A DNA stretch of 64,000 nt, taken from contig NZ_CP009518.1 in assembly GCF_000970325.1 (NCBI RefSeq), forward strand, positions 496,001 through 560,000. Reading direction: 5' to 3'. The notes below the pieces were generated by a model. The model had not been told where the DNA came from. It saw only the letters and a program-made list of their open reading frames with translations, and did no database searches. The stretch is from Methanococcoides methylutens MM1 (GTDB lineage: Archaea > Halobacteriota > Methanosarcinia > Methanosarcinales > Methanosarcinaceae). Made by a program: the position numbers and the translations under genes. This document shows, piece by piece, positions 1 to 64,000 of the stretch (its first letter is position 1; each line of letters begins with the position of its first letter).

Positions 1-32
1 AAACCCAAAAGTTTAGATTCTACTGCTTTCAT
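1..32 (-). CDS. Start of a third hsd-operon gene, probably HsdR (partial)
   Basis: Only eleven codons are inside the window (reads MKAVESKLLGF on the minus strand). Its ATG overlaps the TGA stop of hsdS in an ATGA arrangement, so it is translationally coupled to the specificity subunit. In type I restriction operons the gene after hsdM and hsdS is usually hsdR, the helicase-nuclease subunit, but too little is visible to confirm that here. The assignment is positional inference. Confidence 0.45.
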   Translation of the reverse strand, partial: MKAVESKLLG

Positions 33-1234
33 ACGATAATCTCCCCACTCATTAATTTAGGAAGCAAAATATCACGAGCTTCCTGAAGTTTTTGGTTTTG
101 AATATAAAGATTTAACCATTGATCAAATACAGGAGTTAATGCATCATTAAAAATATAGATTAGTTGTGATGGTGGCATCAACATTGGAAAAGAACGTATA
201 ATTTGTTGATTGATGTTGTTTTGAGCTGCTCCCATTGAAAGGCCAACAAGTGTTTGCTTGTTTTCTAGGAAAAAAAGAAATGAATGCATAAAGCTAGCCC
301 TTGGGTCCTTTGCCATAATTGCACAACAAGCTTGATTAGAAGCTGCTGGACTTGCAATTATCCCTACCTGACCAATTGTTGCCCCGTACATTGCAACAAG
401 AACCGTTTTTTCAGGAAATAACTTTGCAGAAGACTTTTTTATGGCCTCTTGAGTAATCTTTTCTTCAGTATCTGTTATGAATCTATTAAGAAGCTCTTGT
501 GTCTTCACCCACTTTATCTCACCTGTAAAGAAATCTGGATTTTTTCTACTTGGAGTACCACCAGATGATGTGTCATAAAAATCAGAAACACATCCATTAT
601 CCCATCCCTCAGGCACCCCATCCATAACCTTGACGTGCTCATGGCCTGGGAAACGCAGGTTGACGAACCATTCCCTATATAGCAACCTTGCTGACTGTTC
701 GAGTAACTCAATACGACGCTGGTTGTTTTTAATAAGATTCTCATAGGCAGAGAGAATAGAAACAATACGGTGCTGAGTTGACATGTCGGGAATTGGAAAC
801 TGAAAAGAAGAGAGAACTTTAGCATTTGCATTTGGCTGTGCCGCTCCACTAACACGTGAAAGAACAAAACGCTTATAAATGTTTGATTCGACAACTCGTC
901 CAACATAACCAGGATCGGCCTTTTTTGGATCAATTCGAATCCTAACGAGATAAGAAGCAAATACCGATTGTTCATCTTCTCGAATCAATTTGGCATATCC
1001 CACCGTTGCACCTGTTCGGGCAATTACAATATCACCTGGTTGGAGAGAAAACTTGGAGATATCTTTTTCTTCAATTTTACAATATGGCACGCTATCCCAA
1101 TCAATATTGAGAGGTACGATATCGGTAATTCTTAGAAACTTTGGTCCCACCTTTTTGTTAGAAGCTGAAGCAGTATATCCATATCGGGTTGACTCTGCAA
1201 TGTCAGCCAGAGAGACGAGGGGCATATTTCTCAT
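29..1234 (-). CDS. hsdS: Type I restriction-modification specificity subunit HsdS
   Basis: This 401-residue protein should recognise the bipartite DNA target of a type I restriction-modification enzyme. It has the two-repeat layout of the family: a first target recognition domain (about 1-150), a conserved helical spacer around 155-190 (STQHRIVSILSAYENLIKNN, then ARLLYREWFVNLRFPG), and a second recognition domain and spacer ending EARDILLPKLMSGEI. The length is normal for HsdS. It starts inside the end of hsdM (ATGA overlap at 1231-1234) and its stop overlaps the start of the next gene at position 32, so the three are one operon. It lies in the accessory island and is expected to be variable between strains. 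Confidence 0.95.
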   Translation of the reverse strand: MRNMPLVSLADIAESTRYGYTASASNKKVGPKFLRITDIVPLNIDWDSVPYCKIEEKDISKFSLQPGDIVIARTGATVGYAKLIREDEQSVFASYLVRIRIDPKKADPGYVGRVVESNIYKRFVLSRVSGAAQPNANAKVLSSFQFPIPDMSTQHRIVSILSAYENLIKNNQRRIELLEQSARLLYREWFVNLRFPGHEHVKVMDGVPEGWDNGCVSDFYDTSSGGTPSRKNPDFFTGEIKWVKTQELLNRFITDTEEKITQEAIKKSSAKLFPEKTVLVAMYGATIGQVGIIASPAASNQACCAIMAKDPRASFMHSFLFFLENKQTLVGLSMGAAQNNINQQIIRSFPMLMPPSQLIYIFNDALTPVFDQWLNLYIQNQKLQEARDILLPKLMSGEIIV

Positions 1235-3327
1235 ATCCCTAACTCCTCAAAATTACTTTTTATGATTGCTGCCAATTCAACTGCTTCCTCATTGAGTTCC
1301 TCGAGTTCGATGTGGATATCTCTCAATGCTTCCTCAAAATCAAAATCCCCATCCACTTCTTCAGGAGCTATACCAACATATCTTCCAGGAGTAAGACTCC
1401 AATCTGATTCCTTAATCTTGTCCTTGGTAACAATGCTACACAAACCAGGCACATCAACAAACTGTGCGTCAGGGAAACGGGATAAGAGCCACAGGATCTG
1501 GCGGTAGAAGTAAACCGTAAGCTTGAGCTGCTCGACCACATCCTTGCGCTTAGCATCCAGCTCTTTGACCAGTTTACCAACAGCACGCTTTTCCCATATA
1601 TTTCGAGTACCGGCATTTGCCTCTTTCTCGACGGAATCCACAAGTCTGGATGCAAGCTTGTAGACCAGGTCCACATCCTTTATGAGATCATGGCAGGATG
1701 TTGCAAGCTCCTCGAGTTTCCCGAACAACTTTTTCTGGTCCTCAAAGTCCTGTTCACAGGATTCGCTCCAATCCGTTGCAATACGAGATTCCAGTTGTTC
1801 CACTGTCTGGAAATAGGCAGATGATACATCTTCATACTCTTTCAACAATTCAAAAGATGGAGATTCTTCTGATATTTCCCCAAGGAATGGTGTGGTGGCT
1901 GTTTTCAATTTATCATAAGCATCTTGGAAAGGTGCGGCTACTTCGGTTATGGATGCAGCCTCTGTGAGCGTGCGGTCGAGATAGCTTTGTACCAAGGCGA
2001 TGAAGCGTTCGGTTTGTCCACGGTAAAGCCAGACTATGGATGTAAGATTCTGGAGCTGCTCAGGTGAGAAATCGTATATCTTACGTGTTACTATCCGGTA
2101 GATGTTCCTAGCATCTATCATCAGTACCTGATCCTTGCGTTCATCGGGTTTTGCTTTGTCCAAGTGCCAGAGTTCGCAGGGGACTGTACGGGTGTAGAAG
2201 AAGTTTGAGCGTATGGAGATCATCACGTCCACTGCACCGGTCTCAATAAGCTTACGGCGCACCTCAGCTTCACCATGACCGGCACTACTGGCCTGGGAAG
2301 ACATGACAAAACCTGCACGGCCATTTTCACCAAGATATGAGTAGAAGTATGAAATCCAAAGATAATTGCCATTGGGAACTTTCTTATCCTTGTTCTCACC
2401 CGGCAAATCGAATGGTAGCCGCTCATCACCCTTGATCTTCTCGGCATCCACAAGATCCACATTGAAAGGAGGATTGGCCATGACAAAATCACAGTTAGCG
2501 AATAAAGGGCTTCCATCTTGTAAAGTGTGCTCATCCTCATAGTATGTGTTTGCTTCACGGATGTCACCTTCCAGACCATGGACAGCAAGGTTCATCTTTG
2601 CAAAGCGGATAGTAGTAGCGGTCTTTTCCTGACCATAGAACGTGACCTTATGAGCAGTATCTTCACCGTGTGCTTCTATGAAATGACTTGACTGGACGAA
2701 CATCCCGCCTGACCCACATGCAGGATCAAAGACAACACCGTGGTCTGGTTCTATGACGTTGACAATGGTCTGAACCAAGGATGGAGGTGTAAAGAACTCT
2801 CCACTATCCTGTGCTCCCTGAATTGCGAATTTCATTAAGAAGTATTCGTAGATCCGTCCGAACACATCACCAGTGGCTGTACGCAGTGCCTCACTATCAA
2901 ATGTACGTAGCAACTCTTCCAGCACATCACGCTCAAAAATATCATATTCTTTAGGTAGCTGACCAGCTAAAGGCTTGAACTCTTCCTCAATTGCTTCCAT
3001 GGCTTCGACCAAGGCATTGCCAAGATTTTCTTCTTGGGGAAGGTTCAGCAGATTGGAATACTGTGCTTTCTCTGGCAGCATGAGAGCACGTCTTTTATGG
3101 AAATCGGCCTTGACAAGAGGACGTTTTGCCATTTTTCCAGCTTTCTGGTCAGCTTCTATTTGAGCCAAAGCAGCTTCATAACGATTAGAGGCATGCCGAA
3201 GGAAAATCATACCCAATACGGGCATAGAGTATTCTGTTGATGTTAGTTTTGAGTTTGCACGAAGGTTATCTGCAGCAGACCAAAGGCTGGCTTCCAGCTG
3301 GCTAATGTCTTTGAATGCATCGGACAT
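1231..3327 (-). CDS. hsdM: Type I restriction-modification DNA methyltransferase HsdM
   Basis: This is the adenine-N6 methyltransferase subunit of the type I system. The N-terminal helical domain (MSDAFKDISQLEASLW..., about 1-150) precedes the catalytic domain. The S-adenosylmethionine motif DPACGSGGMFV and the catalytic NPPFNV motif are both intact. The C-terminal 250 residues are rich in charged helices and are longer than in the shortest family members. Start choice: ATG codons lie at 3345, 3333 and 3327; the last is preferred because a GGTGAT ribosome binding site sits five bases before it. hsdS follows with a 4-base overlap. Confidence 0.95.
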   Translation of the reverse strand: MSDAFKDISQLEASLWSAADNLRANSKLTSTEYSMPVLGMIFLRHASNRYEAALAQIEADQKAGKMAKRPLVKADFHKRRALMLPEKAQYSNLLNLPQEENLGNALVEAMEAIEEEFKPLAGQLPKEYDIFERDVLEELLRTFDSEALRTATGDVFGRIYEYFLMKFAIQGAQDSGEFFTPPSLVQTIVNVIEPDHGVVFDPACGSGGMFVQSSHFIEAHGEDTAHKVTFYGQEKTATTIRFAKMNLAVHGLEGDIREANTYYEDEHTLQDGSPLFANCDFVMANPPFNVDLVDAEKIKGDERLPFDLPGENKDKKVPNGNYLWISYFYSYLGENGRAGFVMSSQASSAGHGEAEVRRKLIETGAVDVMISIRSNFFYTRTVPCELWHLDKAKPDERKDQVLMIDARNIYRIVTRKIYDFSPEQLQNLTSIVWLYRGQTERFIALVQSYLDRTLTEAASITEVAAPFQDAYDKLKTATTPFLGEISEESPSFELLKEYEDVSSAYFQTVEQLESRIATDWSESCEQDFEDQKKLFGKLEELATSCHDLIKDVDLVYKLASRLVDSVEKEANAGTRNIWEKRAVGKLVKELDAKRKDVVEQLKLTVYFYRQILWLLSRFPDAQFVDVPGLCSIVTKDKIKESDWSLTPGRYVGIAPEEVDGDFDFEEALRDIHIELEELNEEAVELAAIIKSNFEELGI

Positions 3328-3345
3328 CGACATCACCAGGAACAT

Positions 3346-3702
3346 ACTGTGGTAGGATATATTATTTCAGCGACGTTGCAGACGAAAACAGAAGTATGAG
3401 ATACGTTATTGTTGATCATATTGTAACCTGAAAGCTATTACTATTCTATGTGCTATAAGAATAATGATTTACTTTTGGATTGTAAGAATTTCTTTGCAAA
3501 TATCTTAGAAGGAGTATAAAACTTTTCCTATTTTATTACAATAATTCCAAAGTTAGAGGAAATATGTCATAACTATAACATTTATGTATCGACAAATAAA
3601 AAAAGAAGTAGATTCTATAAAATAATTAACTTGGCAGAAAAAATGCTTTGGAAAATAGAAAATGAGCTGGTTTAAGTTCTGAGTAGGGAAATAGGTAACA
3701 AA
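3346..3702. other. Divergent intergenic region between hsdM and the DUF429 gene
   Basis: About 350 AT-rich bases separate two divergently transcribed genes and must hold both promoters. Several TATA-like stretches are present (for example around 3515-3525 and 3595-3605), but none stands out. No gene, repeat or RNA is recognised. Confidence 0.5.
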
Positions 3703-4437
3703 ATGAACTTCATAGGTGTTGATGGTTGCAAAGGTGGTTGGTTCGCTATTCGATTTAGTGAAACAAACGATATTGATGTTGAAGTATTTTCAAATATTTC
3801 CAATCTCTGGGAGAAATACAATGAAAACTCACTCATATTGATCGATATTCCTATTGGATTGAGAGAAAAACATCCAAACGGTCGTTCATGTGATGTAGAA
3901 GCCAGGAAAATATTAGGAGCTCCAAGACAAAATTCCGTATTTCCAGTTCCAGGTAGGCAAGCTATTCATGAGAATGATTATGAATCAGCCTGTTCTGTTA
4001 ATGAAAAGCATCTTGGGAAGAGAATACCAATTTATGCATGGGGAATTGTGCCTAAAATTAGGGAAGTTGATAATTTCTTACTTAATAATCATTCTGCGAG
4101 AGAGTACATAATGGAAATTCATCCCGAACTGTGCTTTAATTTCCTTGCTGGGAGACCAATGCAGTATTCAAAAAAGGACGATGAGGGGATTACAGAGCGT
4201 TTAGAAGTTTTGAAGCAGTTCTGCCCTTCAGCAAATGAAATCTTTCAGTCATCTTTGTCACGTTTCAAGCGCAAAGAGGTTGCTGAAGATGACATATTAG
4301 ATGCACTATCGGCTGCAATTACGGCAAAATTAGGGTGCAAGTATGGATTTTCATCGATTCCTAGGGTTGATGAGTTCGATTCTAAGGGATTACCTATGCG
4401 GATGGTTTATTTTGACAACCATATACATTATTTATAA
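3703..4437 (+). CDS. DUF429 family protein (predicted RNase H-like nuclease)
   Basis: This 244-residue protein opens with MNFIGVDGCKGGWFAI, the typical DUF429 start in which the aspartate after IGV is a predicted metal ligand of an RNase H-like fold. A second acidic strand (ILIDIPIGL, about 45-53) and a C-terminal acidic segment (EDDILDALSAAITAKLG, about 205-221) fit the same fold. The biochemical role of DUF429 proteins is not established; some occur in mobile or defence neighbourhoods. It stands alone, opposite to hsdM and 53 bases before the beta-propeller gene. Confidence 0.85.
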   Translation: MNFIGVDGCKGGWFAIRFSETNDIDVEVFSNISNLWEKYNENSLILIDIPIGLREKHPNGRSCDVEARKILGAPRQNSVFPVPGRQAIHENDYESACSVNEKHLGKRIPIYAWGIVPKIREVDNFLLNNHSAREYIMEIHPELCFNFLAGRPMQYSKKDDEGITERLEVLKQFCPSANEIFQSSLSRFKRKEVAEDDILDALSAAITAKLGCKYGFSSIPRVDEFDSKGLPMRMVYFDNHIHYL

Positions 4438-4490
4438 AATCTCCAAACATTTTAGAAAATGTTTTAACTTATCAAATAAAATATGACATT

Positions 4491-5879
4491 ATGAAATGGT
4501 CAAAATCTAATATATTACTAAATAAAATAGTAATTTCCAGCTTTTCAATATTTTTGATTATCGTCCTATTTTCATCTTCTTCATCAGCTACATGGGCTTT
4601 GCATAACCACAAACTTGTAGAAATCCACTATGTGGGTGAGAGTGATTTATCAAATGATGAGCAACCGCCTCTAAGATTACTCTGGAGTCGTGACATTGGT
4701 GATTCAAAAGGTGACCCCTATTATTACGAACCAATCGTTTCAAATGAAAATGTTTATGTCCTCACTGAACAATGGGCATCAGATCATAGGGATGCATTAG
4801 TAGCTCTTAATCCTAAAACGGGGTCTTGTAATTGGTACAAGCGAATACCCGGTGATGTTGAGCTTAATGTACCTGTAATTGGAAATAATGGCATATATGT
4901 AAGCTCTTATAGATATTCTGGAGATACATGTGGCCTACACGCCATGGATTATAATAATGGCGATATTAAATGGAATGTTTCTTTTGACTCAAAAATGATA
5001 TCTCCTCCATGCTATTCAAACGGACTAATTTTTGTTTATACCTACGATTTACGCAATTGGGGTGGAAATACTATTGAAATATACGCATTGAAAGAAGATA
5101 CGGGTGATATTTATTGGGAACGATCAATAAAAGAAGACAAAACACACTACACGCCAATACAACCTACAAAACTAGTTGCCACAGACGGCTTATTATATGT
5201 ACCATCTTTGACATACCGTATTTACTGCTTGGATTCTCGTTCTGGCGAAGATATTTGGGAATCTCCTCTCGATTGTTTCCTTGAAACAAATCCTGCAGTC
5301 CATGATAACACATTATACTTTGGAACTGCAGGTGGCTATGTTTACGCCCTTGATGCCAGATATGGATATTCAAAATGGAGGTATTACGCCGGCTCTGGCT
5401 ATGATGATCATTTTTATTCTACACCAATAGTAAAGGATGGAATATTATATTCAGGCGAAATGGATCCTTATGTTACTGCTGTAGATGCTAAAACAGGCAC
5501 TGTAATGTGGGAAACTAAGGTAAAAGGAGACGTTGATTCCTCACCAGTTCTTTACGAGGATGTAATTTATGCCTCATCTTATGACTGGTATAATGATGAT
5601 ACTGGGTACCTATATGCATTTAACAGAACAACAGGTTCTCAAGAATGGGTTGTCGATGTCGGTGGTGACCCTTCATCCCCTGTAATAGATGATGGTGTAA
5701 TTTACCTTGCTACATATGGTGATATTTATGCCTTTAAGATCTTAGAAAAACCACAAAAAGTAACAATAGATAAGCAAGAAGTGGACAACCAAGAACACGA
5801 AGAATCAATGAGTATATTTGAAAGAATTTTGTCAATTATTTTTAGGCTAAACTCAAAGAATGAAATAGTTCATGGTTGA
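4491..5879 (+). CDS. Secreted PQQ-like beta-propeller repeat protein
   Basis: This 462-residue exported protein has a hydrophobic signal or anchor segment at about 14-30 followed by at least seven beta-propeller blades. Each blade carries the family signature of an A-x-D/N-x2-TG core followed by a conserved Trp, for example LVALNPKTGSCNW, LHAMDYNNGDIKW, IYCLDSRSGEDIW, VTAVDAKTGTVMW and LYAFNRTTGSQEW. This is the BamB/PQQ-type repeat, which in archaea usually serves as a cell-surface scaffold and not as a quinoprotein. No dehydrogenase catalytic residues can be pointed to. The last 45 residues lie outside the propeller and end with an amphipathic helix. Confidence 0.85.
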   Translation: MKWSKSNILLNKIVISSFSIFLIIVLFSSSSSATWALHNHKLVEIHYVGESDLSNDEQPPLRLLWSRDIGDSKGDPYYYEPIVSNENVYVLTEQWASDHRDALVALNPKTGSCNWYKRIPGDVELNVPVIGNNGIYVSSYRYSGDTCGLHAMDYNNGDIKWNVSFDSKMISPPCYSNGLIFVYTYDLRNWGGNTIEIYALKEDTGDIYWERSIKEDKTHYTPIQPTKLVATDGLLYVPSLTYRIYCLDSRSGEDIWESPLDCFLETNPAVHDNTLYFGTAGGYVYALDARYGYSKWRYYAGSGYDDHFYSTPIVKDGILYSGEMDPYVTAVDAKTGTVMWETKVKGDVDSSPVLYEDVIYASSYDWYNDDTGYLYAFNRTTGSQEWVVDVGGDPSSPVIDDGVIYLATYGDIYAFKILEKPQKVTIDKQEVDNQEHEESMSIFERILSIIFRLNSKNEIVHG

Positions 5880-5971
5880 TGGGACGATGGAGATAACTCC
5901 ATCAACCAGTTACTTTTGAATATTAAATTATTAGATGTTCAAGCTGCCCATCTGAAGGGCAGCTCATTTAA

Positions 5972-6964
5972 TCAATCTTCAATCTCATTTATTGAGAAGG
6001 TCGCAAATACCGGATAATGATCAGATACATCTGTGGTGAGCTCCTCAGATAATCCATACTCAAGGTCATATCTGAACACTCCGGAGTCACCAGTCAGGTC
6101 CGAATTGTCAGTTAGGACAATCCTGTCGTAAGTGTAGTCGGTAGATTTCGTAGTCGTATCTACAGTGTCATCAATTACCCAATGATATGCATCAAGGTCT
6201 GAAGTTGAATCTTCATCGAAATAGGAGCCATCAGCATTGAAGTCACCCATAACTACAAAATCATTTTCTTCTGGATAAACAGACTGAGCGTAGGCAAGTA
6301 CATCATCTAGGTCGTTAATCTCTTCTGTGGCCTCATCCGGGTCTGTGTGAATCACGATCAGGACAGCATCAAAGTTACCCTGAGTGGAACTAACAGCAGC
6401 AATATATGGTTGCCTGTGGAATGGGTCAGTACCTTCAGGTTCAGGATAGGTTTCAGGGATGCCTGTGATCTCTACAGTCCGCGTATTGTAGATGTATGCG
6501 TACTGTTCCTTGCTGGAAGTTCTGCCTAATCGTTCGCTGACAATATAGTCGTATTCAGAACCGTCTGTATTCACAAGATCTACAAGTTCGGGCAGGGCAG
6601 TCTGTGAAGCATCCCTGATCTCCTGAATGGCTACTACATCATATGTTCGTACAATGTCTGCAAGTACTTTCATGACTTCAGGCTTGTCTGCTTTTGAAAC
6701 CCCGAATATTTGGACGTTGAATGCACCGATGACAAGGGTTTCGCTTGGTTCTATTTGCGGAGTGTCCGCGATATCAGATTCTATATCATCTATTGTATCT
6801 GAGATATCATCCACGGTTGTTATAATGTCTTCTGCAGATTCAAGTGTATTTTCAGTAGATTCAACACAACCTGAGAATGTCAATGCAGTAACGATAAGCA
6901 GTATGATTAATATTTTCTTTATCAATTGAAACACCGATTCCAAGTTTGTATTTTCATCCCTCAT
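5972..6964 (-). CDS. Endonuclease/exonuclease/phosphatase-fold lipoprotein
   Basis: The mature protein should sit outside the cell, anchored by a lipid on the Cys of a lipobox (LTFSGC, Cys at about residue 33 from the chosen ATG at 6964; the longer frame begins with TTG). An acidic linker of about 50 residues follows. The catalytic fold shows the DNase I superfamily motifs: VIGAFNVQIFG, VVAIQEIRD (metal-binding Glu), VVMGDFNADG (Asp and Asn) and the C-terminal SDHYPVFATF with the catalytic Asp-His. It could be an extracellular nuclease or a phosphodiesterase; the substrate cannot be told. It is convergent with the propeller gene and has no partner in an operon. Confidence 0.85.
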   Translation of the reverse strand: MRDENTNLESVFQLIKKILIILLIVTALTFSGCVESTENTLESAEDIITTVDDISDTIDDIESDIADTPQIEPSETLVIGAFNVQIFGVSKADKPEVMKVLADIVRTYDVVAIQEIRDASQTALPELVDLVNTDGSEYDYIVSERLGRTSSKEQYAYIYNTRTVEITGIPETYPEPEGTDPFHRQPYIAAVSSTQGNFDAVLIVIHTDPDEATEEINDLDDVLAYAQSVYPEENDFVVMGDFNADGSYFDEDSTSDLDAYHWVIDDTVDTTTKSTDYTYDRIVLTDNSDLTGDSGVFRYDLEYGLSEELTTDVSDHYPVFATFSINEIED

Positions 6965-7096
6965 AAGTTGTTCACTCAATACCAAAGTGTGATTCTATGT
7001 TGTGGTTATTCTTGTTGTAACTTGATGGGTATGCTAAAGCCATATCTTTTATTTGGCTGCAATTTTTCATAGATCACTTCTTGGGAAGCATGTGAA

Positions 7097-7345
7097 TTAG
7101 TCAGACTTGATTGCTCTTATAATCCCATAGATGCAAAGTATGCTGAAAAATATATTGCCTACGGTACTGAATACTAAACTTCTGTATTGATCTCCCGAAG
7201 AATAAAGGGGGCTGTATTGAAAACTCCCAGCAACAAATTCTGGATGAAATAAGTTATAATAAATTTTGGTCAGAAAACTAAAAAGGAAGAAACCATAAAA
7301 AACACATGCTGCTAATTTGCCTGCTGATTTTCTTACATTTGCCAT
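7097..7345 (-). CDS. Small two-span membrane protein, unknown
   Basis: This 82-residue protein has a hydrophobic segment at about 10-30 (LAACVFYGFFLFSFLTKIYYN) and another at about 58-78 (VGNIFFSILCIYGIIRAI), with a short polar loop between them and a positively charged N terminus. A good ribosome binding site (AGGGAGAT) lies seven bases before the ATG. The family is not recognised. Confidence 0.6.
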   Translation of the reverse strand: MANVRKSAGKLAACVFYGFFLFSFLTKIYYNLFHPEFVAGSFQYSPLYSSGDQYRSLVFSTVGNIFFSILCIYGIIRAIKSD

Positions 7346-7619
7346 TTATTATCTCCCTTTACAGACGAACACTCATAAAATAATTGAATAATAAAATAAC
7401 ATAAGTCTATTTAGAATTTTCTAATTATATCTAATAATTTCACTCTGTAATGATGATTTTGCATCCGATATAACAGTTTCACGCTTTATGGATCTTCAAA
7501 TGCACATTCATAAGGCCACACTTCCATTTCTTTTTTCATACGTGTGTTTCCAAAATCAGAGCAAGCAATGGAAAATAGGGTACACCATATATGCATAACA
7601 CCCCCTTCATATTTTGAAG

Positions 7620-7940
7620 CGAAGTTAAGCACTCTGAAACCGGTTCAAAATTTCGTGCTCAATCCACTCTGCATCGTAGACCCCATGGTCTTATGTTCTT
7701 CATTTCTACCGGTTTACAACTATAACAGAATAAGTGGGGGACTGAGGTACGAGTCCTAAGTTGAGTTACACCTTATCAGACGAGATTTCGAGTCTCGGGG
7801 GATGACTCTGAGGGGAGGTCGTGAGTGGACTGGCGAAGGCAGATATCGCATTTTCTTGGGTATCAGTCTATTATCAGATGGATTTATCCTGGTGTTTCCC
7901 CGGCCAGAGACTATCCTCCGGACCCGGTCAGCTTAAACCT
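7620..7940 (-). ncRNA. Candidate structured RNA closed by a long-range helix
   Basis: On the minus strand the two ends can form a helix: 7936-7931 pairs with 7630-7625 (6 bp), 7930-7928 with 7637-7635 (3 bp), and 7927-7924 with 7643-7640 (4 bp). Inside lie smaller hairpins, for example 7681-7692 and the segment around 7781-7797. Some motifs resemble RNase P RNA in the right order: AAGCTGACC at the 5' end, GGAGGATAGTC soon after, GTAAAC further on, and GAGCACGAAA...GAACCGG before the 3' end. The P2/P3 region and an exact catalytic core are missing, so this is not called RNase P. Strand and function are inference. Confidence 0.3.
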
Positions 7941-8145
7941 ATATCTTCGGTAATAAAGTGGTTGATGCGCGTTTGATTTTCTAAGATTTTTTTCATACCT
8001 ACAGACTTACCTCACTATAATATTTCATGGACTTGGGTGTGGGTATGGAAATGGATTTTTTCTGGACGGAGGAATAGAACACCTCACTCCCTCTCGTTTC
8101 CAGGTGTATTGTCCATGTATAACAATAAATGATGAAAGGAGTTGA

Positions 8146-8190
8146 CGGAACCCAATGCCTATGATTGGGGCTGCATGTCTCAGGGTTCCG
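8146..8190. other. Strong stem-loop in the gene-free stretch
   Basis: CGGAACCC at 8146-8153 pairs perfectly with GGGTTCCG at 8183-8190, and an inner hairpin (AAT...ATT around 8154-8166) can form within the loop. There is no T-run after it on either strand, so it is not an obvious terminator. Confidence 0.45.
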
Positions 8191-8298
8191 GCAGTCGAGA
8201 GTCATAAGTAAATCTCCACGACATATTGTTAGATAACATCAATTTACGAGGATTGTCCAGCCAGATTAAAGAACTAACTAAAAAATATTTCAAATTGC

Positions 8299-8314
8299 AA
8301 AAGTATATATTTTC
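8299..8314 (+). promoter_or_regulatory. Probable TATA box of the nuclease/ATPase operon
   Basis: An AAAGTATATATTTT element lies about 160 bases before the first ATG of the three-gene operon, in an AT-rich leader. It is the clearest TATA-like sequence upstream of that operon. Assignment rests on position and base pattern only. Confidence 0.4.
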
Positions 8315-8471
8315 TAGACTCTAACTTTATTATTGCAATTAATCATAATAATTTATGATGTTGGAATTGTTACAAGGAACCAATTAACATTCAGTTGAAT
8401 TGGTAAATCATTCAAAAAACTGCAAAAATGGTTGATTGCGACTTCATGATAATTAGGAGTGGGTGGGATTT

Positions 8472-9578
8472 ATGTCAACAATTACAATGGAAGAAGCTCT
8501 TTCAGAAAACAGGCTACAGAAACTTGCTATTAAGCTTAATAGTATTCCAACGGCCGATGAGTTCAAAGAAAAGGTAGAGAAAGATCTCTGGGAAATGCTG
8601 GTCAAACCCGAAGATTATGAAGAAGAGGAAATAAAATACGTAAATCTTCCTGAAAAAAGTAAGAAAATCTTTGGCTATATTCTAGACGAAGAAGGCGATG
8701 AGGAACTTCCCTGGTGGTTTACCTCATTTGAATGGGAAGTTAGAACCATTGGTGTGGGGGAAGAAACGATTGACATTGAGATGCTGCGTGACGATTTCCA
8801 ACATTTTGTGATTGACCGTACATACATTAAGAAGCCGAGATTAAAGGTTAATTATTATTCTGATTGCAATATATGTAACATCCTGTCCAAATTTGGAGAT
8901 TTTTTTGAAGAGCTAAAAGACAGAACCAATCCAGATATAAAGCAAGATTCAGAAACAAAATTGGAACTACCACAAAACATTTTTGCATTTGAGGATGGAG
9001 GAATAATAACTACCAGTGAGTTCAAAGAATGGTTCGAATCTTTAGCTAAACTTAGCCCCCCTTTTAATGAAGAACTTACAGCACTGCTCATGATGAATAC
9101 AGGGGTAAAAGAAGATATAGCCAGAGAAATTTTGCCTGAAAATCTGATGGATAGAATTGATAATATCGGATTAGTAAATGATTCGATTTTTAACAATAAA
9201 TATTTCGAACCTTTAGTGGAGATTATCAGAGATTGTTGGAAATTGTTTGATCTAGAAGTCCCTTATTTAGGCAAAAAATATAAGAATTTACAGCCTCTGG
9301 AAGCAGCATTGTATGAAAGCTGGTTAGAGAATAACAAAGATTTCGCTAAAAAGAATAAAGAATGGCTAAGGCTTAGAAAGACACCTCATCAAGTTCCATA
9401 TGCTAAAATAGCATTTAAATCCCCCATAATGTTGACAGATTATAGTTATGATGATATGTCAATGCCTCTAACCCTTCGTATTACTAGAAAAGGAGATTAT
9501 CAGTTTAAAGATATCTGGAAGGCGTCTGAAATTGAGCAAATGCTAGAATCATATGGCATAAGTGGTACGAATGAATAA
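8472..9578 (+). CDS. Unknown protein, first gene of the nuclease/AAA+ operon
   Basis: This acidic protein of about 368 residues belongs to no family I recognise. An N-terminal helical part (to about 60) is followed by a Trp-rich stretch (ELPWWFTSFEWEV, about 75-87), a Cys pair CNIC near 133-136 and mostly helical sequence afterwards. No signal peptide or membrane segment is seen. The ATG at 8472 is chosen over an upstream GTG because the AGGAGTG ribosome binding site is correctly spaced from it. Its last eight bases overlap the next gene, so it is co-translated with the nuclease-like and AAA+ proteins and is likely their partner or adaptor. Confidence 0.75.
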   Translation: MSTITMEEALSENRLQKLAIKLNSIPTADEFKEKVEKDLWEMLVKPEDYEEEEIKYVNLPEKSKKIFGYILDEEGDEELPWWFTSFEWEVRTIGVGEETIDIEMLRDDFQHFVIDRTYIKKPRLKVNYYSDCNICNILSKFGDFFEELKDRTNPDIKQDSETKLELPQNIFAFEDGGIITTSEFKEWFESLAKLSPPFNEELTALLMMNTGVKEDIAREILPENLMDRIDNIGLVNDSIFNNKYFEPLVEIIRDCWKLFDLEVPYLGKKYKNLQPLEAALYESWLENNKDFAKKNKEWLRLRKTPHQVPYAKIAFKSPIMLTDYSYDDMSMPLTLRITRKGDYQFKDIWKASEIEQMLESYGISGTNE

Positions 9579-11400
9579 GAAGCAAGATGGCCTACCTGAA
9601 AATCTATTAGAGGGGGATAGGCAAAGTGGAGCTAAAGATTCATTAAAAAAAAGTAGTGTCACATCTATTGATGAATCTTCTGAAGAGGGCGAACCTCCGG
9701 AAAAGACAATACTAATTTCTTTTGTTGATAATTTCATGGGGTTAAAAAAGAATTCTGGAGTAGTTAATCAATCAGTTGCGCCTGAAATACAAATTGAAAA
9801 ATTTTCAAGCAAGTACTTTCTAGTTAGTACGCGACCCTACATCCAAACATCAAGAACAACTCATAAAGTCTTGGAAGTGGTTAAACCTCAACATAAGCTA
9901 ACTAAAGAAGATTTTCAAACACAAAATTTCAGAGCTTCGATAATAAAAAACCTAAGGATAGACAGAATACCAATTTTACAAATAAAGAATATCCAACCTG
10001 AACAACAGCTGGAAGGAAATAAAGATTTTAAAGTCACGACTGTCCAGGATTTAAATTCAGATAGAATTACGCATAAAGTAACACATTTTGCGGAGTCAAA
10101 GTCTGGATCACAAAATCAAAAAGGATATATTTATCTCGAAGAAAAAGATCCGGTCTTCATTTGGGGAGGTGGTTCCCCTCATGGTTCTGACAGACCTAAA
10201 TTTATAGTACATTTGGACCATGGGAATGTACCTTCACTTCAATTTCTTCAAGTACTCCTTCGTGATACCTACAAGGAGATAGAAGGAGGTGAACCTGGGG
10301 CACAATCCGTTGAATTTGTTGCTAATGAACCGCGAATACCTACAGTACAAAAGAACATCGTTACATTGGATTTAACTGATGGGGACTGGAATCCTTCTAT
10401 AAGAAATAATAAACCTGTAATTGAGAGAAATGGTATTGATATTGTTCCAAAACTCAGGGAAGTTGCTTCCAATCTTTATACAGGACAATTGGGATATTTT
10501 ATATTGAATGTTCCAAAAAAATGGGAACATCCCATTAGGCGTAAAGACTTCTTTGCACAATTAGTGGAGAGATTATCTTCTAGCAAAATTACTACAGGGA
10601 AAGGGAAAACTGAAACCTTTGTAGACAAAGTAAAATCATCACCAATCCTTCTTGTAGATACATATTTCAGCAACGAAAATGATTTTTTCAGAAAAGTGTC
10701 CAAGTATTTTTCACTAACAGCCAGTAAGAAATTTTCCAGCATCGGGCAGATAGAGGCTGTCAAAGAAAAGATACTGAAAAAAAATGACTGGAAAAGAATA
10801 GCTCTCACCAAAAGACATGAAAATGAAAGTTATGAACATTATTTCTGGAAAGCACTAATAGTAGAGGGTTTAGCCCGAAAGTTATGGCTAGAAAATGAAG
10901 AGGGATTTACAGACTTTGAAGATTTTCTGAAAAAGAAAGTCATTCGAGATGGAATTATCAAAACAGAAGTAGCAATCAATGGTGGAATTATACCTGATAT
11001 AGAAATCGATACAAGTGAAAAGTTGGTTATTGATGGCTTAAATTCATTTGTTGAGATTGAGAATAATGGTCACTTATTAAATATACCTGCATTCGTAGAA
11101 TTTGAAACAGGAATAAGTGAAGGGGCATATAATTTCAGGAAAATTAGAAATACGCTGGAAAAATATCTTGATAAAGGGCTGCCACACGAAACATACATTT
11201 ACATTGTCGTACCCAGCAGACTTCTTTTCAGAGGTAAAAAGAGAGCAAATATGATAATTCAACTGGTAAATTCATGGAAAGAGTTGAATGAAGGGTATAA
11301 TGTTGAAATATTCACTCCAGTGATTGGCAGCGGAACTTGTAGCAAACTGGTACCTGCTAAGAAATTTATAAACAGTATCTATGAGGACAATAAAGAATGA
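9571..11400 (+). CDS. Large protein with C-terminal PD-(D/E)XK-like nuclease domain
   Basis: The protein has about 609 residues. The first 60 are polar and probably disordered. A middle region (about 70-400) is beta-rich and not recognised. The C-terminal part resembles a restriction-type nuclease fold: an opening helix with Glu (YEHYFWKALIVEGLARKL, from 421), then PDIEID (Asp476), FVEIEN (Glu495/Glu497) and PAFVEFETG (Glu510/Glu512), followed by a helix with Arg/Lys. Glu-x-Glu in place of Glu-x-Lys is a known variant of this superfamily. Substrate is unknown; the fold call is inference from motif order. It overlaps the genes on both sides (8 and 4 bases). Confidence 0.7.
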   Translation: MNKKQDGLPENLLEGDRQSGAKDSLKKSSVTSIDESSEEGEPPEKTILISFVDNFMGLKKNSGVVNQSVAPEIQIEKFSSKYFLVSTRPYIQTSRTTHKVLEVVKPQHKLTKEDFQTQNFRASIIKNLRIDRIPILQIKNIQPEQQLEGNKDFKVTTVQDLNSDRITHKVTHFAESKSGSQNQKGYIYLEEKDPVFIWGGGSPHGSDRPKFIVHLDHGNVPSLQFLQVLLRDTYKEIEGGEPGAQSVEFVANEPRIPTVQKNIVTLDLTDGDWNPSIRNNKPVIERNGIDIVPKLREVASNLYTGQLGYFILNVPKKWEHPIRRKDFFAQLVERLSSSKITTGKGKTETFVDKVKSSPILLVDTYFSNENDFFRKVSKYFSLTASKKFSSIGQIEAVKEKILKKNDWKRIALTKRHENESYEHYFWKALIVEGLARKLWLENEEGFTDFEDFLKKKVIRDGIIKTEVAINGGIIPDIEIDTSEKLVIDGLNSFVEIENNGHLLNIPAFVEFETGISEGAYNFRKIRNTLEKYLDKGLPHETYIYIVVPSRLLFRGKKRANMIIQLVNSWKELNEGYNVEIFTPVIGSGTCSKLVPAKKFINSIYEDNKE

Positions 11401-13058
11401 CTGGTAAAGACTTTGATTTGACTCAATGGTTGGAAGAAATCAGTGATAAGTATGAAGTCCGCCTATCAGTAAGAGAAGGGAAGGAATGGGTAGACAGGAA
11501 AGAACTCATTGATAAAAATATTGAATACTATATTCTGAAAGCTGATCCTGGTGAAGAAGAAATTCGTCATTATTTCAATTCCGAAGATGTTCAAAAGGTA
11601 GGGGAATGGAAAAGGTATGCATTTACAATAATTGGAAATAATAGAGAGATTTATTCTCCTAAACCAGAAATAGACATAAAAATAATTCTAGAACTTCCAT
11701 CAAATTGTATAGACATAATTCCTTGGGAAAAAATGGGACAAGTTACTCTTTCAGTTGAAACCTTAGATTATGTAAACGAAAGAGACGGATTTAAACCAGT
11801 TAAAGCTAACAAAATTGCAGGTCTAGAAGAGCAAAAGAATAGACTGAAAAGGTTTTTGGGTATTACGAATGAAGAATGGGGTCTTTCTGATGAAACGGGC
11901 ATCATCCTTCAAGGACCACCTGGTACTGGGAAGACTGAGTTGGTAATCGAGATCTGTCAAGAAATGTATGGTTCTATACCTGTGATGATTTCTGGCCCAG
12001 AAATCCTGAGCAAGTGGGTAGGGGAGTCTGAGAGGATGCTCAGGAAGAAGTTTGAAGAGGCAAGGGATGGCAATCACAGGTTATTGTACATTGATGAACT
12101 GGATGCCATTGCAAGAACAAGAAGTGAGTCTTCAGAGAACTATAGTGCACAGATTGTAGCTCAGCTTCTGGTTCTTTTAGATGGAGCTAAAGCAAAGCAA
12201 GAAAGGGAAAGGAACAATCCTCTAAAAGTCATTGCTTCAACAAACATATCACACGTTATTGATCCTGCACTAAGAAGACCCGGTAGACTTGGAAGTAGAC
12301 CTGTATATTTTGAAATGCCATGCAATCATGAGCGAAAAGCTATTCTTCACCACTATTTAGAAAAGATTTATTGCAATGGTAAAGATAAATTAAGTCCAGA
12401 TCTTCAGAATTTTATTGTCGGTCGTGATCTAAAATTATTAGATGAGGTTATTGATAAAACAGAAGGATTTACTGGAGCGGATCTGGAAGATCTGGTTAGA
12501 GAAGCTGTTGTCCAAGTGCAGGAAAATGATCAAAGCGTACTGGACTTAAAGATACTAGGAGATACCTTAGAAGAATTTAGTCTTGCCAAAGGTATCAAAT
12601 CGGAAGATTTTAGCGAATCTGAATTGGAAGCAACCTTGGACATTCCTGGTCTTGATATTAAAACTTTGATTTTCGAACTAGAGGATAATCATATTAATCC
12701 AAGAGATGTTGCTAAAGATTATTTCAAAAAACTAAAAGCGACAAAGGAATCAAATGAAGATTTTAAATTCCGATATAAAGAAGTAGGACCCAGAGATATT
12801 CTAGAGGATAATCCAATTATAGCAAAGGAAAATGTAGTTGAAGCGTTCAAACACTCAGAAGATGAACGAATTTGTCTTTACATAAAGAATACAGAAAATA
12901 TTGTTAAAGCTAGAAAATATTCACCACTTATTGATCGACTGATTGGTGTAATCAATGAACAACTTCTTCAATGGGATCAAGAAAATCTTCTTATCCTGGA
13001 TTACATATCTGAGACCAGTGACAGAATAACCAATATGAATAAAGAATCGATAGAATAA
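11397..13058 (+). CDS. Cdc48/PAN-like AAA+ ATPase
   Basis: This 553-residue protein has one complete AAA+ module: Walker A GPPGTGKT (173-180), pore-loop region KWVG (206-209), Walker B LLYIDELD (229-236), sensor 1 ASTN (280-283) and arginine fingers RRPGRLG (293-299), then a lid with the GFTGADLEDLVREA signature. The 140-residue N-terminal domain and the 180-residue C-terminal extension are not recognised and differ from proteasomal PAN and from Cdc48, which has two ATPase modules. It is therefore probably a dedicated remodeller for the two proteins encoded before it. It starts at an ATGA overlap with the nuclease-like gene. Confidence 0.85.
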   Translation: MTGKDFDLTQWLEEISDKYEVRLSVREGKEWVDRKELIDKNIEYYILKADPGEEEIRHYFNSEDVQKVGEWKRYAFTIIGNNREIYSPKPEIDIKIILELPSNCIDIIPWEKMGQVTLSVETLDYVNERDGFKPVKANKIAGLEEQKNRLKRFLGITNEEWGLSDETGIILQGPPGTGKTELVIEICQEMYGSIPVMISGPEILSKWVGESERMLRKKFEEARDGNHRLLYIDELDAIARTRSESSENYSAQIVAQLLVLLDGAKAKQERERNNPLKVIASTNISHVIDPALRRPGRLGSRPVYFEMPCNHERKAILHHYLEKIYCNGKDKLSPDLQNFIVGRDLKLLDEVIDKTEGFTGADLEDLVREAVVQVQENDQSVLDLKILGDTLEEFSLAKGIKSEDFSESELEATLDIPGLDIKTLIFELEDNHINPRDVAKDYFKKLKATKESNEDFKFRYKEVGPRDILEDNPIIAKENVVEAFKHSEDERICLYIKNTENIVKARKYSPLIDRLIGVINEQLLQWDQENLLILDYISETSDRITNMNKESIE

Positions 13059-14153
13059 AGAGGGCTTATAAAGGCGACTATAATGATGTTAGTTTCATCC
13101 TTTATGAACCTTCAAGCTCACATTAAGAATGTCACGCATTCTTTTCTTTTTTTCGATGTTACTTTCCAAATCGCAACCAAGTGTGGTGTATAAAATACTA
13201 GTCCTTAGAACAGCCGTGCTAATATTAGAAACGGTGCAGAATTGGGGATGAGGTGTAACGGATAAAGGCAGGGACACGGGCGGCAGGCCTATAGCAGAAA
13301 ATTTCCTGCAGACAGGAATCCCTTCATTTCTAGAAAACATCCTGTAGGTAGTATTAGCTTGTTTAGGTCACTTGTTTAGGGGGAGTTATAATGCTACATT
13401 TGAGAAATACATGTGTTTAGTTGCAGCTCTGGGAAAATAACTTTTTGAAATATGTATGCTCATGATGGAGGCAAAACTAACATTACAACACGGATGTTTA
13501 GCAACATATTGAACACTTTAAAATATGAATAAACAACAATGGAATCGGTGTTCTTTGTGTTTGTATTTTGCTTATAATAGAAAAAGTACTTCCGTTTTAT
13601 AGTGCTAATTAGCTCTAAACTCTGTGGTTTATGTTTATAGACAATGTAAATGGCAAGGATATCAAATCATAGATTCCATGATTGTAAGTTAGAATAATAA
13701 AATCTGTTTCAAAATTTATTGAAATAACAATGCACGATTTCCACTGGAAATATCTTAAAAACAATATCATAAGACATATTATTCTACAGGACTTGATAAT
13801 CCAGTTTTAAGATGATTCTACATCAATTTTGATAAAACAGATAGGGGAGACTTGTTGTAATTATTTAGAGGATCAATCCATTAAATGTTTACGCTTTATA
13901 TGTTGTATATAAGTGTTTTCGATTTTGTCAAGTCCATTAGTAAACTGATTAGTTATTCTAATTTTGATGCTGTAATATTTCTGTAGCAAGCACTAAATGA
14001 TAAATCAATCCACTTAGACGACTTACTTTCTCCTTATTATATTGAAAATACAAAATAATATATGAAAATTAGCAAGGTTTAACCCGTCTAACCCATCTGA
14101 TTTAAAATGTTGACAATGTTCAAAAGGTTAAAAAATGAAAGGCCATATTGACC
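13059..14153. other. Gene-free stretch between the AAA+ operon and the replication module
   Basis: About 1.1 kb, very AT-rich apart from 13200-13330, where short inverted repeats occur (GCAGG at 13282 with CCTGC at 13306, and CCTG/CAGG immediately after). A 10-bp direct repeat, CTTGTTTAGG, occurs at 13358-13367 and 13371-13380. No convincing protein gene is seen. The position next to a helicase gene would suit an origin of replication, but no iteron array is visible. Confidence 0.4.
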
Positions 14154-15866
14154 TTATGCGAGTGTTCCTTTTCTTTCAACAAAAATAGGATAGTTCTTTG
14201 GATACTCTGATTCTGATTTAAACTTATAATTTCCACGATACACCGGGATTTGTTTGCGGTTCTCGGTTATCTTTGTTGCTACAAAATCATAAGCAAATAG
14301 TCTTTGTGAGAATGTTTCTATCGTGTTTATGATCTTCTTTTGGTCTATATTGTTCTTTGAACAATAGTCTAAATATGCATCATGTAGTGGTATTTTCTTA
14401 AACTCGGTTGATTCGCTCGATTTTTCCATATTCTCAACAATGAACTGATACAAAGGCTCACTATTGTTTTCCCATTTGTCACGGACTTCGGAAGCATCAC
14501 TATCAACAAGTAATCCATTTCTTCTAATCTCTAGAGCTTTATCAAGTACAACCTTAAAAAATGCTGATAAGTTATCATCTGTAAATATCTCATTGTGGAA
14601 ATTAGGATTTACATCAAATACATTTGTAAAATTGATGTATTCCCACCTTTCCCAAAATGCAGTGTCACAGGTAATAGCTTCATCTACCTTCGGCGGCTTA
14701 TTGCATGTAAAAACATGTACCGCTTTTATCATTGTATCATAAGGCTGTATGTGTTTTCTTTCGACGGTATGCAAATAAGATCCGGTAAACTTCTTGAACG
14801 TGCCTGATTCCTTCAAAGGTATTTCACTTAGATCATCATACATGTTCAATAGTTTGTTTTCCATGTTTGCAGGTGCATATTTGTCATTGCAAACAGCTTG
14901 TAGGGATACTCCAGATATGTTGTCTCTACCAAAGACCCTAGTTAAAAGCTCCAAGTATGTAGATTTACCTGCATGAGCTTCTCCATCCAGCAAATACGAC
15001 TCCTTGAATGGATTACATCCCATCATTTGCAAAATAGCTTGTGCAGGTATCTGATAAAGTATGACGTGATCATTGTCTACGTATCCGGTCATAAGATCAT
15101 CTATGTATGATATATCTACACACGGATCATAACAAACCGGAAGTTGATATGTAAATTTATATGTCGGAGAATGTTCTTTAAGTTGAATCTCCCCTGTCTC
15201 AAAATTAACATGAATGACGCCATTTTTTACAGAAATAACATTATCTGTTCTGTTAAATGGGTATTCAGTTTCAGGTTTTGTGTATTTCAAATGGAATAAT
15301 ATATTTTTGGCTGCAGTGCCTGGAAATCCTCTATAATTAACTTCTTCGATAATGGTCTGGATTTCATTTAATACAGCTGTTGTATCTTGCTTGAACACAC
15401 CATCATCATACACATAAAGCATATCTGAATAGCTTAATATGTTGTATTTCTGCGATATGTATTTAGAAATATTAAGCTCATGTAGTTGGACTTTTCCAGA
15501 TATTTCGTTGATTTCATAGCAATCTTCTAGACTTATCTTTGGTTTATACCAGCCACTGTTCTTTATTTCATCAAAGCACTTATTTAGTAACAGACTTGCA
15601 TATATTTTGTTGAGATTATATGCATTGATAACCATTTCTGTTATGTCAACCTCGTACAAATTAAGGTCACCGTTTGGAAATGTGAATATATTAGAGTCCT
15701 CTCCATCATCGCTATCATTCTCTAAATGACAGCACATACATTTGATTTCATTGCCTGCAGTGTACACTTTCAAGAAACCAACATGTGCTTCATTAAGGTC
15801 ATCTATTGGTTTATATATGGGAAAGGTAATCATTTCTTTAAAAATTTCATGTGGGTTATTTTCCAT
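14154..15866 (-). CDS. D5-like superfamily 3 helicase, phage/plasmid type
   Basis: This protein of about 570 residues is probably the replicative helicase of an integrated plasmid or virus. An N-terminal part of about 130 residues is unrecognised; a D5_N-like segment (YVYDDGVF near 151) leads to a P-loop ATPase: Walker A DGEAHAGKST (about 294-303), Walker B LLNMYDDLSE (about 340), and the sensor-like VHVFTCNKPPKVDE. No primase domain with catalytic residues is visible in the N-terminal part. Start choice: ATG at 15866 overlaps the stop of a small upstream frame (TGATG); the open frame continues to 15914. Confidence 0.8.
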   Translation of the reverse strand: MENNPHEIFKEMITFPIYKPIDDLNEAHVGFLKVYTAGNEIKCMCCHLENDSDDGEDSNIFTFPNGDLNLYEVDITEMVINAYNLNKIYASLLLNKCFDEIKNSGWYKPKISLEDCYEINEISGKVQLHELNISKYISQKYNILSYSDMLYVYDDGVFKQDTTAVLNEIQTIIEEVNYRGFPGTAAKNILFHLKYTKPETEYPFNRTDNVISVKNGVIHVNFETGEIQLKEHSPTYKFTYQLPVCYDPCVDISYIDDLMTGYVDNDHVILYQIPAQAILQMMGCNPFKESYLLDGEAHAGKSTYLELLTRVFGRDNISGVSLQAVCNDKYAPANMENKLLNMYDDLSEIPLKESGTFKKFTGSYLHTVERKHIQPYDTMIKAVHVFTCNKPPKVDEAITCDTAFWERWEYINFTNVFDVNPNFHNEIFTDDNLSAFFKVVLDKALEIRRNGLLVDSDASEVRDKWENNSEPLYQFIVENMEKSSESTEFKKIPLHDAYLDYCSKNNIDQKKIINTIETFSQRLFAYDFVATKITENRKQIPVYRGNYKFKSESEYPKNYPIFVERKGTLA

Positions 15867-15958
15867 CAGACCACTTCCATATGGATAAGGTTGTAAATTT
15901 CCTTCCATGAGCAATTGTCAATATCTGGGTCATATGCAAACGCTGAAATCTTTTTCAT
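15866..15958 (-). CDS. Tiny ORF (30 codons) linking the regulator genes to the helicase
   Basis: A 30-residue frame (beginning MKKISAFAYDPD) has a good AGGTGA ribosome binding site, starts in an ATGA overlap with the gene before it, and ends in a TGATG overlap with the helicase gene. It may be a real micropeptide, a translational coupling device, or the original start of the helicase separated by a frameshift. The sequence cannot decide between these. Confidence 0.45.
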   Translation of the reverse strand: MKKISAFAYDPDIDNCSWKEIYNLIHMEVV

Positions 15959-16113
15959 ACTTTCACCTCTTCTTTTTTTGTAGCATTTTCAAGCATAATA
16001 GCAACCCCGCGTTTGATAGGGTCAGTGTGATCCTTCCAGTGTTCGACAACGTCCCCGTATTTGTTCAGAAAGTCATCTGCAAAATCTTTATCAAAAATAG
16101 AGTTGTTATTCAT
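15955..16113 (-). CDS. Small acidic protein of the replication module, unknown
   Basis: The protein has 52 residues (MNNNSIFDKDFADDF...), probably one or two helices and no recognised motif. Its ATG at 16113 lies inside the end of the AbrB-like gene (8-base overlap) and its stop overlaps the start of the tiny ORF that follows. The coupling on both sides supports its reality better than the sequence does. Confidence 0.55.
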   Translation of the reverse strand: MNNNSIFDKDFADDFLNKYGDVVEHWKDHTDPIKRGVAIMLENATKKEEVKV

Positions 16114-16321
16114 GTTGCATAATCTCCATAGATTGTGTGGTGTTGCAGTCGGTTGAATCTTGGTGGATAATGCCGGCTGCAATTACAATTTCTTTGTTTT
16201 TGTTTACTTCAATGTTTACGGTTTTCAAGTTGGTTCCAACTGATCGCATCCAACTAATGGGGATTGCTACCATGTAGGAGCCACCGATTTTGTTGATTTT
16301 TCTTTCTCCAAAGTTTAACAT
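16106..16321 (-). CDS. AbrB/SpoVT-like DNA-binding regulator
   Basis: This 71-residue protein has the swapped-hairpin pattern of the AbrB family at its N terminus: GERKINKIGGSYMVAIPISWMRSVG, followed by VNIEVNKNKEIVIAAG. Such proteins bind DNA as dimers and often control plasmid genes or act as antitoxins. It is the first gene of a leftward operon that leads to the helicase and is separated from the divergent winged-helix gene by operator-like repeats, so autoregulation is likely. Confidence 0.75.
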   Translation of the reverse strand: MLNFGERKINKIGGSYMVAIPISWMRSVGTNLKTVNIEVNKNKEIVIAAGIIHQDSTDCNTTQSMEIMQHE

Positions 16322-16389
16322 TTCTTAAACCTCAGATACTAATTGGAACCAAACTATTTAAAAAAATTTATCACCAGTTATATTTGTTG

Positions 16390-16459
16390 ATGCGATATAT
16401 CGTAAAATTTCTCTAGCCTTACGATAATTAAACATCGGTGTTATTTTGATATATCGCAT
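16390..16459. promoter_or_regulatory. Operator-like inverted repeat in the divergent promoter region
   Basis: ATGCGATATATC at 16390-16401 is repeated in perfect inversion as GATATATCGCAT at 16448-16459. Each arm contains a near-palindromic GATATATC core and a further related copy (GACGATATATTC) lies at 16463-16474. The repeats sit between the divergent AbrB-like and winged-helix genes, close to where their promoters must be. Binding by one of the two flanking regulators is inference. Confidence 0.65.
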
Positions 16460-16503
16460 TGTTGACGATATATTCAAATACAAATATTAACATTTATTAT
16501 AAT

Positions 16504-17307
16504 ATGTCCTCTGAACAACTTGGCATAAAAATTCTAAAATGTTTGGTTACGTCTCCAAAAACAAATCGTGAATTGCTCGAGGATTTATGTTATGATAAAA
16601 CAAAGTTTAATGCTATTGATAAACCGTTGAAAAAACTAAACTATGATGGGTTTGTAAAATCAAAAAAAATAGATTCATCTGGTCCTGGTGCAAAACCTAC
16701 ATTAAATTATCTCAACCCTGATTTGAAGACACTTGCGTATTTAGTTAATAATGTATATGACGATGAATCGATATTGGATCTTATGGATAGTAAATATTAT
16801 CACGACAGAATCCAAACTATTATTGACCATTTAAGTGCAAGTACAAATTATGAATTAATTATTCAAGACCGCGAATTCTTAGGTTTGGTATTGAAATATA
16901 GCCAAACATCTTTAAAATTAGTTCTATCTGATGATTTGAATAAAAAACTGGCATCTATTGGTGGGCGTATGGATCTGGTCGATTTTGGCTCTATGAATGT
17001 TGATGCTCTATATAAGTCGGCTATACTCACAACTCTCCATAACACCGAATCAAGCGAAGCTGAGGCAACCTATGGCGAAATATTAAATTGTGTTCGTCAT
17101 AAAATGAAAATTCTAAAGGGAATAGGTGCGGACAATCAAAAAAATCACTATTTAGTATATGTCTTCAATAAAATTTTTGAATCAGATTTATTTACTGATA
17201 AGATTCCCTCATCACTATCGGCTGCATTTTGTGAAGATCATATGAAAATGGGGACTATTTTAAAAAAGTGTGAAGATTCAACTGTTTATTCAATGGCTCC
17301 TGTGTGA
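16504..17307 (+). CDS. Winged-helix protein of the integrated element
   Basis: This protein of 267 residues has an N-terminal winged helix-turn-helix (GIKILKCLVTSPKTNRELLEDLCYD, then KPLKKLNYDGFVKSKKI, to about 65). The remaining 200 residues are helical and unrecognised. The ATG at 16504 is preferred to an in-frame TTG at 16459, since that TTG overlaps the operator repeat. It is divergent from the AbrB-like gene and may act as repressor or copy-control factor. Confidence 0.7.
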   Translation: MSSEQLGIKILKCLVTSPKTNRELLEDLCYDKTKFNAIDKPLKKLNYDGFVKSKKIDSSGPGAKPTLNYLNPDLKTLAYLVNNVYDDESILDLMDSKYYHDRIQTIIDHLSASTNYELIIQDREFLGLVLKYSQTSLKLVLSDDLNKKLASIGGRMDLVDFGSMNVDALYKSAILTTLHNTESSEAEATYGEILNCVRHKMKILKGIGADNQKNHYLVYVFNKIFESDLFTDKIPSSLSAAFCEDHMKMGTILKKCEDSTVYSMAPV

Positions 17308-17438
17308 TAATATCATCCACTTATTGAACGCATGGCAGCAAATTATATGTCTATATTAACTCTAACATTCACAGATTCCATTGGATTTGTCAAGGGTGTA
17401 GTCAATTACTATGAAATGTTTGAGGGAATATGTGAAGT

Positions 17439-18557
17439 TTAGTACCCCCTCTGCTGCATCCCTGCTTTTAGTAAATCCAGCGCTATATTCGGATTTGCTT
17501 CTATTTTTTTCATAATCTCAGCTGTAGCAGCATCCTCAGCTAATGCTGTTTTCATATCAAGAATCATGCTACAATTGCTGCAATATTTGCTATCATAAGG
17601 GTTTTTTGTGTTACATCTTGGACATTCAATGGGTTTAAGGTTTTCTTCTCTGTGCTCTTCCTCATCTTCAATGATGCCATAACTTGCCAACATTTTCTTC
17701 TCTACATCATCGCCCGACATGTGAATATATACGGCTGGCATCTTACTGTCATCTTCCCATCCGGCAACGATTCTTAATTCGGATTCACGGAATCCACGTT
17801 TGACGAGTTCGGTCAACCTGCCGTGTCGGAATGCATGTGGGTGTACATTTTTCTTGATATCTGCATGATCGGAAAGCGTATTTAATAAGTTCTGGACTGT
17901 TCGTACATCTAAACGCCTAGGAGCATTTCCATATTTACGTGCTGTCACAAATAATGGTGCATCCGGGTCCTCTCTTTGTGGGTGCTGGTTAACCCATAAT
18001 TGTAAATCGGGTACTGCATCAACTAACCTTAGTCGTCTCATTCCAGTTTTGCCATTTACAATAATAGCTGCACCATAGCGATCAAACTCTACATTTCTTA
18101 TGGTCAATGCTAATAATTCTCCTATTCTTGCAGCGGAATCCCACAAGGTCATTACAAGTGCCCTGTCTCTCTGATTAGTACACGCTGTAATTAACTGCGT
18201 TACATCGTCTTGTCTTATCAACTCTGAGACTGGTAAACGGTTTTTTTGTGGTTTGGTTTTTACACCTTCAAAGAAATCATTATCTGGTTTTAGCCACTTA
18301 AAGAACAACCGTAAGTCAACAATATCATTATGTACAGTCTTAGGTTTTCTATTCTCGCGCCTGTGTAAGATATAACCCTGTATATCATCTTTTGAGATCT
18401 CATTAGCCGGTTTATCATTGTAGTATTTCAAAAAAGTGTATACTTTCCATAATTTAGTATTTATTGTTGATTTTTTGAACCCATTAAGTTGAAGGGATTC
18501 TTCATACTTTTTCAGTAATGGTTCGTTGTTTCCAGTTGCGTCTGGTCTATGCTTCAT
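17439..18557 (-). CDS. Tyrosine recombinase/integrase with zinc ribbon tail
   Basis: This 372-residue integrase has a SAM-like core-binding domain (about 10-95) and a catalytic domain with the first Arg in DSAARIGELLAL, HAFRHGRLTEL carrying His-x2-Arg, and a Tyr in AVYIHMSG as the probable nucleophile. After the catalytic domain comes a zinc ribbon, CPRC...CSNC (about 315-335), which is common in archaeal XerA-like and plasmid integrases. The gene begins about 50 bases from a tRNA-Leu 3' half, the expected place for an integrase beside its attachment site, and it is intact. Confidence 0.92.
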   Translation of the reverse strand: MKHRPDATGNNEPLLKKYEESLQLNGFKKSTINTKLWKVYTFLKYYNDKPANEISKDDIQGYILHRRENRKPKTVHNDIVDLRLFFKWLKPDNDFFEGVKTKPQKNRLPVSELIRQDDVTQLITACTNQRDRALVMTLWDSAARIGELLALTIRNVEFDRYGAAIIVNGKTGMRRLRLVDAVPDLQLWVNQHPQREDPDAPLFVTARKYGNAPRRLDVRTVQNLLNTLSDHADIKKNVHPHAFRHGRLTELVKRGFRESELRIVAGWEDDSKMPAVYIHMSGDDVEKKMLASYGIIEDEEEHREENLKPIECPRCNTKNPYDSKYCSNCSMILDMKTALAEDAATAEIMKKIEANPNIALDLLKAGMQQRGY

Positions 18558-18605
18558 AGAAGGTACTTAGTTTCTAAGGATATTAATGTAACGAAGCCCT
18601 CTACA

Positions 18606-18664
18606 TAGGGCTTAGGACCCTGTCTCGTAGGAGTTCGTGCGTTCGAATCGCACCTCCCGCACCA
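18606..18664 (+). tRNA. 3' half of a tRNA-Leu(TAG): attachment-site remnant
   Basis: The segment holds an anticodon arm (TAGGG, loop with TAG, CCCTG at 18606-18622), a long variable arm (CTC-loop-GAG), a complete T arm (18637-18653), the 3' acceptor strand CTCCCGC, and an encoded ACCA. The long variable arm and the TAG anticodon indicate tRNA-Leu. No D arm or matching 5' acceptor strand (GCGGGAG) lies upstream, so it cannot be a functional gene. It is best read as the copy left at the far end of an element that entered a tRNA-Leu gene. Confidence 0.8.
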
Positions 18665-19124
18665 CTTTTTTGATTACTAGTGTGTTTAGATGCATTGTCT
18701 TGGTGGTTTGGTTATTTCAAATAACTAACTACATACTTTAATAAAAATGAAAGATGAGCCCCCACTCATCAATCTATCCCAACCGTGTCATACCCTGACA
18801 CACTATATTGTGTGTTTCAGTATATAATTATATCTAACTAATATAAATGTTATAGTTCAAGTATACTTGACTTTACTGTATTTATAATTATTATTCATAT
18901 GAATTATTGCTTCTTATTGCCCTTTACTTTCATTTATAATTTGGGAAATCTCATCTCCTTTAATCAATTCTAATTTATAACTAAATTCCAACTCCTTTTT
19001 GTAGAATCCATTCTACTCATTCTGCACTACTCATGAGGTGTTTTCATCATTATCTTAAAAATCTTTTAAATAAGGGTTAACTTAAAATCCTCTAACTTAC
19101 TAAATATAAATTGGGGTGTTATGC
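18665..19124. other. Intergenic region at the island/chromosome junction
   Basis: About 460 AT-rich bases without a gene. A TATA-like CTTTTAAATAAG lies near 19062-19073, suitably placed for the downstream secreted-protein gene. The short repeats of ATAATTATTA type near 18885-18900 are simple low-complexity sequence. Confidence 0.45.
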
Positions 19125-19691
19125 ATGAAATTAAAATTAATTATTTCAATGGTGTTAGTGGCTGCGCTTTTCATGATTCCTGCAAGTGCAGACCTGTTTG
19201 ATGACATGAATGCTGCAGTTCCTGAATACAATGAGAAGATCGATCAGGTTCCCGGAACGTTGAGAGGAATTCTTGCTGATCAGCATGTCGTTCTTGCTGT
19301 TTATATGAACAATGCTGAAGACGAGACTACGGGAGGTCCTGAATTTGATGTTGCTCTCAGCCCAGGTCCTTATGTAACTGAAAGCGGTGTTACGATGAAG
19401 GTTGTAGCGATCACTGATTCGGATGCTTCAGCTGTTGACTTTGGCAGGTGGAGCGAGCTGGATGCCGAATACAATTGGGATGGTGTTCCATTTGCTGAGA
19501 CGATCATTGTGACCACGAATGAAGACACTGCAAGGGCACTTCTGGATTCAGAATCTCCTGGTGAGGTCTTTTTGGAAGCATATGATAATGGCCTGATCAC
19601 AATTGAGAGTGCTGAGGATGCAAGTATTACAACGAAGATATATCTTGCAATAATGCCTCTGGTGATGAAGCTCTATGCTCTGGTCGGCTAA
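19125..19691 (+). CDS. Secreted protein of unknown function
   Basis: The protein has about 188 residues with a cleavable-looking signal peptide (MKLKLIISMVLVAALFMIPASA-type, about 1-22), a soluble acidic domain and a mildly hydrophobic C-terminal helix (LAIMPLVMKLYALVG) that could anchor it. The ATG at 19125 follows a GGGGTG ribosome binding site. The family is not recognised. This is the first gene right of the island. Confidence 0.7.
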   Translation: MKLKLIISMVLVAALFMIPASADLFDDMNAAVPEYNEKIDQVPGTLRGILADQHVVLAVYMNNAEDETTGGPEFDVALSPGPYVTESGVTMKVVAITDSDASAVDFGRWSELDAEYNWDGVPFAETIIVTTNEDTARALLDSESPGEVFLEAYDNGLITIESAEDASITTKIYLAIMPLVMKLYALVG

Positions 19692-19791
19692 CGCTGACCA
19701 TTTATTTTTTTGCTCATTGAATGACTCAATGGGCTGGCTATTTTTTCAATGACTACATAAGCTTTTATTCATTGCAGTTAAATTTATTATT

Positions 19792-20190
19792 ATGTCCCCA
19801 GGTCTTTACTTCTATTCTCTTGGCGTCTGGATTTTCCTCGTATTTCTCGCAATAATAAACGGTATCTCAAGAGGTCTTTATGCACCTTATACAGGCGAAC
19901 TTCTTGCCCATCAGATAAGTACGGTCATCTTCAGCACGACCATCTTTGCGGTAACCTATATTTTCCTTAGATATTCAGGAGTCTCCGGAACACCGGTACA
20001 GTTCATCTATGTTGGGCTGATATGGGTATCGTTGACGGTATCCTTTGAATTTCTCTTCGGACATTTTGTCGTAGGTCACTCATTGGAACACCTGTTGCAC
20101 GATTACAATTTCCTCGAAGGGCGCATCTGGTTGCTTGTGCTCATTGTGACTGCAATATCTCCTTGGCTTGCCAACAGGATACTTTCCTGA
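19792..20190 (+). CDS. Four-span membrane protein, unknown
   Basis: This 132-residue protein contains four hydrophobic segments (about 5-25, 42-60, 70-90 and 110-128). A His-containing polar loop (GHFVVGHSLEHLLHDYN) lies between the third and fourth. No family is recognised. It is convergent with the next membrane protein gene. Confidence 0.65.
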   Translation: MSPGLYFYSLGVWIFLVFLAIINGISRGLYAPYTGELLAHQISTVIFSTTIFAVTYIFLRYSGVSGTPVQFIYVGLIWVSLTVSFEFLFGHFVVGHSLEHLLHDYNFLEGRIWLLVLIVTAISPWLANRILS

Positions 20191-20210
20191 GTTCCTCTTT
20201 CATCAACGGA

Positions 20211-20900
20211 TCAGTAGTAGAGAATAGGCCAGATCACATGCCAGATGCTGTAGTCGGCAAGGCGCCAGATCACCGGTGCAAGGAATCCATACTTTCTGAA
20301 AAGGGTGATCGGTATCAGGTTGCCTGCAAAAATGAATATGAATAGACCCACAGCAAAGAATGCACTTGTAAGCATCCCCATCTGCTGCATTCCTGTTATC
20401 TGCATTACAGGTTCCCACAGGCTTGCAAGGATGGCAACTGCTATGAATGCCTGGTTTTGCCTTTCTCCTTTCAACAAAATGGTTGATATCAGCCATGTAA
20501 GAGCTACCACCGGGATGAGGTGGTACAGTATCTCAAGAAATATTCCGCCGCTTACATAGACGGGGATCGATAAGGGGAATTTTACATGTATATTCGGCAG
20601 TTGGAGGGCAAGGCCGACAAGGATCTCAATTATTGAAAACCCGATCCCCAGAAGTATCGGGATAACAATTCTCTGTTTGTTTGGTATTTTCTGATCCCAT
20701 ATTTCAGGAAAGCCTGCTTTTGGAGCTAGCTTTATACAGACCGCTCCCAAGAGGGCTACAACAATTATTGCTGACCAGGTGGCTGTCCATTGCTGGACTA
20801 TGGGATGATTAACATCAAAATATTCCCATGTGGCCTTTCCAAGCACCATCACAACTATCAGGCCTATGAATGTCCTGTCAGAAGAGGTCAGCTTATCCAT
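20211..20900 (-). CDS. Polytopic membrane protein, possibly CPBP-like
   Basis: This 229-residue protein has about seven hydrophobic spans. A Glu in span four (GGIFLEILYHLIPV), followed by a His four residues later, recalls the metal-site helix of CPBP intramembrane proteases, but the second and third motifs of that family are not clear. It stands alone on the minus strand. Function cannot be assigned. Confidence 0.6.
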   Translation of the reverse strand: MDKLTSSDRTFIGLIVVMVLGKATWEYFDVNHPIVQQWTATWSAIIVVALLGAVCIKLAPKAGFPEIWDQKIPNKQRIVIPILLGIGFSIIEILVGLALQLPNIHVKFPLSIPVYVSGGIFLEILYHLIPVVALTWLISTILLKGERQNQAFIAVAILASLWEPVMQITGMQQMGMLTSAFFAVGLFIFIFAGNLIPITLFRKYGFLAPVIWRLADYSIWHVIWPILYY

Positions 20901-20974
20901 GGTATGAAATTAGTTTTATATTTTAGATAAACATATCTATTATATTTCCAATGATCCAATGTCCATGGGATGTT

Positions 20975-21301
20975 TCAAACTTTTCTGACCACTTTCAGCA
21001 ACTTTACGATCTTCTCTTCGTTTATTTCTTCAGGGGAAAATATCTTGATATGCTTCATTGTTTTCCCTGTGCCCTCAAAGAGTTTCTTCTCTTCTTCTGA
21101 AAGCCCCTCAATTGAAAAACCCAGGTTCACGTGGTCTTTGAGGCCAACGATGTAGTATTTACCCTCATACCAGGGCACTCCCATCTTGAGCTCTTCTTCT
21201 ATATCCGGATATGTTCTCAGGATAATGTCCCTTAATCTCTCTATGATCTCTTTTTGTGATGGCTTTTGCTTGTTGATATATTCAAGCACTTTTTTATTCA
21301 C
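20975..21301 (-). CDS. DUF1801 (YdhG-like) domain protein
   Basis: The 108-residue protein shows the DUF1801 pattern: a helical start (YINKQKPSQKEIIERLRDIILRTYP) and the central MGVPWYEGKYYIVGLKDHVNLGF strand pair with the conserved Trp-Tyr, ending with LSEEEKKLFEGTGKTMKHIKI. Family members are small cytoplasmic proteins of uncertain role. The start is a GTG with an upstream GGAGG. Confidence 0.8.
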   Translation of the reverse strand: MNKKVLEYINKQKPSQKEIIERLRDIILRTYPDIEEELKMGVPWYEGKYYIVGLKDHVNLGFSIEGLSEEEKKLFEGTGKTMKHIKIFSPEEINEEKIVKLLKVVRKV

Positions 21302-21400
21302 TTATTCCCCGCCTCCCTGCGCTTATAGCATTTTACCTTACCATACAATTTGTTTCTGGGGTATATATCTGGTTCTCTAATTGGGAAGTCAATAGAAACT

Positions 21401-21445
21401 CTTATAAACGATTAATCATTATAGATATGTGCAATGATTAATCGT
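21401..21445 (+). promoter_or_regulatory. TATA box and perfect 13-bp inverted-repeat operator (copy 1)
   Basis: CTTATAAA at 21401-21408 is followed at once by ACGATTAATCATT (21408-21420), a 12-base spacer, and its exact inverse AATGATTAATCGT (21433-21445). The arms cover the TATA box edge and the expected start of transcription, an arrangement suited to repression. The gene it serves begins at 21500. Confidence 0.75.
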
Positions 21446-21499
21446 GATAATTACTCATTGACAAAACAAAATTAAACACAAGATCGGAGGACAGAACAA

Positions 21500-21667
21500 A
21501 TGGACACATACTACGAAGTTTCCATGATGGACGAGGAAGACAGGATCCTTGAATGGACAACTGGGAGACTTAACATTGATGGCAACACTGCATTTATTAC
21601 CACACTTACAGTGTCCATCGCATTTGCTGCCTTCCTCAGGCTTTCATCTTACGTCAACCTCTTCTGA
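21500..21667 (+). CDS. 55-residue small membrane protein, copy 1
   Basis: The acidic, soluble-looking N-terminal half (MDTYYEVSMMDEEDRILEW) is joined to a hydrophobic C-terminal segment (FITTLTVSIAFAAFLRL), so it is probably a tail-anchored or single-span protein. A good ribosome binding site (CGGAGGA) lies ten bases before the ATG. The nearly identical copy downstream, with substitutions confined to four positions, shows that the reading frame is under selection. The family is not recognised. Confidence 0.85.
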   Translation: MDTYYEVSMMDEEDRILEWTTGRLNIDGNTAFITTLTVSIAFAAFLRLSSYVNLF

Positions 21668-21783
21668 GGTATAGATCGTTGCCTGCTATTGGGGTGGGTC
21701 TGGTTTGTTCAGTATCGTTGGGCATTCCGGCTCACCTAAAACCTCCTTTGTTTCACAAAGGTTTGCGACAGAAAGTCTTATAA

Positions 21784-21821
21784 ACGATTAATCGTTATAG
21801 ATATGTTTGATGATTAATCGT
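21784..21821 (+). promoter_or_regulatory. TATA box and inverted-repeat operator (copy 2)
   Basis: ACGATTAATCGT at 21784-21795 and ATGATTAATCGT at 21810-21821 form an inverted repeat with one mismatch, directly after the TATA sequence CTTATAAA (21777-21784). Spacing and position match the first copy, 376 bases upstream. Confidence 0.7.
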
Positions 21822-21918
21822 GACAATTAATCATTCAACAGCCAAACATCAACTCTACAAAAATCAGATCTACAAAATTAACTCTAAACATTAAAAGTAA
21901 ACTCGGAGGAAAGAATAA

Positions 21919-22086
21919 ATGGACGCATACTACGAAGGTTCCATGATGGACGAAGAAGACAGGATTCTTGAATGGACAACTGGAGGACTTAACATTGATG
22001 GCAACACTGCATTCATTGCCACACTTACAGTGTCCATCGCATTTGCTGCATTCCTCAGGCTTTCATCTTACGTCAACCTCTTTTGA
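21919..22086 (+). CDS. 55-residue small membrane protein, copy 2
   Basis: This is the second copy of the small acidic, C-terminally hydrophobic protein. It differs from the first at residues 3, 7, 23 and 34 (Ala, Gly, Gly and Ala here). It has its own promoter, operator and ribosome binding site (CGGAGGA), and a hairpin terminator follows, so the two copies are independent transcription units. Confidence 0.85.
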   Translation: MDAYYEGSMMDEEDRILEWTTGGLNIDGNTAFIATLTVSIAFAAFLRLSSYVNLF

Positions 22087-22092
22087 ATTAAG

Positions 22093-22125
22093 GGAGAGTT
22101 CCATTCAGGAAACTCCTTTATTTCA
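22093..22125 (+). terminator. Hairpin terminator after small-protein copy 2
   Basis: GGAGAGTTCC (22093-22102) pairs with GGAAACTCC (22108-22116) around a 5-base loop and is followed by a T-rich stretch. Confidence 0.6.
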
Positions 22126-22175
22126 TAGGCTTTTCATTTTTCTCCATTGTCTTTTTGCGATGATCACTTTTGTGA

Positions 22176-22637
22176 TCATCGTCCCCTCAACTTCTCGAAG
22201 TACTTCTGATGATACTCTTCTGCAGGATAAAATATATCGGCCGGTACTATTTCGGTCTTAATACTATTGATATATTGCTTGCTTTCTTCCTGCCTTTTCT
22301 TTGAGTTCAGGGCATTTTCCTTTTGATTCTCATCATGATAGAATATTGCAGACCTGTACTGGGTACCAATGTCCGGTCCCTGCTTGTTCAGTGTGGTCGG
22401 ATCATGTATGCTCCAGAAGACTTCAAGCAGCTCTTCGTAGGAAACGATCTCCGGGTCAAAAAGGATCTCTATGGATTCGGCATGCCCTGTCTTCCCGGTA
22501 GCTACATCATAGTAACCGGGGTTTTCCATTGAACCGCCGGTATAACCCACCTTTGTTGATACTACTCCTCTTACCCTGCTGAAGTTGTCCTCTACTCCCC
22601 AGAAACATCCGGCTGCAAATGTGGCTTTTTCCAACAT
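22176..22637 (-). CDS. msrA: Peptide methionine-S-sulfoxide reductase MsrA
   Basis: This enzyme reduces the S epimer of methionine sulfoxide in proteins. The catalytic motif GCFWG lies at the N terminus (about 10-14), followed by GYTGG and the GHAE segment that binds substrate. The length of about 153 residues is normal. ATG at 22637 is preferred over the GTG at 22646, which is part of the GGTGAG ribosome binding site. It follows msrB by 31 bases on the same strand, so the pair repairs both sulfoxide epimers. Confidence 0.95.
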
Positions 22638-22667
22638 TATACTCACCTTCTTTCTTCAAGGCTTGAT

Positions 22668-23102
22668 TTATTCCTCTCCCTCGAACTGCATTGCAGCGGA
22701 ATTTATGCAATAACGTTTCCCGGTTGGTTTTGGACCGTCATCGAAAACATGGCCCAGGTGGCTTCCACAACTGGAACAGATCACTTCTATTCTGTGCATG
22801 AAATGGCTATTATCAGTTACAAGTTCTACACTATCACTGGATATGACATCGTAAAAACTTGGCCACCCCGATTGGGAATCGAACTTCTTGTCTGATTCGA
22901 ATATAACCTGGCCACAGGCTGCACAATTATAGGTTCCTTTTTCCTTATTTGACAACAGCTTGCCTGTAAAAGGCATCTCTGTTTTCTTTTTTCTTAGAAT
23001 AGCATACTGCTCAGGCGTCAGTAGCTTTTTCCACTCTTCTTCTGATCTTTCGATCTTCTCTATTATGCTAATACCCCCAAAAGAAAATAACGTATTAATC
23101 AT
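22668..23102 (-). CDS. msrB: Peptide methionine-R-sulfoxide reductase MsrB
   Basis: The domain contains two zinc-binding CxxC pairs (CAAC and CSSC), the SGWPSF motif and the catalytic region [11 protein letters not shown]. The conventional ATG at 23102 adds 13 residues with no counterpart in usual MsrB proteins (which begin close to [11 protein letters not shown]). A GGGGGT ribosome binding site lies just before in-frame ATA codons at 23066 and 23063, so translation may begin there. The ATG itself lies in an AATGATTAAT sequence like the operators of the neighbouring small-protein genes. Confidence 0.93.
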
Positions 23103-23202
23103 TGGCTCTTGAAAATAAGTACTTTGTGCAGGTGCTTTTTATCTCAATTATTCGGGAATGTTCTTATACCGCCGCCCTAAATATTTACTGGGGTGAATTA
23201 TC

Positions 23203-23538
23203 ATGGCAGAATATACTGAATTGTGTAGTACGGAAGATGTGCCTGAAGGAGAGATGAGGAGTTTCACCACCGGGAACAATGAGATCCTTGTGGTCAATTT
23301 GAAAGGTGAGTTCTATGCACTCGATGCAATATGCAATCATATGGGTGGCAAGCTTGTCAAAGGGCGGCTGAAGGACAACCTTGTGATATGTCCTGTCCAC
23401 AGGTGCCGCTATGACGTAACTTCCGGGAAGGTAAAAAGGGGTGCAGGATTCCTTGTGGAGTCATTTTCAGGTAAATGTGGTGACCAGAAAGCCTATGAGG
23501 TTAAAGTTGAGGATGGTAAGGTCTACGTAAAGATCTGA
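23203..23538 (+). CDS. Rieske-type [2Fe-2S] ferredoxin
   Basis: This 111-residue soluble protein has both cluster-binding motifs, CNHMGG (Cys-x-His) and CPVHRCRYD (Cys-x2-His), separated by about 17 residues as in Rieske ferredoxins of the NirD/biphenyl-dioxygenase type. No membrane anchor is present. A GGGGTGA ribosome binding site precedes the ATG. It stands beside methionine sulfoxide repair genes, divergently oriented, so a role in oxidative-stress electron transfer is possible but is inference. Confidence 0.92.
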   Translation: MAEYTELCSTEDVPEGEMRSFTTGNNEILVVNLKGEFYALDAICNHMGGKLVKGRLKDNLVICPVHRCRYDVTSGKVKRGAGFLVESFSGKCGDQKAYEVKVEDGKVYVKI

Positions 23539-23734
23539 GTTTATACGGTTCAGATGGGTTATTATGGCATGTTTTCTGACCGCCTTCTTATATTTTTCAG
23601 ACAATACTAATAGATAATTGGTATTTTTCCAGTGTACTCTAATGGTATATTGCTTATGAGTGCCTGGAAAGTTCCTGATAGTTGTTGTATCCTCCCGTAT
23701 AATCCTTATATGTGGTAGAACTTATCATGTATCC

Positions 23735-24148
23735 ATGGTACTTTCTATCATATTGGGCTCCCTTGCTTTATTGGCAATCCTTATTGGCCTGCTACTCAAC
23801 ATCGGAGTAAAGAAAAGCGATGATTCTCAGGGACCTGTGATGTATCCTAAAGGTTACTGGCTTGGAAGGGGCATTGCCATTGGTATCCTTTTAGGTATCC
23901 CGCTGGGTATTGTTCTTGGTATCTCTACAGAGAACATCGGCCTTGGTATTGCTCTTGGACCTGCAATGGGCCTGGCTCTTGGAAGTGCAATAGGCTCTGT
24001 GCTCGAAAAGAAGCACAAGGAGAACCTTCGCCCTCTGACTGAGGAAGAAAGAAGGGTCCAAAGGATGCTTTTAGTGTTTACCATCAGTTTTCTGATACTT
24101 GGTGTAACCGTGCTCTTCATCATTTTCTATCTTCTCGGCAGGATGTAA
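23735..24148 (+). CDS. Membrane protein with glycine-zipper helices
   Basis: About 137 residues from the ATG at 23735. An N-terminal span (VLSIILGSLALLAILIGLLL) is followed by a Gly-rich double helix region (GRGIAIGILLGIPLGIVLGI and GLGIALGPAMGLALGSAIG) and a C-terminal span. The regular Gly spacing suggests tight helix packing. A longer frame opens at 23660 but has no ribosome binding site. Function is unknown. Confidence 0.7.
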   Translation: MVLSIILGSLALLAILIGLLLNIGVKKSDDSQGPVMYPKGYWLGRGIAIGILLGIPLGIVLGISTENIGLGIALGPAMGLALGSAIGSVLEKKHKENLRPLTEEERRVQRMLLVFTISFLILGVTVLFIIFYLLGRM

Positions 24149-24257
24149 AGATCTTTTCAAGTGACCTTGTTTCCGGGTGTCGATAATTCAATGTAAAGCT
24201 GGGTTTGGCACTTTGGAAGAGTCAAATATGTATATCACCTGTGCCTAATTATGTTCT

Positions 24258-25169
24258 ATGGCTATTATGGATCTTGTTCCTCCATGGCTATCATGGGATA
24301 TTGCAGTGATTACCTTTGTCTTTCTTGTCATCATACTGACATTTCTGTTAGCTAAGCTGATCAACAAATTGTTGAAAGCATATTTCGTGTTGGCAAGCAA
24401 GAAGATGAATATAGATGAGACCACTTATGGACTTGTACGCCGTATAATAGTTGCTGTCGTCTATTTTTCCGGATTCCTTGTGATCATATTCAGCATCCCA
24501 AGTCTTCGTGACCTTTCCATAGCCCTCTTTGCAGGAGCAGGATTTGCAGGTATCGTTATTGGTATGGCTGCACAGAATACTCTCTCCAACATCATTGCAG
24601 GAGTTGCCCTTGCAACATTCAGACCGTTCCGTGTTGGTGACCTGTTGACCATTCACGGGGAATATGGGCGTGTGACCGATATCACACTGGGCTATACCAA
24701 GATACGGACATGGGACAACAGGAGGCTCAATATTCCTAACCACATCATCAGTGATGAAGCTATTATTAACTGGTCCATTGATGATCCCAGTGTCAACTGG
24801 ACTGTTGAGGTAGGGATAAGCTATGATTCTGATATTGATCTTGCACGCAGTATCATGATTGACGAGGCGCGCAAGCATCCTGAGGTCATGAGCTACGAAG
24901 AGCTTTTACATTACCAGCCACATACAAAACAGGGCGAGGAGGTTTCCGTATTGCTCACAGAACTTGCCGATTTTTCTGTAAACCTCAAGCTATATGTCTG
25001 GGTACGTGACCGTTCGGTTGCATATGGCACCGGATGTGCGCTGAAAGAGGCCATCAAGAAGAGCTTCGATGCAGAAGGCGTGGAGATACCATTCCCATAC
25101 AGGACCATTGTTTACAAGAAAGACCTTGAGGCAGAAGAAAGTGATTTGGCATCTGGGTCTGAGTTCTGA
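24258..25169 (+). CDS. mscS: Small-conductance mechanosensitive channel, MscS family
   Basis: This 303-residue protein has three N-terminal spans. The pore-lining third span and MscS beta domain are clear: LFAGAGFAGIVIGMAAQNTLSNIIAGVALATFRPFRVGD, then the conserved VTDITLGYTKIRTWDNRRLNIPN. A C-terminal alpha/beta cage follows. Such channels release solutes on osmotic downshock, which suits a brackish or marine methanogen. The gene is monocistronic. Confidence 0.93.
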   Translation: MAIMDLVPPWLSWDIAVITFVFLVIILTFLLAKLINKLLKAYFVLASKKMNIDETTYGLVRRIIVAVVYFSGFLVIIFSIPSLRDLSIALFAGAGFAGIVIGMAAQNTLSNIIAGVALATFRPFRVGDLLTIHGEYGRVTDITLGYTKIRTWDNRRLNIPNHIISDEAIINWSIDDPSVNWTVEVGISYDSDIDLARSIMIDEARKHPEVMSYEELLHYQPHTKQGEEVSVLLTELADFSVNLKLYVWVRDRSVAYGTGCALKEAIKKSFDAEGVEIPFPYRTIVYKKDLEAEESDLASGSEF

Positions 25170-25176
25170 GCCATTC

Positions 25177-25806
25177 TTATTTTTCTTTTTTGAAGATCTG
25201 GCACCTGATGTATGATTTCAGGTATTCTTCCTTTTCAAGTGTCATGGAGTTTTCCCTGCAGATCTCCACGTATGTATTGTTCCAGTTATCATCATTGGTC
25301 TTGAACATAAAGAAAGGTACCATCATCACGCTTGTTAGTGAAAAACGTGGCTTTGCACAGTCTATGATGGCGAAGTGGCCGCCTTTTACCAGTACCCTGG
25401 ATGATTCCCTTATTGCCGATCTCCTCACCTCGGCGTTAGTTTCACAGAAGGCGACACTTGTTACGACCATATCAAAGCTCTCATCCTTAAATGGAAGTTC
25501 ATCCATTGTTCCTTTGTAAAGCGAGATCTCATCTGCTATTTGTTTTGTCTTTGAATGGGCATATTTAAGCTGGCTATTTGAGAGGTCTATTCCGAAGACC
25601 TTTCCTGTGTGCTCCATTTTTTCTTCTATTTCTATATCAAGGGATGCTGTACCGCACCCAAGGTCAAGCACTTTCATGCCTTTTTCAATTGGCATCTCCG
25701 CTGCAGCCTTTTCATAATAGGAATGTCCAAACCCCAGTAAAGTTGCAAAAATGTCGTAGTTCTTTCCACCGTATATGGTCCCGAATTCGTTCCCCTTCGT
25801 ACTCAT
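25177..25806 (-). CDS. Class I SAM-dependent methyltransferase
   Basis: This 209-residue protein has the Rossmann-type SAM-binding motif VLDLGCGTASLDIEI (about 45-59), an acidic residue at the end of the second strand (GIDLSNSQL) and the motif MDELPFKDESFDMVVTSVAFCE, as in UbiE/arsenite-methyltransferase relatives. The substrate is not apparent. It is convergent with the mscS gene, leaving only a few bases between them. Confidence 0.88.
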   Translation of the reverse strand: MSTKGNEFGTIYGGKNYDIFATLLGFGHSYYEKAAAEMPIEKGMKVLDLGCGTASLDIEIEEKMEHTGKVFGIDLSNSQLKYAHSKTKQIADEISLYKGTMDELPFKDESFDMVVTSVAFCETNAEVRRSAIRESSRVLVKGGHFAIIDCAKPRFSLTSVMMVPFFMFKTNDDNWNNTYVEICRENSMTLEKEEYLKSYIRCQIFKKEK

Positions 25807-25971
25807 CCAATTAAATATTGGTTATCATATTTTATATATTTATTTTGTATGTCCTCTCCGATCATTTTGATCGTTTAGTTCCTTATTTTTCAACCTGTGC
25901 GATAATGTTTGACAAATAATTTATAGTACAATTCTGTTCTTAACTACAATCAGAACAGAGAATGTGCAACT

Positions 25972-26703
25972 ATGATGGGTCGATTCAAACACGGTGATGA
26001 TATTTTCTATGGTACTGTAAGCGGTGAACTGGTTACTTCCATGGATCATGAGGGCAGGACCTTTGAGCTATCCGAGCTTACGGTACTTCCACCTGCAACT
26101 CCTTCAAAGATAATCTGTATTGGTCTGAACTATGTTGACCATGCCATTGAACTTGATATGGAGATTCCCACAGAACCTGTTATATTTATGAAACCCTCCT
26201 CTGCCGTGATCGGTCCGGGCGATCGTATAGTATATCCTTCAATGAGCCAGCGAGTGGATTATGAGGCTGAGCTTGCTGTTGTTATCGGAAAGAAGTGCAG
26301 GAACATCAGTTCAGAGAATGCAATGGATGTAATTGCAGGCTATACCTGCTTCAATGATGTCACAGCCCGTGACCTGCAGCAAAAGGATGGTCAGTGGACT
26401 CGCGCCAAGAGCTTTGATACATTTGCTCCCATGGGACCGTTCATTGTTCCGAAAGAGGAGTTTTATCCTTCTGATGTCAATGTCAGCAGTCTTGTGAATG
26501 GCGAGGGCAGGCAAAGCTCAAGCACATCGAATCTGATATTTGATATTCCTCATCTGATCGAGTTCATATCCGGCATCATGACTCTTGAGATCGGTGATGT
26601 GATCGCCACAGGTACTCCTCCGGGAGTAGGTGAGCTGGAACGTGGCGACGTTGTTGAAGTTAAGATCGAAGGAATAGGCACATTGAGAAATGAGGTAGTA
26701 TAA
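25972..26703 (+). CDS. Fumarylacetoacetate hydrolase family protein
   Basis: This 243-residue protein has the FAH catalytic fold: IGLNYVDHAIELDMEIPTEPVIFMKP, the metal-binding Glu residues in DYEAELAVVIGKK, and the GDVIATGTPPGVG loop. Archaeal relatives act on acylpyruvates, 2-hydroxyhepta-2,4-diene-1,7-dioate-type compounds or oxaloacetate; the substrate here is not certain. The stop overlaps the start of a winged-helix gene (TAATG), so the two are one operon. Confidence 0.9.
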   Translation: MMGRFKHGDDIFYGTVSGELVTSMDHEGRTFELSELTVLPPATPSKIICIGLNYVDHAIELDMEIPTEPVIFMKPSSAVIGPGDRIVYPSMSQRVDYEAELAVVIGKKCRNISSENAMDVIAGYTCFNDVTARDLQQKDGQWTRAKSFDTFAPMGPFIVPKEEFYPSDVNVSSLVNGEGRQSSSTSNLIFDIPHLIEFISGIMTLEIGDVIATGTPPGVGELERGDVVEVKIEGIGTLRNEVV

Positions 26704-27002
26704 TGCTATTTGACCAGATCAACAGGGAACTTGAACTTACTGAAAGACATCTGATCGTTCTCCAGAAGGTCATTGAAAAAGGCCCCATCGGTATATTGAA
26801 GCTGGCCGAAGAGACCGGAATGCCAACCCACAAGGTCAGGTATTCATTGCGCGTGCTGGAGCAGGAACATCTTATCAAGCCTTCCTCACACGGTGCGATG
26901 GCAGGTGACATGGCAGAAGAGTTCGTTGAAAAGTTCAATGAGGATTTAGGTAGCATTCTTGAAAAGGTGAACCACATCAGTGATCTGGGTGACAGGCTCT
27001 GA
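26703..27002 (+). CDS. Winged-helix transcriptional regulator
   Basis: This 99-residue protein is an almost bare helix-turn-helix domain: ERHLIVLQKVIEKGPIGILKLAEETGMPTHKVRYSLRVLEQEHLIKPS, followed by a short acidic helical tail. It is translationally coupled to the FAH-family gene. Target genes are unknown. Confidence 0.8.
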   Translation: MLFDQINRELELTERHLIVLQKVIEKGPIGILKLAEETGMPTHKVRYSLRVLEQEHLIKPSSHGAMAGDMAEEFVEKFNEDLGSILEKVNHISDLGDRL

Positions 27003-27055
27003 TATTCATTTGTTTTTAATTCATAATTTATTATTTGTCCTGCGAGGGAATTCAA

Positions 27056-28771
27056 ATGACCCTGAGTGATGAAGATAAGATAACTATAGAGAAATTTGCG
27101 CTTCAAAACGCTGTAAAATATGGAAAGACCCCTCAGCTTGGAGCTGTTATGGGCCGTGTAATGGGCGCATGCCCTCATCTGCGTCCTCTTGCAAAGGACG
27201 TTGGTCCTATGATCCAGCATATCCTTGACGAGGTATCAAAGGAAAGCCCTGAAGAATGGCAATCACGACTTGAGACCATCGCTCCGGAGCTTATCGAGGA
27301 GCTAAATACTAAAAAGGAGCCTGACAAAGGACTCAAGCCTCTTGATGTCGAAGAAGGTGAGGCCGTTGTAATGCGCTTTGCACCAAACCCCAACGGTCCT
27401 CCCACACTGGGGAGCACACGCGGTATCGTTGTGAACTCCGAGTATGTCAAAAAATATGGTGGGAAGTTCATCATCCGCTTCGATGACACGGATCCGCAGA
27501 CAAAGCGCCCGATGATGGAAGCATATGACTGGTATATCGAGGACTGCACATGGCTTGATGCAAAACCTGATCAGGTTGTGATCGCATCAGACAGGATGGA
27601 GGTCTACTACGACTATGCAAGAAAGCTCATTGAGATGGGTCATGCATATGTATGCTTCTGTGACGGTGGTGACTTCAAGAAGTTCAAGGATGCAAAGGAG
27701 CCATGCCCTCACCGCAATCAGAGTCCTGAGGTCAATCTTGAGCACTGGGATAAGATGCTTGCCGGTGAATATGAGGAAAAGGCTGCGGTTGTCCGGATCA
27801 AGACCGATATTACGCACAAGGATCCCGCTCTTCGTGACTTTGGTGCTTTCAGGATCGTCAAGACGGCACACCCCCGCCCGGAAATAGGTGACAAATATGT
27901 GGTCTGGCCTCTGCTCGACTTCGAAGGTGCTATCGAGGACCATAAACTTGGAATGACACACATTATCAGGGGTAAGGACCTGATGGACAGTGAAAAACGT
28001 CAGGGATATATCTATAATTATCTCGGCTGGGAATATCCAAAGACCACTCACTGGGGCCGCATTAAGATGCACGAGTTTGGAAAGTTCAGCACAAGCGGAC
28101 TTCGCAAGGCAATAGAGGATGGGGAATATTCCGGGTGGGATGATCCACACCTTCCAACACTTCGTGCACTTCGCAGGCGTGGTATCAGACCGGAAGCTAT
28201 CCGCAAGTTCATGATCGATATGGGTGTAGGGGAGACCGATGTAAGCATCAGTATGGACACTCTCTATGCAGAGAACAGGAAGATCATCGATCCTATAGCT
28301 AACAGATATTTCTTTGTCTGGGATCCTGTGGATCTTGAGCTGGAAGATGGTGCATGCTGCACTGTGAATCCTTCACTTCACCCAACAGAGAACAGGGGTG
28401 TTCGCTGTATAGATGTGGGCTCAAGGCTGAAGGTGTGCAGCAGTGATGTTGAATCCGTAAAGGTTGGTGACATGCTGCGCCTGAAGGACCTGTACAATAT
28501 TGAGGTAACATCAGTTGATCCTCTCATGTGTAAGTGTCTTGGTGATTCAATGGAAGATGCCAAAGCAAAGAAGATGAAGATCATTCACTGGGTACCTGAT
28601 GATGGTATCAATGTGAAGGTTCTTGCACCACATGGTGAGTTTACCGGAATCGGTGAGAAGCAGATCGTGGATGAACTTGACAATGTCGTACAGTTCGAAA
28701 GATTTGGTTTCTGCCGCATTGATTCTGTGAGTGATGAGGACGATGTTGTTGCTTATTTCACTCATAAGTGA
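27056..28771 (+). CDS. gltX: Glutamyl-tRNA synthetase (archaeal type)
   Basis: This class I synthetase charges tRNA-Glu and, in archaea, does not act on tRNA-Gln. The archaeal N-terminal extension (about 1-95) precedes the HIGH-like motif in RFAPNPNGPPTLGSTRG. The KMSKS-like signature appears as KFSTSGLRKAI, and the C-terminal beta-barrel domains resemble GlnRS. The length of 571 residues is usual. ATG at 27056 is chosen: it follows GAGGGAATT, and the earlier ATG-like start adds only seven residues. Confidence 0.95.
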   Translation: MTLSDEDKITIEKFALQNAVKYGKTPQLGAVMGRVMGACPHLRPLAKDVGPMIQHILDEVSKESPEEWQSRLETIAPELIEELNTKKEPDKGLKPLDVEEGEAVVMRFAPNPNGPPTLGSTRGIVVNSEYVKKYGGKFIIRFDDTDPQTKRPMMEAYDWYIEDCTWLDAKPDQVVIASDRMEVYYDYARKLIEMGHAYVCFCDGGDFKKFKDAKEPCPHRNQSPEVNLEHWDKMLAGEYEEKAAVVRIKTDITHKDPALRDFGAFRIVKTAHPRPEIGDKYVVWPLLDFEGAIEDHKLGMTHIIRGKDLMDSEKRQGYIYNYLGWEYPKTTHWGRIKMHEFGKFSTSGLRKAIEDGEYSGWDDPHLPTLRALRRRGIRPEAIRKFMIDMGVGETDVSISMDTLYAENRKIIDPIANRYFFVWDPVDLELEDGACCTVNPSLHPTENRGVRCIDVGSRLKVCSSDVESVKVGDMLRLKDLYNIEVTSVDPLMCKCLGDSMEDAKAKKMKIIHWVPDDGINVKVLAPHGEFTGIGEKQIVDELDNVVQFERFGFCRIDSVSDEDDVVAYFTHK

Positions 28772-28810
28772 GTGGAATGCTTGTAAACAAAAAGAATGTG
28801 AATATCAACA

Positions 28811-28841
28811 AGGCTGGATTTTCCAGCCATTTCTTTTTTAG
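28811..28841 (+). terminator. Hairpin terminator after gltX
   Basis: GGCTGG (28812-28817) and CCAGCC (28822-28827) form a 6-bp stem followed by a run of T residues. Confidence 0.75.
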
Positions 28842-28997
28842 ATACATAATGGTTCTCATTATTGTATCTTTTATTATTATGTTTTTCAATTTAATTTTTA
28901 ACTTTAGACCTGTTTAATTAGTAATTCTTACAAGGTCCTGATTTTCCGGAATCAGTGGCTGTCTGTAATTCCAGCTAAAGCTAATTGAAAATGTTTA

Positions 28998-29035
28998 ATT
29001 CAAAAAAAGATATTAAGGTGACCACCAGGGTCACC
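28998..29035 (-). terminator. Terminator after rps3ae
   Basis: GGTGACC (29017-29023) pairs with GGTCACC (29029-29035). Read on the minus strand, the stem is followed by a run of T residues around 29009-28998. Confidence 0.65.
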
Positions 29036-29052
29036 AGTTAGTTTTTAGAGAT

Positions 29053-29718
29053 TCACTCTTCAGCTGCAGGTGCTTCTACAGCTTCTTCTACAACAGCTGG
29101 TGCTTCTTCAACTACTGGAGTTGCTACAGCTGATGCAGGGATTGCCTGAACTTCGGTCTTTCTGATCTCTACCCTTCTAAGTGGGTAGATGGATTTTGCC
29201 TTCCTGTAGATGTTTGCGGAAAGCTTTCCGACAATAGCTTCTTCCACGAACTGCTCGAAGTCGAGTTCGGATGCACGCTTTGCTACTGTTTCGGTCATAA
29301 CGTCTCTGAGAGCCTTGATCTGGCTTGTCCTTGCTCTCTTGACTGTAAAGCAGATAGGTTTGACCCTGATCTTGTAACCATCTTTTGTCTTGACATTGAG
29401 ATTTGTATCAATTCTGGAAGTCTGGCGCTTTACAATGGAACGCAGGTAGTCAGTTGTGATCTCGTGACCAATGAACCTTGTGTTTGCAACATCACCGACT
29501 ACGTTGTCGATCTCAAGTTTGAGTTTGATGTTGTGCTTTGAGAAATCATTGGTGAGTTCACCGACAGTGGTCTCCACTACACGACCTACCAGGTTCTCCG
29601 GTTCGTCGGTTGGGGTTACACCGATGTGGTTGCTACCAATGAACTTTGGTGCCTCGATGTTGTACCACTCTTTTGATTTCCATTTATCCAGCTTCCTTTG
29701 TACTCTCTTTTTTGCCAA
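29053..29718 (-). CDS. rps3ae: 30S ribosomal protein S3Ae (eS1)
   Basis: This 221-residue archaeal/eukaryotic small-subunit protein starts [28 protein letters not shown], with the family segments [21 protein letters not shown] and [17 protein letters not shown]-type sequence. The last 30 residues are an Ala/Glu/Val-rich acidic tail, which is common in low-temperature and marine relatives. The gene is the last in a minus-strand informational cluster. Confidence 0.95.
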
Positions 29719-29886
29719 GCAATTCCTCCTTATTATTGTGATAGTTGTTTTGATCGATTCCTCGATCGGATTAAATTCTGATGTTCGTGATTCTGACCGT
29801 TATAATTCCCGTGTGAATGGTTATTAATAGCGCTCCAATACTGTTCATGTCCATATATAAAGAAATCGGTACGATGAAAATGAATG

Positions 29887-31395
29887 TTAGAGGAAATTAA
29901 TTCCCTCTGGCACTTTACCGGCTCTCTTCCTGAACTCCTCAGGCCAGTTTTCAGGGTCCAGTCCCTTCTGTGCGAAGAATGCGGATGCCCAGCGCTCAAG
30001 TCCCACGCCGGAACAGCCTGACCAGAGTTCCTCTCCTGATTGGCATTTCACATTGAATCCGGATGGGTACTTGTTACCGTTGATACTGACATTCTGGAAC
30101 TCGAGCCATTCGCCGTCCTCGCCTCTGTAAGGCAGTGGTGCCTCATAGTCAGTTGTTCCTGCCTCACCCTGCTCAGAGAGTCCTGTGAGCCCTTCCTGGG
30201 CCATAAACCATGGGGTTACCCATGCCTTTCTCCACTCAAGGTCAAGGATCTCGTTGAAGATGTGCATGTACTTCTCATGGAGTTCCTTTGCAGTTGCAAT
30301 GACCTGTTCCTTTGTGCCGAGCCAGACGATCTCTACACGATGGAACTCATCCACACGTTCCATTCCGTGGATGCCGCCGCTCTCATAGCGGTGTGATGTG
30401 CCGGACCTGTCAAATACCTTTATTGGGAAGTCCTCGGTAGGGATGGTTTCTCCCTGAACGTACATCCAGAATGGTGGGCACTGTGCATAGCAAAGGCCGC
30501 CGATAGGTTCTCCGATCTTCTCCTTGATCAGTTCGGTTGGCACTTCATGTGTGACCTTGTAGTGATCGATAACTTCTTCCCAGTACTCTGGGTCCCTTGT
30601 CTTTGGAGGGCAGACGTAGTAGATCTCAGGATATACGCCCTTTGCGTGTCCGGATTTCTGCCATACTTCCCATGGGACAAGCTTCGGGAAGATCATTTCC
30701 CTGTATCCCAGAGGCTCAAGGAGCTCTTCGAGAACGATCCTTTCGAATGTCCTGAACATCCTTGTGGACTGCGGGCCATGGATCCACTGTCCGCGACTTG
30801 CTCCGCGCTTGATCCAGCCTTCCTTCATCATTTCCTGTGTGGGATCGCCATGGAATGTGTGTTCTTTCTTTTCACTTTCCCAGAGGATCTGCCAGTGCTC
30901 TGCCTTGCCGCCGTAATCCTTTGCCTTGACCTTCTCTTCCATGAGGGTCAGTATCCTGTCAGGAATACGGTTCTCAAGCTCAGATTCCCCTACCTCAAGT
31001 TCAAGTTTGATCCCACCTTCAACATTGGTTATGTTGGTTACATGTGGAATCCTTATGTTGTCAAGTTCCTCTTCTGCAGGCATCTCAATGGTGAACTCTT
31101 TCACGTCAATACCGCGAATACCTATATGGAACTCCTTTCCAAGCTTTCCTGCAAGTGGTTTCCTGAGTCGGATCATTGCATCGTGTGCCCTGACGAACCT
31201 TCCGGATTCAATAGTGACCTCGATGCTGTTCTCAACAATACTCCATTCTGTGATCTTAGCACCCTGTCCTTCCGGTGCTCCCTTTGTAAGGGTTGTCTCA
31301 TTTGCCTCAGCTATATATTGGGCAATAACATCTTTCGCGCCGCTCGGGTCGGCGCTTGTCTTGAATGCTCCTTTCAGGTTGAATTTAAGTTCCAT
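29887..31395 (-). CDS. serS: Seryl-tRNA synthetase, methanogen type (type 2)
   Basis: This 502-residue protein is the atypical SerRS found in methanogens. The unusual N-terminal domain (about 1-165, [16 protein letters not shown]...) replaces the coiled-coil arm of bacterial enzymes. Class II motifs are visible: motif 2 with [31 protein letters not shown], and motif 3 with [19 protein letters not shown]. The Cys residues of the active-site zinc are present ([10 protein letters not shown] and [10 protein letters not shown] regions). It is a strong marker for a methanogenic archaeon. Confidence 0.97.
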
Positions 31396-31624
31396 AAATT
31401 ATTCCTCTTGAAACAGGCCGTCATTGGTCAACTGGCTCTTACGTCTCATTTGTGATCATGATCGAATTAATTGCATTTGTTGCTAAAGCAAACAGTTATG
31501 AAATAGGCTCCAGATTTAATAAATTTTCCAACAAAAAGAGTTTGTGACATTAATCTTGAAGGAATACTTCCTGTCCTTCCTTTCTGTCTTCTATTCATTC
31601 AGCCTAACAATTAAACTTAAAAAT

Positions 31625-32173
31625 TCATAAGAACAAATGCCTGTTCTCATCAAGGAAACGGTGCTGGTCCTCTGTGCGGGACCTTGTATAGATCAATGCT
31701 GCCGGGTGGAATATCTTAAGCACATTCCGTCCTTCAAATTCCTCAACAGCTCCCCATTCCATCTTTTGTCCGTTAAGGAAGGCCTTTTCGGCAGTGTTCC
31801 CGAGAAGGATAATCAATTTAGGGTCAAGAAGTTCGATCTGCCTTTTCAGGAATGGCTTGCAGGCTTCAAGTTCCTTCTTGTTCGGGTTGCGGTTCTTCGG
31901 AGGCCTGCACTTGATGGTATTGATGACTGCCCAATCGCTTTCCTTTAGTCCGGCATAATCTATGAGCTCGTCAAGTATCTTTCCTGCACGTCCGCAAAAA
32001 GGAACTCCCGTTTCATCTTCGTTCTTGCCGGGAGCTTCTCCTATGAAAAGTACCTTTGGAATATCTGATCCCTTGCGGACCACTTTATTGATAACAGTTT
32101 CAGAAAGAGGGCATGCCGTACATTCGAAGATGTGCTCCTCGACATCTTCAAGAGTTTTCCATTCAGAGGTCAT
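31625..32173 (-). CDS. Family 4 uracil-DNA glycosylase
   Basis: This 182-residue iron-sulfur glycosylase removes uracil from DNA. CTACPLSE and two later Cys residues (KCRPP and EACKPF) bind the [4Fe-4S] cluster; GEAPGKNEDETGVPFCGRAGKILD is the catalytic loop. The C-terminal HPAALIYTRS motif is the HPS-like leucine-loop region. ATG at 32173 follows GAGGATGA. It overlaps the end of the pcc1 gene by 11 bases. Confidence 0.95.
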   Translation of the reverse strand: MTSEWKTLEDVEEHIFECTACPLSETVINKVVRKGSDIPKVLFIGEAPGKNEDETGVPFCGRAGKILDELIDYAGLKESDWAVINTIKCRPPKNRNPNKKELEACKPFLKRQIELLDPKLIILLGNTAEKAFLNGQKMEWGAVEEFEGRNVLKIFHPAALIYTRSRTEDQHRFLDENRHLFL

Positions 32174-32408
32174 TCTCATCCTCTACTTCATTTATGATAT
32201 CTTCTGCTATCTTTGCGTTCATGAGCAGATCATCTACTGTAGCGATCATGGATGAGATCTTCTCCGTTTGGATGGTTATGGTAGCCTTCTCCTCGTCGAA
32301 CTGTGTTTCCATGTTTGTCAGGTTATCAGGTTTTAGTGAAAGGGCAACCTTCTTCGCAACGTCAGGTGCATCAGGACTGTTGAACTCGATAGTAGTGGAT
32401 ATCTTCAT
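32163..32408 (-). CDS. pcc1: KEOPS complex subunit Pcc1
   Basis: This 81-residue protein has the small alpha/beta Pcc1 fold (TTIEFNSPDAPDVAKKVALSLKPDN..., ending MNAKIAEDIINEV). KEOPS makes the t6A modification of tRNA position 37, and Pcc1 is its dimerisation and tRNA-binding subunit. It lies between the RecJ-like gene (10 bases upstream) and the glycosylase gene, in the usual archaeal context. Confidence 0.9.
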   Translation of the reverse strand: MKISTTIEFNSPDAPDVAKKVALSLKPDNLTNMETQFDEEKATITIQTEKISSMIATVDDLLMNAKIAEDIINEVEDENDL

Positions 32409-32418
32409 AATTTTCACA

Positions 32419-33723
32419 TCAGTTCAGTTGTTCTCCGACAATGTCGTCCACATGTGAAATAAAATCTTCTGTCCTCCCCATTGGGATGGATGCACCGGAA
32501 GCAATACTGTGTCCGCCTCCGTATCCGCCCACAGATGATGCGGCAGTTCTGAGTGCATAGGCAAGGTCAAGTCCCTTATCGACCAGTTCCCGCGTACCTC
32601 TTCCGGATATCTTGATAATTCCCTCCACCTCATTAATGGCAATAAATGGCATATCCGGATGTACATACCTTATGATGGTACTGGCGATCATTCCTGTGGA
32701 TTCAAGGTCCTTGCCGCTCAGGTAATAGATGCTCTTTCCTTTCTGGAGCAGTTCTTCTGCCTTCTTAACATCTGCAATGATGGCCTTCTGGCTCTTGAGC
32801 GTGATCTCCTTCGCTTCTTCCAGTGCGGAATCATCTTTCATACAAAGGGCAACTGCAAGTCCGGGAACTTCCTGCTTTCCACAGGTGTTCATTATGGCCA
32901 CGAGGTCGTAAACATTCCTGACAACCTCTTTGTTCAGAACATATACGTCACCTATGGCAGCATCGATAGCTTCGGGACTTGCACTCTTCGTAAGCTTTAG
33001 TGCAATTGTGGAAGTCAGTTTCTGCAGTTGTTCCGCATTGAGTGAATCGATGTCGCCATGTATGTCAAGCATATCCAGGAAAGCATCTATTTTCTCACGG
33101 TCGCCGGTTATGTCAAGATAAGGTTCCGGTGTGTTCTCCAGTATGTCAGCAATATCGCCGCTGCCGACTTTCAATCCCTTTTTGACGGATACTACTCCGG
33201 CTTCAACAGCTTCGTCCAATATGATCTTGTTCGCTGTCTCGAACAACTGCTTGTCTCCCACTGCACCGGCGATGGCCAGTCCTGCAAGGTCGATATTGTT
33301 CTCATCCAGCCCTTTTGCTACGAGGTATGTAGTGGTGGCTGCACAGAGATGTACTGCCCCGTCGATACCCGCCATATGTGGATTGATCATTGCTTTTGCA
33401 GGTGAATCTCCCACAGGTTTGTGGTGGTCGATCACGATAGTGTCCCTTTCGACATTCTCGATGACTTCGGGTTGACCGCTTCCCATATCGCAGAATATTA
33501 CAACATCGCTATCAGATGCTGTCTCATTCACCATTTCAACAACGCTGTTGTCCAGGCGGCCAACGATCGTCAGGTGGTATGGTATTCCTTTTCTGAGAAG
33601 TGCCTGGCAGATGATGGCTGCAGAGGATATACCGTCAGCATCATTGTGTGAGATCACTCTTGCATGCTTGTATTCCCCCATGATCCCGGCTATCTGCTTT
33701 GCAAGTTCGACCATTTTCTGCAT
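32419..33723 (-). CDS. RecJ-like DHH family phosphoesterase
   Basis: About 434 residues with a DHH domain (ISHNDADGISSAAII, CDMGSG, VIDHHKPVG) and a C-terminal DHHA1 domain with the GGGH motif (VGGYGGGHSIASGASIP). Archaeal homologues of this neighbourhood are RecJ-like single-strand nucleases that bind GINS (GAN) or act on RNA ends. All metal ligands are present, so it should be active. Start at ATG 33723; the open frame begins at a TTG nine bases earlier. Confidence 0.9.
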   Translation of the reverse strand: MQKMVELAKQIAGIMGEYKHARVISHNDADGISSAAIICQALLRKGIPYHLTIVGRLDNSVVEMVNETASDSDVVIFCDMGSGQPEVIENVERDTIVIDHHKPVGDSPAKAMINPHMAGIDGAVHLCAATTTYLVAKGLDENNIDLAGLAIAGAVGDKQLFETANKIILDEAVEAGVVSVKKGLKVGSGDIADILENTPEPYLDITGDREKIDAFLDMLDIHGDIDSLNAEQLQKLTSTIALKLTKSASPEAIDAAIGDVYVLNKEVVRNVYDLVAIMNTCGKQEVPGLAVALCMKDDSALEEAKEITLKSQKAIIADVKKAEELLQKGKSIYYLSGKDLESTGMIASTIIRYVHPDMPFIAINEVEGIIKISGRGTRELVDKGLDLAYALRTAASSVGGYGGGHSIASGASIPMGRTEDFISHVDDIVGEQLN

Positions 33724-33819
33724 TTCTATCAATCAGATCACCTGTGTAATTGTAATATCGAGTTATAATGCGGTGTTGTAATACGTTATCTGTAATGTGG
33801 TAGCAGGTGGTTTTCTGTA

Positions 33820-35010
33820 TCACCTGACAACTTCTCCAGGTCCTGTAAAGCTTCCACTTTCCATTACCGTGCCGACGTTTATGCTGCTGTTGATGCCTGT
33901 ATGGACATCGTCACCCATGATTACGCCAAGCTTACGTTTCCCGGAGTCGGTCCTTTTTCCCTTGATGTTCACCTTGATGTTCTTACCATCATGCCTCAGG
34001 TTCGCAACTTTTGTTCCGGCACCGAAATTGCACTTGCGTCCTATAATACTATCTCCTATATATGTGAGGTGTCCTACCTTCGTACCATCCATGATGATGC
34101 TGTTCTTCACTTCTACAGCATTTCCTATATGGACTTCGTTTCCGATAGTTGTTGATGGACGTATGAAACAATTAGGTCCGATATCACAGTCCTTCCCAAT
34201 CACTACAGGCCCGATTATGTAAGCGCCGTTGCGTATAAGCGTTCCTTCTCCCACGCTCACATCGCCTATCAGGGTGGCATTGGGTTCTACAAGGCCGGCG
34301 ATATCAGGCTTTAATCCCTCTAAAAGGACTTTGTTAGCGTCAAGTAGATCCCATGGTCTTCCGATGTCGATCCATTCCTCTTCAAGGACTTCATAGCCGA
34401 CATTATCACTGCTGTCGATTAGCATCTGGAGGCTGTCCGTGATTTCATATTCTTCTCTTGATGACAATGGGGTGTTTTCTATAACCTCAAAAATGGATTC
34501 CCTGAACAGGTATATTCCTGCATTTGCAAGATCTGTTGGTGGATTCTCAGGTTTTTCTATTATCTTTGAGACTCTGTTCCCTTCCGTCTCAATAACACCG
34601 AAATCCGAAGGCTTATCCACTTTTTTGACTGTAATTATCGCATCCTCTTCTCGCTCGATCATTTTACTGATATGTGATGAGCTTAGCAGAACGTCTCCGT
34701 TGAGTACGATAAAACTGCCTTCAACATGTCCTTTTGCACAGCCGATCGCATTTGCAGTTCCAAGCTGTTTTTTTTGATGGACATGATCGATGGTAACGCC
34801 CCATTTCTCGCCGTTGCCGAAGTGTTCCCTGATGTTCTCCTCATGGTAACCTGTGATAAAAACAAATCCTTCAATACCGGCTTCTATCGCAGCATCTACG
34901 ATATGCTCAAGCATGGGTTTATTGGCTATGGGGAGCATAACTTTTGGAGTTGCTGATGTCAATGGTCGCATCCGGGTGCCTTCCCCCGCTGCAAGGACTA
35001 CGGCTTTCAT
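33820..35010 (-). CDS. glmU: Bifunctional GlmU-like sugar-1-phosphate nucleotidyltransferase/acetyltransferase
   Basis: This 396-residue protein has an N-terminal nucleotidyltransferase domain starting [17 protein letters not shown], with PMLEHIVDA and a [10 protein letters not shown] metal site, followed by a left-handed beta-helix of hexapeptide repeats ([25 protein letters not shown]...). In archaea this architecture forms UDP-GlcNAc from glucosamine-1-phosphate by acetyl and uridyl transfer. It overlaps the end of glmM by four bases, so it acts directly after GlmM in the same operon. Confidence 0.88.
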
Positions 35011-36308
35011 GCCACACCTCTTTTGACAACGTTTTCAACCATCTCATAAAGTTTATCCACGCCTTCCCTTGCCTCGGCAGTGATGCGTATCTTGGGTTCC
35101 GTTCCGGATGGCCTTACAAGAACCCAGCCTTCTTTCAGATCCACGCGTATTCCATCGATGTCCGTAACATCTCCCGAAGTGGCGAGTTCAGAACTGACAA
35201 GTTCCATTACAGCTTTCTTTTTATCATTTTCACACTTTACAGTGCCGCGGCGGGTTGGATAGTGTGGAAGCTCGTTCTTAAGTTCTGAAAGTGTCTTATC
35301 CTGAACAAGCTCCATGACCTTTGCGGATGCATAGATGCCATCCGGACAGTATGATATTTCCGGGAATATCCAGCTTCCCGATGGTTCTCCGCCAAAGTCA
35401 GCTTCGGATCTCTTGATCTCTTCAGCAACATAAACATCGCCCACTCTGGTGCGGACAACAGTTGAATCCGGGAGGGCATCGTCCACCATCATTGAAGTAT
35501 CCACGGGGACCACGAGCTTTGCATCGCTCTTACATTCATGCCTGGCAAACATTGCAAGCATTTCATCCCCGGTGATGAACTCTCCGTTCTCATCCACTGT
35601 CATCATCCTGTCTGCATCCCCGTCCTGTGCGATTCCAATATCAGCTTCGAATTCCTTCACCGCTTTTTTGAGCAACGTAAGATTTGAATCGTTAGGTTCC
35701 GGATTTCTGGCAGGGAAATATCCGTCCGGCTGCGAGTTCAATGTGATCACCTCACAGCCGATCTCACGCAGGACGTATGGGGTGATAGTGCTTCCGGCAC
35801 CGGATCCGCAGTCGATAACAATCCGCTTTGATGATCTTTCAACACTCTTGACTATCATCTCCACATGTTGTCGTATCGCATTGCTATCCTCTGTAAGATT
35901 TCCAATTTCGTCCCAACGGACAGGTTCAAAGGCCTCATTTTCAATGATCTCCTCGATCTCTTCCTGCTGGGTCGAATCGAATGCCATTCCGTCAGGATTC
36001 CATAATTTGATCCCCACATACTCAGAAGGGTTGTGGGATGCGGTTATCATAACTCCACAGTCATAGTTCCTGGATGCATAGGCCAGTGTGGGTGTACTTA
36101 CCATCCCGACCCGAACTACATCACAACCTGATGACAGCAGTCCTGATATGACTGCATGTTCTATCATCTCTCCTGCAATACGCGGGTCGCGTCCAATTAC
36201 TGCAGTCCTTTTTGTCTTTCCCAGTGCAAGTCCGACCTTCAGCGCAAGTTCTACAGTAACGTCTTTGTTAGTAATGCCTCTTATGCCGGAAGATCCAAAT
36301 AATTTCAT
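35007..36308 (-). CDS. glmM: Phosphoglucosamine mutase GlmM
   Basis: This 433-residue phosphohexomutase interconverts glucosamine-6-phosphate and glucosamine-1-phosphate. Landmarks are the N-terminal [13 protein letters not shown], the phosphoserine loop [18 protein letters not shown], the metal-binding loop [12 protein letters not shown], the sugar-binding [10 protein letters not shown] and the C-terminal phosphate site [12 protein letters not shown]. It sits between glmS and glmU, which supports glucosamine over mannose or glucose as substrate. Confidence 0.93.
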
Positions 36309-36325
36309 ATGTCAGCTCCTTAATT

Positions 36326-38170
36326 TTATTCCACAGTAACGCTCTTTGCGAGGTTCTTCGGTTTGTCGATGGAACATCCTCTTGCAAGAGCTGTGTAGTA
36401 AGCAAGCAATTGCAGCACCACAGTTGATAGTAAAGGTGAGAGTAACTCATCTGTTGCAGGTACGCGTAATACCCAGTCCACGTATTTCTCGATCTCTGTG
36501 TCATCCACATTGGCAACAGCGATTACCCTTGCTTCCCTTGCTTTTATTTCCTTGATATTGCTCAGGATCTTCTCATACACATGTCCCTTTGTGGCGATAG
36601 CTACTACCGGGGTGCCGTCCTCTATCAATGCAAGAGGTCCATGTTTGAGTTCCCCACCGGCAAAGCCTTCTGCATGTATGTATGATATCTCCTTAAGTTT
36701 CAAGGCCCCTTCAAGTGCGATAGGGTAGTTAAGGTGCCTTCCAACAAAGAAATAATCCTTTTCTTGTGCGAACATTTCTGCACATTCACGGATCTCATCT
36801 CTGTGATTCAGTATTTTCTGGATCTGTCCGGGTATGCGCTTTAGGTTCACAAGCAGATCCTTCGCATGATTAATATCCATTGTTCCTTTTGCTCTTGCAA
36901 ATTTAATGGCAAGAATGTATAGCATGGTAAGCTGTGCTGTAAATGTCTTTGTTGCAGCCACACCGATTTCGGGACCTGCTCTTGTGTATAGTACACTGTT
37001 AGCATCCCGTGTTATACTGCTTCCAACAACATTTGTAATCGCGATAGTATTGCAGTCATATGATCTGCAGCTCCTGATTGCAGCTAGTGTGTCGGCAGTT
37101 TCTCCGGATTGCGTGATTGCAATTGAAAGGATATCCTCGTTCATTATTGGATTGCTGTATCTAAACTCCGATCCGATATCCACATCGGTGTGTATGCCTG
37201 CAAGGTTCTCAAAAAGGTATTTTCCTACAAGTCCTGCATTCAAAGATGTTCCACAGGCAATAATATCGATCCTCTCGATGTTCCTTATTTCTTCATTGGA
37301 TAAGTGTAATTCATTAAGGTTCACGGAACCATCCAGTTCGGACAACTTGCCCGAAAATGTATCGTGCACGGACCTTGGCTGCTCATTTATTTCTTTAAGC
37401 ATGAAATGTTCATATCCTGCTTTTTCCGCAGCTTCGATATCCCACTCAATAGTGGTCTTCTCTTTTTCAAGGACATTTCCATCGATGTCAAAGAATTCCA
37501 CACCTTCCGGCCTGATCGTCACAATGTTAAGGTCATCAACAAAAACGACATCTTTTGTGTTATTGAGGAATGCTGTAACATCGGATGCTGCATAGTATTC
37601 ACTTTCTCCGAGCCCCATTATCAAAGGACTGTCCTTTCTAGCTGCGAGCATCAGATCTGGTTCGGTGCCACATACGGTAGTGATGGCATATGATCCTTCA
37701 ACTTCCTGTAGTGTGCTCTGGAGTGCATCAAAAAAACTACAGATTTTCTCATCGCTGTCAACATTTCCGTATAGTTTTGAGTGCATTAGGTGTGCAATTA
37801 CTTCAGTATCTGTATCTGACAAGAAATTGTACCCTTCTTGTTGTAGTTTCTCTTTGATAGAAAGGTAGTTCTCGATGATTCCGTTGTGCACTACTGATAT
37901 GTCTCCGGAGTTATGCGGGTGGGAATTAATTGTACTTGGGACTCCATGTGTAGCCCATCGGGTATGACCGATTCCAATGTTTCCTTTGAGATTTTCTGGT
38001 AGGATCTGTTCCAGTTCCTTTATTTTACCTACGGTTTTATGCGTCTCAATCTTTTCATCAAGTATGGTAATTCCAGCGGAGTCATATCCTCTGTATTCGA
38101 GTTTTTTTAAGCAGTCTATTATTATAGGCGCAGCTTCATGGCTGCCCACATATCCTATGATTCCACACAT
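36326..38170 (-). CDS. glmS: Glutamine-fructose-6-phosphate aminotransferase GlmS
   Basis: This 614-residue enzyme makes glucosamine-6-phosphate. Cys2 of MCGIIGYVG is the glutaminase nucleophile; the glutaminase domain continues through GHTRWATHG and HNGIIENY. Two SIS domains follow, with CGTSLNAGLVG and VGRHLNYPIALEGALKLKEISYIHAEGFAGGELKHGP, and the C terminus ends KNLAKSVTVE as usual. Eleven bases separate it from the upstream nucleotidyltransferase gene. Confidence 0.97.
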   Translation of the reverse strand: MCGIIGYVGSHEAAPIIIDCLKKLEYRGYDSAGITILDEKIETHKTVGKIKELEQILPENLKGNIGIGHTRWATHGVPSTINSHPHNSGDISVVHNGIIENYLSIKEKLQQEGYNFLSDTDTEVIAHLMHSKLYGNVDSDEKICSFFDALQSTLQEVEGSYAITTVCGTEPDLMLAARKDSPLIMGLGESEYYAASDVTAFLNNTKDVVFVDDLNIVTIRPEGVEFFDIDGNVLEKEKTTIEWDIEAAEKAGYEHFMLKEINEQPRSVHDTFSGKLSELDGSVNLNELHLSNEEIRNIERIDIIACGTSLNAGLVGKYLFENLAGIHTDVDIGSEFRYSNPIMNEDILSIAITQSGETADTLAAIRSCRSYDCNTIAITNVVGSSITRDANSVLYTRAGPEIGVAATKTFTAQLTMLYILAIKFARAKGTMDINHAKDLLVNLKRIPGQIQKILNHRDEIRECAEMFAQEKDYFFVGRHLNYPIALEGALKLKEISYIHAEGFAGGELKHGPLALIEDGTPVVAIATKGHVYEKILSNIKEIKAREARVIAVANVDDTEIEKYVDWVLRVPATDELLSPLLSTVVLQLLAYYTALARGCSIDKPKNLAKSVTVE

Positions 38171-38181
38171 TCTGGTACCCC

Positions 38182-39399
38182 TCAGACTACAATGGAATTT
38201 TCAGGCAATACACGGGAGATAGTCTTTCCGGATTCGATCTGGCAGTTGTGAGATATCATGGATCCTGCTTTTACGAGAACTCTATGGCCTATCGTAATGT
38301 CATCTCCGGTAAGTGCTCCCACTTTTTCAGCAACATGGATTTCTTCTTCCATTTCTATTTTGACATTCTCCCTGTCTTCAGCAACGAAATATGGTCCTAT
38401 CAAATTATTAAGTCCGATTACTGAATTAGAGATGGAGCCATGTGAACGTATTCTGGTATTGTTCATAATTATACTATTCTGGATCTGTGTGAACGATTCA
38501 ATAGATACATTGTTACCAATTGTTGTGGATGGTAGTATCACAACATTAGGTGCTATCTCACAATTTTCGCCTATTATCGCAGGTCCTACAATATAAGATC
38601 CAGACCTGATTATTGTATTACTTCCAATACTGACGTTACCGTGAATTACTGCTCCTTCTTCAACAGTTCCTTCTATTTTGTAATTTTCTGATCTTCCAAG
38701 GATTACTGAATTGTCTTTCAGGAGGTCCCATGCATAGACTGCGTCTCTCCATAATGATCTTGTAACAACATGATCAACTTCCATGTCATTCTCGATCATC
38801 TTTTGGATGGTGTCGGTGATCGCGTATTCTCCAAGTTGGGATATGGGTGTATGTTCTATGATGTCGAAGATATTTTGATCAAAAATGTATATGCCTGTGT
38901 TTATAAGGTGGCTTAATTCTATGGTTGGCTTTTCTATTATCTTTGTTACTTTTTTCCCACTTGCGATAATGACTCCATATCTGCTGATGTGTTCTCTTTT
39001 TGTGGTAAGTATTGTTGCGTTGCCACTATGCTTATCTATCAGGTCCTTTATAGTTCGTGGTTCGATGACATTATCCCCATTGAGTACCATGAACTCTTTA
39101 TCATCTTGTTCCATTAGTTCTGCTACCTGCTTGATAGCATGAGCTGTTCCAAGTTGGGCTTTCTGATGGACATATATTATATTGACTCCAAAATTGATTC
39201 CATCTTCGAAGTAGTTCATTATGCGTTCCCGTTCGTAACCAACAACAATTATTATGTCCTTTATATCGTTCTTTGCAAGTGAATCGATGACATGTTCAAG
39301 TATTGGTTTGTTAGCAACAGGAAGCATGACCTTTGACCGAGTGGCTGTTAGTGGTCTGCATCTTACCCCTTCACCCGCTGCCAGAATTACAGCTTTCAT
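38182..39399 (-). CDS. Second GlmU-like nucleotidyltransferase paralogue
   Basis: This 405-residue protein has the same two-part layout as the last gene of the operon: nucleotidyltransferase start KAVILAAGEGVRCRPLT, GDNVIEPRTI metal site, and a hexapeptide beta-helix (IHGNVSIGSNTIIRSGSYIVG...). The two differ widely in sequence. In the beta-helix part the region GRKCNFGAG of the other copy is GLNNLIGPY here, so substrate or acceptor may differ. It is the first gene of the UDP-amino-sugar operon. It could be a glucose-1-phosphate uridylyl- or thymidylyltransferase. Confidence 0.85.
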   Translation of the reverse strand: MKAVILAAGEGVRCRPLTATRSKVMLPVANKPILEHVIDSLAKNDIKDIIIVVGYERERIMNYFEDGINFGVNIIYVHQKAQLGTAHAIKQVAELMEQDDKEFMVLNGDNVIEPRTIKDLIDKHSGNATILTTKREHISRYGVIIASGKKVTKIIEKPTIELSHLINTGIYIFDQNIFDIIEHTPISQLGEYAITDTIQKMIENDMEVDHVVTRSLWRDAVYAWDLLKDNSVILGRSENYKIEGTVEEGAVIHGNVSIGSNTIIRSGSYIVGPAIIGENCEIAPNVVILPSTTIGNNVSIESFTQIQNSIIMNNTRIRSHGSISNSVIGLNNLIGPYFVAEDRENVKIEMEEEIHVAEKVGALTGDDITIGHRVLVKAGSMISHNCQIESGKTISRVLPENSIVV

Positions 39400-39566
39400 A
39401 GGTAATAGTGGTCATTCTAAGAATTTATATCTTGCCTTTTATATGATTTTCATATCATATACCATCTAAATACAGTGAGCAAATTCAATAGAAAAACGGT
39501 ATTTTTGAATGCCTTGGAGTTGATGGGAAATTTAAGGAAACGTCAAAAAAGTAGTAAAAGGAAGTT

Positions 39567-39599
39567 TTGATGTCCGACAAAAGCGAACATCAAATATAT
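39567..39599 (-). terminator. Terminator after rps15
   Basis: TTGATGTCCG (39567-39576) pairs with CGAACATCAA (39584-39593) with one mismatch. On the minus strand the stem is followed by a T-rich tract. Confidence 0.55.
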
Positions 39600-39618
39600 T
39601 GATAAGCAGACTGGCTGC

Positions 39619-40077
39619 TTACCTTGTGATCAGCATTTCTGCAGTTTCTGGCTTGTACTTCCAGTCTGCAGGGAGTACCTTTGAGGACTGGTAGTATTTT
39701 ACAAGCCTTCTAATCTTAGACTCGGTTGACTGCAGTGCCCTCTTGTTGTGTACGTCCTTGTGGTTAGCAACAAGGTGCTTGCGCATTCCGATAGCTTTTA
39801 CAATAAGGTTGTACAGGTCTTCCGGTACGTTTGGAGCCTCGTCGTTCTCTTTCAGGATATCGGTGATCTTCTTTCCTGTTGCGAGCTTGACATCAGGTAC
39901 GCCGTAGTTGTCCCTGAGGTGCATTCCAATAACGCTTGTTGAGTTTCCAAGCTTCCACATATCAAGGATTACGTTTGTGATCTCTTCTGTGGTTGCTGTA
40001 GACCATGCAGGTGCTTCTGTCCTGATTGGTTTTGTTGATCCGGATTTACCTTTCCTACGAGTATGCATTTTTGCCAT
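39619..40077 (-). CDS. rps15: 30S ribosomal protein S15 (uS15)
   Basis: This 152-residue protein is the archaeal long form: the N-terminal extension ([25 protein letters not shown]-type) precedes the S15 core ending in [23 protein letters not shown]. In many archaea rps15 sits directly before the RecJ-like gene; here the UDP-GlcNAc operon lies between them. Confidence 0.95.
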
Positions 40078-40237
40078 AGCATTCCTCCTGATGATTATGA
40101 TTTGAATTATTTATGTGTAATATTTATGTTTGAGTTTGTGCTCAAGTTAAAGGAACATTGGAGACATTAACTTGAATCGTTACTTTGGCGAAGTGACCTA
40201 AATACACGTTCCATTTAATATAAAGCTTATGTTCATC

Positions 40238-41410
40238 TTACCATATGGAAAGCGTGACCTCAACATAATAATTGGTTACTTTCCCGTAGATCTCATCCAC
40301 CTTTGAATCTCTGAGTTCCTTTGTTGTATTGATGTCTGTGGAAATCGCCATCATTGAGATCGTTTCTTTTATGCCAGGATCAAGTTCGCTGTGGAGATGG
40401 TCTGCAATTTTCTGCTGATTGTGTTTGATGATCTCCTGCTCAATGATCGCTACCATACTATTGTTTAGTTCTCCTGATGTGGAATTTTCTCCGTAGATAT
40501 TACGGGGGTCGGCACTGTAATTCAGGATATGCATTGCGATCATCATTTCGCTGTCAGTGGGATCTTCCTGCGGTGCACTAATGAATGCGTTATTTGAGTT
40601 TTGGGATGAGTCTTGTCTGAGCAGGCTTCTCAGGTAATCTGCCGGGAAGATGATTTCCGTAATAGTTTTCGCAGTGGATAAAGATGCTTCTTCTATGGTA
40701 TCGTTGAATGCAGTGCTGTATGTGGCGTGTTTTGTTGCGTTTGATGAATTGTGTAGATCTTCGAGCAAGCCATCACCAATTGTTAATATTAGTTCATCTC
40801 TGGAAGTCTTTTGGGTTAGGGGCAATGTTATGCGTGAACTCTGGCGTACTGCATCATGTGGTGGTTTCGCTCCCACTGAAACATAGCTTTTAAGCGGGTA
40901 GTCTTCAACAGGCTCCCAATTTGCTTCGAGGTGGTACTCATACCTTCCACCTGTTCTTTTATCAAGGTATGAGGCAATTTCTGTGGACGTCTGCTTTTTG
41001 TGATCCTGTGCAATTGGGTTGATGTACTTTGAACTTCCCTCTTCTTCGATGGCAAGTGTAAGTAACATGTCTTCTGCGATCATATCTGCAAATGTGCGAT
41101 GCTTGTGCTGTCTTGCGAACATTGTGTTCATCGGATCGTTCACAATGCTGTTCTCGGGGATCGTTATTCCTGTGATCGCAAGCGGTGCTATCTCATATTT
41201 AAATTCGTCAACATTTGAGTTGAGCAATGAGCTTAACAGGTGTGTGTCAAAGTCCTGTGTTGCGGTGTATGCTGCTGCATCGTACTGCCTGTCTGCTGTA
41301 ATGGAAGGTAGAAGTATGGTAGTTGCCACGGATATCAGTACGAGGAAAAAGAGGGCATCCAGCGTGGTTGAGAATGCGCGCTCATCTTCTGTGAACTTCG
41401 TTTTTTGCAT
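40238..41410 (-). CDS. Archaeal pilin-like exported protein, large
   Basis: About 390 residues from ATG 41410. The N terminus reads KFTEDERAFSTTLDALFFLVLISVATTILLPS: a short charged leader followed by one hydrophobic stretch, as in class III signal peptides of archaeal pilin-like proteins. The rest is acidic and predicted to be outside the cell. It is the last of four genes in a row with the same N-terminal plan, so the set may build a surface structure. Confidence 0.7.
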   Translation of the reverse strand: MQKTKFTEDERAFSTTLDALFFLVLISVATTILLPSITADRQYDAAAYTATQDFDTHLLSSLLNSNVDEFKYEIAPLAITGITIPENSIVNDPMNTMFARQHKHRTFADMIAEDMLLTLAIEEEGSSKYINPIAQDHKKQTSTEIASYLDKRTGGRYEYHLEANWEPVEDYPLKSYVSVGAKPPHDAVRQSSRITLPLTQKTSRDELILTIGDGLLEDLHNSSNATKHATYSTAFNDTIEEASLSTAKTITEIIFPADYLRSLLRQDSSQNSNNAFISAPQEDPTDSEMMIAMHILNYSADPRNIYGENSTSGELNNSMVAIIEQEIIKHNQQKIADHLHSELDPGIKETISMMAISTDINTTKELRDSKVDEIYGKVTNYYVEVTLSIW

Positions 41411-41423
41411 GATCTCGCTTCCT

Positions 41424-41921
41424 TCATATGTATCGTTTCCAGATCCTGACGGTGATCTTTCCTGAAGTGTGCTGTGCGGGATTGATTTCAATGGTCACGG
41501 GTATTGATGCTGCTATTACATTCCCGGTTGCTTCTGCTTTATTCTTACGGACTGTCCAGTGATACTTCCCGTCGTCAGTATGTATGTCGACTGAGAACTC
41601 GTTGTTGGGGGAAAATCGCGCAAAGAAAAGGTCGTGTGCCTCAGTGTCGGTAACCGGTTCTGATATTTTATCCAGCATCCGGGCTGATATGATGTCTGGT
41701 CGTGTGCCCTGCAGTTCATCCCATGATGCGATGCTCTCAGCTATGCGGGATGCTTCTTCATAGTTCTCTATGGAATGGCTCTGCTCATCGTGGATGAAGT
41801 ATGCCTTTGACATGACTGCGGCAAAGACCACAAATCCAATGACTACTAATGCCGTGGCAAGGATGTCATTGTGGGGTTCCAGAATCGCCTGCTCGTCACT
41901 GATAAACAAGGACAATTTCAA
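41424..41921 (-). CDS. Pilin-like membrane-anchored protein
   Basis: This 165-residue protein has a short N-terminal leader (MKLSLFISDEQAILEPHND) and one span (ILATALVVIGFVVFAAVMSKAYF), followed by a soluble beta-rich domain. It overlaps the gene before it by 26 bases. It resembles archaeal proteins of unknown function that are found next to one another in Methanosarcinales genomes. Confidence 0.7.
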   Translation of the reverse strand: MKLSLFISDEQAILEPHNDILATALVVIGFVVFAAVMSKAYFIHDEQSHSIENYEEASRIAESIASWDELQGTRPDIISARMLDKISEPVTDTEAHDLFFARFSPNNEFSVDIHTDDGKYHWTVRKNKAEATGNVIAASIPVTIEINPAQHTSGKITVRIWKRYI

Positions 41922-42510
41922 GTTGTCTGACCTCGGGATCGTTTTTCAGGTAAATGGATGTTTTTTCGATATGGACTATTTTCTCTGTATTTAACATTAG
42001 TTCCTGCCTGCTAACAGATGAAAGTAATTCCAAAGCCGTGTTTGTATCTGTGGTTATCGGATCTTCAGCAGTTCCGGTCTGACCGTTGAAATTGTTTGAA
42101 AGTAACTTTCTCATTTCAGTTTCATTATGTGCGAGTGTCCTGAATGTGAGGGGTTTCACTGAATGGACGGTCTTGTCAAGGTAGGTCGTTTCAAACCGGA
42201 TGTATTCTCCGGAAATGAATGCATTGGCAGGGAAATCCGTGCTGAATTCATATGTGGAACTTTGTCGGATGCTATCCGGGGATACACTGCCAATGTCATC
42301 GATTGCAGCTTTTAGTTCAATGGACTCCGAATCCAGTTGTTTTTGAACCTGGATGTCGCTGAGGTCGGCTCCTATCTGGTAGAATGCTGCAAGTATTACT
42401 ATACTTGTTATCATCAGTGCAGCTTTGGATAGTGTGAAATCGATCCAGCCGTGTTGGTCACTTACAAGTGATCCTGCTTTGTCCTTCCGATTTCGTGTTT
42501 CGTTTTTCAT
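41896..42510 (-). CDS. Pilin-like membrane-anchored protein
   Basis: This 204-residue protein has a basic leader (MKNETRNRKDKAGSLVSDQHGW) followed by a hydrophobic helix (LSKAALMITSIVILAAFYQIG), then an extracellular domain with no known motif. The leader and helix layout fits prepilin-like export. It is the second gene of the four-gene set. Confidence 0.7.
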   Translation of the reverse strand: MKNETRNRKDKAGSLVSDQHGWIDFTLSKAALMITSIVILAAFYQIGADLSDIQVQKQLDSESIELKAAIDDIGSVSPDSIRQSSTYEFSTDFPANAFISGEYIRFETTYLDKTVHSVKPLTFRTLAHNETEMRKLLSNNFNGQTGTAEDPITTDTNTALELLSSVSRQELMLNTEKIVHIEKTSIYLKNDPEVRQLEIVLVYQ

Positions 42511-42530
42511 TTTTTGATTTTCGTTTTTTA

Positions 42531-43001
42531 TTATTCGGATATTTTAACAACAAGCATTCCGGATGTGTTGTCTATTTGGGTTTCAAGTTTCAATTCATGA
42601 TGTCCCGGGCCGATAGTATACGGTCCGGTCATATTGGTATTGGAAAATGCTGCTTTTGATTCGAACATTTTCTGATGCCCATCAATTAGTATATAGTAGT
42701 TATTTGAATTTGAAGGCCAGACTTCATCTTCGTCTGGAATCTTTCCCATATGAACTTCTGCATTTTCAGGGATCTCCACTTGTATGTAAATGAGACTTCC
42801 TTCTCCGCGTATGTAGATCTGCTCAGCGTTTGAGACTAGCTGGGCTATCTCCGTTTGTATGGAATCTTCTTCCGCATTTTGCTTCAGGTCGGAAATGGCA
42901 GTGAAAAAAAGTGCCATTATCATCAATATCAATAGCGATGTAATGGTAAATCTTAAGGGCAGCGAGTCAGCTGCCCTTTCGTTTTTCAGGAGCGAGTACA
43001 T
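42531..43001 (-). CDS. Pilin-like membrane-anchored protein
   Basis: This 156-residue protein has a leader with Arg residues and a single span (FTITSLLILMIMALFFTAISDL), followed by a domain whose pattern (EGSLIYIQVEIPENAEV and LKLETQIDNTSGMLVVKIS) suggests a small beta-sandwich. It is 17 bases after hisS on the same strand and heads the pilin-like set. Confidence 0.7.
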   Translation of the reverse strand: MYSLLKNERAADSLPLRFTITSLLILMIMALFFTAISDLKQNAEEDSIQTEIAQLVSNAEQIYIRGEGSLIYIQVEIPENAEVHMGKIPDEDEVWPSNSNNYYILIDGHQKMFESKAAFSNTNMTGPYTIGPGHHELKLETQIDNTSGMLVVKISE

Positions 43002-43018
43002 ATTGTGTTCTTATTCTT

Positions 43019-44254
43019 TCATTTGCTTTTGATCATCCGGATGGCTTCTCCAAGTTCCAGCTGGGTCTGTTCCCCGCTTTGCATGTCCTTTACGGTCAGT
43101 TTGCCGGATTCGATCTCTTTCTTTCCTATGATGATTGCGTAGTCAGCTTCTGTATTGTTTGCATAGGATAACTGTGACTTGAAGTTGCGCTTCATGATGT
43201 CAACGTACACGGTCAGTTCCTTTCGCATCTCTGTCGCGACTTTGATCGCATCTATGCGTGTATCGTCTGTGGCAACAATTACGACTTTGTTCTCTTTTGG
43301 AGGTTGTATTTCGCAGACTTCCATTATGCGGTCGAAGCCAACTCCGAATCCTGTGGATGGTACGTCTCCGCCGCCAAAGAGGGAGATAAGCTGGTATGAT
43401 CCGCCACCGCATACCTGGTTCTGCGCACCGAGGCCTTCTGCGTATATTTCGAATACCATTCCTGTGTAGTAGTCCAGGCCTCTTGCAATTCCGAGGTCGA
43501 TGATGTAGTCGATCCCGTATGCATCAAGGAAAGTGAGGAGTTCTTCGAACTTGTCGATCTCTTCGATGTTACCAAGGATCTCTCTTGCTTTTGCAATAGC
43601 ATCTGAGCCGCTGAGGCATATGAGCTCGAGAAGATTTCTTCTGAGTTCTGCAGATGCGTTGATCTCTTCAAAGTAGTCGTCAAGGCCGGTATCATCCTTT
43701 TTGTCGACAAGGCGCATGATCTTGCTCTTTTGTTCATCCTCTGTGTCCTTGAGGATATGGCGGATAATTCCCAGGTGGCCTACGTGCAGGTCTCCTTTGA
43801 TCCCTGCGGCCTCTATCATGTTGGTTGCAAGGGCGATGATCTCTGCATCTGCGTCCGCACGGTTGCTGCCGATGACTTCGACGCCAAACTGCCAGAATTC
43901 CCTGAAGCGACCTTTTTGTGGTCTTTCATAGCGGAAACAGTTCTCAAAGTAGAATAATTTAAGAGGGCGGGACATTGCCTGCATCTCGTTGACGTACATC
44001 CGCATTACAGGTGCGGTTAGTTCAGGGCGTAGCGTCATTTCCCTGTTGCCCTTGTCGTTGAAGTTATAAAGTTCGCCTACCACTCCCTCTCCTGATTTGA
44101 GGGTGAAGAGTTCCAGATGCTCAAATGTGGGTGTAATTATCTCTTTGTATCCCCATTTTGTGACTACCTGCCTCATTATGTTCTCTACATTTCTCCTGCG
44201 AGCGGTCTCTTCCGGAAGGAAATCCCTTGTTCCTCTTGGTTTGCTTACTTTCAT
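43019..44254 (-). CDS. hisS: Histidyl-tRNA synthetase
   Basis: This 411-residue class II synthetase has motif 1 ([15 protein letters not shown]...[12 protein letters not shown]), motif 2 ([29 protein letters not shown]), the histidine-A signature [13 protein letters not shown], and motif 3 ([11 protein letters not shown]). The C-terminal anticodon-binding domain is complete. It is transcribed away from the rRNA operon and runs into the pilin-like genes. Confidence 0.97.
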
Positions 44255-44432
44255 TTTGATCGAATCCTGCTGATGCGGATTATTGTAATTATTATAATTT
44301 ATTTAAGGTACTACGTTCATGTCACTTTGTTTGTATATTATGTAGAACCTGTATTATTTGGCTGGTCTATAGTAAGGAATGATGTATTTTATATTTTCGA
44401 TTAGCTGGTTTGTTGTCCTAGTCCTCGGGTGG

Positions 44433-44477
44433 GGGATATTATGCCTTGAGGCACAATAAATTGTGTGTATCCCTCCT
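44433..44477. other. Three-way-junction-like fold upstream of hisS
   Basis: GGGGGATA (44433-44440) can pair with TATCCCTC (44470-44477), enclosing two small hairpins: GCC-TTGA-GGC (44445-44454) and ACAA-TAAA-TTGT (44455-44466). The strand is unknown; on the minus strand it would be in the leader or promoter of hisS. Confidence 0.35.
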
Positions 44478-44607
44478 AGAATGCAGTATTCAGTGCATTT
44501 GCTTATAAAGCAAGGTACTTTTTGTGTTCTTCTTGTTAACTTCCTAAGTAAGAATTTAGGCCTCATAGTTCTCCGGTTATATATCCATGTCACACGTTAT
44601 CACACAA

Positions 44608-44618
44608 CGTATAAATAC
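44608..44618 (+). promoter_or_regulatory. Distal rRNA promoter TATA box
   Basis: A GTATAAATA element lies about 415 bases before the 16S gene, just upstream of a GTGTC/GACAC hairpin (about 44659-44674). Confidence 0.55.
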
Positions 44619-44762
44619 TAGGCTGATATTGTAGGGGTGCTCACAATGAGCCGGTCGGTGTCGATTCTGACACGATCTGTTTGTGAGTTTGAAAAACGTT
44701 GTACATTCATCATGTATATTGTCACATTCTCCAAAAATGTGTCAGCTCCTTCCCATTCGGAA

Positions 44763-44773
44763 GGTATATATAC
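44763..44773 (+). promoter_or_regulatory. Proximal rRNA promoter TATA box
   Basis: A GGTATATATACG element lies upstream of the processing stem, so a transcript starting about 25 bases later would include the whole 5' arm of the 16S stem. Confidence 0.65.
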
Positions 44774-44870
44774 GATGGAATGTATCTAGGGAATCCCGCA
44801 CAACGTGCGTGGAATTCAATCACCTCCAAATCAAAATCATTGGTGGAGACCGGAGCTTTTCCGGTCTGAC

Positions 44871-44906
44871 GTTGAAAGTGGCAGTTCGGTTAATTCTGAC
44901 TGATAG
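44871..44906 (+). other. 5' arm of the 16S rRNA processing stem
   Basis: GTTGAAAGTGGCAGTT (44871-44886) and CTGACTGATAG (44896-44906) pair with 46553-46568 and 46533-46543 respectively. The short unpaired or weakly paired segments between these helices (44887-44895 and 46544-46552) are where a bulge-helix-bulge cleavage motif would be expected. Confidence 0.8.
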
Positions 44907-45025
44907 TGATATTATCTATCAAAAGAAATAACCAACTATTGTGCATAGAAAACAACTCTCTAATTAAATAGAGTTCTTTTCCGACAATTCTTAGTTAACT
45001 TCCAAATTTTGTGTGCTTTAACAAA

Positions 45026-46503
<1,478 letters not shown>

Positions 46504-46613
46504 AAGCAAGATCCGCACAAAGCGGATCACCGCTATCAGTCAGAAATCGATAAACTGCCACTTTCGACAAACCACTTTCAATGAAACAAGATTTCGCTGG
46601 AATAAATGAACGC

Positions 46614-46686
46614 GGGCTTGTAGATCAGTTGGAAGATCGTCGCCTTTGCAAGGCGAAGGCCCTGGGTTCGAATCCCAGCAAGTCCA
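46614..46686 (+). tRNA. tRNA-Ala(TGC)
   Basis: A complete cloverleaf: acceptor GGGCTTG with CAAGTCC, anticodon loop TTTGCAA with TGC, and T arm CTGGG-TTCGAAT-CCCAG. It lies in the 16S-23S spacer, the usual euryarchaeal place. CCA is not encoded. Confidence 0.97.
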
Positions 46687-46784
46687 TTGGATCAATTACG
46701 ATTCACAAATCATCAAGTGCACCGAGCAAGTAATATTGCTTGGGAAGGATGGATGTGCCCATTCCCCGACTTTGGGCATTATGA

Positions 46785-46831
46785 GATCATGTATATATTA
46801 CATATCAGACGCTCACTGGACAAAGTGAGAT
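46785..46831 (+). other. 5' arm of the 23S rRNA processing stem
   Basis: The segment is complementary over nearly its whole length to 49757-49806 (for example TTACATATCAGA with TCTGATATGTAA, and CTGGACA with TGTCCAG). It defines the ends of the mature 23S gene. Confidence 0.8.
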
Positions 46832-49756
<2,925 letters not shown>

Positions 49757-49824
49757 GTCTCGCTCTGTCCAGGCGAAATCTGATATGTAATATAATTAAC
49801 ATGATCATTTCCAGTATTAGAGAT

Positions 49825-49951
49825 GAGTATGGCGGCCATAGTGGCAGGGCCACTCCTGTTCCCATTCCGAACACAGAAGATAAGCCTGCCCACGTTGTTT
49901 ACTGTACTGAGGTACGAGAGTCCTTGGGAAATCTGCATCGCTGCTATGCTC
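49825..49951 (+). rRNA. rrf: 5S ribosomal RNA, operon copy
   Basis: Helix I pairs GAGTATGGCGGC with GCTGCTATGCTC; the conserved CCGAACACAGAAGATAAGCCTGCC and GTACTGAGGTACGAGAGTCC parts are intact. It follows the 23S gene by about 70 bases. Confidence 0.96.
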
Positions 49952-50143
49952 ACTCTTTACCTTAACTTTTCTTTGATTTGCTACAACCCATGAGCTATGC
50001 CTTTACCTTTTTCAGGTTTCAACATTCCTTCTGGGTTCTGCTTGAAGTAAGTAATGGGCTGGTTTCTCATCAATAACCTTTGTCTTCCTTGTCGCAATGT
50101 AAAGGCTTATATGCCTGTATTGCCTACTAGGATTCGTTCAAAT

Positions 50144-50215
50144 GCCAAGGTGGCGGAGCGGCTACGCAATCGCCTGCAGAGCGATTTCATTCCGGTTCGA
50201 ATCCGGACCTTGGCT
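50144..50215 (+). tRNA. tRNA-Cys(GCA)
   Basis: A complete cloverleaf with acceptor GCCAAGG/CCTTGGC, anticodon loop CTGCAGA with GCA, T arm TCCGG-TTCGAAT-CCGGA and discriminator T. A TATA-like TTATATG lies about 35 bases upstream, so it probably has its own promoter and is co-transcribed with the 5S gene after it. Confidence 0.95.
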
Positions 50216-50236
50216 TTCATCCATTAACATGAGTAA

Positions 50237-50363
50237 GAGTACGGCGGCCATAGCGGCAGGGCAACTCCTGTTCCCTTTCCGAACACAGAAGATAAGCCTG
50301 CCCACGTTGTTTACTGTACTGAGGTACGAGAGTCCTTGGGAAATCTACATCGCTGCTGTGCTC
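50237..50363 (+). rRNA. rrf: 5S ribosomal RNA, second copy
   Basis: About 127 bases, nearly identical to the operon copy from the CCTGTTCCC segment onward but with several changes in the first 40 bases and compensating changes in helix I (GAGTACGGCGGC with GCTGCTGTGCTC). The compensation suggests a functional gene. It follows tRNA-Cys by 21 bases. Confidence 0.93.
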
Positions 50364-50661
50364 ACTCTATTATCCTTTTCTTTTACTTGATCTACACTCA
50401 CTAGCTTTGAGTTTGTTTTTTCTTAAGAAATTCTGATATGTAATCATACATGATCGCACTTTTCTATATCCAGCGCTCTAATTTGATCTATACGATAGAC
50501 CTCGTTGCTGCTCAGAGTATATTCTCTATCTCAATGCCTACCTGTGCTCGAACGAAATATTGTATAAAGTCCCCTTGAGCAACGCGAAAGGGACGCGCGC
50601 TCCAGAAGCGCTGATCTGGCGGAGGATATATCTACTTTACTGGATATATTAGTTAGTCGTA
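50364..50661 (+). promoter_or_regulatory. Promoter and leader of the amidohydrolase gene
   Basis: A TGTATAAAG TATA box lies at 50561-50569, close to a stem (50569-50576 with 50587-50594). The expected leader of about 70 bases contains a second hairpin (CCAG 50602-50605 with CTGG 50616-50619). No known riboswitch is recognised. No classical ribosome binding site precedes the ATG. Confidence 0.4.
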
Positions 50662-51774
50662 ATGTCCTGTGAACAGATTATTTCAGGAAAGATCATTCTA
50701 GGGGATGAACTGGAATCGATTGAAGGGTATCTCTGCGTGGAGGATGGACTCATAACCGAAATTGGAGAAGAGTCCACAACAAGCAAGAACATCATTGCTC
50801 CATGCTTTATTAATTCACATACGCATATCGGAGATTCTGTCTGCAAGGACCCTGTTCTTGGAACGTGCGAGAACTTCCGTGTAAAAAAAGACCTTGACTC
50901 TCTCGTAAGACCTCCAGATGGACTGAAGCACAGGATACTCGGTAAAACTTCCTATTCAGACCTGGTGAATTCCATGAGATCAAGTATAGAGGATATGCTG
51001 GCAACAGGAACCAGTGCTTTTGCAGATTTCAGGGAAGGTGGAGTTCTCGGTGTATTTGCAATAAAAGAGGCAGCTGATAATCTTAATGTCGACAGTCTGA
51101 TCCTTGGAAGGCCGAAGGACCCTGATGCACCCATGGATGATGTCATGTTGGAGATCGATCGCATCCTTCAGCACGCTGACGGACTTGGAATGAGTGGGAC
51201 GAATGACGTTGATATGGAACTCCTGAATAGGTCCAGAAATGTGTCTAAAAACAGGAAACGAAAATTTGCCATCCATTCCGGGGAAAAGTCCGATGATGAT
51301 GTTGAGAAAGCACTCTCTCTTGATCCGGATCTCCTGATCCACATGACCCATGCAAAAAGGTCAGACCTCATGGCAGTAGCAGATGCTGGAATTCCTGTTG
51401 TTGTGTGTCCCCGTTCCAATTTCGTTACAGATGTGGGGATGGCCCCTGTAGCTGAAATGCTGGAATTGGGAGTTACTGTGGCAGTTGGTACTGACAATGT
51501 GATGTTGAATTCGGTTAATATGTTCTCTGAAATGGAGTTACTATCCAAGGTTTTTGGCCTTGAGGATAGACAAGTATTTAAGATGTGCACGCTAAATGGG
51601 GCATCAAGCCTGGGATTTAACAATACAGGTTCCATCAGGGAAGGCAACAAAGCCAATCTTATGATTCTGAATGGGGCTTCCAATAACCTGAAGGGTACTA
51701 GTGACCCGGTAAGTGGAATGGTCAGAAGAGGCAGGCCAGATGATATTTTATCCATTATCCATACAAACAACTGA
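50662..51774 (+). CDS. Amidohydrolase family protein (cytosine deaminase-like)
   Basis: This 370-residue metal-dependent hydrolase has the family ligands in order: INSHTHIGDS, the central AIHSGEKSDDD His, HMTHAKRSD, and the catalytic GTDNVML Asp. The N- and C-terminal beta sandwich (SGKIILGDELESIEGYLCVEDGLI and GSIREGNKANLMIL) encloses the barrel. Relatives deaminate bases or nucleoside derivatives; the substrate is not certain. A UspA gene follows. Confidence 0.88.
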   Translation: MSCEQIISGKIILGDELESIEGYLCVEDGLITEIGEESTTSKNIIAPCFINSHTHIGDSVCKDPVLGTCENFRVKKDLDSLVRPPDGLKHRILGKTSYSDLVNSMRSSIEDMLATGTSAFADFREGGVLGVFAIKEAADNLNVDSLILGRPKDPDAPMDDVMLEIDRILQHADGLGMSGTNDVDMELLNRSRNVSKNRKRKFAIHSGEKSDDDVEKALSLDPDLLIHMTHAKRSDLMAVADAGIPVVVCPRSNFVTDVGMAPVAEMLELGVTVAVGTDNVMLNSVNMFSEMELLSKVFGLEDRQVFKMCTLNGASSLGFNNTGSIREGNKANLMILNGASNNLKGTSDPVSGMVRRGRPDDILSIIHTNN

Positions 51775-51787
51775 TGGCGAGGGTAAT

Positions 51788-52240
51788 ATGACAAGCGAAT
51801 TATACAAGAAAATATTGATAGCAACCGATGGTTCTGAAAAGAACAGAAAGGCAATATCCTATGGTATTGAATTTGCAAAATTGAGTGGGGCAGAGTTGTA
51901 TGTTGTTTATGTGGTGGATACCGCTGCTTTTGCTTCTATTCCAATGGACGCAGGATGGGAAATGATGTATGAACTTCTCGAGACGGAAGGCAAGGATTCA
52001 TTAAAGAAAGTTGAGGAGCTTGCATCAGATTCTGGTCTTAAATTTGAATCCGCAGTCCTTGAAGGGCATCCCAGTCATGAGATCCTTGGATACGCAAATG
52101 ACAATGATATTGATCTGATAGTAGTTGGCACACTTGGAAAGGGTGGTATAGACAGGTTCCTCCTTGGAAGCGTTGCTGAGAAGGTCACTCGCAACTCCGA
52201 AGTTCCTGTACTTGTTGTGCGTAGTGAAAAAGACGAATGA
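51788..52240 (+). CDS. Universal stress protein, UspA family
   Basis: This 150-residue protein has the Usp fold with ILIATDGSEKNRKAI at the N terminus and the ATP-binding signature VVGTLGKGGIDRFLLGSVAEKVTRNSEVPVLVV (G-2x-G-9x-G-S). It should bind ATP. It lies 13 bases after the amidohydrolase gene and 23 before the CBS gene. Confidence 0.92.
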   Translation: MTSELYKKILIATDGSEKNRKAISYGIEFAKLSGAELYVVYVVDTAAFASIPMDAGWEMMYELLETEGKDSLKKVEELASDSGLKFESAVLEGHPSHEILGYANDNDIDLIVVGTLGKGGIDRFLLGSVAEKVTRNSEVPVLVVRSEKDE

Positions 52241-52263
52241 AATTATACTGAGGTTTTAAAAAT

Positions 52264-53115
52264 ATGCCTAAGGACACACTCGTTAGAGACGTAATGGTAA
52301 AGGATGTTGCATGTGTGGCTCTTCCCGGTTCAAGGGATGAGGTCCTTTCCATTCTGAAAGACAAGCGGGTTTCAGGACTTCCTGTTCTCAAAGATAATAA
52401 AGTGGTGGGTATTGTAAGTCGTTCCAACTTACTTAAGAACCCAACTGAGGAGCAACTTGCCCTGTTAATGGCACGTGACCCTGTTACAATAAGCCCCGAT
52501 GAGGATATCACAATTGCAGCACGCCTTATGCTTAAGCATGGTATCAGAAGGATTCCTGTAGTTGAGGATGAAAAACTTGTAGGATTGGTAACTGTTGCCG
52601 ATGTTGTTGGTAGCATGGTTGACCTCAATATCACTGATCCGATCGGTGAATATCTCAATCATGGAGTGGGTCCGGTCTGGAATATGACACCTCTGCCTGT
52701 GGTTGCAAGACACATGGAACTTGCACATGTAAAAGCAGTTCCGGTCATCGATTCAGCACTTGATCTTGTAGGTATTATCTCAGACCGTGATGTCATCAGT
52801 TCAAGCGTGATCGAGGACTCTGTTGAGATGTCTGATATGTCAGCCGGTTCTGATGATGATGAATGGACCTGGGAAAGCATGAGGGACACAATGAGCATCT
52901 ATTATAGTGTCTCAAGGATCAAAGTACCGGATGTACCTGTAAAGGATGTCATGGTCAAAGATCCTATCACAGCATCAAACAACATGGGGGTCAGTGATTG
53001 TGCCCTTAAGATGAAGAGGCACAGGATCGATCAGGTGCCTGTTGTTGATGCAAACCAGAAATTCATCGGCCTATTGAGAGACCGCTACCTCTTAAAAGCA
53101 CTTCTTAAGTACTGA
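52264..53115 (+). CDS. Four-CBS-domain protein
   Basis: This 283-residue protein is made of two CBS pairs: VRDVMVKDVACV...VSGLPVLKDNKVVGIV, MARDPVTISPDEDI...GIRRIPVVEDEKLVGLV, VWNMTPLPVV...VKAVPVIDSALDLVGII, and VKDVMVKDPITASN...IDQVPVVDANQKFIGLL. Such pairs sense adenine nucleotides or SAM. No effector domain is attached, so it probably regulates a partner. It is in a run with amidohydrolase and UspA. Confidence 0.93.
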   Translation: MPKDTLVRDVMVKDVACVALPGSRDEVLSILKDKRVSGLPVLKDNKVVGIVSRSNLLKNPTEEQLALLMARDPVTISPDEDITIAARLMLKHGIRRIPVVEDEKLVGLVTVADVVGSMVDLNITDPIGEYLNHGVGPVWNMTPLPVVARHMELAHVKAVPVIDSALDLVGIISDRDVISSSVIEDSVEMSDMSAGSDDDEWTWESMRDTMSIYYSVSRIKVPDVPVKDVMVKDPITASNNMGVSDCALKMKRHRIDQVPVVDANQKFIGLLRDRYLLKALLKY

Positions 53116-53125
53116 TATTTGTGAA

Positions 53126-53168
53126 GCCGGCAGCTACAGCTGTTCCTGTCGGCCATTTGTTTTATTTT
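53126..53168 (+). terminator. Hairpin terminator after the CBS gene
   Basis: GCCGGCAG (53126-53133) pairs with CTGTCGGC (53146-53153) with one wobble, and is followed by a T-rich tract. Confidence 0.65.
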
Positions 53169-53185
53169 CATAGGTGTGTTTTATT

Positions 53186-53869
53186 ATGGGCAGGCCATTT
53201 ACTTTTATTAATTCGGCAATGTCAGCTGATGGAAAGATCTCCACAAAGGAAAGAAAGCAGGTCCGGATATCCGGTGATGTGGACTTTGATCGAATGGATG
53301 AACTCCGTGCAACATCTGATGCAATAATGGTTGGTATTGGTACAGTTCTTGCAGACGATCCAAGTCTCACTGTCAAATCCAAATCCCGCCGTTCTGCCCG
53401 TAAGGATAATGGTTCAGATGAGGGTCCTATTCGCATTGTAATTGATAGTAAAGCAAGAACTCCTCTGGATGCTGATATTTTCATAAAGGGTGAGGGGAAG
53501 CGGATCATTGCAGTTTCAGGTTCAGCTCCTGAAGATAGGGTGAAGATGCTCCAACAAAAGGCATTGGTGATTACTGTCGGAGATGAGCAGGTTGACCTGG
53601 TTGCATTACTGAAAGAGCTTTATTCCATGGGAGTAAAGCGTTTAATGGTTGAAGGTGGTGCCACTCTTAACTGGGCTATGCTATCAAATGGTCTCGTGGA
53701 TGAGATCTATTCGTTTGTAGGGAATCTGCTAATTGGTGGAACCTGTGCTCCTACACTTGTTGATGGTTCAGGTTTTCATGAAGATGATATACTGAAGCTG
53801 GATCTCATGAGTATGGAAAAAATGGATGAAGGCGTGCTTCTGAAGTGGGCTGTTTTAAACAGATACTGA
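53186..53869 (+). CDS. 2,5-diamino-6-ribosylamino-pyrimidinone 5'-phosphate reductase (RibD C-terminal type)
   Basis: This 227-residue reductase works early in riboflavin and F420/FO synthesis in archaea (ArfC/RIB7 type). Evidence is PFTFINSAMSADGKIST at the start, DAIMVGIGTVLADDPSLTVK, RIVIDSKARTPLDADIF for the pyridine nucleotide, and LMVEGGATLNWAML. There is no N-terminal deaminase domain, as expected in archaea. ATG 53186 is used; an earlier frame start at 53174 lacks support. Confidence 0.9.
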   Translation: MGRPFTFINSAMSADGKISTKERKQVRISGDVDFDRMDELRATSDAIMVGIGTVLADDPSLTVKSKSRRSARKDNGSDEGPIRIVIDSKARTPLDADIFIKGEGKRIIAVSGSAPEDRVKMLQQKALVITVGDEQVDLVALLKELYSMGVKRLMVEGGATLNWAMLSNGLVDEIYSFVGNLLIGGTCAPTLVDGSGFHEDDILKLDLMSMEKMDEGVLLKWAVLNRY

Positions 53870-54045
53870 TGGCTGTCTTTCATTTTTTATTTTATCTCTA
53901 TCTCCATTTTTTTATTTTCACAACGGTTTTGTGCTGATCTGCATCACTCGTGCAAAACCTTTATATCAAAACAAAGCTACTTTTATTTTGTTGCCGGAAT
54001 AATGTTAGTTATATAGTATCATATCATAATTTAAAAGGTGATGAA

Positions 54046-54555
54046 ATGAGGGCTAAGATCTTTTTTCTTGTAATTGTTGTTGCTGCTGCAGTTCTGACCG
54101 CAGGATGTGTTTCAGATGTCACTCCTGTTGATAATGCCGATTTAACAGTATCTTCTGAAAGGGCAGCTATCCTTGTTACTGATCAACAGCAGATAGATGA
54201 TGCCCTGGAAGATGGGCCTGTACTTCTTAAAATAGGTGCTGAATGGTGTCCTCCATGCAGGCAGCTGGACCCTGTCATCGATGAACTTGCTTTAGACTAT
54301 GAAGGTAGGGCATCTGTCATGTATATTGATACTGAGATTAGTCCTGAACTTGGTGCCAGATTCAATGTTTATTCCATACCCGATACGACTGTGATAGTTG
54401 ATATTGAAGATGATGATTATGTTTTCATGAGGTACGATGGTATCAGGGAACAGAATCGTGATCGTGCAAGGATAATTGGCTACATGGAAAAAGGTACTTT
54501 CGAGACAATTCTCGATCACGCTATTGAAGGCAGGCAGTCAACATCAGAGGATTAA
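54046..54555 (+). CDS. Thioredoxin-like lipoprotein
   Basis: This 169-residue exported protein has a lipobox (LTAGC, Cys at about residue 20) and a thioredoxin domain with active site EWCPPCRQLDP and a cis-Pro region (YSIPDTTVIV). It should face the outside of the cell and reduce or exchange disulfides. Start: ATG 54046 after AAAAGGTGATG. ccdA follows after 33 bases and would supply its electrons. Confidence 0.9.
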   Translation: MRAKIFFLVIVVAAAVLTAGCVSDVTPVDNADLTVSSERAAILVTDQQQIDDALEDGPVLLKIGAEWCPPCRQLDPVIDELALDYEGRASVMYIDTEISPELGARFNVYSIPDTTVIVDIEDDDYVFMRYDGIREQNRDRARIIGYMEKGTFETILDHAIEGRQSTSED

Positions 54556-54588
54556 GTTCCTCTGAAAACTTATATTTCTGGTGATGGC

Positions 54589-55233
54589 ATGGACTTCGGA
54601 GGGGTAACACCTATAGCAGCATTTGTAGCAGGGTTGATCAGCATATTCTCCCCCTGTGTCCTTCCGCTTCTGCCAGCAATATTTGCTTATTCAACGTCAA
54701 AAGGTCCATTAAGGCCAGTTGCAATAGTCATCGGTCTTACTATATCCTTTACCATAATGGGTGTGGTGACATCTGCATTTGGTTCCCTTTTTCAGCAATA
54801 TCTACTTTATCTAAGCCTCTTTGCAGGACTTGTCATCATACTTTTTGGTTTTACCCTGATCTTTGATCTTGGTATTTTCAACAGGCTTGCCATCCTTTCC
54901 GGCAAAGGGGTTAAAGAAAAAGGACTTCTTGGGGGGTTGCTTTTGGGAATGTCTCTGGGTATCATCTGGATTCCCTGCGTAGGTCCGATACTGGCATCTA
55001 TCCTGGCATTGGTGGCTGTTGAAGGTGATATTGCCTATGGTGCCTTTTTGCTTTTCATATACTCAATGGGACTCGGAATTCCTATGCTTGTGATCGCGTA
55101 TTCCGCGAATATCTCTTCCTCAGCCCTCGGCAAAATCGCGAAGTATGATGTATATCTCAAAAAAGGTGCAGGTGCTGTATTGATACTTGTTGGACTATGG
55201 ATGCTTTACAGTAATGTCTTTGTCAGGTTCTAA
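54589..55233 (+). CDS. ccdA: CcdA-type thiol-disulfide membrane transporter
   Basis: This 214-residue protein has six predicted spans and the paired Cys residues of the CcdA/DsbD family: SIFSPCVLPLLPAIF in the first span and GIIWIPCVGPILAS in the fourth. It carries electrons from cytoplasmic thioredoxin across the membrane, here probably to the thioredoxin-like lipoprotein encoded just upstream. Confidence 0.94.
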   Translation: MDFGGVTPIAAFVAGLISIFSPCVLPLLPAIFAYSTSKGPLRPVAIVIGLTISFTIMGVVTSAFGSLFQQYLLYLSLFAGLVIILFGFTLIFDLGIFNRLAILSGKGVKEKGLLGGLLLGMSLGIIWIPCVGPILASILALVAVEGDIAYGAFLLFIYSMGLGIPMLVIAYSANISSSALGKIAKYDVYLKKGAGAVLILVGLWMLYSNVFVRF

Positions 55234-55277
55234 TTATTGAGATATGGTCTGTTGAACGGCCAATATCATTTGATCCT

Positions 55278-55312
55278 AACTAAAAAAAGAATAGAATTAA
55301 AAAAGAGTTAAG
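55278..55312 (-). terminator. Oligo-T terminator after cbiC
   Basis: On the minus strand two T-runs (about six and seven residues) follow the last gene of the cobalamin operon, a common archaeal terminator form without a hairpin. Confidence 0.5.
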
Positions 55313-55334
55313 AAAAGGGTGAAGTGTACTATTA

Positions 55335-56057
55335 TCACTCGTCCCTTTCTTTTGCAATGGCAACAAGCTCATTGACGCATGCAACTGCCATTGGAGTTCC
55401 GCCACGTGTTCCGATACAGGTGATGGATGGTACATCCATTTTCCTAACTTCTTCCTTGGATTCTGCAGCGTTGACGAAACCAACGGGGGTTCCGACGATA
55501 AGTGCAGGTTTGATACCGTGCTCGATCATCCTGCAGACTGCAAGTGCTGCAGATGGTGCATTACCAATTGCGACAATAGATCCTTCAAGCCTGTCCCTTG
55601 CTAAAAGGAAACCGGCAGCAGTTCTTGTGATGCCGTATTTTTTGGCAACTTCTGCATTCTGGTCTTCATCAAGGACACAGAGTACTTCGCAGTTGTGTCC
55701 CTTCTTTGTAATTCCGGCTTTGACCATGTTGATATCTACGAAAATTGGAGCTCCATTCTTAATTGCTTCTACTCCTGCATCCACTGGATTGTTGGTGTAG
55801 GACATGATATCTGCAACAGATGGGTCTCCTGTGGAGATCACACAACGCTGTGTAACACGCTCTTCAGGAGTTTCCTTTTCTCCTTTGACGATGAGGTCGT
55901 GAGCAATGCGACGACTTGTCATGTAGATCGTCTTTGCTTCATCCGTGCGGGCACCTGAGTCTGAACAATCTTTAATGAGCTCCTGGTCGATGTCCACTGT
56001 CATCTCTACCAGATCTTCAAGTTCCGGGACGTCCTTATTGTTGTTTTCAGTAGTCAT
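55335..56057 (-). CDS. cbiC: Precorrin-8X/cobalt-precorrin-8 methylmutase CbiC
   Basis: This 240-residue enzyme moves a methyl group from C11 to C12 to give cobyrinate. The conserved catalytic-site segment RRIAHDLIVKG, VDINMVKAGITKK, and GNAPSAALAVCRMIE followed by GTPVGFVNAAESKEE are all present. It is the last gene of the operon and overlaps cbiH by 11 bases. Confidence 0.95.
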   Translation of the reverse strand: MTTENNNKDVPELEDLVEMTVDIDQELIKDCSDSGARTDEAKTIYMTSRRIAHDLIVKGEKETPEERVTQRCVISTGDPSVADIMSYTNNPVDAGVEAIKNGAPIFVDINMVKAGITKKGHNCEVLCVLDEDQNAEVAKKYGITRTAAGFLLARDRLEGSIVAIGNAPSAALAVCRMIEHGIKPALIVGTPVGFVNAAESKEEVRKMDVPSITCIGTRGGTPMAVACVNELVAIAKERDE

Positions 56058-56850
56058 ATTTCCTCTGATACCCCCTGGGTGTGATTATTTTCTCACCTTT
56101 CTCACTCTTCCAGATGCGAGAATCAGCATTGCAGACAATGATCATTGTGCTCATGTCTACCCAGTCATTGTAGTCAAGTACATCTTCAAGGGTTGTGACA
56201 ATGTAGTCCTGGCTTTCGCCACGAAGTGCGTTCTTGACAAGTCCTACAGGAACTGATCCGTCCTTGTGCTTCTTTATGATCTCAATGGCTCTTGAGAAGT
56301 TAGAGTGACGCTGTCTGCTCTTTGGATTGTAGAGTGAAATCACAAAATCAGCAGATGCTGCTGCGTTCAGGCGTTTCTCAATTACTTCCCATGGTGTGAG
56401 AAGATCACTGAGGCTGATAACTGAGAAGTCATTCACGATAGGTGCACCGAGTACACTTGCACCGGCTGTGATAGCGGTAACTCCTGGAAGCACTTCTACA
56501 TCGACATCAAGGTCCTCGTGCTCTGCAACTTCAAGGACAAGGCCTGCCATACCATAGACATTTGCATCTCCACCGCTTATCATGGAAACTACCTTGTTCT
56601 CTTTTGCAAGGTTAACTGCCTTTTTAGCACGGTCTACTTCTTTGCCCATTGCACTGCGTACGATCTCCTGTTCTCCGAGGAGACTTTCCACCTGGTCAAG
56701 ATATGTGCCGTTACCTACAACATAATCTGAATTCAGTATAACATCCCTGGCACGTACAGTAAGCTGCTCAACAGAGCCTGGTCCGATACCGATGATGAAT
56801 AATTTGCCATTTTCATTTTCATTCTGCGATTGCAATTGTGATCCTTCCAT
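56047..56850 (-). CDS. cbiH: Cobalt-precorrin-3 C17-methyltransferase CbiH
   Basis: This 267-residue SAM-dependent corrin methyltransferase has the family start LFIIGIGPGSVEQLTVRARDVI, then the GGDANVYGMAGLVLEVAE loop and the VISLYNPKSRQRHSNF region typical of CobJ/CbiH. It contracts the ring at C17. The start overlaps the cbiG C-part by 32 bases. Confidence 0.95.
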   Translation of the reverse strand: MEGSQLQSQNENENGKLFIIGIGPGSVEQLTVRARDVILNSDYVVGNGTYLDQVESLLGEQEIVRSAMGKEVDRAKKAVNLAKENKVVSMISGGDANVYGMAGLVLEVAEHEDLDVDVEVLPGVTAITAGASVLGAPIVNDFSVISLSDLLTPWEVIEKRLNAAASADFVISLYNPKSRQRHSNFSRAIEIIKKHKDGSVPVGLVKNALRGESQDYIVTTLEDVLDYNDWVDMSTMIIVCNADSRIWKSEKGEKIITPRGYQRKYDY

Positions 56851-57172
56851 ATACTTTCTTTTCCAGTATCAATTTCTTATTAGCAGATAATGCTAACGCT
56901 GCCGGTTCGGCAACACCCTTGAGGCCAAATCTGCTTGCCTGTGAATCAGACGGGACTTCAAAACCATTCAGGACATCGTCAGGGAGGAACTTGATATCAA
57001 ATCCCATATCATTTATCGCTTCTATGAGTCCGGTCTCGTTCTCCTTCAGAGTTGATGATGCGAACATTTTTATTTCACTTTCATCCTTCCCTACCTCTTC
57101 CAGAGCTTGCTTTACAGCATCGACCACCTCTTCGGATGATACGCCCCTGCGAGCACCTATTCCAATGTACAT
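56819..57172 (-). CDS. cbiG: CbiG C-terminal domain as a separate protein
   Basis: This 117-residue protein is the C-terminal domain of CbiG ([26 protein letters not shown]..., LADDVLNGF-type middle, GVAEPAALALS). In most organisms it is fused to the N-terminal part; here the upstream gene stops and this one starts in a TAATG overlap. CbiG opens the lactone ring of cobalt-precorrin-5A. The two proteins probably work as a complex. Confidence 0.9.
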   Translation of the reverse strand: MYIGIGARRGVSSEEVVDAVKQALEEVGKDESEIKMFASSTLKENETGLIEAINDMGFDIKFLPDDVLNGFEVPSDSQASRFGLKGVAEPAALALSANKKLILEKKVYGRITIAIAE

Positions 57173-57708
57173 TAATCGTCCGCCTTCTCTTTTTTCAGCA
57201 CAGATACATCATTTTCCACAATAACGATCTTTGGTCCTTTTATTTCAAGAACTTCTACGTCCTGGTCAAGCAGGGCGCAGTTCACATCCCTTGTGGATTC
57301 CTTGTTGACGATATCATAGCCAAGTTTGGCTGCAATACCTTCTACGGAATTACGGTTGTGCACTTCAGTAGCAGTTGTTATGACGGGGACAACCCCCATC
57401 TCTGATATCTTCCGGACAAGCTCGTTAGCTCCGTGATGCCCGCCAAGAAGGGAGATCGCAAAGTTAAGGTTTGAGTCAACTACAACTACTGCTGGATCTT
57501 CCCATTTGTCTACTACCAGTGGTGCTATCTCGCGTACTACTATGCCTGTGGCGAAGACCGCCACAATGGCCTGGTAATCCTCGAAGATATCTCCGAAGAT
57601 CCCTTTCTTGTAAATGATAACATCTGCATCGATGTGGTCTGCCAGCTTGTTGGCAACATCGAGATTGCGTTCAAATGTTATTACAGCGGTTCTTGTGCTA
57701 CTCCGTAT
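57172..57708 (-). CDS. cbiG: CbiG N-terminal and central domains, probable AUA start
   Basis: About 178 residues. The conserved N-terminal Rossmann-like part ([41 protein letters not shown]) and the central [13 protein letters not shown] motif are present. The first conventional in-frame start is a GTG at 57564, which would remove the first 48 conserved residues. Further upstream there is no ATG, GTG or TTG in the frame, but an AGGAGG ribosome binding site (57722-57717) stands eight bases before an ATA at 57708, inside the end of cbiF. Initiation at ATA is therefore proposed; a sequencing or frameshift cause is the alternative. Confidence 0.8.
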
Positions 57709-58412
57709 AAGTGTGACCTCCTGTAATCGACAGGGTCTACTACTCCACCGATAAGGATCATTGCACTGCGTATGATGCCTTCATCCTTTACCTTCTGTGC
57801 AATGTCTGCTACTGTACCGTAAACGATCTTCTGGTCAGGCCATGATGCATGGAATACTACAGCTACCGGGGTATCGTCTGAATATTCGACCTTTTCCATT
57901 ATCTCCTCGATCTTCTGGGTGCCGAGGAATACTGCCATTGTTGCGTTGTGCCTTGAAAGTTCCTTAATTATATCTTTTTCAAGGGTCTTGCCGGCAGGAC
58001 GTGTGATTATAAGCGTATCGGAAACCCCGTTGAGGGTGAGCTGTGTGTCAAGAGCTGCTGCAGTTGCGAAAACAGAAGAAACTCCTGGTACGCGCTCGAC
58101 GGTGATGTCGTACTTCTTCAACTCTTCCATCTGCTCAACGACGTTACCGTAGAGGGATGGGTCTCCGCTGTGCAGGCGTACTACCTTCTTTCCTTCCTTA
58201 ACGGCATCTGCCATTTTCTTTGTGATCTCATCAAGGGTCAGTCCATAACTGTCTACTTTCTCTCCCTTACAATAGTCAACCACGATGGGGTTCACAAGTG
58301 AACCTGCATATACTACAAGGTCTGCTTCTTCCAGCTTTTCCTTGCCGAGTAATGTGATAAGTTTTGGGTTTCCTGGCCCGGAGCCCACAAAAGTAACTAC
58401 ATTATCTGCCAT
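57681..58412 (-). CDS. cbiF: Cobalt-precorrin-4 C11-methyltransferase CbiF
   Basis: This 243-residue enzyme has [20 protein letters not shown], the [16 protein letters not shown] loop and the [29 protein letters not shown] segment, all typical of CbiF/CobM. Its 3' end overlaps the proposed start of cbiG by about 28 bases. It methylates C11 before ring opening by CbiG. Confidence 0.96.
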
Positions 58413-58426
58413 TTGATATGACCTCT

Positions 58427-59038
58427 TTAGTTCTTTTTTGCATATACGATGCTGAAGTAGTTTCCTTTCTCAGGAATCTCTTCTGAATTCTTGACAACGA
58501 CTTCCCTGTCAGAGAATAGTCTCTCTGCAAAGATGAACTCATTGTAACCTTCCTCTTTGAAGTCGTCCATGATCTCTTTTGGACGGGTTGCCTTAAGCCT
58601 TATCTTGTGCTTTGTCTCAGACCCGTCGCTGACCTCAAAGGATGTGTCAACTTCTGCATCGGTCCTTGCAGCAAATGATGTTATTGAACTGATTCCGGGG
58701 ATAGTTGAAGTTTCAACATCCGGATAGTGTTTGTTCATAACACGTTTGAGGTGTGTGAAAGTGGAAAAGAAGTTTGGATCGCCGATAAGTCCGAAAGCAA
58801 CATTTCCGTTCCTTGACTCCTCTGCAATAAGATCGGCATTCTTCTTCCATACTTCGTTCAGAACGTCATAATCCCTTAACATAGGGAAATCCAGAATTTC
58901 TGGTGTTGCATATGGTTCTACCAGCTTTGCTGCCATCTCTCCAGGCACATACACCTTGTCGCTGCTTTTGAGAATGTTCACAGCTTTAAGTGTAAGAAGT
59001 TCAGGGTCACCTGGCCCAAGTCCTACTCCTATCAACAT
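58427..59038 (-). CDS. cbiL: Cobalt-precorrin-2 C20-methyltransferase CbiL
   Basis: This 203-residue corrin methyltransferase starts [19 protein letters not shown] and has the [19 protein letters not shown] loop. It adds the C20 methyl group that is later lost with acetaldehyde. It is slightly shorter than typical (about 220-240), with the reduction near the C terminus. Confidence 0.93.
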
Positions 59039-59086
59039 TTTTCTATCTCCGCAATTAAATTATAATATTCATTATTGTCAGTTCTT

Positions 59087-59644
59087 TCATGCATCCTGTA
59101 GTTTGCCCACGACAATGTAGACCGGATTTTCAGGTTTGAACATTGTCTCGCCTGTAAGTTCATAACCTCTGGTAATGGTAACGTGGACGACCTCGGAGAA
59201 TATCCCAAGTTCTTTCATCTTGTTGATCACATTGACCACGGTTTCGATTCTTACCGCATTCACAACAATATTTCTTGCTTTCTTTTTGTAGAGCACGTCC
59301 AGTACACTGGATATGTTCTTTGTCCCGCCTACAAAAGCACAGTCAATGGTTCCGATATCAGCATTCCGGTCAATGGATTCGGAGGATTCGCCACTAATTA
59401 ATGTAACGTCATCTACACCGAAATTTTTGAAGTTCTGCCTTGCTACATCGATAGCTTTTTCCCTTGCATCGATGGCAACGACCTTAAGTCCACGTGCTAT
59501 CTTCGATGCTTCGATGGAAACAGCGCCTGTTCCACATCCAACATCATAGAACGTGATCCCGTCTTTCAGTTCCATTTTTGATAATGAGATCGCGATGACC
59601 TCTGGCTTTGTTGGCCCTCCGCTTATGTGCAATAGTTCTGACAT
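59087..59644 (-). CDS. cbiT: Cobalt-precorrin-6B C15-methyltransferase (decarboxylating) CbiT
   Basis: This 185-residue class I methyltransferase has GGPTKPEVIAISLSKMELKDG at the start and the SAM site FYDVGCGTGAVSIEASK. It methylates C15 and decarboxylates the C12 side chain. As in other archaea it is separate from CbiE, which is not in the visible operon. It is the first gene of the minus-strand operon and is divergent from cbiP. Confidence 0.94.
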   Translation of the reverse strand: MSELLHISGGPTKPEVIAISLSKMELKDGITFYDVGCGTGAVSIEASKIARGLKVVAIDAREKAIDVARQNFKNFGVDDVTLISGESSESIDRNADIGTIDCAFVGGTKNISSVLDVLYKKKARNIVVNAVRIETVVNVINKMKELGIFSEVVHVTITRGYELTGETMFKPENPVYIVVGKLQDA

Positions 59645-59720
59645 TTTTCACCTAACTAAAGTAAATTGGAGTTAATTAGATATAGCATAATAAACGTTGT
59701 CACATAAAAGGTTGTTGTGA

Positions 59721-61196
59721 ATGAATACTAAAAAACATTTGTTAATACTGGGAACGGCTTCTCATGTTGGCAAGAGTGCAGTTGTGACTGGCCTTTGTCG
59801 CATACTTGCTGCCAAACACAAGGTCGCTCCCTTCAAAGCACAGAACATGAGTCTTAATTCATGGATCACGCAGGATGGTAAAGAGATCGGTATCGCCCAG
59901 GCAATCCAGGCGATGGCAGCAGGCATTGAGCCAACTGCCGATATGAATCCAGTTCTTCTCAAACCCAAGGGGGACCGCGTCTCACAGGTTATACTTCTTG
60001 GAGAACCTTATGCTGACAAGAGTGCAGGTTCATATTATGATTCCATAGAGGAAACACATGATGTCCTGAGAGGTGCCCTTCAGCGTCTTGCGGACGAGTA
60101 TGAGATCATTGTCATGGAAGGTGCCGGCGGTGCTGCTGAGATCAATCTTTATGAACGTGATATTGTTAACATCGGTACTGCAAGGATAACCGACGCACCC
60201 ATCATCCTCGTGGGTGATATCGAAAGAGGTGGTGTTTTCGCAAGTCTTTATGGTACCATAGAACTGCTTCCTGAAGATGTGCGCAAGAACGTCCGTGGGT
60301 TTATCATAAACAAGTTCAGGGGAGACCCGGCTATACTTGAATCAGGTCTTACGGAACTTGAAGAGCGAACGGGAATTCCTGTTCTTGGTGTCCTTCCTCA
60401 TTTCAAGCTGAGGATCCCTTCAGAAGATTCCGTGTCCATTGGTGATAAATCCTCAGACAGCTCCGATGTCCATGATGTTGACATTGCTATTATACGTCTT
60501 CCGAGGATCTCAAACTTCACTGATTTCGAGCCTCTGGAGCGTATGGCAAAGGTCAGGTATGTGGATCTGGATGAAGATCTTGGCAATCCTGATGCGATTA
60601 TTATCCCCGGTACTAAGAATACTACCAGTGACCTTCACGACCTCATGGAAAGTGGCATGGCTGATAAGATCCGTTGTTTCAATGGAAAGATCCCCATTCT
60701 TGGTATCTGTGGTGGTTACCAGATGCTTGGGACGTCTATCCTTGACTCCGGTATTGAAGGTGGTGAAGCTGCAACTTTTGAGGGACTTGGCCTTCTGGAC
60801 ATCGAGACTGTTTTCGATGCATACGAGAAGCGTACCGTCCAGGTAACGAAGACTGTTAAAAAGTGTGGCCCGATCTTCGACAATATCGCCGGTGAAGATG
60901 TAAAAGGATATGAGATCCACATGGGTATGTCCTCTTCAAAGAGGCCGGTCTTTGGAGATGATGGCTGTGCTGACGACAGTGGACTTGTGATCGGTACATA
61001 TTTACATGGCCTTTTCGAGAACCAGAATGTAAGGCACGCTCTTGTGAAATATCTGGCTGAAAAGAAAGGTCTTGAATTTGAAGACGAATATATTCCGGAG
61101 CAGGATCCGTATGATGAGCTCGCTGATGTCATACGTGAGCGCCTGGATATGTCTCGTATCTATGAAATGCTTGGATTGGGCCCGGATGGGTTCTGA
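59721..61196 (+). CDS. cbiP: Cobyric acid synthase CbiP/CobQ
   Basis: This 491-residue enzyme amidates four side chains of the corrin ring. The N-terminal ATPase domain (ILGTASHVGKSAVVTGLCRIL, then PFKAQNMSLNSWI) is joined to a class I amidotransferase domain with nucleophile Cys in PILGICGGYQMLG and the His in GTYLHGLFEN. The length is normal. It is transcribed away from the cbi operon, sharing a 77-base promoter region with cbiT. Confidence 0.96.
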   Translation: MNTKKHLLILGTASHVGKSAVVTGLCRILAAKHKVAPFKAQNMSLNSWITQDGKEIGIAQAIQAMAAGIEPTADMNPVLLKPKGDRVSQVILLGEPYADKSAGSYYDSIEETHDVLRGALQRLADEYEIIVMEGAGGAAEINLYERDIVNIGTARITDAPIILVGDIERGGVFASLYGTIELLPEDVRKNVRGFIINKFRGDPAILESGLTELEERTGIPVLGVLPHFKLRIPSEDSVSIGDKSSDSSDVHDVDIAIIRLPRISNFTDFEPLERMAKVRYVDLDEDLGNPDAIIIPGTKNTTSDLHDLMESGMADKIRCFNGKIPILGICGGYQMLGTSILDSGIEGGEAATFEGLGLLDIETVFDAYEKRTVQVTKTVKKCGPIFDNIAGEDVKGYEIHMGMSSSKRPVFGDDGCADDSGLVIGTYLHGLFENQNVRHALVKYLAEKKGLEFEDEYIPEQDPYDELADVIRERLDMSRIYEMLGLGPDGF

Positions 61197-61378
61197 TCAG
61201 CATTTTTTTATTTTGGATAAAGTCCTTTTCTCTTCTTTTATTCAAAATCCTTTTCAGTTTTCAATTCATTTCTTTTCCCTTTTCCTGATTGCTTCATGAT
61301 TACTTGAATTGAAATTTGCATTCTCTCTTAGTAGTCTCGCTCTTTTTCATTTTCATCTTTGCAGATTCTCTGAATAAA

Positions 61379-61428
61379 GTTTATATACGAAGACCTATGT
61401 TATACATCATTGTACACAATTATACATT
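61379..61428 (+). promoter_or_regulatory. trp operon promoter with repeated operator-like boxes
   Basis: A TTTATATACG TATA box (61379-61388) is followed by TTATACAT at 61400-61407, TGTACA at 61411-61416 and TTATACAT again at 61420-61427. TGTACA is the box recognised by the archaeal tryptophan regulator TrpY in Methanothermobacter; its use here is inference. All boxes lie where transcription should begin. Confidence 0.5.
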
Positions 61429-61447
61429 AATGCAAGTAGGTGTCATT

Positions 61448-62509
61448 ATGAAACGTTGTCTCCAAAAATTAATCGAGGGTAATGATCTGACAAGGGCCGA
61501 AGCAGAAGCTGCTATGGAGCAGATACTGGAGAGTGCTACAGATGCACAGATCGGCGCATTTGTTATGGGTATGAAGATGAAAGGCGAGACTCCGGATGAG
61601 ATCACTGGATTTGTAAACGCCATGTTGAAAGTGGCTAATCTGATATCTCCTGAAGTAAAGGGTACTCTTGTTGATGTAGTAGGTACAGGCGGTGACCGCC
61701 ACAACACTATCAATATCTCAACTCCAGCCGCTATTGTTGCAGCAGCTGCAGGTGTTACTGTGGCAAAACACGGTAACTATTCCTTTTCATCCCTCTCAGG
61801 AAGTGCGGATGTACTCAGGGAACTTGGTGTGAAGATCGATCTTGAACCTGACCAGGTTAAAAAATCTATCGAGGACACTGGAATTGGCTTCATGCTTGCC
61901 CCAAAGTTCCATCCTGCAATGAAGAGGGTAGTAGGACCAAGAAAAGAGATGGGTGTAAGGACTATGTTCAACATTCTCGGTCCTCTGACAAACCCTACAG
62001 GTGCAAAGTCACAGGTTGTAGGTGTATTTGACAAGAGCCTTTGCAGGCTTATGGCAGAAGCTCTCTGCAGGCTTGGAAAGGAGCATGTACTTGTGCTTCA
62101 TGGTGATGGGATGGATGAGATCAGCACTCTTTCCGAAACATACATCGTTGAGCTTAAGGATGGTCTGATCACAACATACACAATAACTCCTGAGGAGCTT
62201 GGTATCCCAAGGGCTAAAGCTACTGACATTGTGGGCGGTACGCCGGAAGAGAATGCCAGGGACATTCTTTATATCTTCAATGGTGAGAAAGGTCCTAAAA
62301 GGGATATTATCGTTGTCAATGCTGCAGCTGCGATCTACGTTGCAGGCATGACTAACTCTATCAAAGAAGCTATTCCAATTGCAGAAGAGGCAATTGATAG
62401 CGGAAAAGCATTAGACAAACTGAAGCAGTTCATCGAATTCACATCCGGCAAAAAGGTGGAAAATGAATCACTCAACGCGTGTCAAAGTATGCGGCATGAG
62501 GTCTGCTGA
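61448..62509 (+). CDS. trpD: Anthranilate phosphoribosyltransferase TrpD
   Basis: This 353-residue enzyme attaches phosphoribosyl to anthranilate. GTGGDRHNTINISTPAAIVAAAAG is the PRPP-binding loop, with KHGNYSFSSLSGSADVL and FMLAPKFHPAMKRVVGPRKEMGVRTMFNILGPL following. ATG 61448 is the natural start; the open frame extends 44 codons upstream through the promoter. It overlaps trpF by 47 bases and is the first gene of the operon. Confidence 0.97.
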   Translation: MKRCLQKLIEGNDLTRAEAEAAMEQILESATDAQIGAFVMGMKMKGETPDEITGFVNAMLKVANLISPEVKGTLVDVVGTGGDRHNTINISTPAAIVAAAAGVTVAKHGNYSFSSLSGSADVLRELGVKIDLEPDQVKKSIEDTGIGFMLAPKFHPAMKRVVGPRKEMGVRTMFNILGPLTNPTGAKSQVVGVFDKSLCRLMAEALCRLGKEHVLVLHGDGMDEISTLSETYIVELKDGLITTYTITPEELGIPRAKATDIVGGTPEENARDILYIFNGEKGPKRDIIVVNAAAAIYVAGMTNSIKEAIPIAEEAIDSGKALDKLKQFIEFTSGKKVENESLNACQSMRHEVC

Positions 62510-63137
62510 AGACATCGACCTTGCAGTAATTTCTGGTGCAGATGCAGTTGGTTTCATAACCGATGTTCCTGTGGAAACTCCAAGGAAGATCGATCTCAAA
62601 AAGGCTCGGGAACTTATTCCTTGTGTGCCTTTTTTTGTGGATTCCGTACTAGTCATCATGCCGGAATCTGCTACTGAGGCAATCGATATGATAAATTCAG
62701 TAAGACCCGATGTGGTCCAGATCCACAGTCCTCTTGATATTGATAATATGAGATCGGTTCGTGATAATACGGATGTTAGAATTATTCGTACTTTCCATGT
62801 TCCTTCTGAAGGCGATGTAATGGTCAGTGGTCTTGTTGATGAGGTCAATTTACTTTCATCTGAGGATCTTATCGATGGTATCCTGCTGGATTCCTATGTT
62901 TCCGGTAAGGTCGGTGGGACTGGTAAGGTACATGATCTTTCCATAAGCAGGCAGGTAGTGGAACTTGTGGATGTACCTGTGGTACTTGCAGGTGGTCTGA
63001 ACGCTGACAATGTCGCAGAGTGCGTAAAGCAGGTCTCTCCCTTTGCTGTGGATACGGCTTCAGGTGTGGAAACAGATGGAAAGAAGGATGCAGAAAAGAT
63101 AAGGCGTTTTGTAAATGAGGTCAGGTGTGCCAGATGA
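62463..63137 (+). CDS. trpF: Phosphoribosylanthranilate isomerase TrpF
   Basis: This 224-residue TIM barrel has VKVCGMRSAEDIDLAVISGADAVGFI at the start with the catalytic Cys, DVVQIHSPLD, and the C-terminal phosphate loops VVLAGGLNADNV and AVDTASGVETDGKKD with the catalytic Asp. The ATG is preceded by AAGGTGG inside trpD. The stop overlaps trpE (ATGA). Confidence 0.96.
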   Translation: MNHSTRVKVCGMRSAEDIDLAVISGADAVGFITDVPVETPRKIDLKKARELIPCVPFFVDSVLVIMPESATEAIDMINSVRPDVVQIHSPLDIDNMRSVRDNTDVRIIRTFHVPSEGDVMVSGLVDEVNLLSSEDLIDGILLDSYVSGKVGGTGKVHDLSISRQVVELVDVPVVLAGGLNADNVAECVKQVSPFAVDTASGVETDGKKDAEKIRRFVNEVRCAR

Positions 63138-64000
63138 TATCGTTCGATCTTACAAAGGATGAGTTCACAGAACTTGTGAGCAGCTCAAAAGGACCTTCAC
63201 TTGTACAGCTTATGGCTAAAGTGAGGTCGGATTGCTCTCCTTTGCAACTATATACTACGTTTCAGAATGAAGATTACTCTTATATGCTTGAATCAGTGGA
63301 AAAGGAAAAAAGGCATGCTCGTTTCTCTTTCGTTGGTGCCTATCCTGATGTTGTGGCTAAGATAAGCGGGCGTCAACTTAGTCTTGAATACGGGGAAGAC
63401 TCTGTACTTATTGATACGATCCGTTCAAAACTGGATATTGAATGTGAGAACATATTGGACGATGGTTCTGTCCTGAAGGCTGACATAAAGGCTGGTTCTG
63501 ATGTGGTGGATGCACTCCGTGCAGTGTTCCCCACAGCTGACGGCACTACTCTACTGAACGAAAAAAGGTTTGACAGACAGACCTTCCTTGGAGGTGCCAT
63601 TGGTTACAATGGTTATGACATGATCTATGATTGCTGGTTAGATATCCAGAGGCGTCACCAGTCAGATGTACCTGATATGCAGTTCATACTTACCACAAGG
63701 ACATTTGTCTTTGATCATCTGACCGACGAGACCTATATGGTGCTAACCCCCTTCGCAGGTGAAGGTTGTGATCCTGATAAATTATACGATGATGCATTAA
63801 AGGAAGCAGAAGAAATGTGCCAGTGTCTCCGTGATGCTGTGGATGTGGAACTTGGCGACCTTCCCGAGTTGTCAGGATCATCAGAAGCTATCTGTAATAT
63901 GGATCAGGATGCATTTGAAAAGGCCGTAGTAGCAGCCAAGGAACATATCCTGGACGGTGATATCTTCCAGGTGGTACTTTCCAGGCGTTATTCAATGGAA
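63134..64000 (+). CDS. trpE: Anthranilate synthase component I TrpE (partial)
   Basis: The first 289 codons are in the window. MISFDLTKDEFTELV...GPSLVQLMAKV and ARFSFVGAYPDVVAKISG belong to the N-terminal regulatory domain, where tryptophan feedback binding would be. The chorismate-binding domain has just begun (AFEKAVVAAKEHILDGDIFQVVLSRRYS). The gene runs off the right edge. Confidence 0.95.
   Translation, partial: MISFDLTKDEFTELVSSSKGPSLVQLMAKVRSDCSPLQLYTTFQNEDYSYMLESVEKEKRHARFSFVGAYPDVVAKISGRQLSLEYGEDSVLIDTIRSKLDIECENILDDGSVLKADIKAGSDVVDALRAVFPTADGTTLLNEKRFDRQTFLGGAIGYNGYDMIYDCWLDIQRRHQSDVPDMQFILTTRTFVFDHLTDETYMVLTPFAGEGCDPDKLYDDALKEAEEMCQCLRDAVDVELGDLPELSGSSEAICNMDQDAFEKAVVAAKEHILDGDIFQVVLSRRYSME

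Follow-up and report, generated by a model that had tools for sequence, protein, structure and literature searches.

In the DUF4297-HerA system, assembly of the complex activates the nuclease (PMC11291478), and in Haloferax a RecJ3/4-aRNase J nuclease complex associates with Cdc48a (PMC10470531). When 7,747 archaeal genomes were surveyed in 2026, defence systems proved few, and the authors urged that those specific to archaea be uncovered (PMC12988326). Here we describe a three-gene archaeal cassette, absent from every catalogue tested, in which a motor of the protein-unfoldase type appears to be coupled with an active site of the nuclease type. The cassette is carried by the 2.39-Mb chromosome of the archaeon Methanococcoides methylutens MM1, within a stretch of 64,000 nucleotides that was analyzed as a whole and is referred to as the window. 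Judged from its mobility and its known defence-gene neighbours, the trio is probably an unnamed antiviral system.

Results

The Trio Lies on a Mobile Element

The three genes are designated A, B and C. The starts chosen for A and B are those that agree with their homologues (ATG 8472 and ATG 9571), and residue numbers of B refer throughout to the 612-aa frame from GTG 9562.

8472–9578, plus strand: gene A, 368 aa from ATG 8472 (371 aa with GTG 8463)
9571–11400, plus strand: gene B, 609 aa from ATG 9571 (612 aa from GTG 9562)
11397–13058, plus strand: gene C, 553 aa, a single-module AAA+ ATPase of the Cdc48 type with N- and C-terminal domains of its own

The open reading frames and the homologue-matched starts agree on overlaps of 8 bases (A/B) and 4 bases (B/C), as reported in the first-pass annotation of this DNA. 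That annotation also placed the genes in an integrase-bounded island beside a type I restriction system. The restriction system is indeed present, with HsdM and HsdS at 29–3345 and HsdR just beyond the window, and an integrase stands at the right end of the island; the left boundary, instead, is a tRNA-Leu gene.

Contig 487,972–488,057: tRNA-Leu(TAG) gene, left boundary of the element, 8 kb upstream of the window
G000:C1:488003–488064: attL, inside this gene, likewise ~8 kb upstream
29–1234, minus strand: HsdS of the type I system; upstream of the window, L060 covers HsdR and a DUF262 gene
1231–3345, minus strand: HsdM, type I restriction, on the same element as the trio
14154–15914, minus strand: D5/P4-type primase-helicase, a mobile-element gene
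17439–18557, minus strand: tyrosine integrase, adjoining attR at the right end, the element's one integrase
18608–18669, plus strand: attR, where 62 bp from the 3' part of tRNA-Leu(TAG) are repeated

The element integrated in tRNA-Leu measures 26.7 kb between its 62-bp direct repeats (att sites). It is delimited in this way because one of the repeats lies beside the integrase and because the sister genome G094, whose flanks are mostly 88–96% identical, has one intact tRNA-Leu gene and no such element; a different 1.4-kb stretch follows tRNA-Leu there. The cargo comprises the trio, the D5-type primase, a complete HsdR-HsdM-HsdS system and a DUF262-type restriction gene (PADLOC Orf5/HEC-06). A stretch upstream of A (7600–7700) that was suspected by eye to resemble 5S rRNA gave no Rfam match and was set aside. 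Just outside the element, at 21394–22086, are two intergenic direct repeats spaced ~400 nt apart, one 200 nt long with 91% identity and the other 84 nt long with 82%; they too gave no Rfam match.

The Cassette Is Conserved as One Unit

Co-occurrence of the three genes elsewhere had been set beforehand as a check on the first-pass annotation, and the trio is kept together, with A-B-C in identical order, at 11 loci: the window, 3 haloarchaeal plasmids, 4 other genome contigs and 3 further genomes. By tblastn, B was carried by 3 of 72,556 plasmid records, all three haloarchaeal and each with an ordered A-B-C trio. A profile scan of GTDB contigs contributed four extra loci, all keeping the A-B-C order, and a 393-genome sample of the phylum, to which the haloarchaea also belong, contributed three extra full-length ones. 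Searched independently, A was present in exactly the 4 of 393 phylum genomes that have full-length B, and a search of the plasmids with A returned exactly the same 3 plasmids. The 8-base A/B overlap recurs at 5 of the 6 loci checked (the window and the haloarchaeal L002, L003, L009 and L020), with a 346-base gap in its place at L004. Protein identity of B ranges from 23 to 62%, and the three genes show correlated pairwise distances (r = 0.89–0.94 over nine loci; Mantel P < 0.001). On the evidence of these comparisons, the cassette is one evolutionary unit, inherited together.

Within the plasmid and phage collections, the GTDB contigs and the phylum sample, the trio was found in archaea only; bacteria were covered by the plasmid and phage collections and by two short degenerate peptide patterns in the GTDB contigs. 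None of the 237 other genomes in the host's class has B, the 10 sister genomes of the genus included, and no B homologue was found in viral contigs and phage records. At two loci, L006 and L007, C lacks its last ~150 residues, which counts against the trio being a functional system, and gene A is split into two frames with differing break points (L007:7939–8995 and L006:1488–2551). The broken A and shortened C may reflect decay or sequencing error, or the tail of C may be dispensable.

Neighbours of the Trio in Other Genomes

Neighbouring genes were scanned selectively, at chosen loci. Several identified defence genes were found close by at only three of the loci, and the rest adjoin plasmid or housekeeping genes, which speaks against a role in defence. 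In genome G253, the trio has a TmtA (Tiamat) gene on one flank and, on the other, a short Argonaute paired with Aga-REase; the BREX genes PglZ and BrxHII, both near-perfect, follow ~15–20 kb further out, and a PDC-S27 archaeal ATPase and a DUF262 gene are present too. In G454, a full-length TmtA is the gene adjoining the trio; ~11 kb away is an Avs1b-like gene whose match is weak and partial (5e-10). Because TmtA of full-length quality (E < 1e-50) occurs in only ~9 of 393 genomes, its position beside the trio in 2 of the 4 trio genomes is unlikely to be due to chance. The trio of a Haloplanus plasmid adjoins a DNA methylase and a VWA gene, and in two Halorutilus-like genomes (L006, L007) the genes on either side of it, assigned by eye, are argininosuccinate synthase-like and gyrase-like. 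Being conserved, horizontally mobile and repeatedly located beside known defence genes, the cassette is a candidate defence system by association.

The G253 region (G253:C1 ~2568000–2616000; L044, L019 and L043) is a dense haloarchaeal defence island that holds PglZ, BrxHII, the short Argonaute/Aga-REase pair, PDC-S27, the trio, TmtA, a TPR-repeat protein and the DUF262 gene. Haloarchaeal TmtA genes encode ~2,000–2,150 aa (L018:9817–15984 in G454; L039:5052–11486 in G300), and in both genomes TmtA has the same three small conserved neighbours (L042:2345–4709; L039:2587–4966), with which it possibly forms an archaeal multi-gene Tiamat variant. The trio and TmtA were also considered as one four-gene system; this was rejected, since G300 has TmtA and the same small-gene neighbours as G454 and no trio.

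Gene C Encodes a Classical AAA ATPase

C is a classical AAA protein (Pfam AAA 9e-31, AAA_lid_3 8e-8) that has the Walker A and B motifs, sensor 1, arginine finger, pore loop and lid of the Cdc48/PAN/FtsH clade.

11913–11936, plus strand: Walker A GPPGTGKT, residues 173–180, invariant in the 11 loci
12012–12020, plus strand: pore loop 1, the K-W-V of KWVG, residues 206–208; W207, V208 and G209 invariant
12081–12098, plus strand: Walker B LLYIDE, residues 229–234; LYIDE invariant in the 11 loci

The same invariance in the 11 loci holds for sensor 1 (STN) and the RPGR finger region, and pore loop 1 reads (K/R)-W-V-G in 11/11. Pore loops of this aromatic-hydrophobic type grip the polypeptide in Cdc48 D2- and PAN-like unfoldases. 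The closest solved relatives of C in the PDB are archaeal VCP-like ATPases. By its motifs, C would be an ATP-driven, hexamer-type AAA+ ring with an unfoldase-type aromatic pore loop. Its earlier description as a single AAA module with unique terminal domains was borne out; no match was obtained for its N-terminal region (120 residues) or its C-terminal one (150 residues). Within the C terminus, 31 columns align in Walker-B register with the protein's own AAA module (P = 0.002, probability 14%), and a degenerate half-module, a second AAA, is possible in this tail.

Gene B Has a Nuclease-like C Terminus

Pfam, NCBIfam, PADLOC and PHROGs yielded nothing meaningful for B, whose lone Pfam hit is far below the cut-off; eight homologues scanned singly against Pfam added nothing, and no protease domain was detected in B by Pfam. 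AlphaFold modelled the protein with a mean pLDDT of 53 from an alignment of 5 sequences.

9571–10185, plus strand: B residues 1–208, predicted to be disordered (pLDDT <50)
10186–10596, plus strand: middle domain, residues ~209–345, alpha/beta, with an RP...LRDxYxE..GGEP motif, common to the distant B' proteins
10657–11382, plus strand: nuclease-like domain, residues ~366–607, with E422, H426, K430, E469, D479, E513-x-E515 and K527

The tail contains a 16-residue motif, phi-x-phi-x6-V/I/Q-x3-phi-[RKQA]-P, at residues 59, 94 and 131, that is, 3 copies against ~0.03 expected per shuffled sequence. L020 has four copies and L019 three, and the motif is enriched in most members; none was found in L004, L009, L018 or the distant B' proteins. 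The pattern was drawn up after the window, L020 and some other loci had been viewed, and only the remaining members are fair tests of it.

The Asp...Glu-x-Glu order noted at the end of B in the first-pass annotation is D479 followed by E513-x-E515, and it is invariant in 14/14 homologues. This 14-protein alignment takes in three very distant homologues (L021–L023, 20–24% identity), and T416, E422, S423, H426, Y427, K430, E469, D479, E513, E515, T516, K527 and V549 are kept in 13–14 of its members. The acidic triad and the Glu, His and Lys are strictly kept down to ~20% identity, a pattern resembling the conservation of an active site. In the low-confidence AF2 secondary structure, the conserved residues fall on a helix-strand-strand-strand-helix-strand series, as in the PD-(D/E)XK nuclease core, and the last 200 residues of B follow the PD-(D/E)XK motif order, E - D - (D/E)x(K/E) with a preceding helix. 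Where the classical motif is (D/E)-x-K, B has Glu-x-Glu, and its lysine (K527) sits on the following helix; reading the Glu-x-Glu as a nuclease motif needs a migrated lysine, which counts against that reading.

From motif order and predicted secondary structure, the C terminus of B is probably a PD-(D/E)XK-like nuclease. The call is kept at probable because profile and fold searches gave no confirmation. Foldseek comparison of the B model with the PDB and BFVD returned no match below E 0.001, the top matches being noise-like, and comparison of B with PDB sequences, including hmmsearch, returned nothing at the E limits applied. When the nuclease domain was aligned with Mrr_cat by hhalign, P was 0.14, comparable to 0.22 for the reversed control.

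Gene A and the Distant B' Branch

A is an orphan, as annotated earlier, with no meaningful family match in Pfam, NCBIfam, PADLOC or PHROGs (its single NCBIfam hit is far below the cut-off) and no protease domain in Pfam. Its AF2 model is mostly alpha-helical at low confidence (pLDDT 60), and Foldseek against the PDB gave nothing below E 0.001. A relationship to HsdS was considered from the best PDB sequence match (59 residues, E 0.0018) and rejected as a chance helical match.

At L021–L023, on otherwise ordinary archaeal chromosomes, a B-like protein (B') with middle and nuclease-type domains and the same conserved residues is encoded with a different upstream partner (A') and no AAA gene, in a two-gene arrangement.

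L021:6375–8905: two-gene B' relative
L022:7248–10504, minus strand: two-gene B' relative
L023:5844–8551: two-gene B' relative

The A' partners are related to each other in 2 of 3 pairwise comparisons. A' was also considered as a homologue of A, and the comparison found no relation between them. Because B-like domains occur with other partners and without an AAA gene, the nuclease half is probably older than the trio. A Halorussus plasmid (L064:2842–7053) encodes a 1,403-aa protein whose C-terminal part is a distant relative of B, apparently a fusion.

Discussion

Because the three genes always move as a group, on mobile DNA and amid known virus-defence genes, the trio is probably antiviral. 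The candidate defence system with a nuclease that was proposed in the first-pass annotation is well supported where genomic association is concerned, the association with defence genes being strong, and is partly supported overall, since the Foldseek, PDB-sequence and Mrr-profile searches for a nuclease fold were negative. As a fairly likely reading, we infer that the three subunits form a mobile immune system of archaea, whose unfoldase ring would activate or load a nuclease. A is the proposed sensor or adaptor subunit, which would recognize an infection signal or an invader protein. The C ring would dock on the A-B complex and pull a polypeptide, most likely the motif-bearing disordered tail of B or else a bound invader protein; this pulling would assemble or unlock the B nuclease, which would then cut invading or cellular DNA.

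A more far-reaching proposal, which we put forward tentatively, is that this is a new kind of archaeal immune machine. A Cdc48-type unfoldase, rather than a DNA translocase or GTPase, would be the energy-driven switch of the nuclease and would thread the tail of B or an invader protein; A would be a sensor of a type not seen before, and the two-gene B' arrangement would be a second branch in other archaea. If the trio defends, it would offer a tractable new archaeal immune system that is natural in halophiles, and the putative catalytic residues named here would let its mechanism be tested directly in Haloferax volcanii.

It is unlikely that the trio instead serves its mobile element, whether by processing, maintaining or exporting the element's own DNA or by excluding competing plasmids. 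Its presence on haloarchaeal plasmids (L002–L004) and on integrated elements where primase, Orc1-like or PolB genes are nearby (the window and L020) would suit such a role, but the replication genes of these carriers are unrelated, the chromosomal copies in defence islands (G253 and G454) are without such genes, and most plasmids and elements do without the trio, which only 3 of 72,556 plasmid records carry. We consider it very improbable that the trio is a complex for DNA repair or end processing analogous to Haloferax RecJ3/4-aRNase J, even though a Cdc48a-associated nuclease complex is experimentally known in an archaeon (PMC10470531); a very patchy spread (4 of 393 phylum genomes) with absence from sister genomes is unlike housekeeping repair, and B matches neither the RecJ nor the RNase J family.

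The remaining alternative concerns B itself, whose C terminus might be a binding domain or another enzyme domain, in which case the trio would be an ATP-driven protein-remodelling system, defensive or not. The lack of a fold match, an Mrr profile comparison that does not rise above its control and an E-x-E standing where the classical motif has lysine all point in this direction. Against them stands the strict conservation of the acidic triad, Glu, His and Lys to ~20% identity, and we regard a B that is not a nuclease as rather improbable.

Comparison with Known Systems

No named system was recognized in the first-pass annotation, and PADLOC-DB 2.0 agrees, giving 0 matches for A and B and only generic AAA cross-hits for C. 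The best PADLOC match of C is IetA (66.5 bits), like C an AAA+ ATPase in a defence operon; however, C scores 52 bits against an NCBIfam IetA cut-off of 510, and the trio has no protease where IetS is of the subtilisin type, its partners being the orphan A and the nuclease-like B. Cdc48, VCP and PAN share with C the AAA module, pore loop and arginine-finger region, whereas in C only a single AAA module is complete, the N- and C-terminal domains are distinct and the score is 152 bits against a CDC48 cut-off of 803. C thus lacks the two AAA modules and the score that define housekeeping CDC48, and, with A and B orphans, no housekeeping complex was matched, in keeping with the earlier view of the locus. 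The RecJ3/4-aRNase J complex also joins an archaeal Cdc48 to nucleases (PMC10470531), but those nucleases are unrelated to B, the Cdc48a is a housekeeping one and the role is DNA repair.

The trio is not filed under McrBC or DUF4297-HerA because C has no defining feature of either family, and A, B and C match no McrB, McrC or HerA family in Pfam, NCBIfam or PADLOC. The likeness to both lies in how they work. In McrBC, a type IV restriction system, an AAA+ ring drives a PD-(D/E)XK-type nuclease; it differs in that C is a classical Cdc48-type AAA rather than McrB-type and that the trio has the extra subunit A. The HerA-nuclease systems unite a hexameric ATPase ring and a nuclease in one supramolecular complex (PMC11291478); HerA, however, is an FtsK/HerA-type DNA translocase, whereas the AAA module of C is a Cdc48 one and its pore loop is of the unfoldase type.
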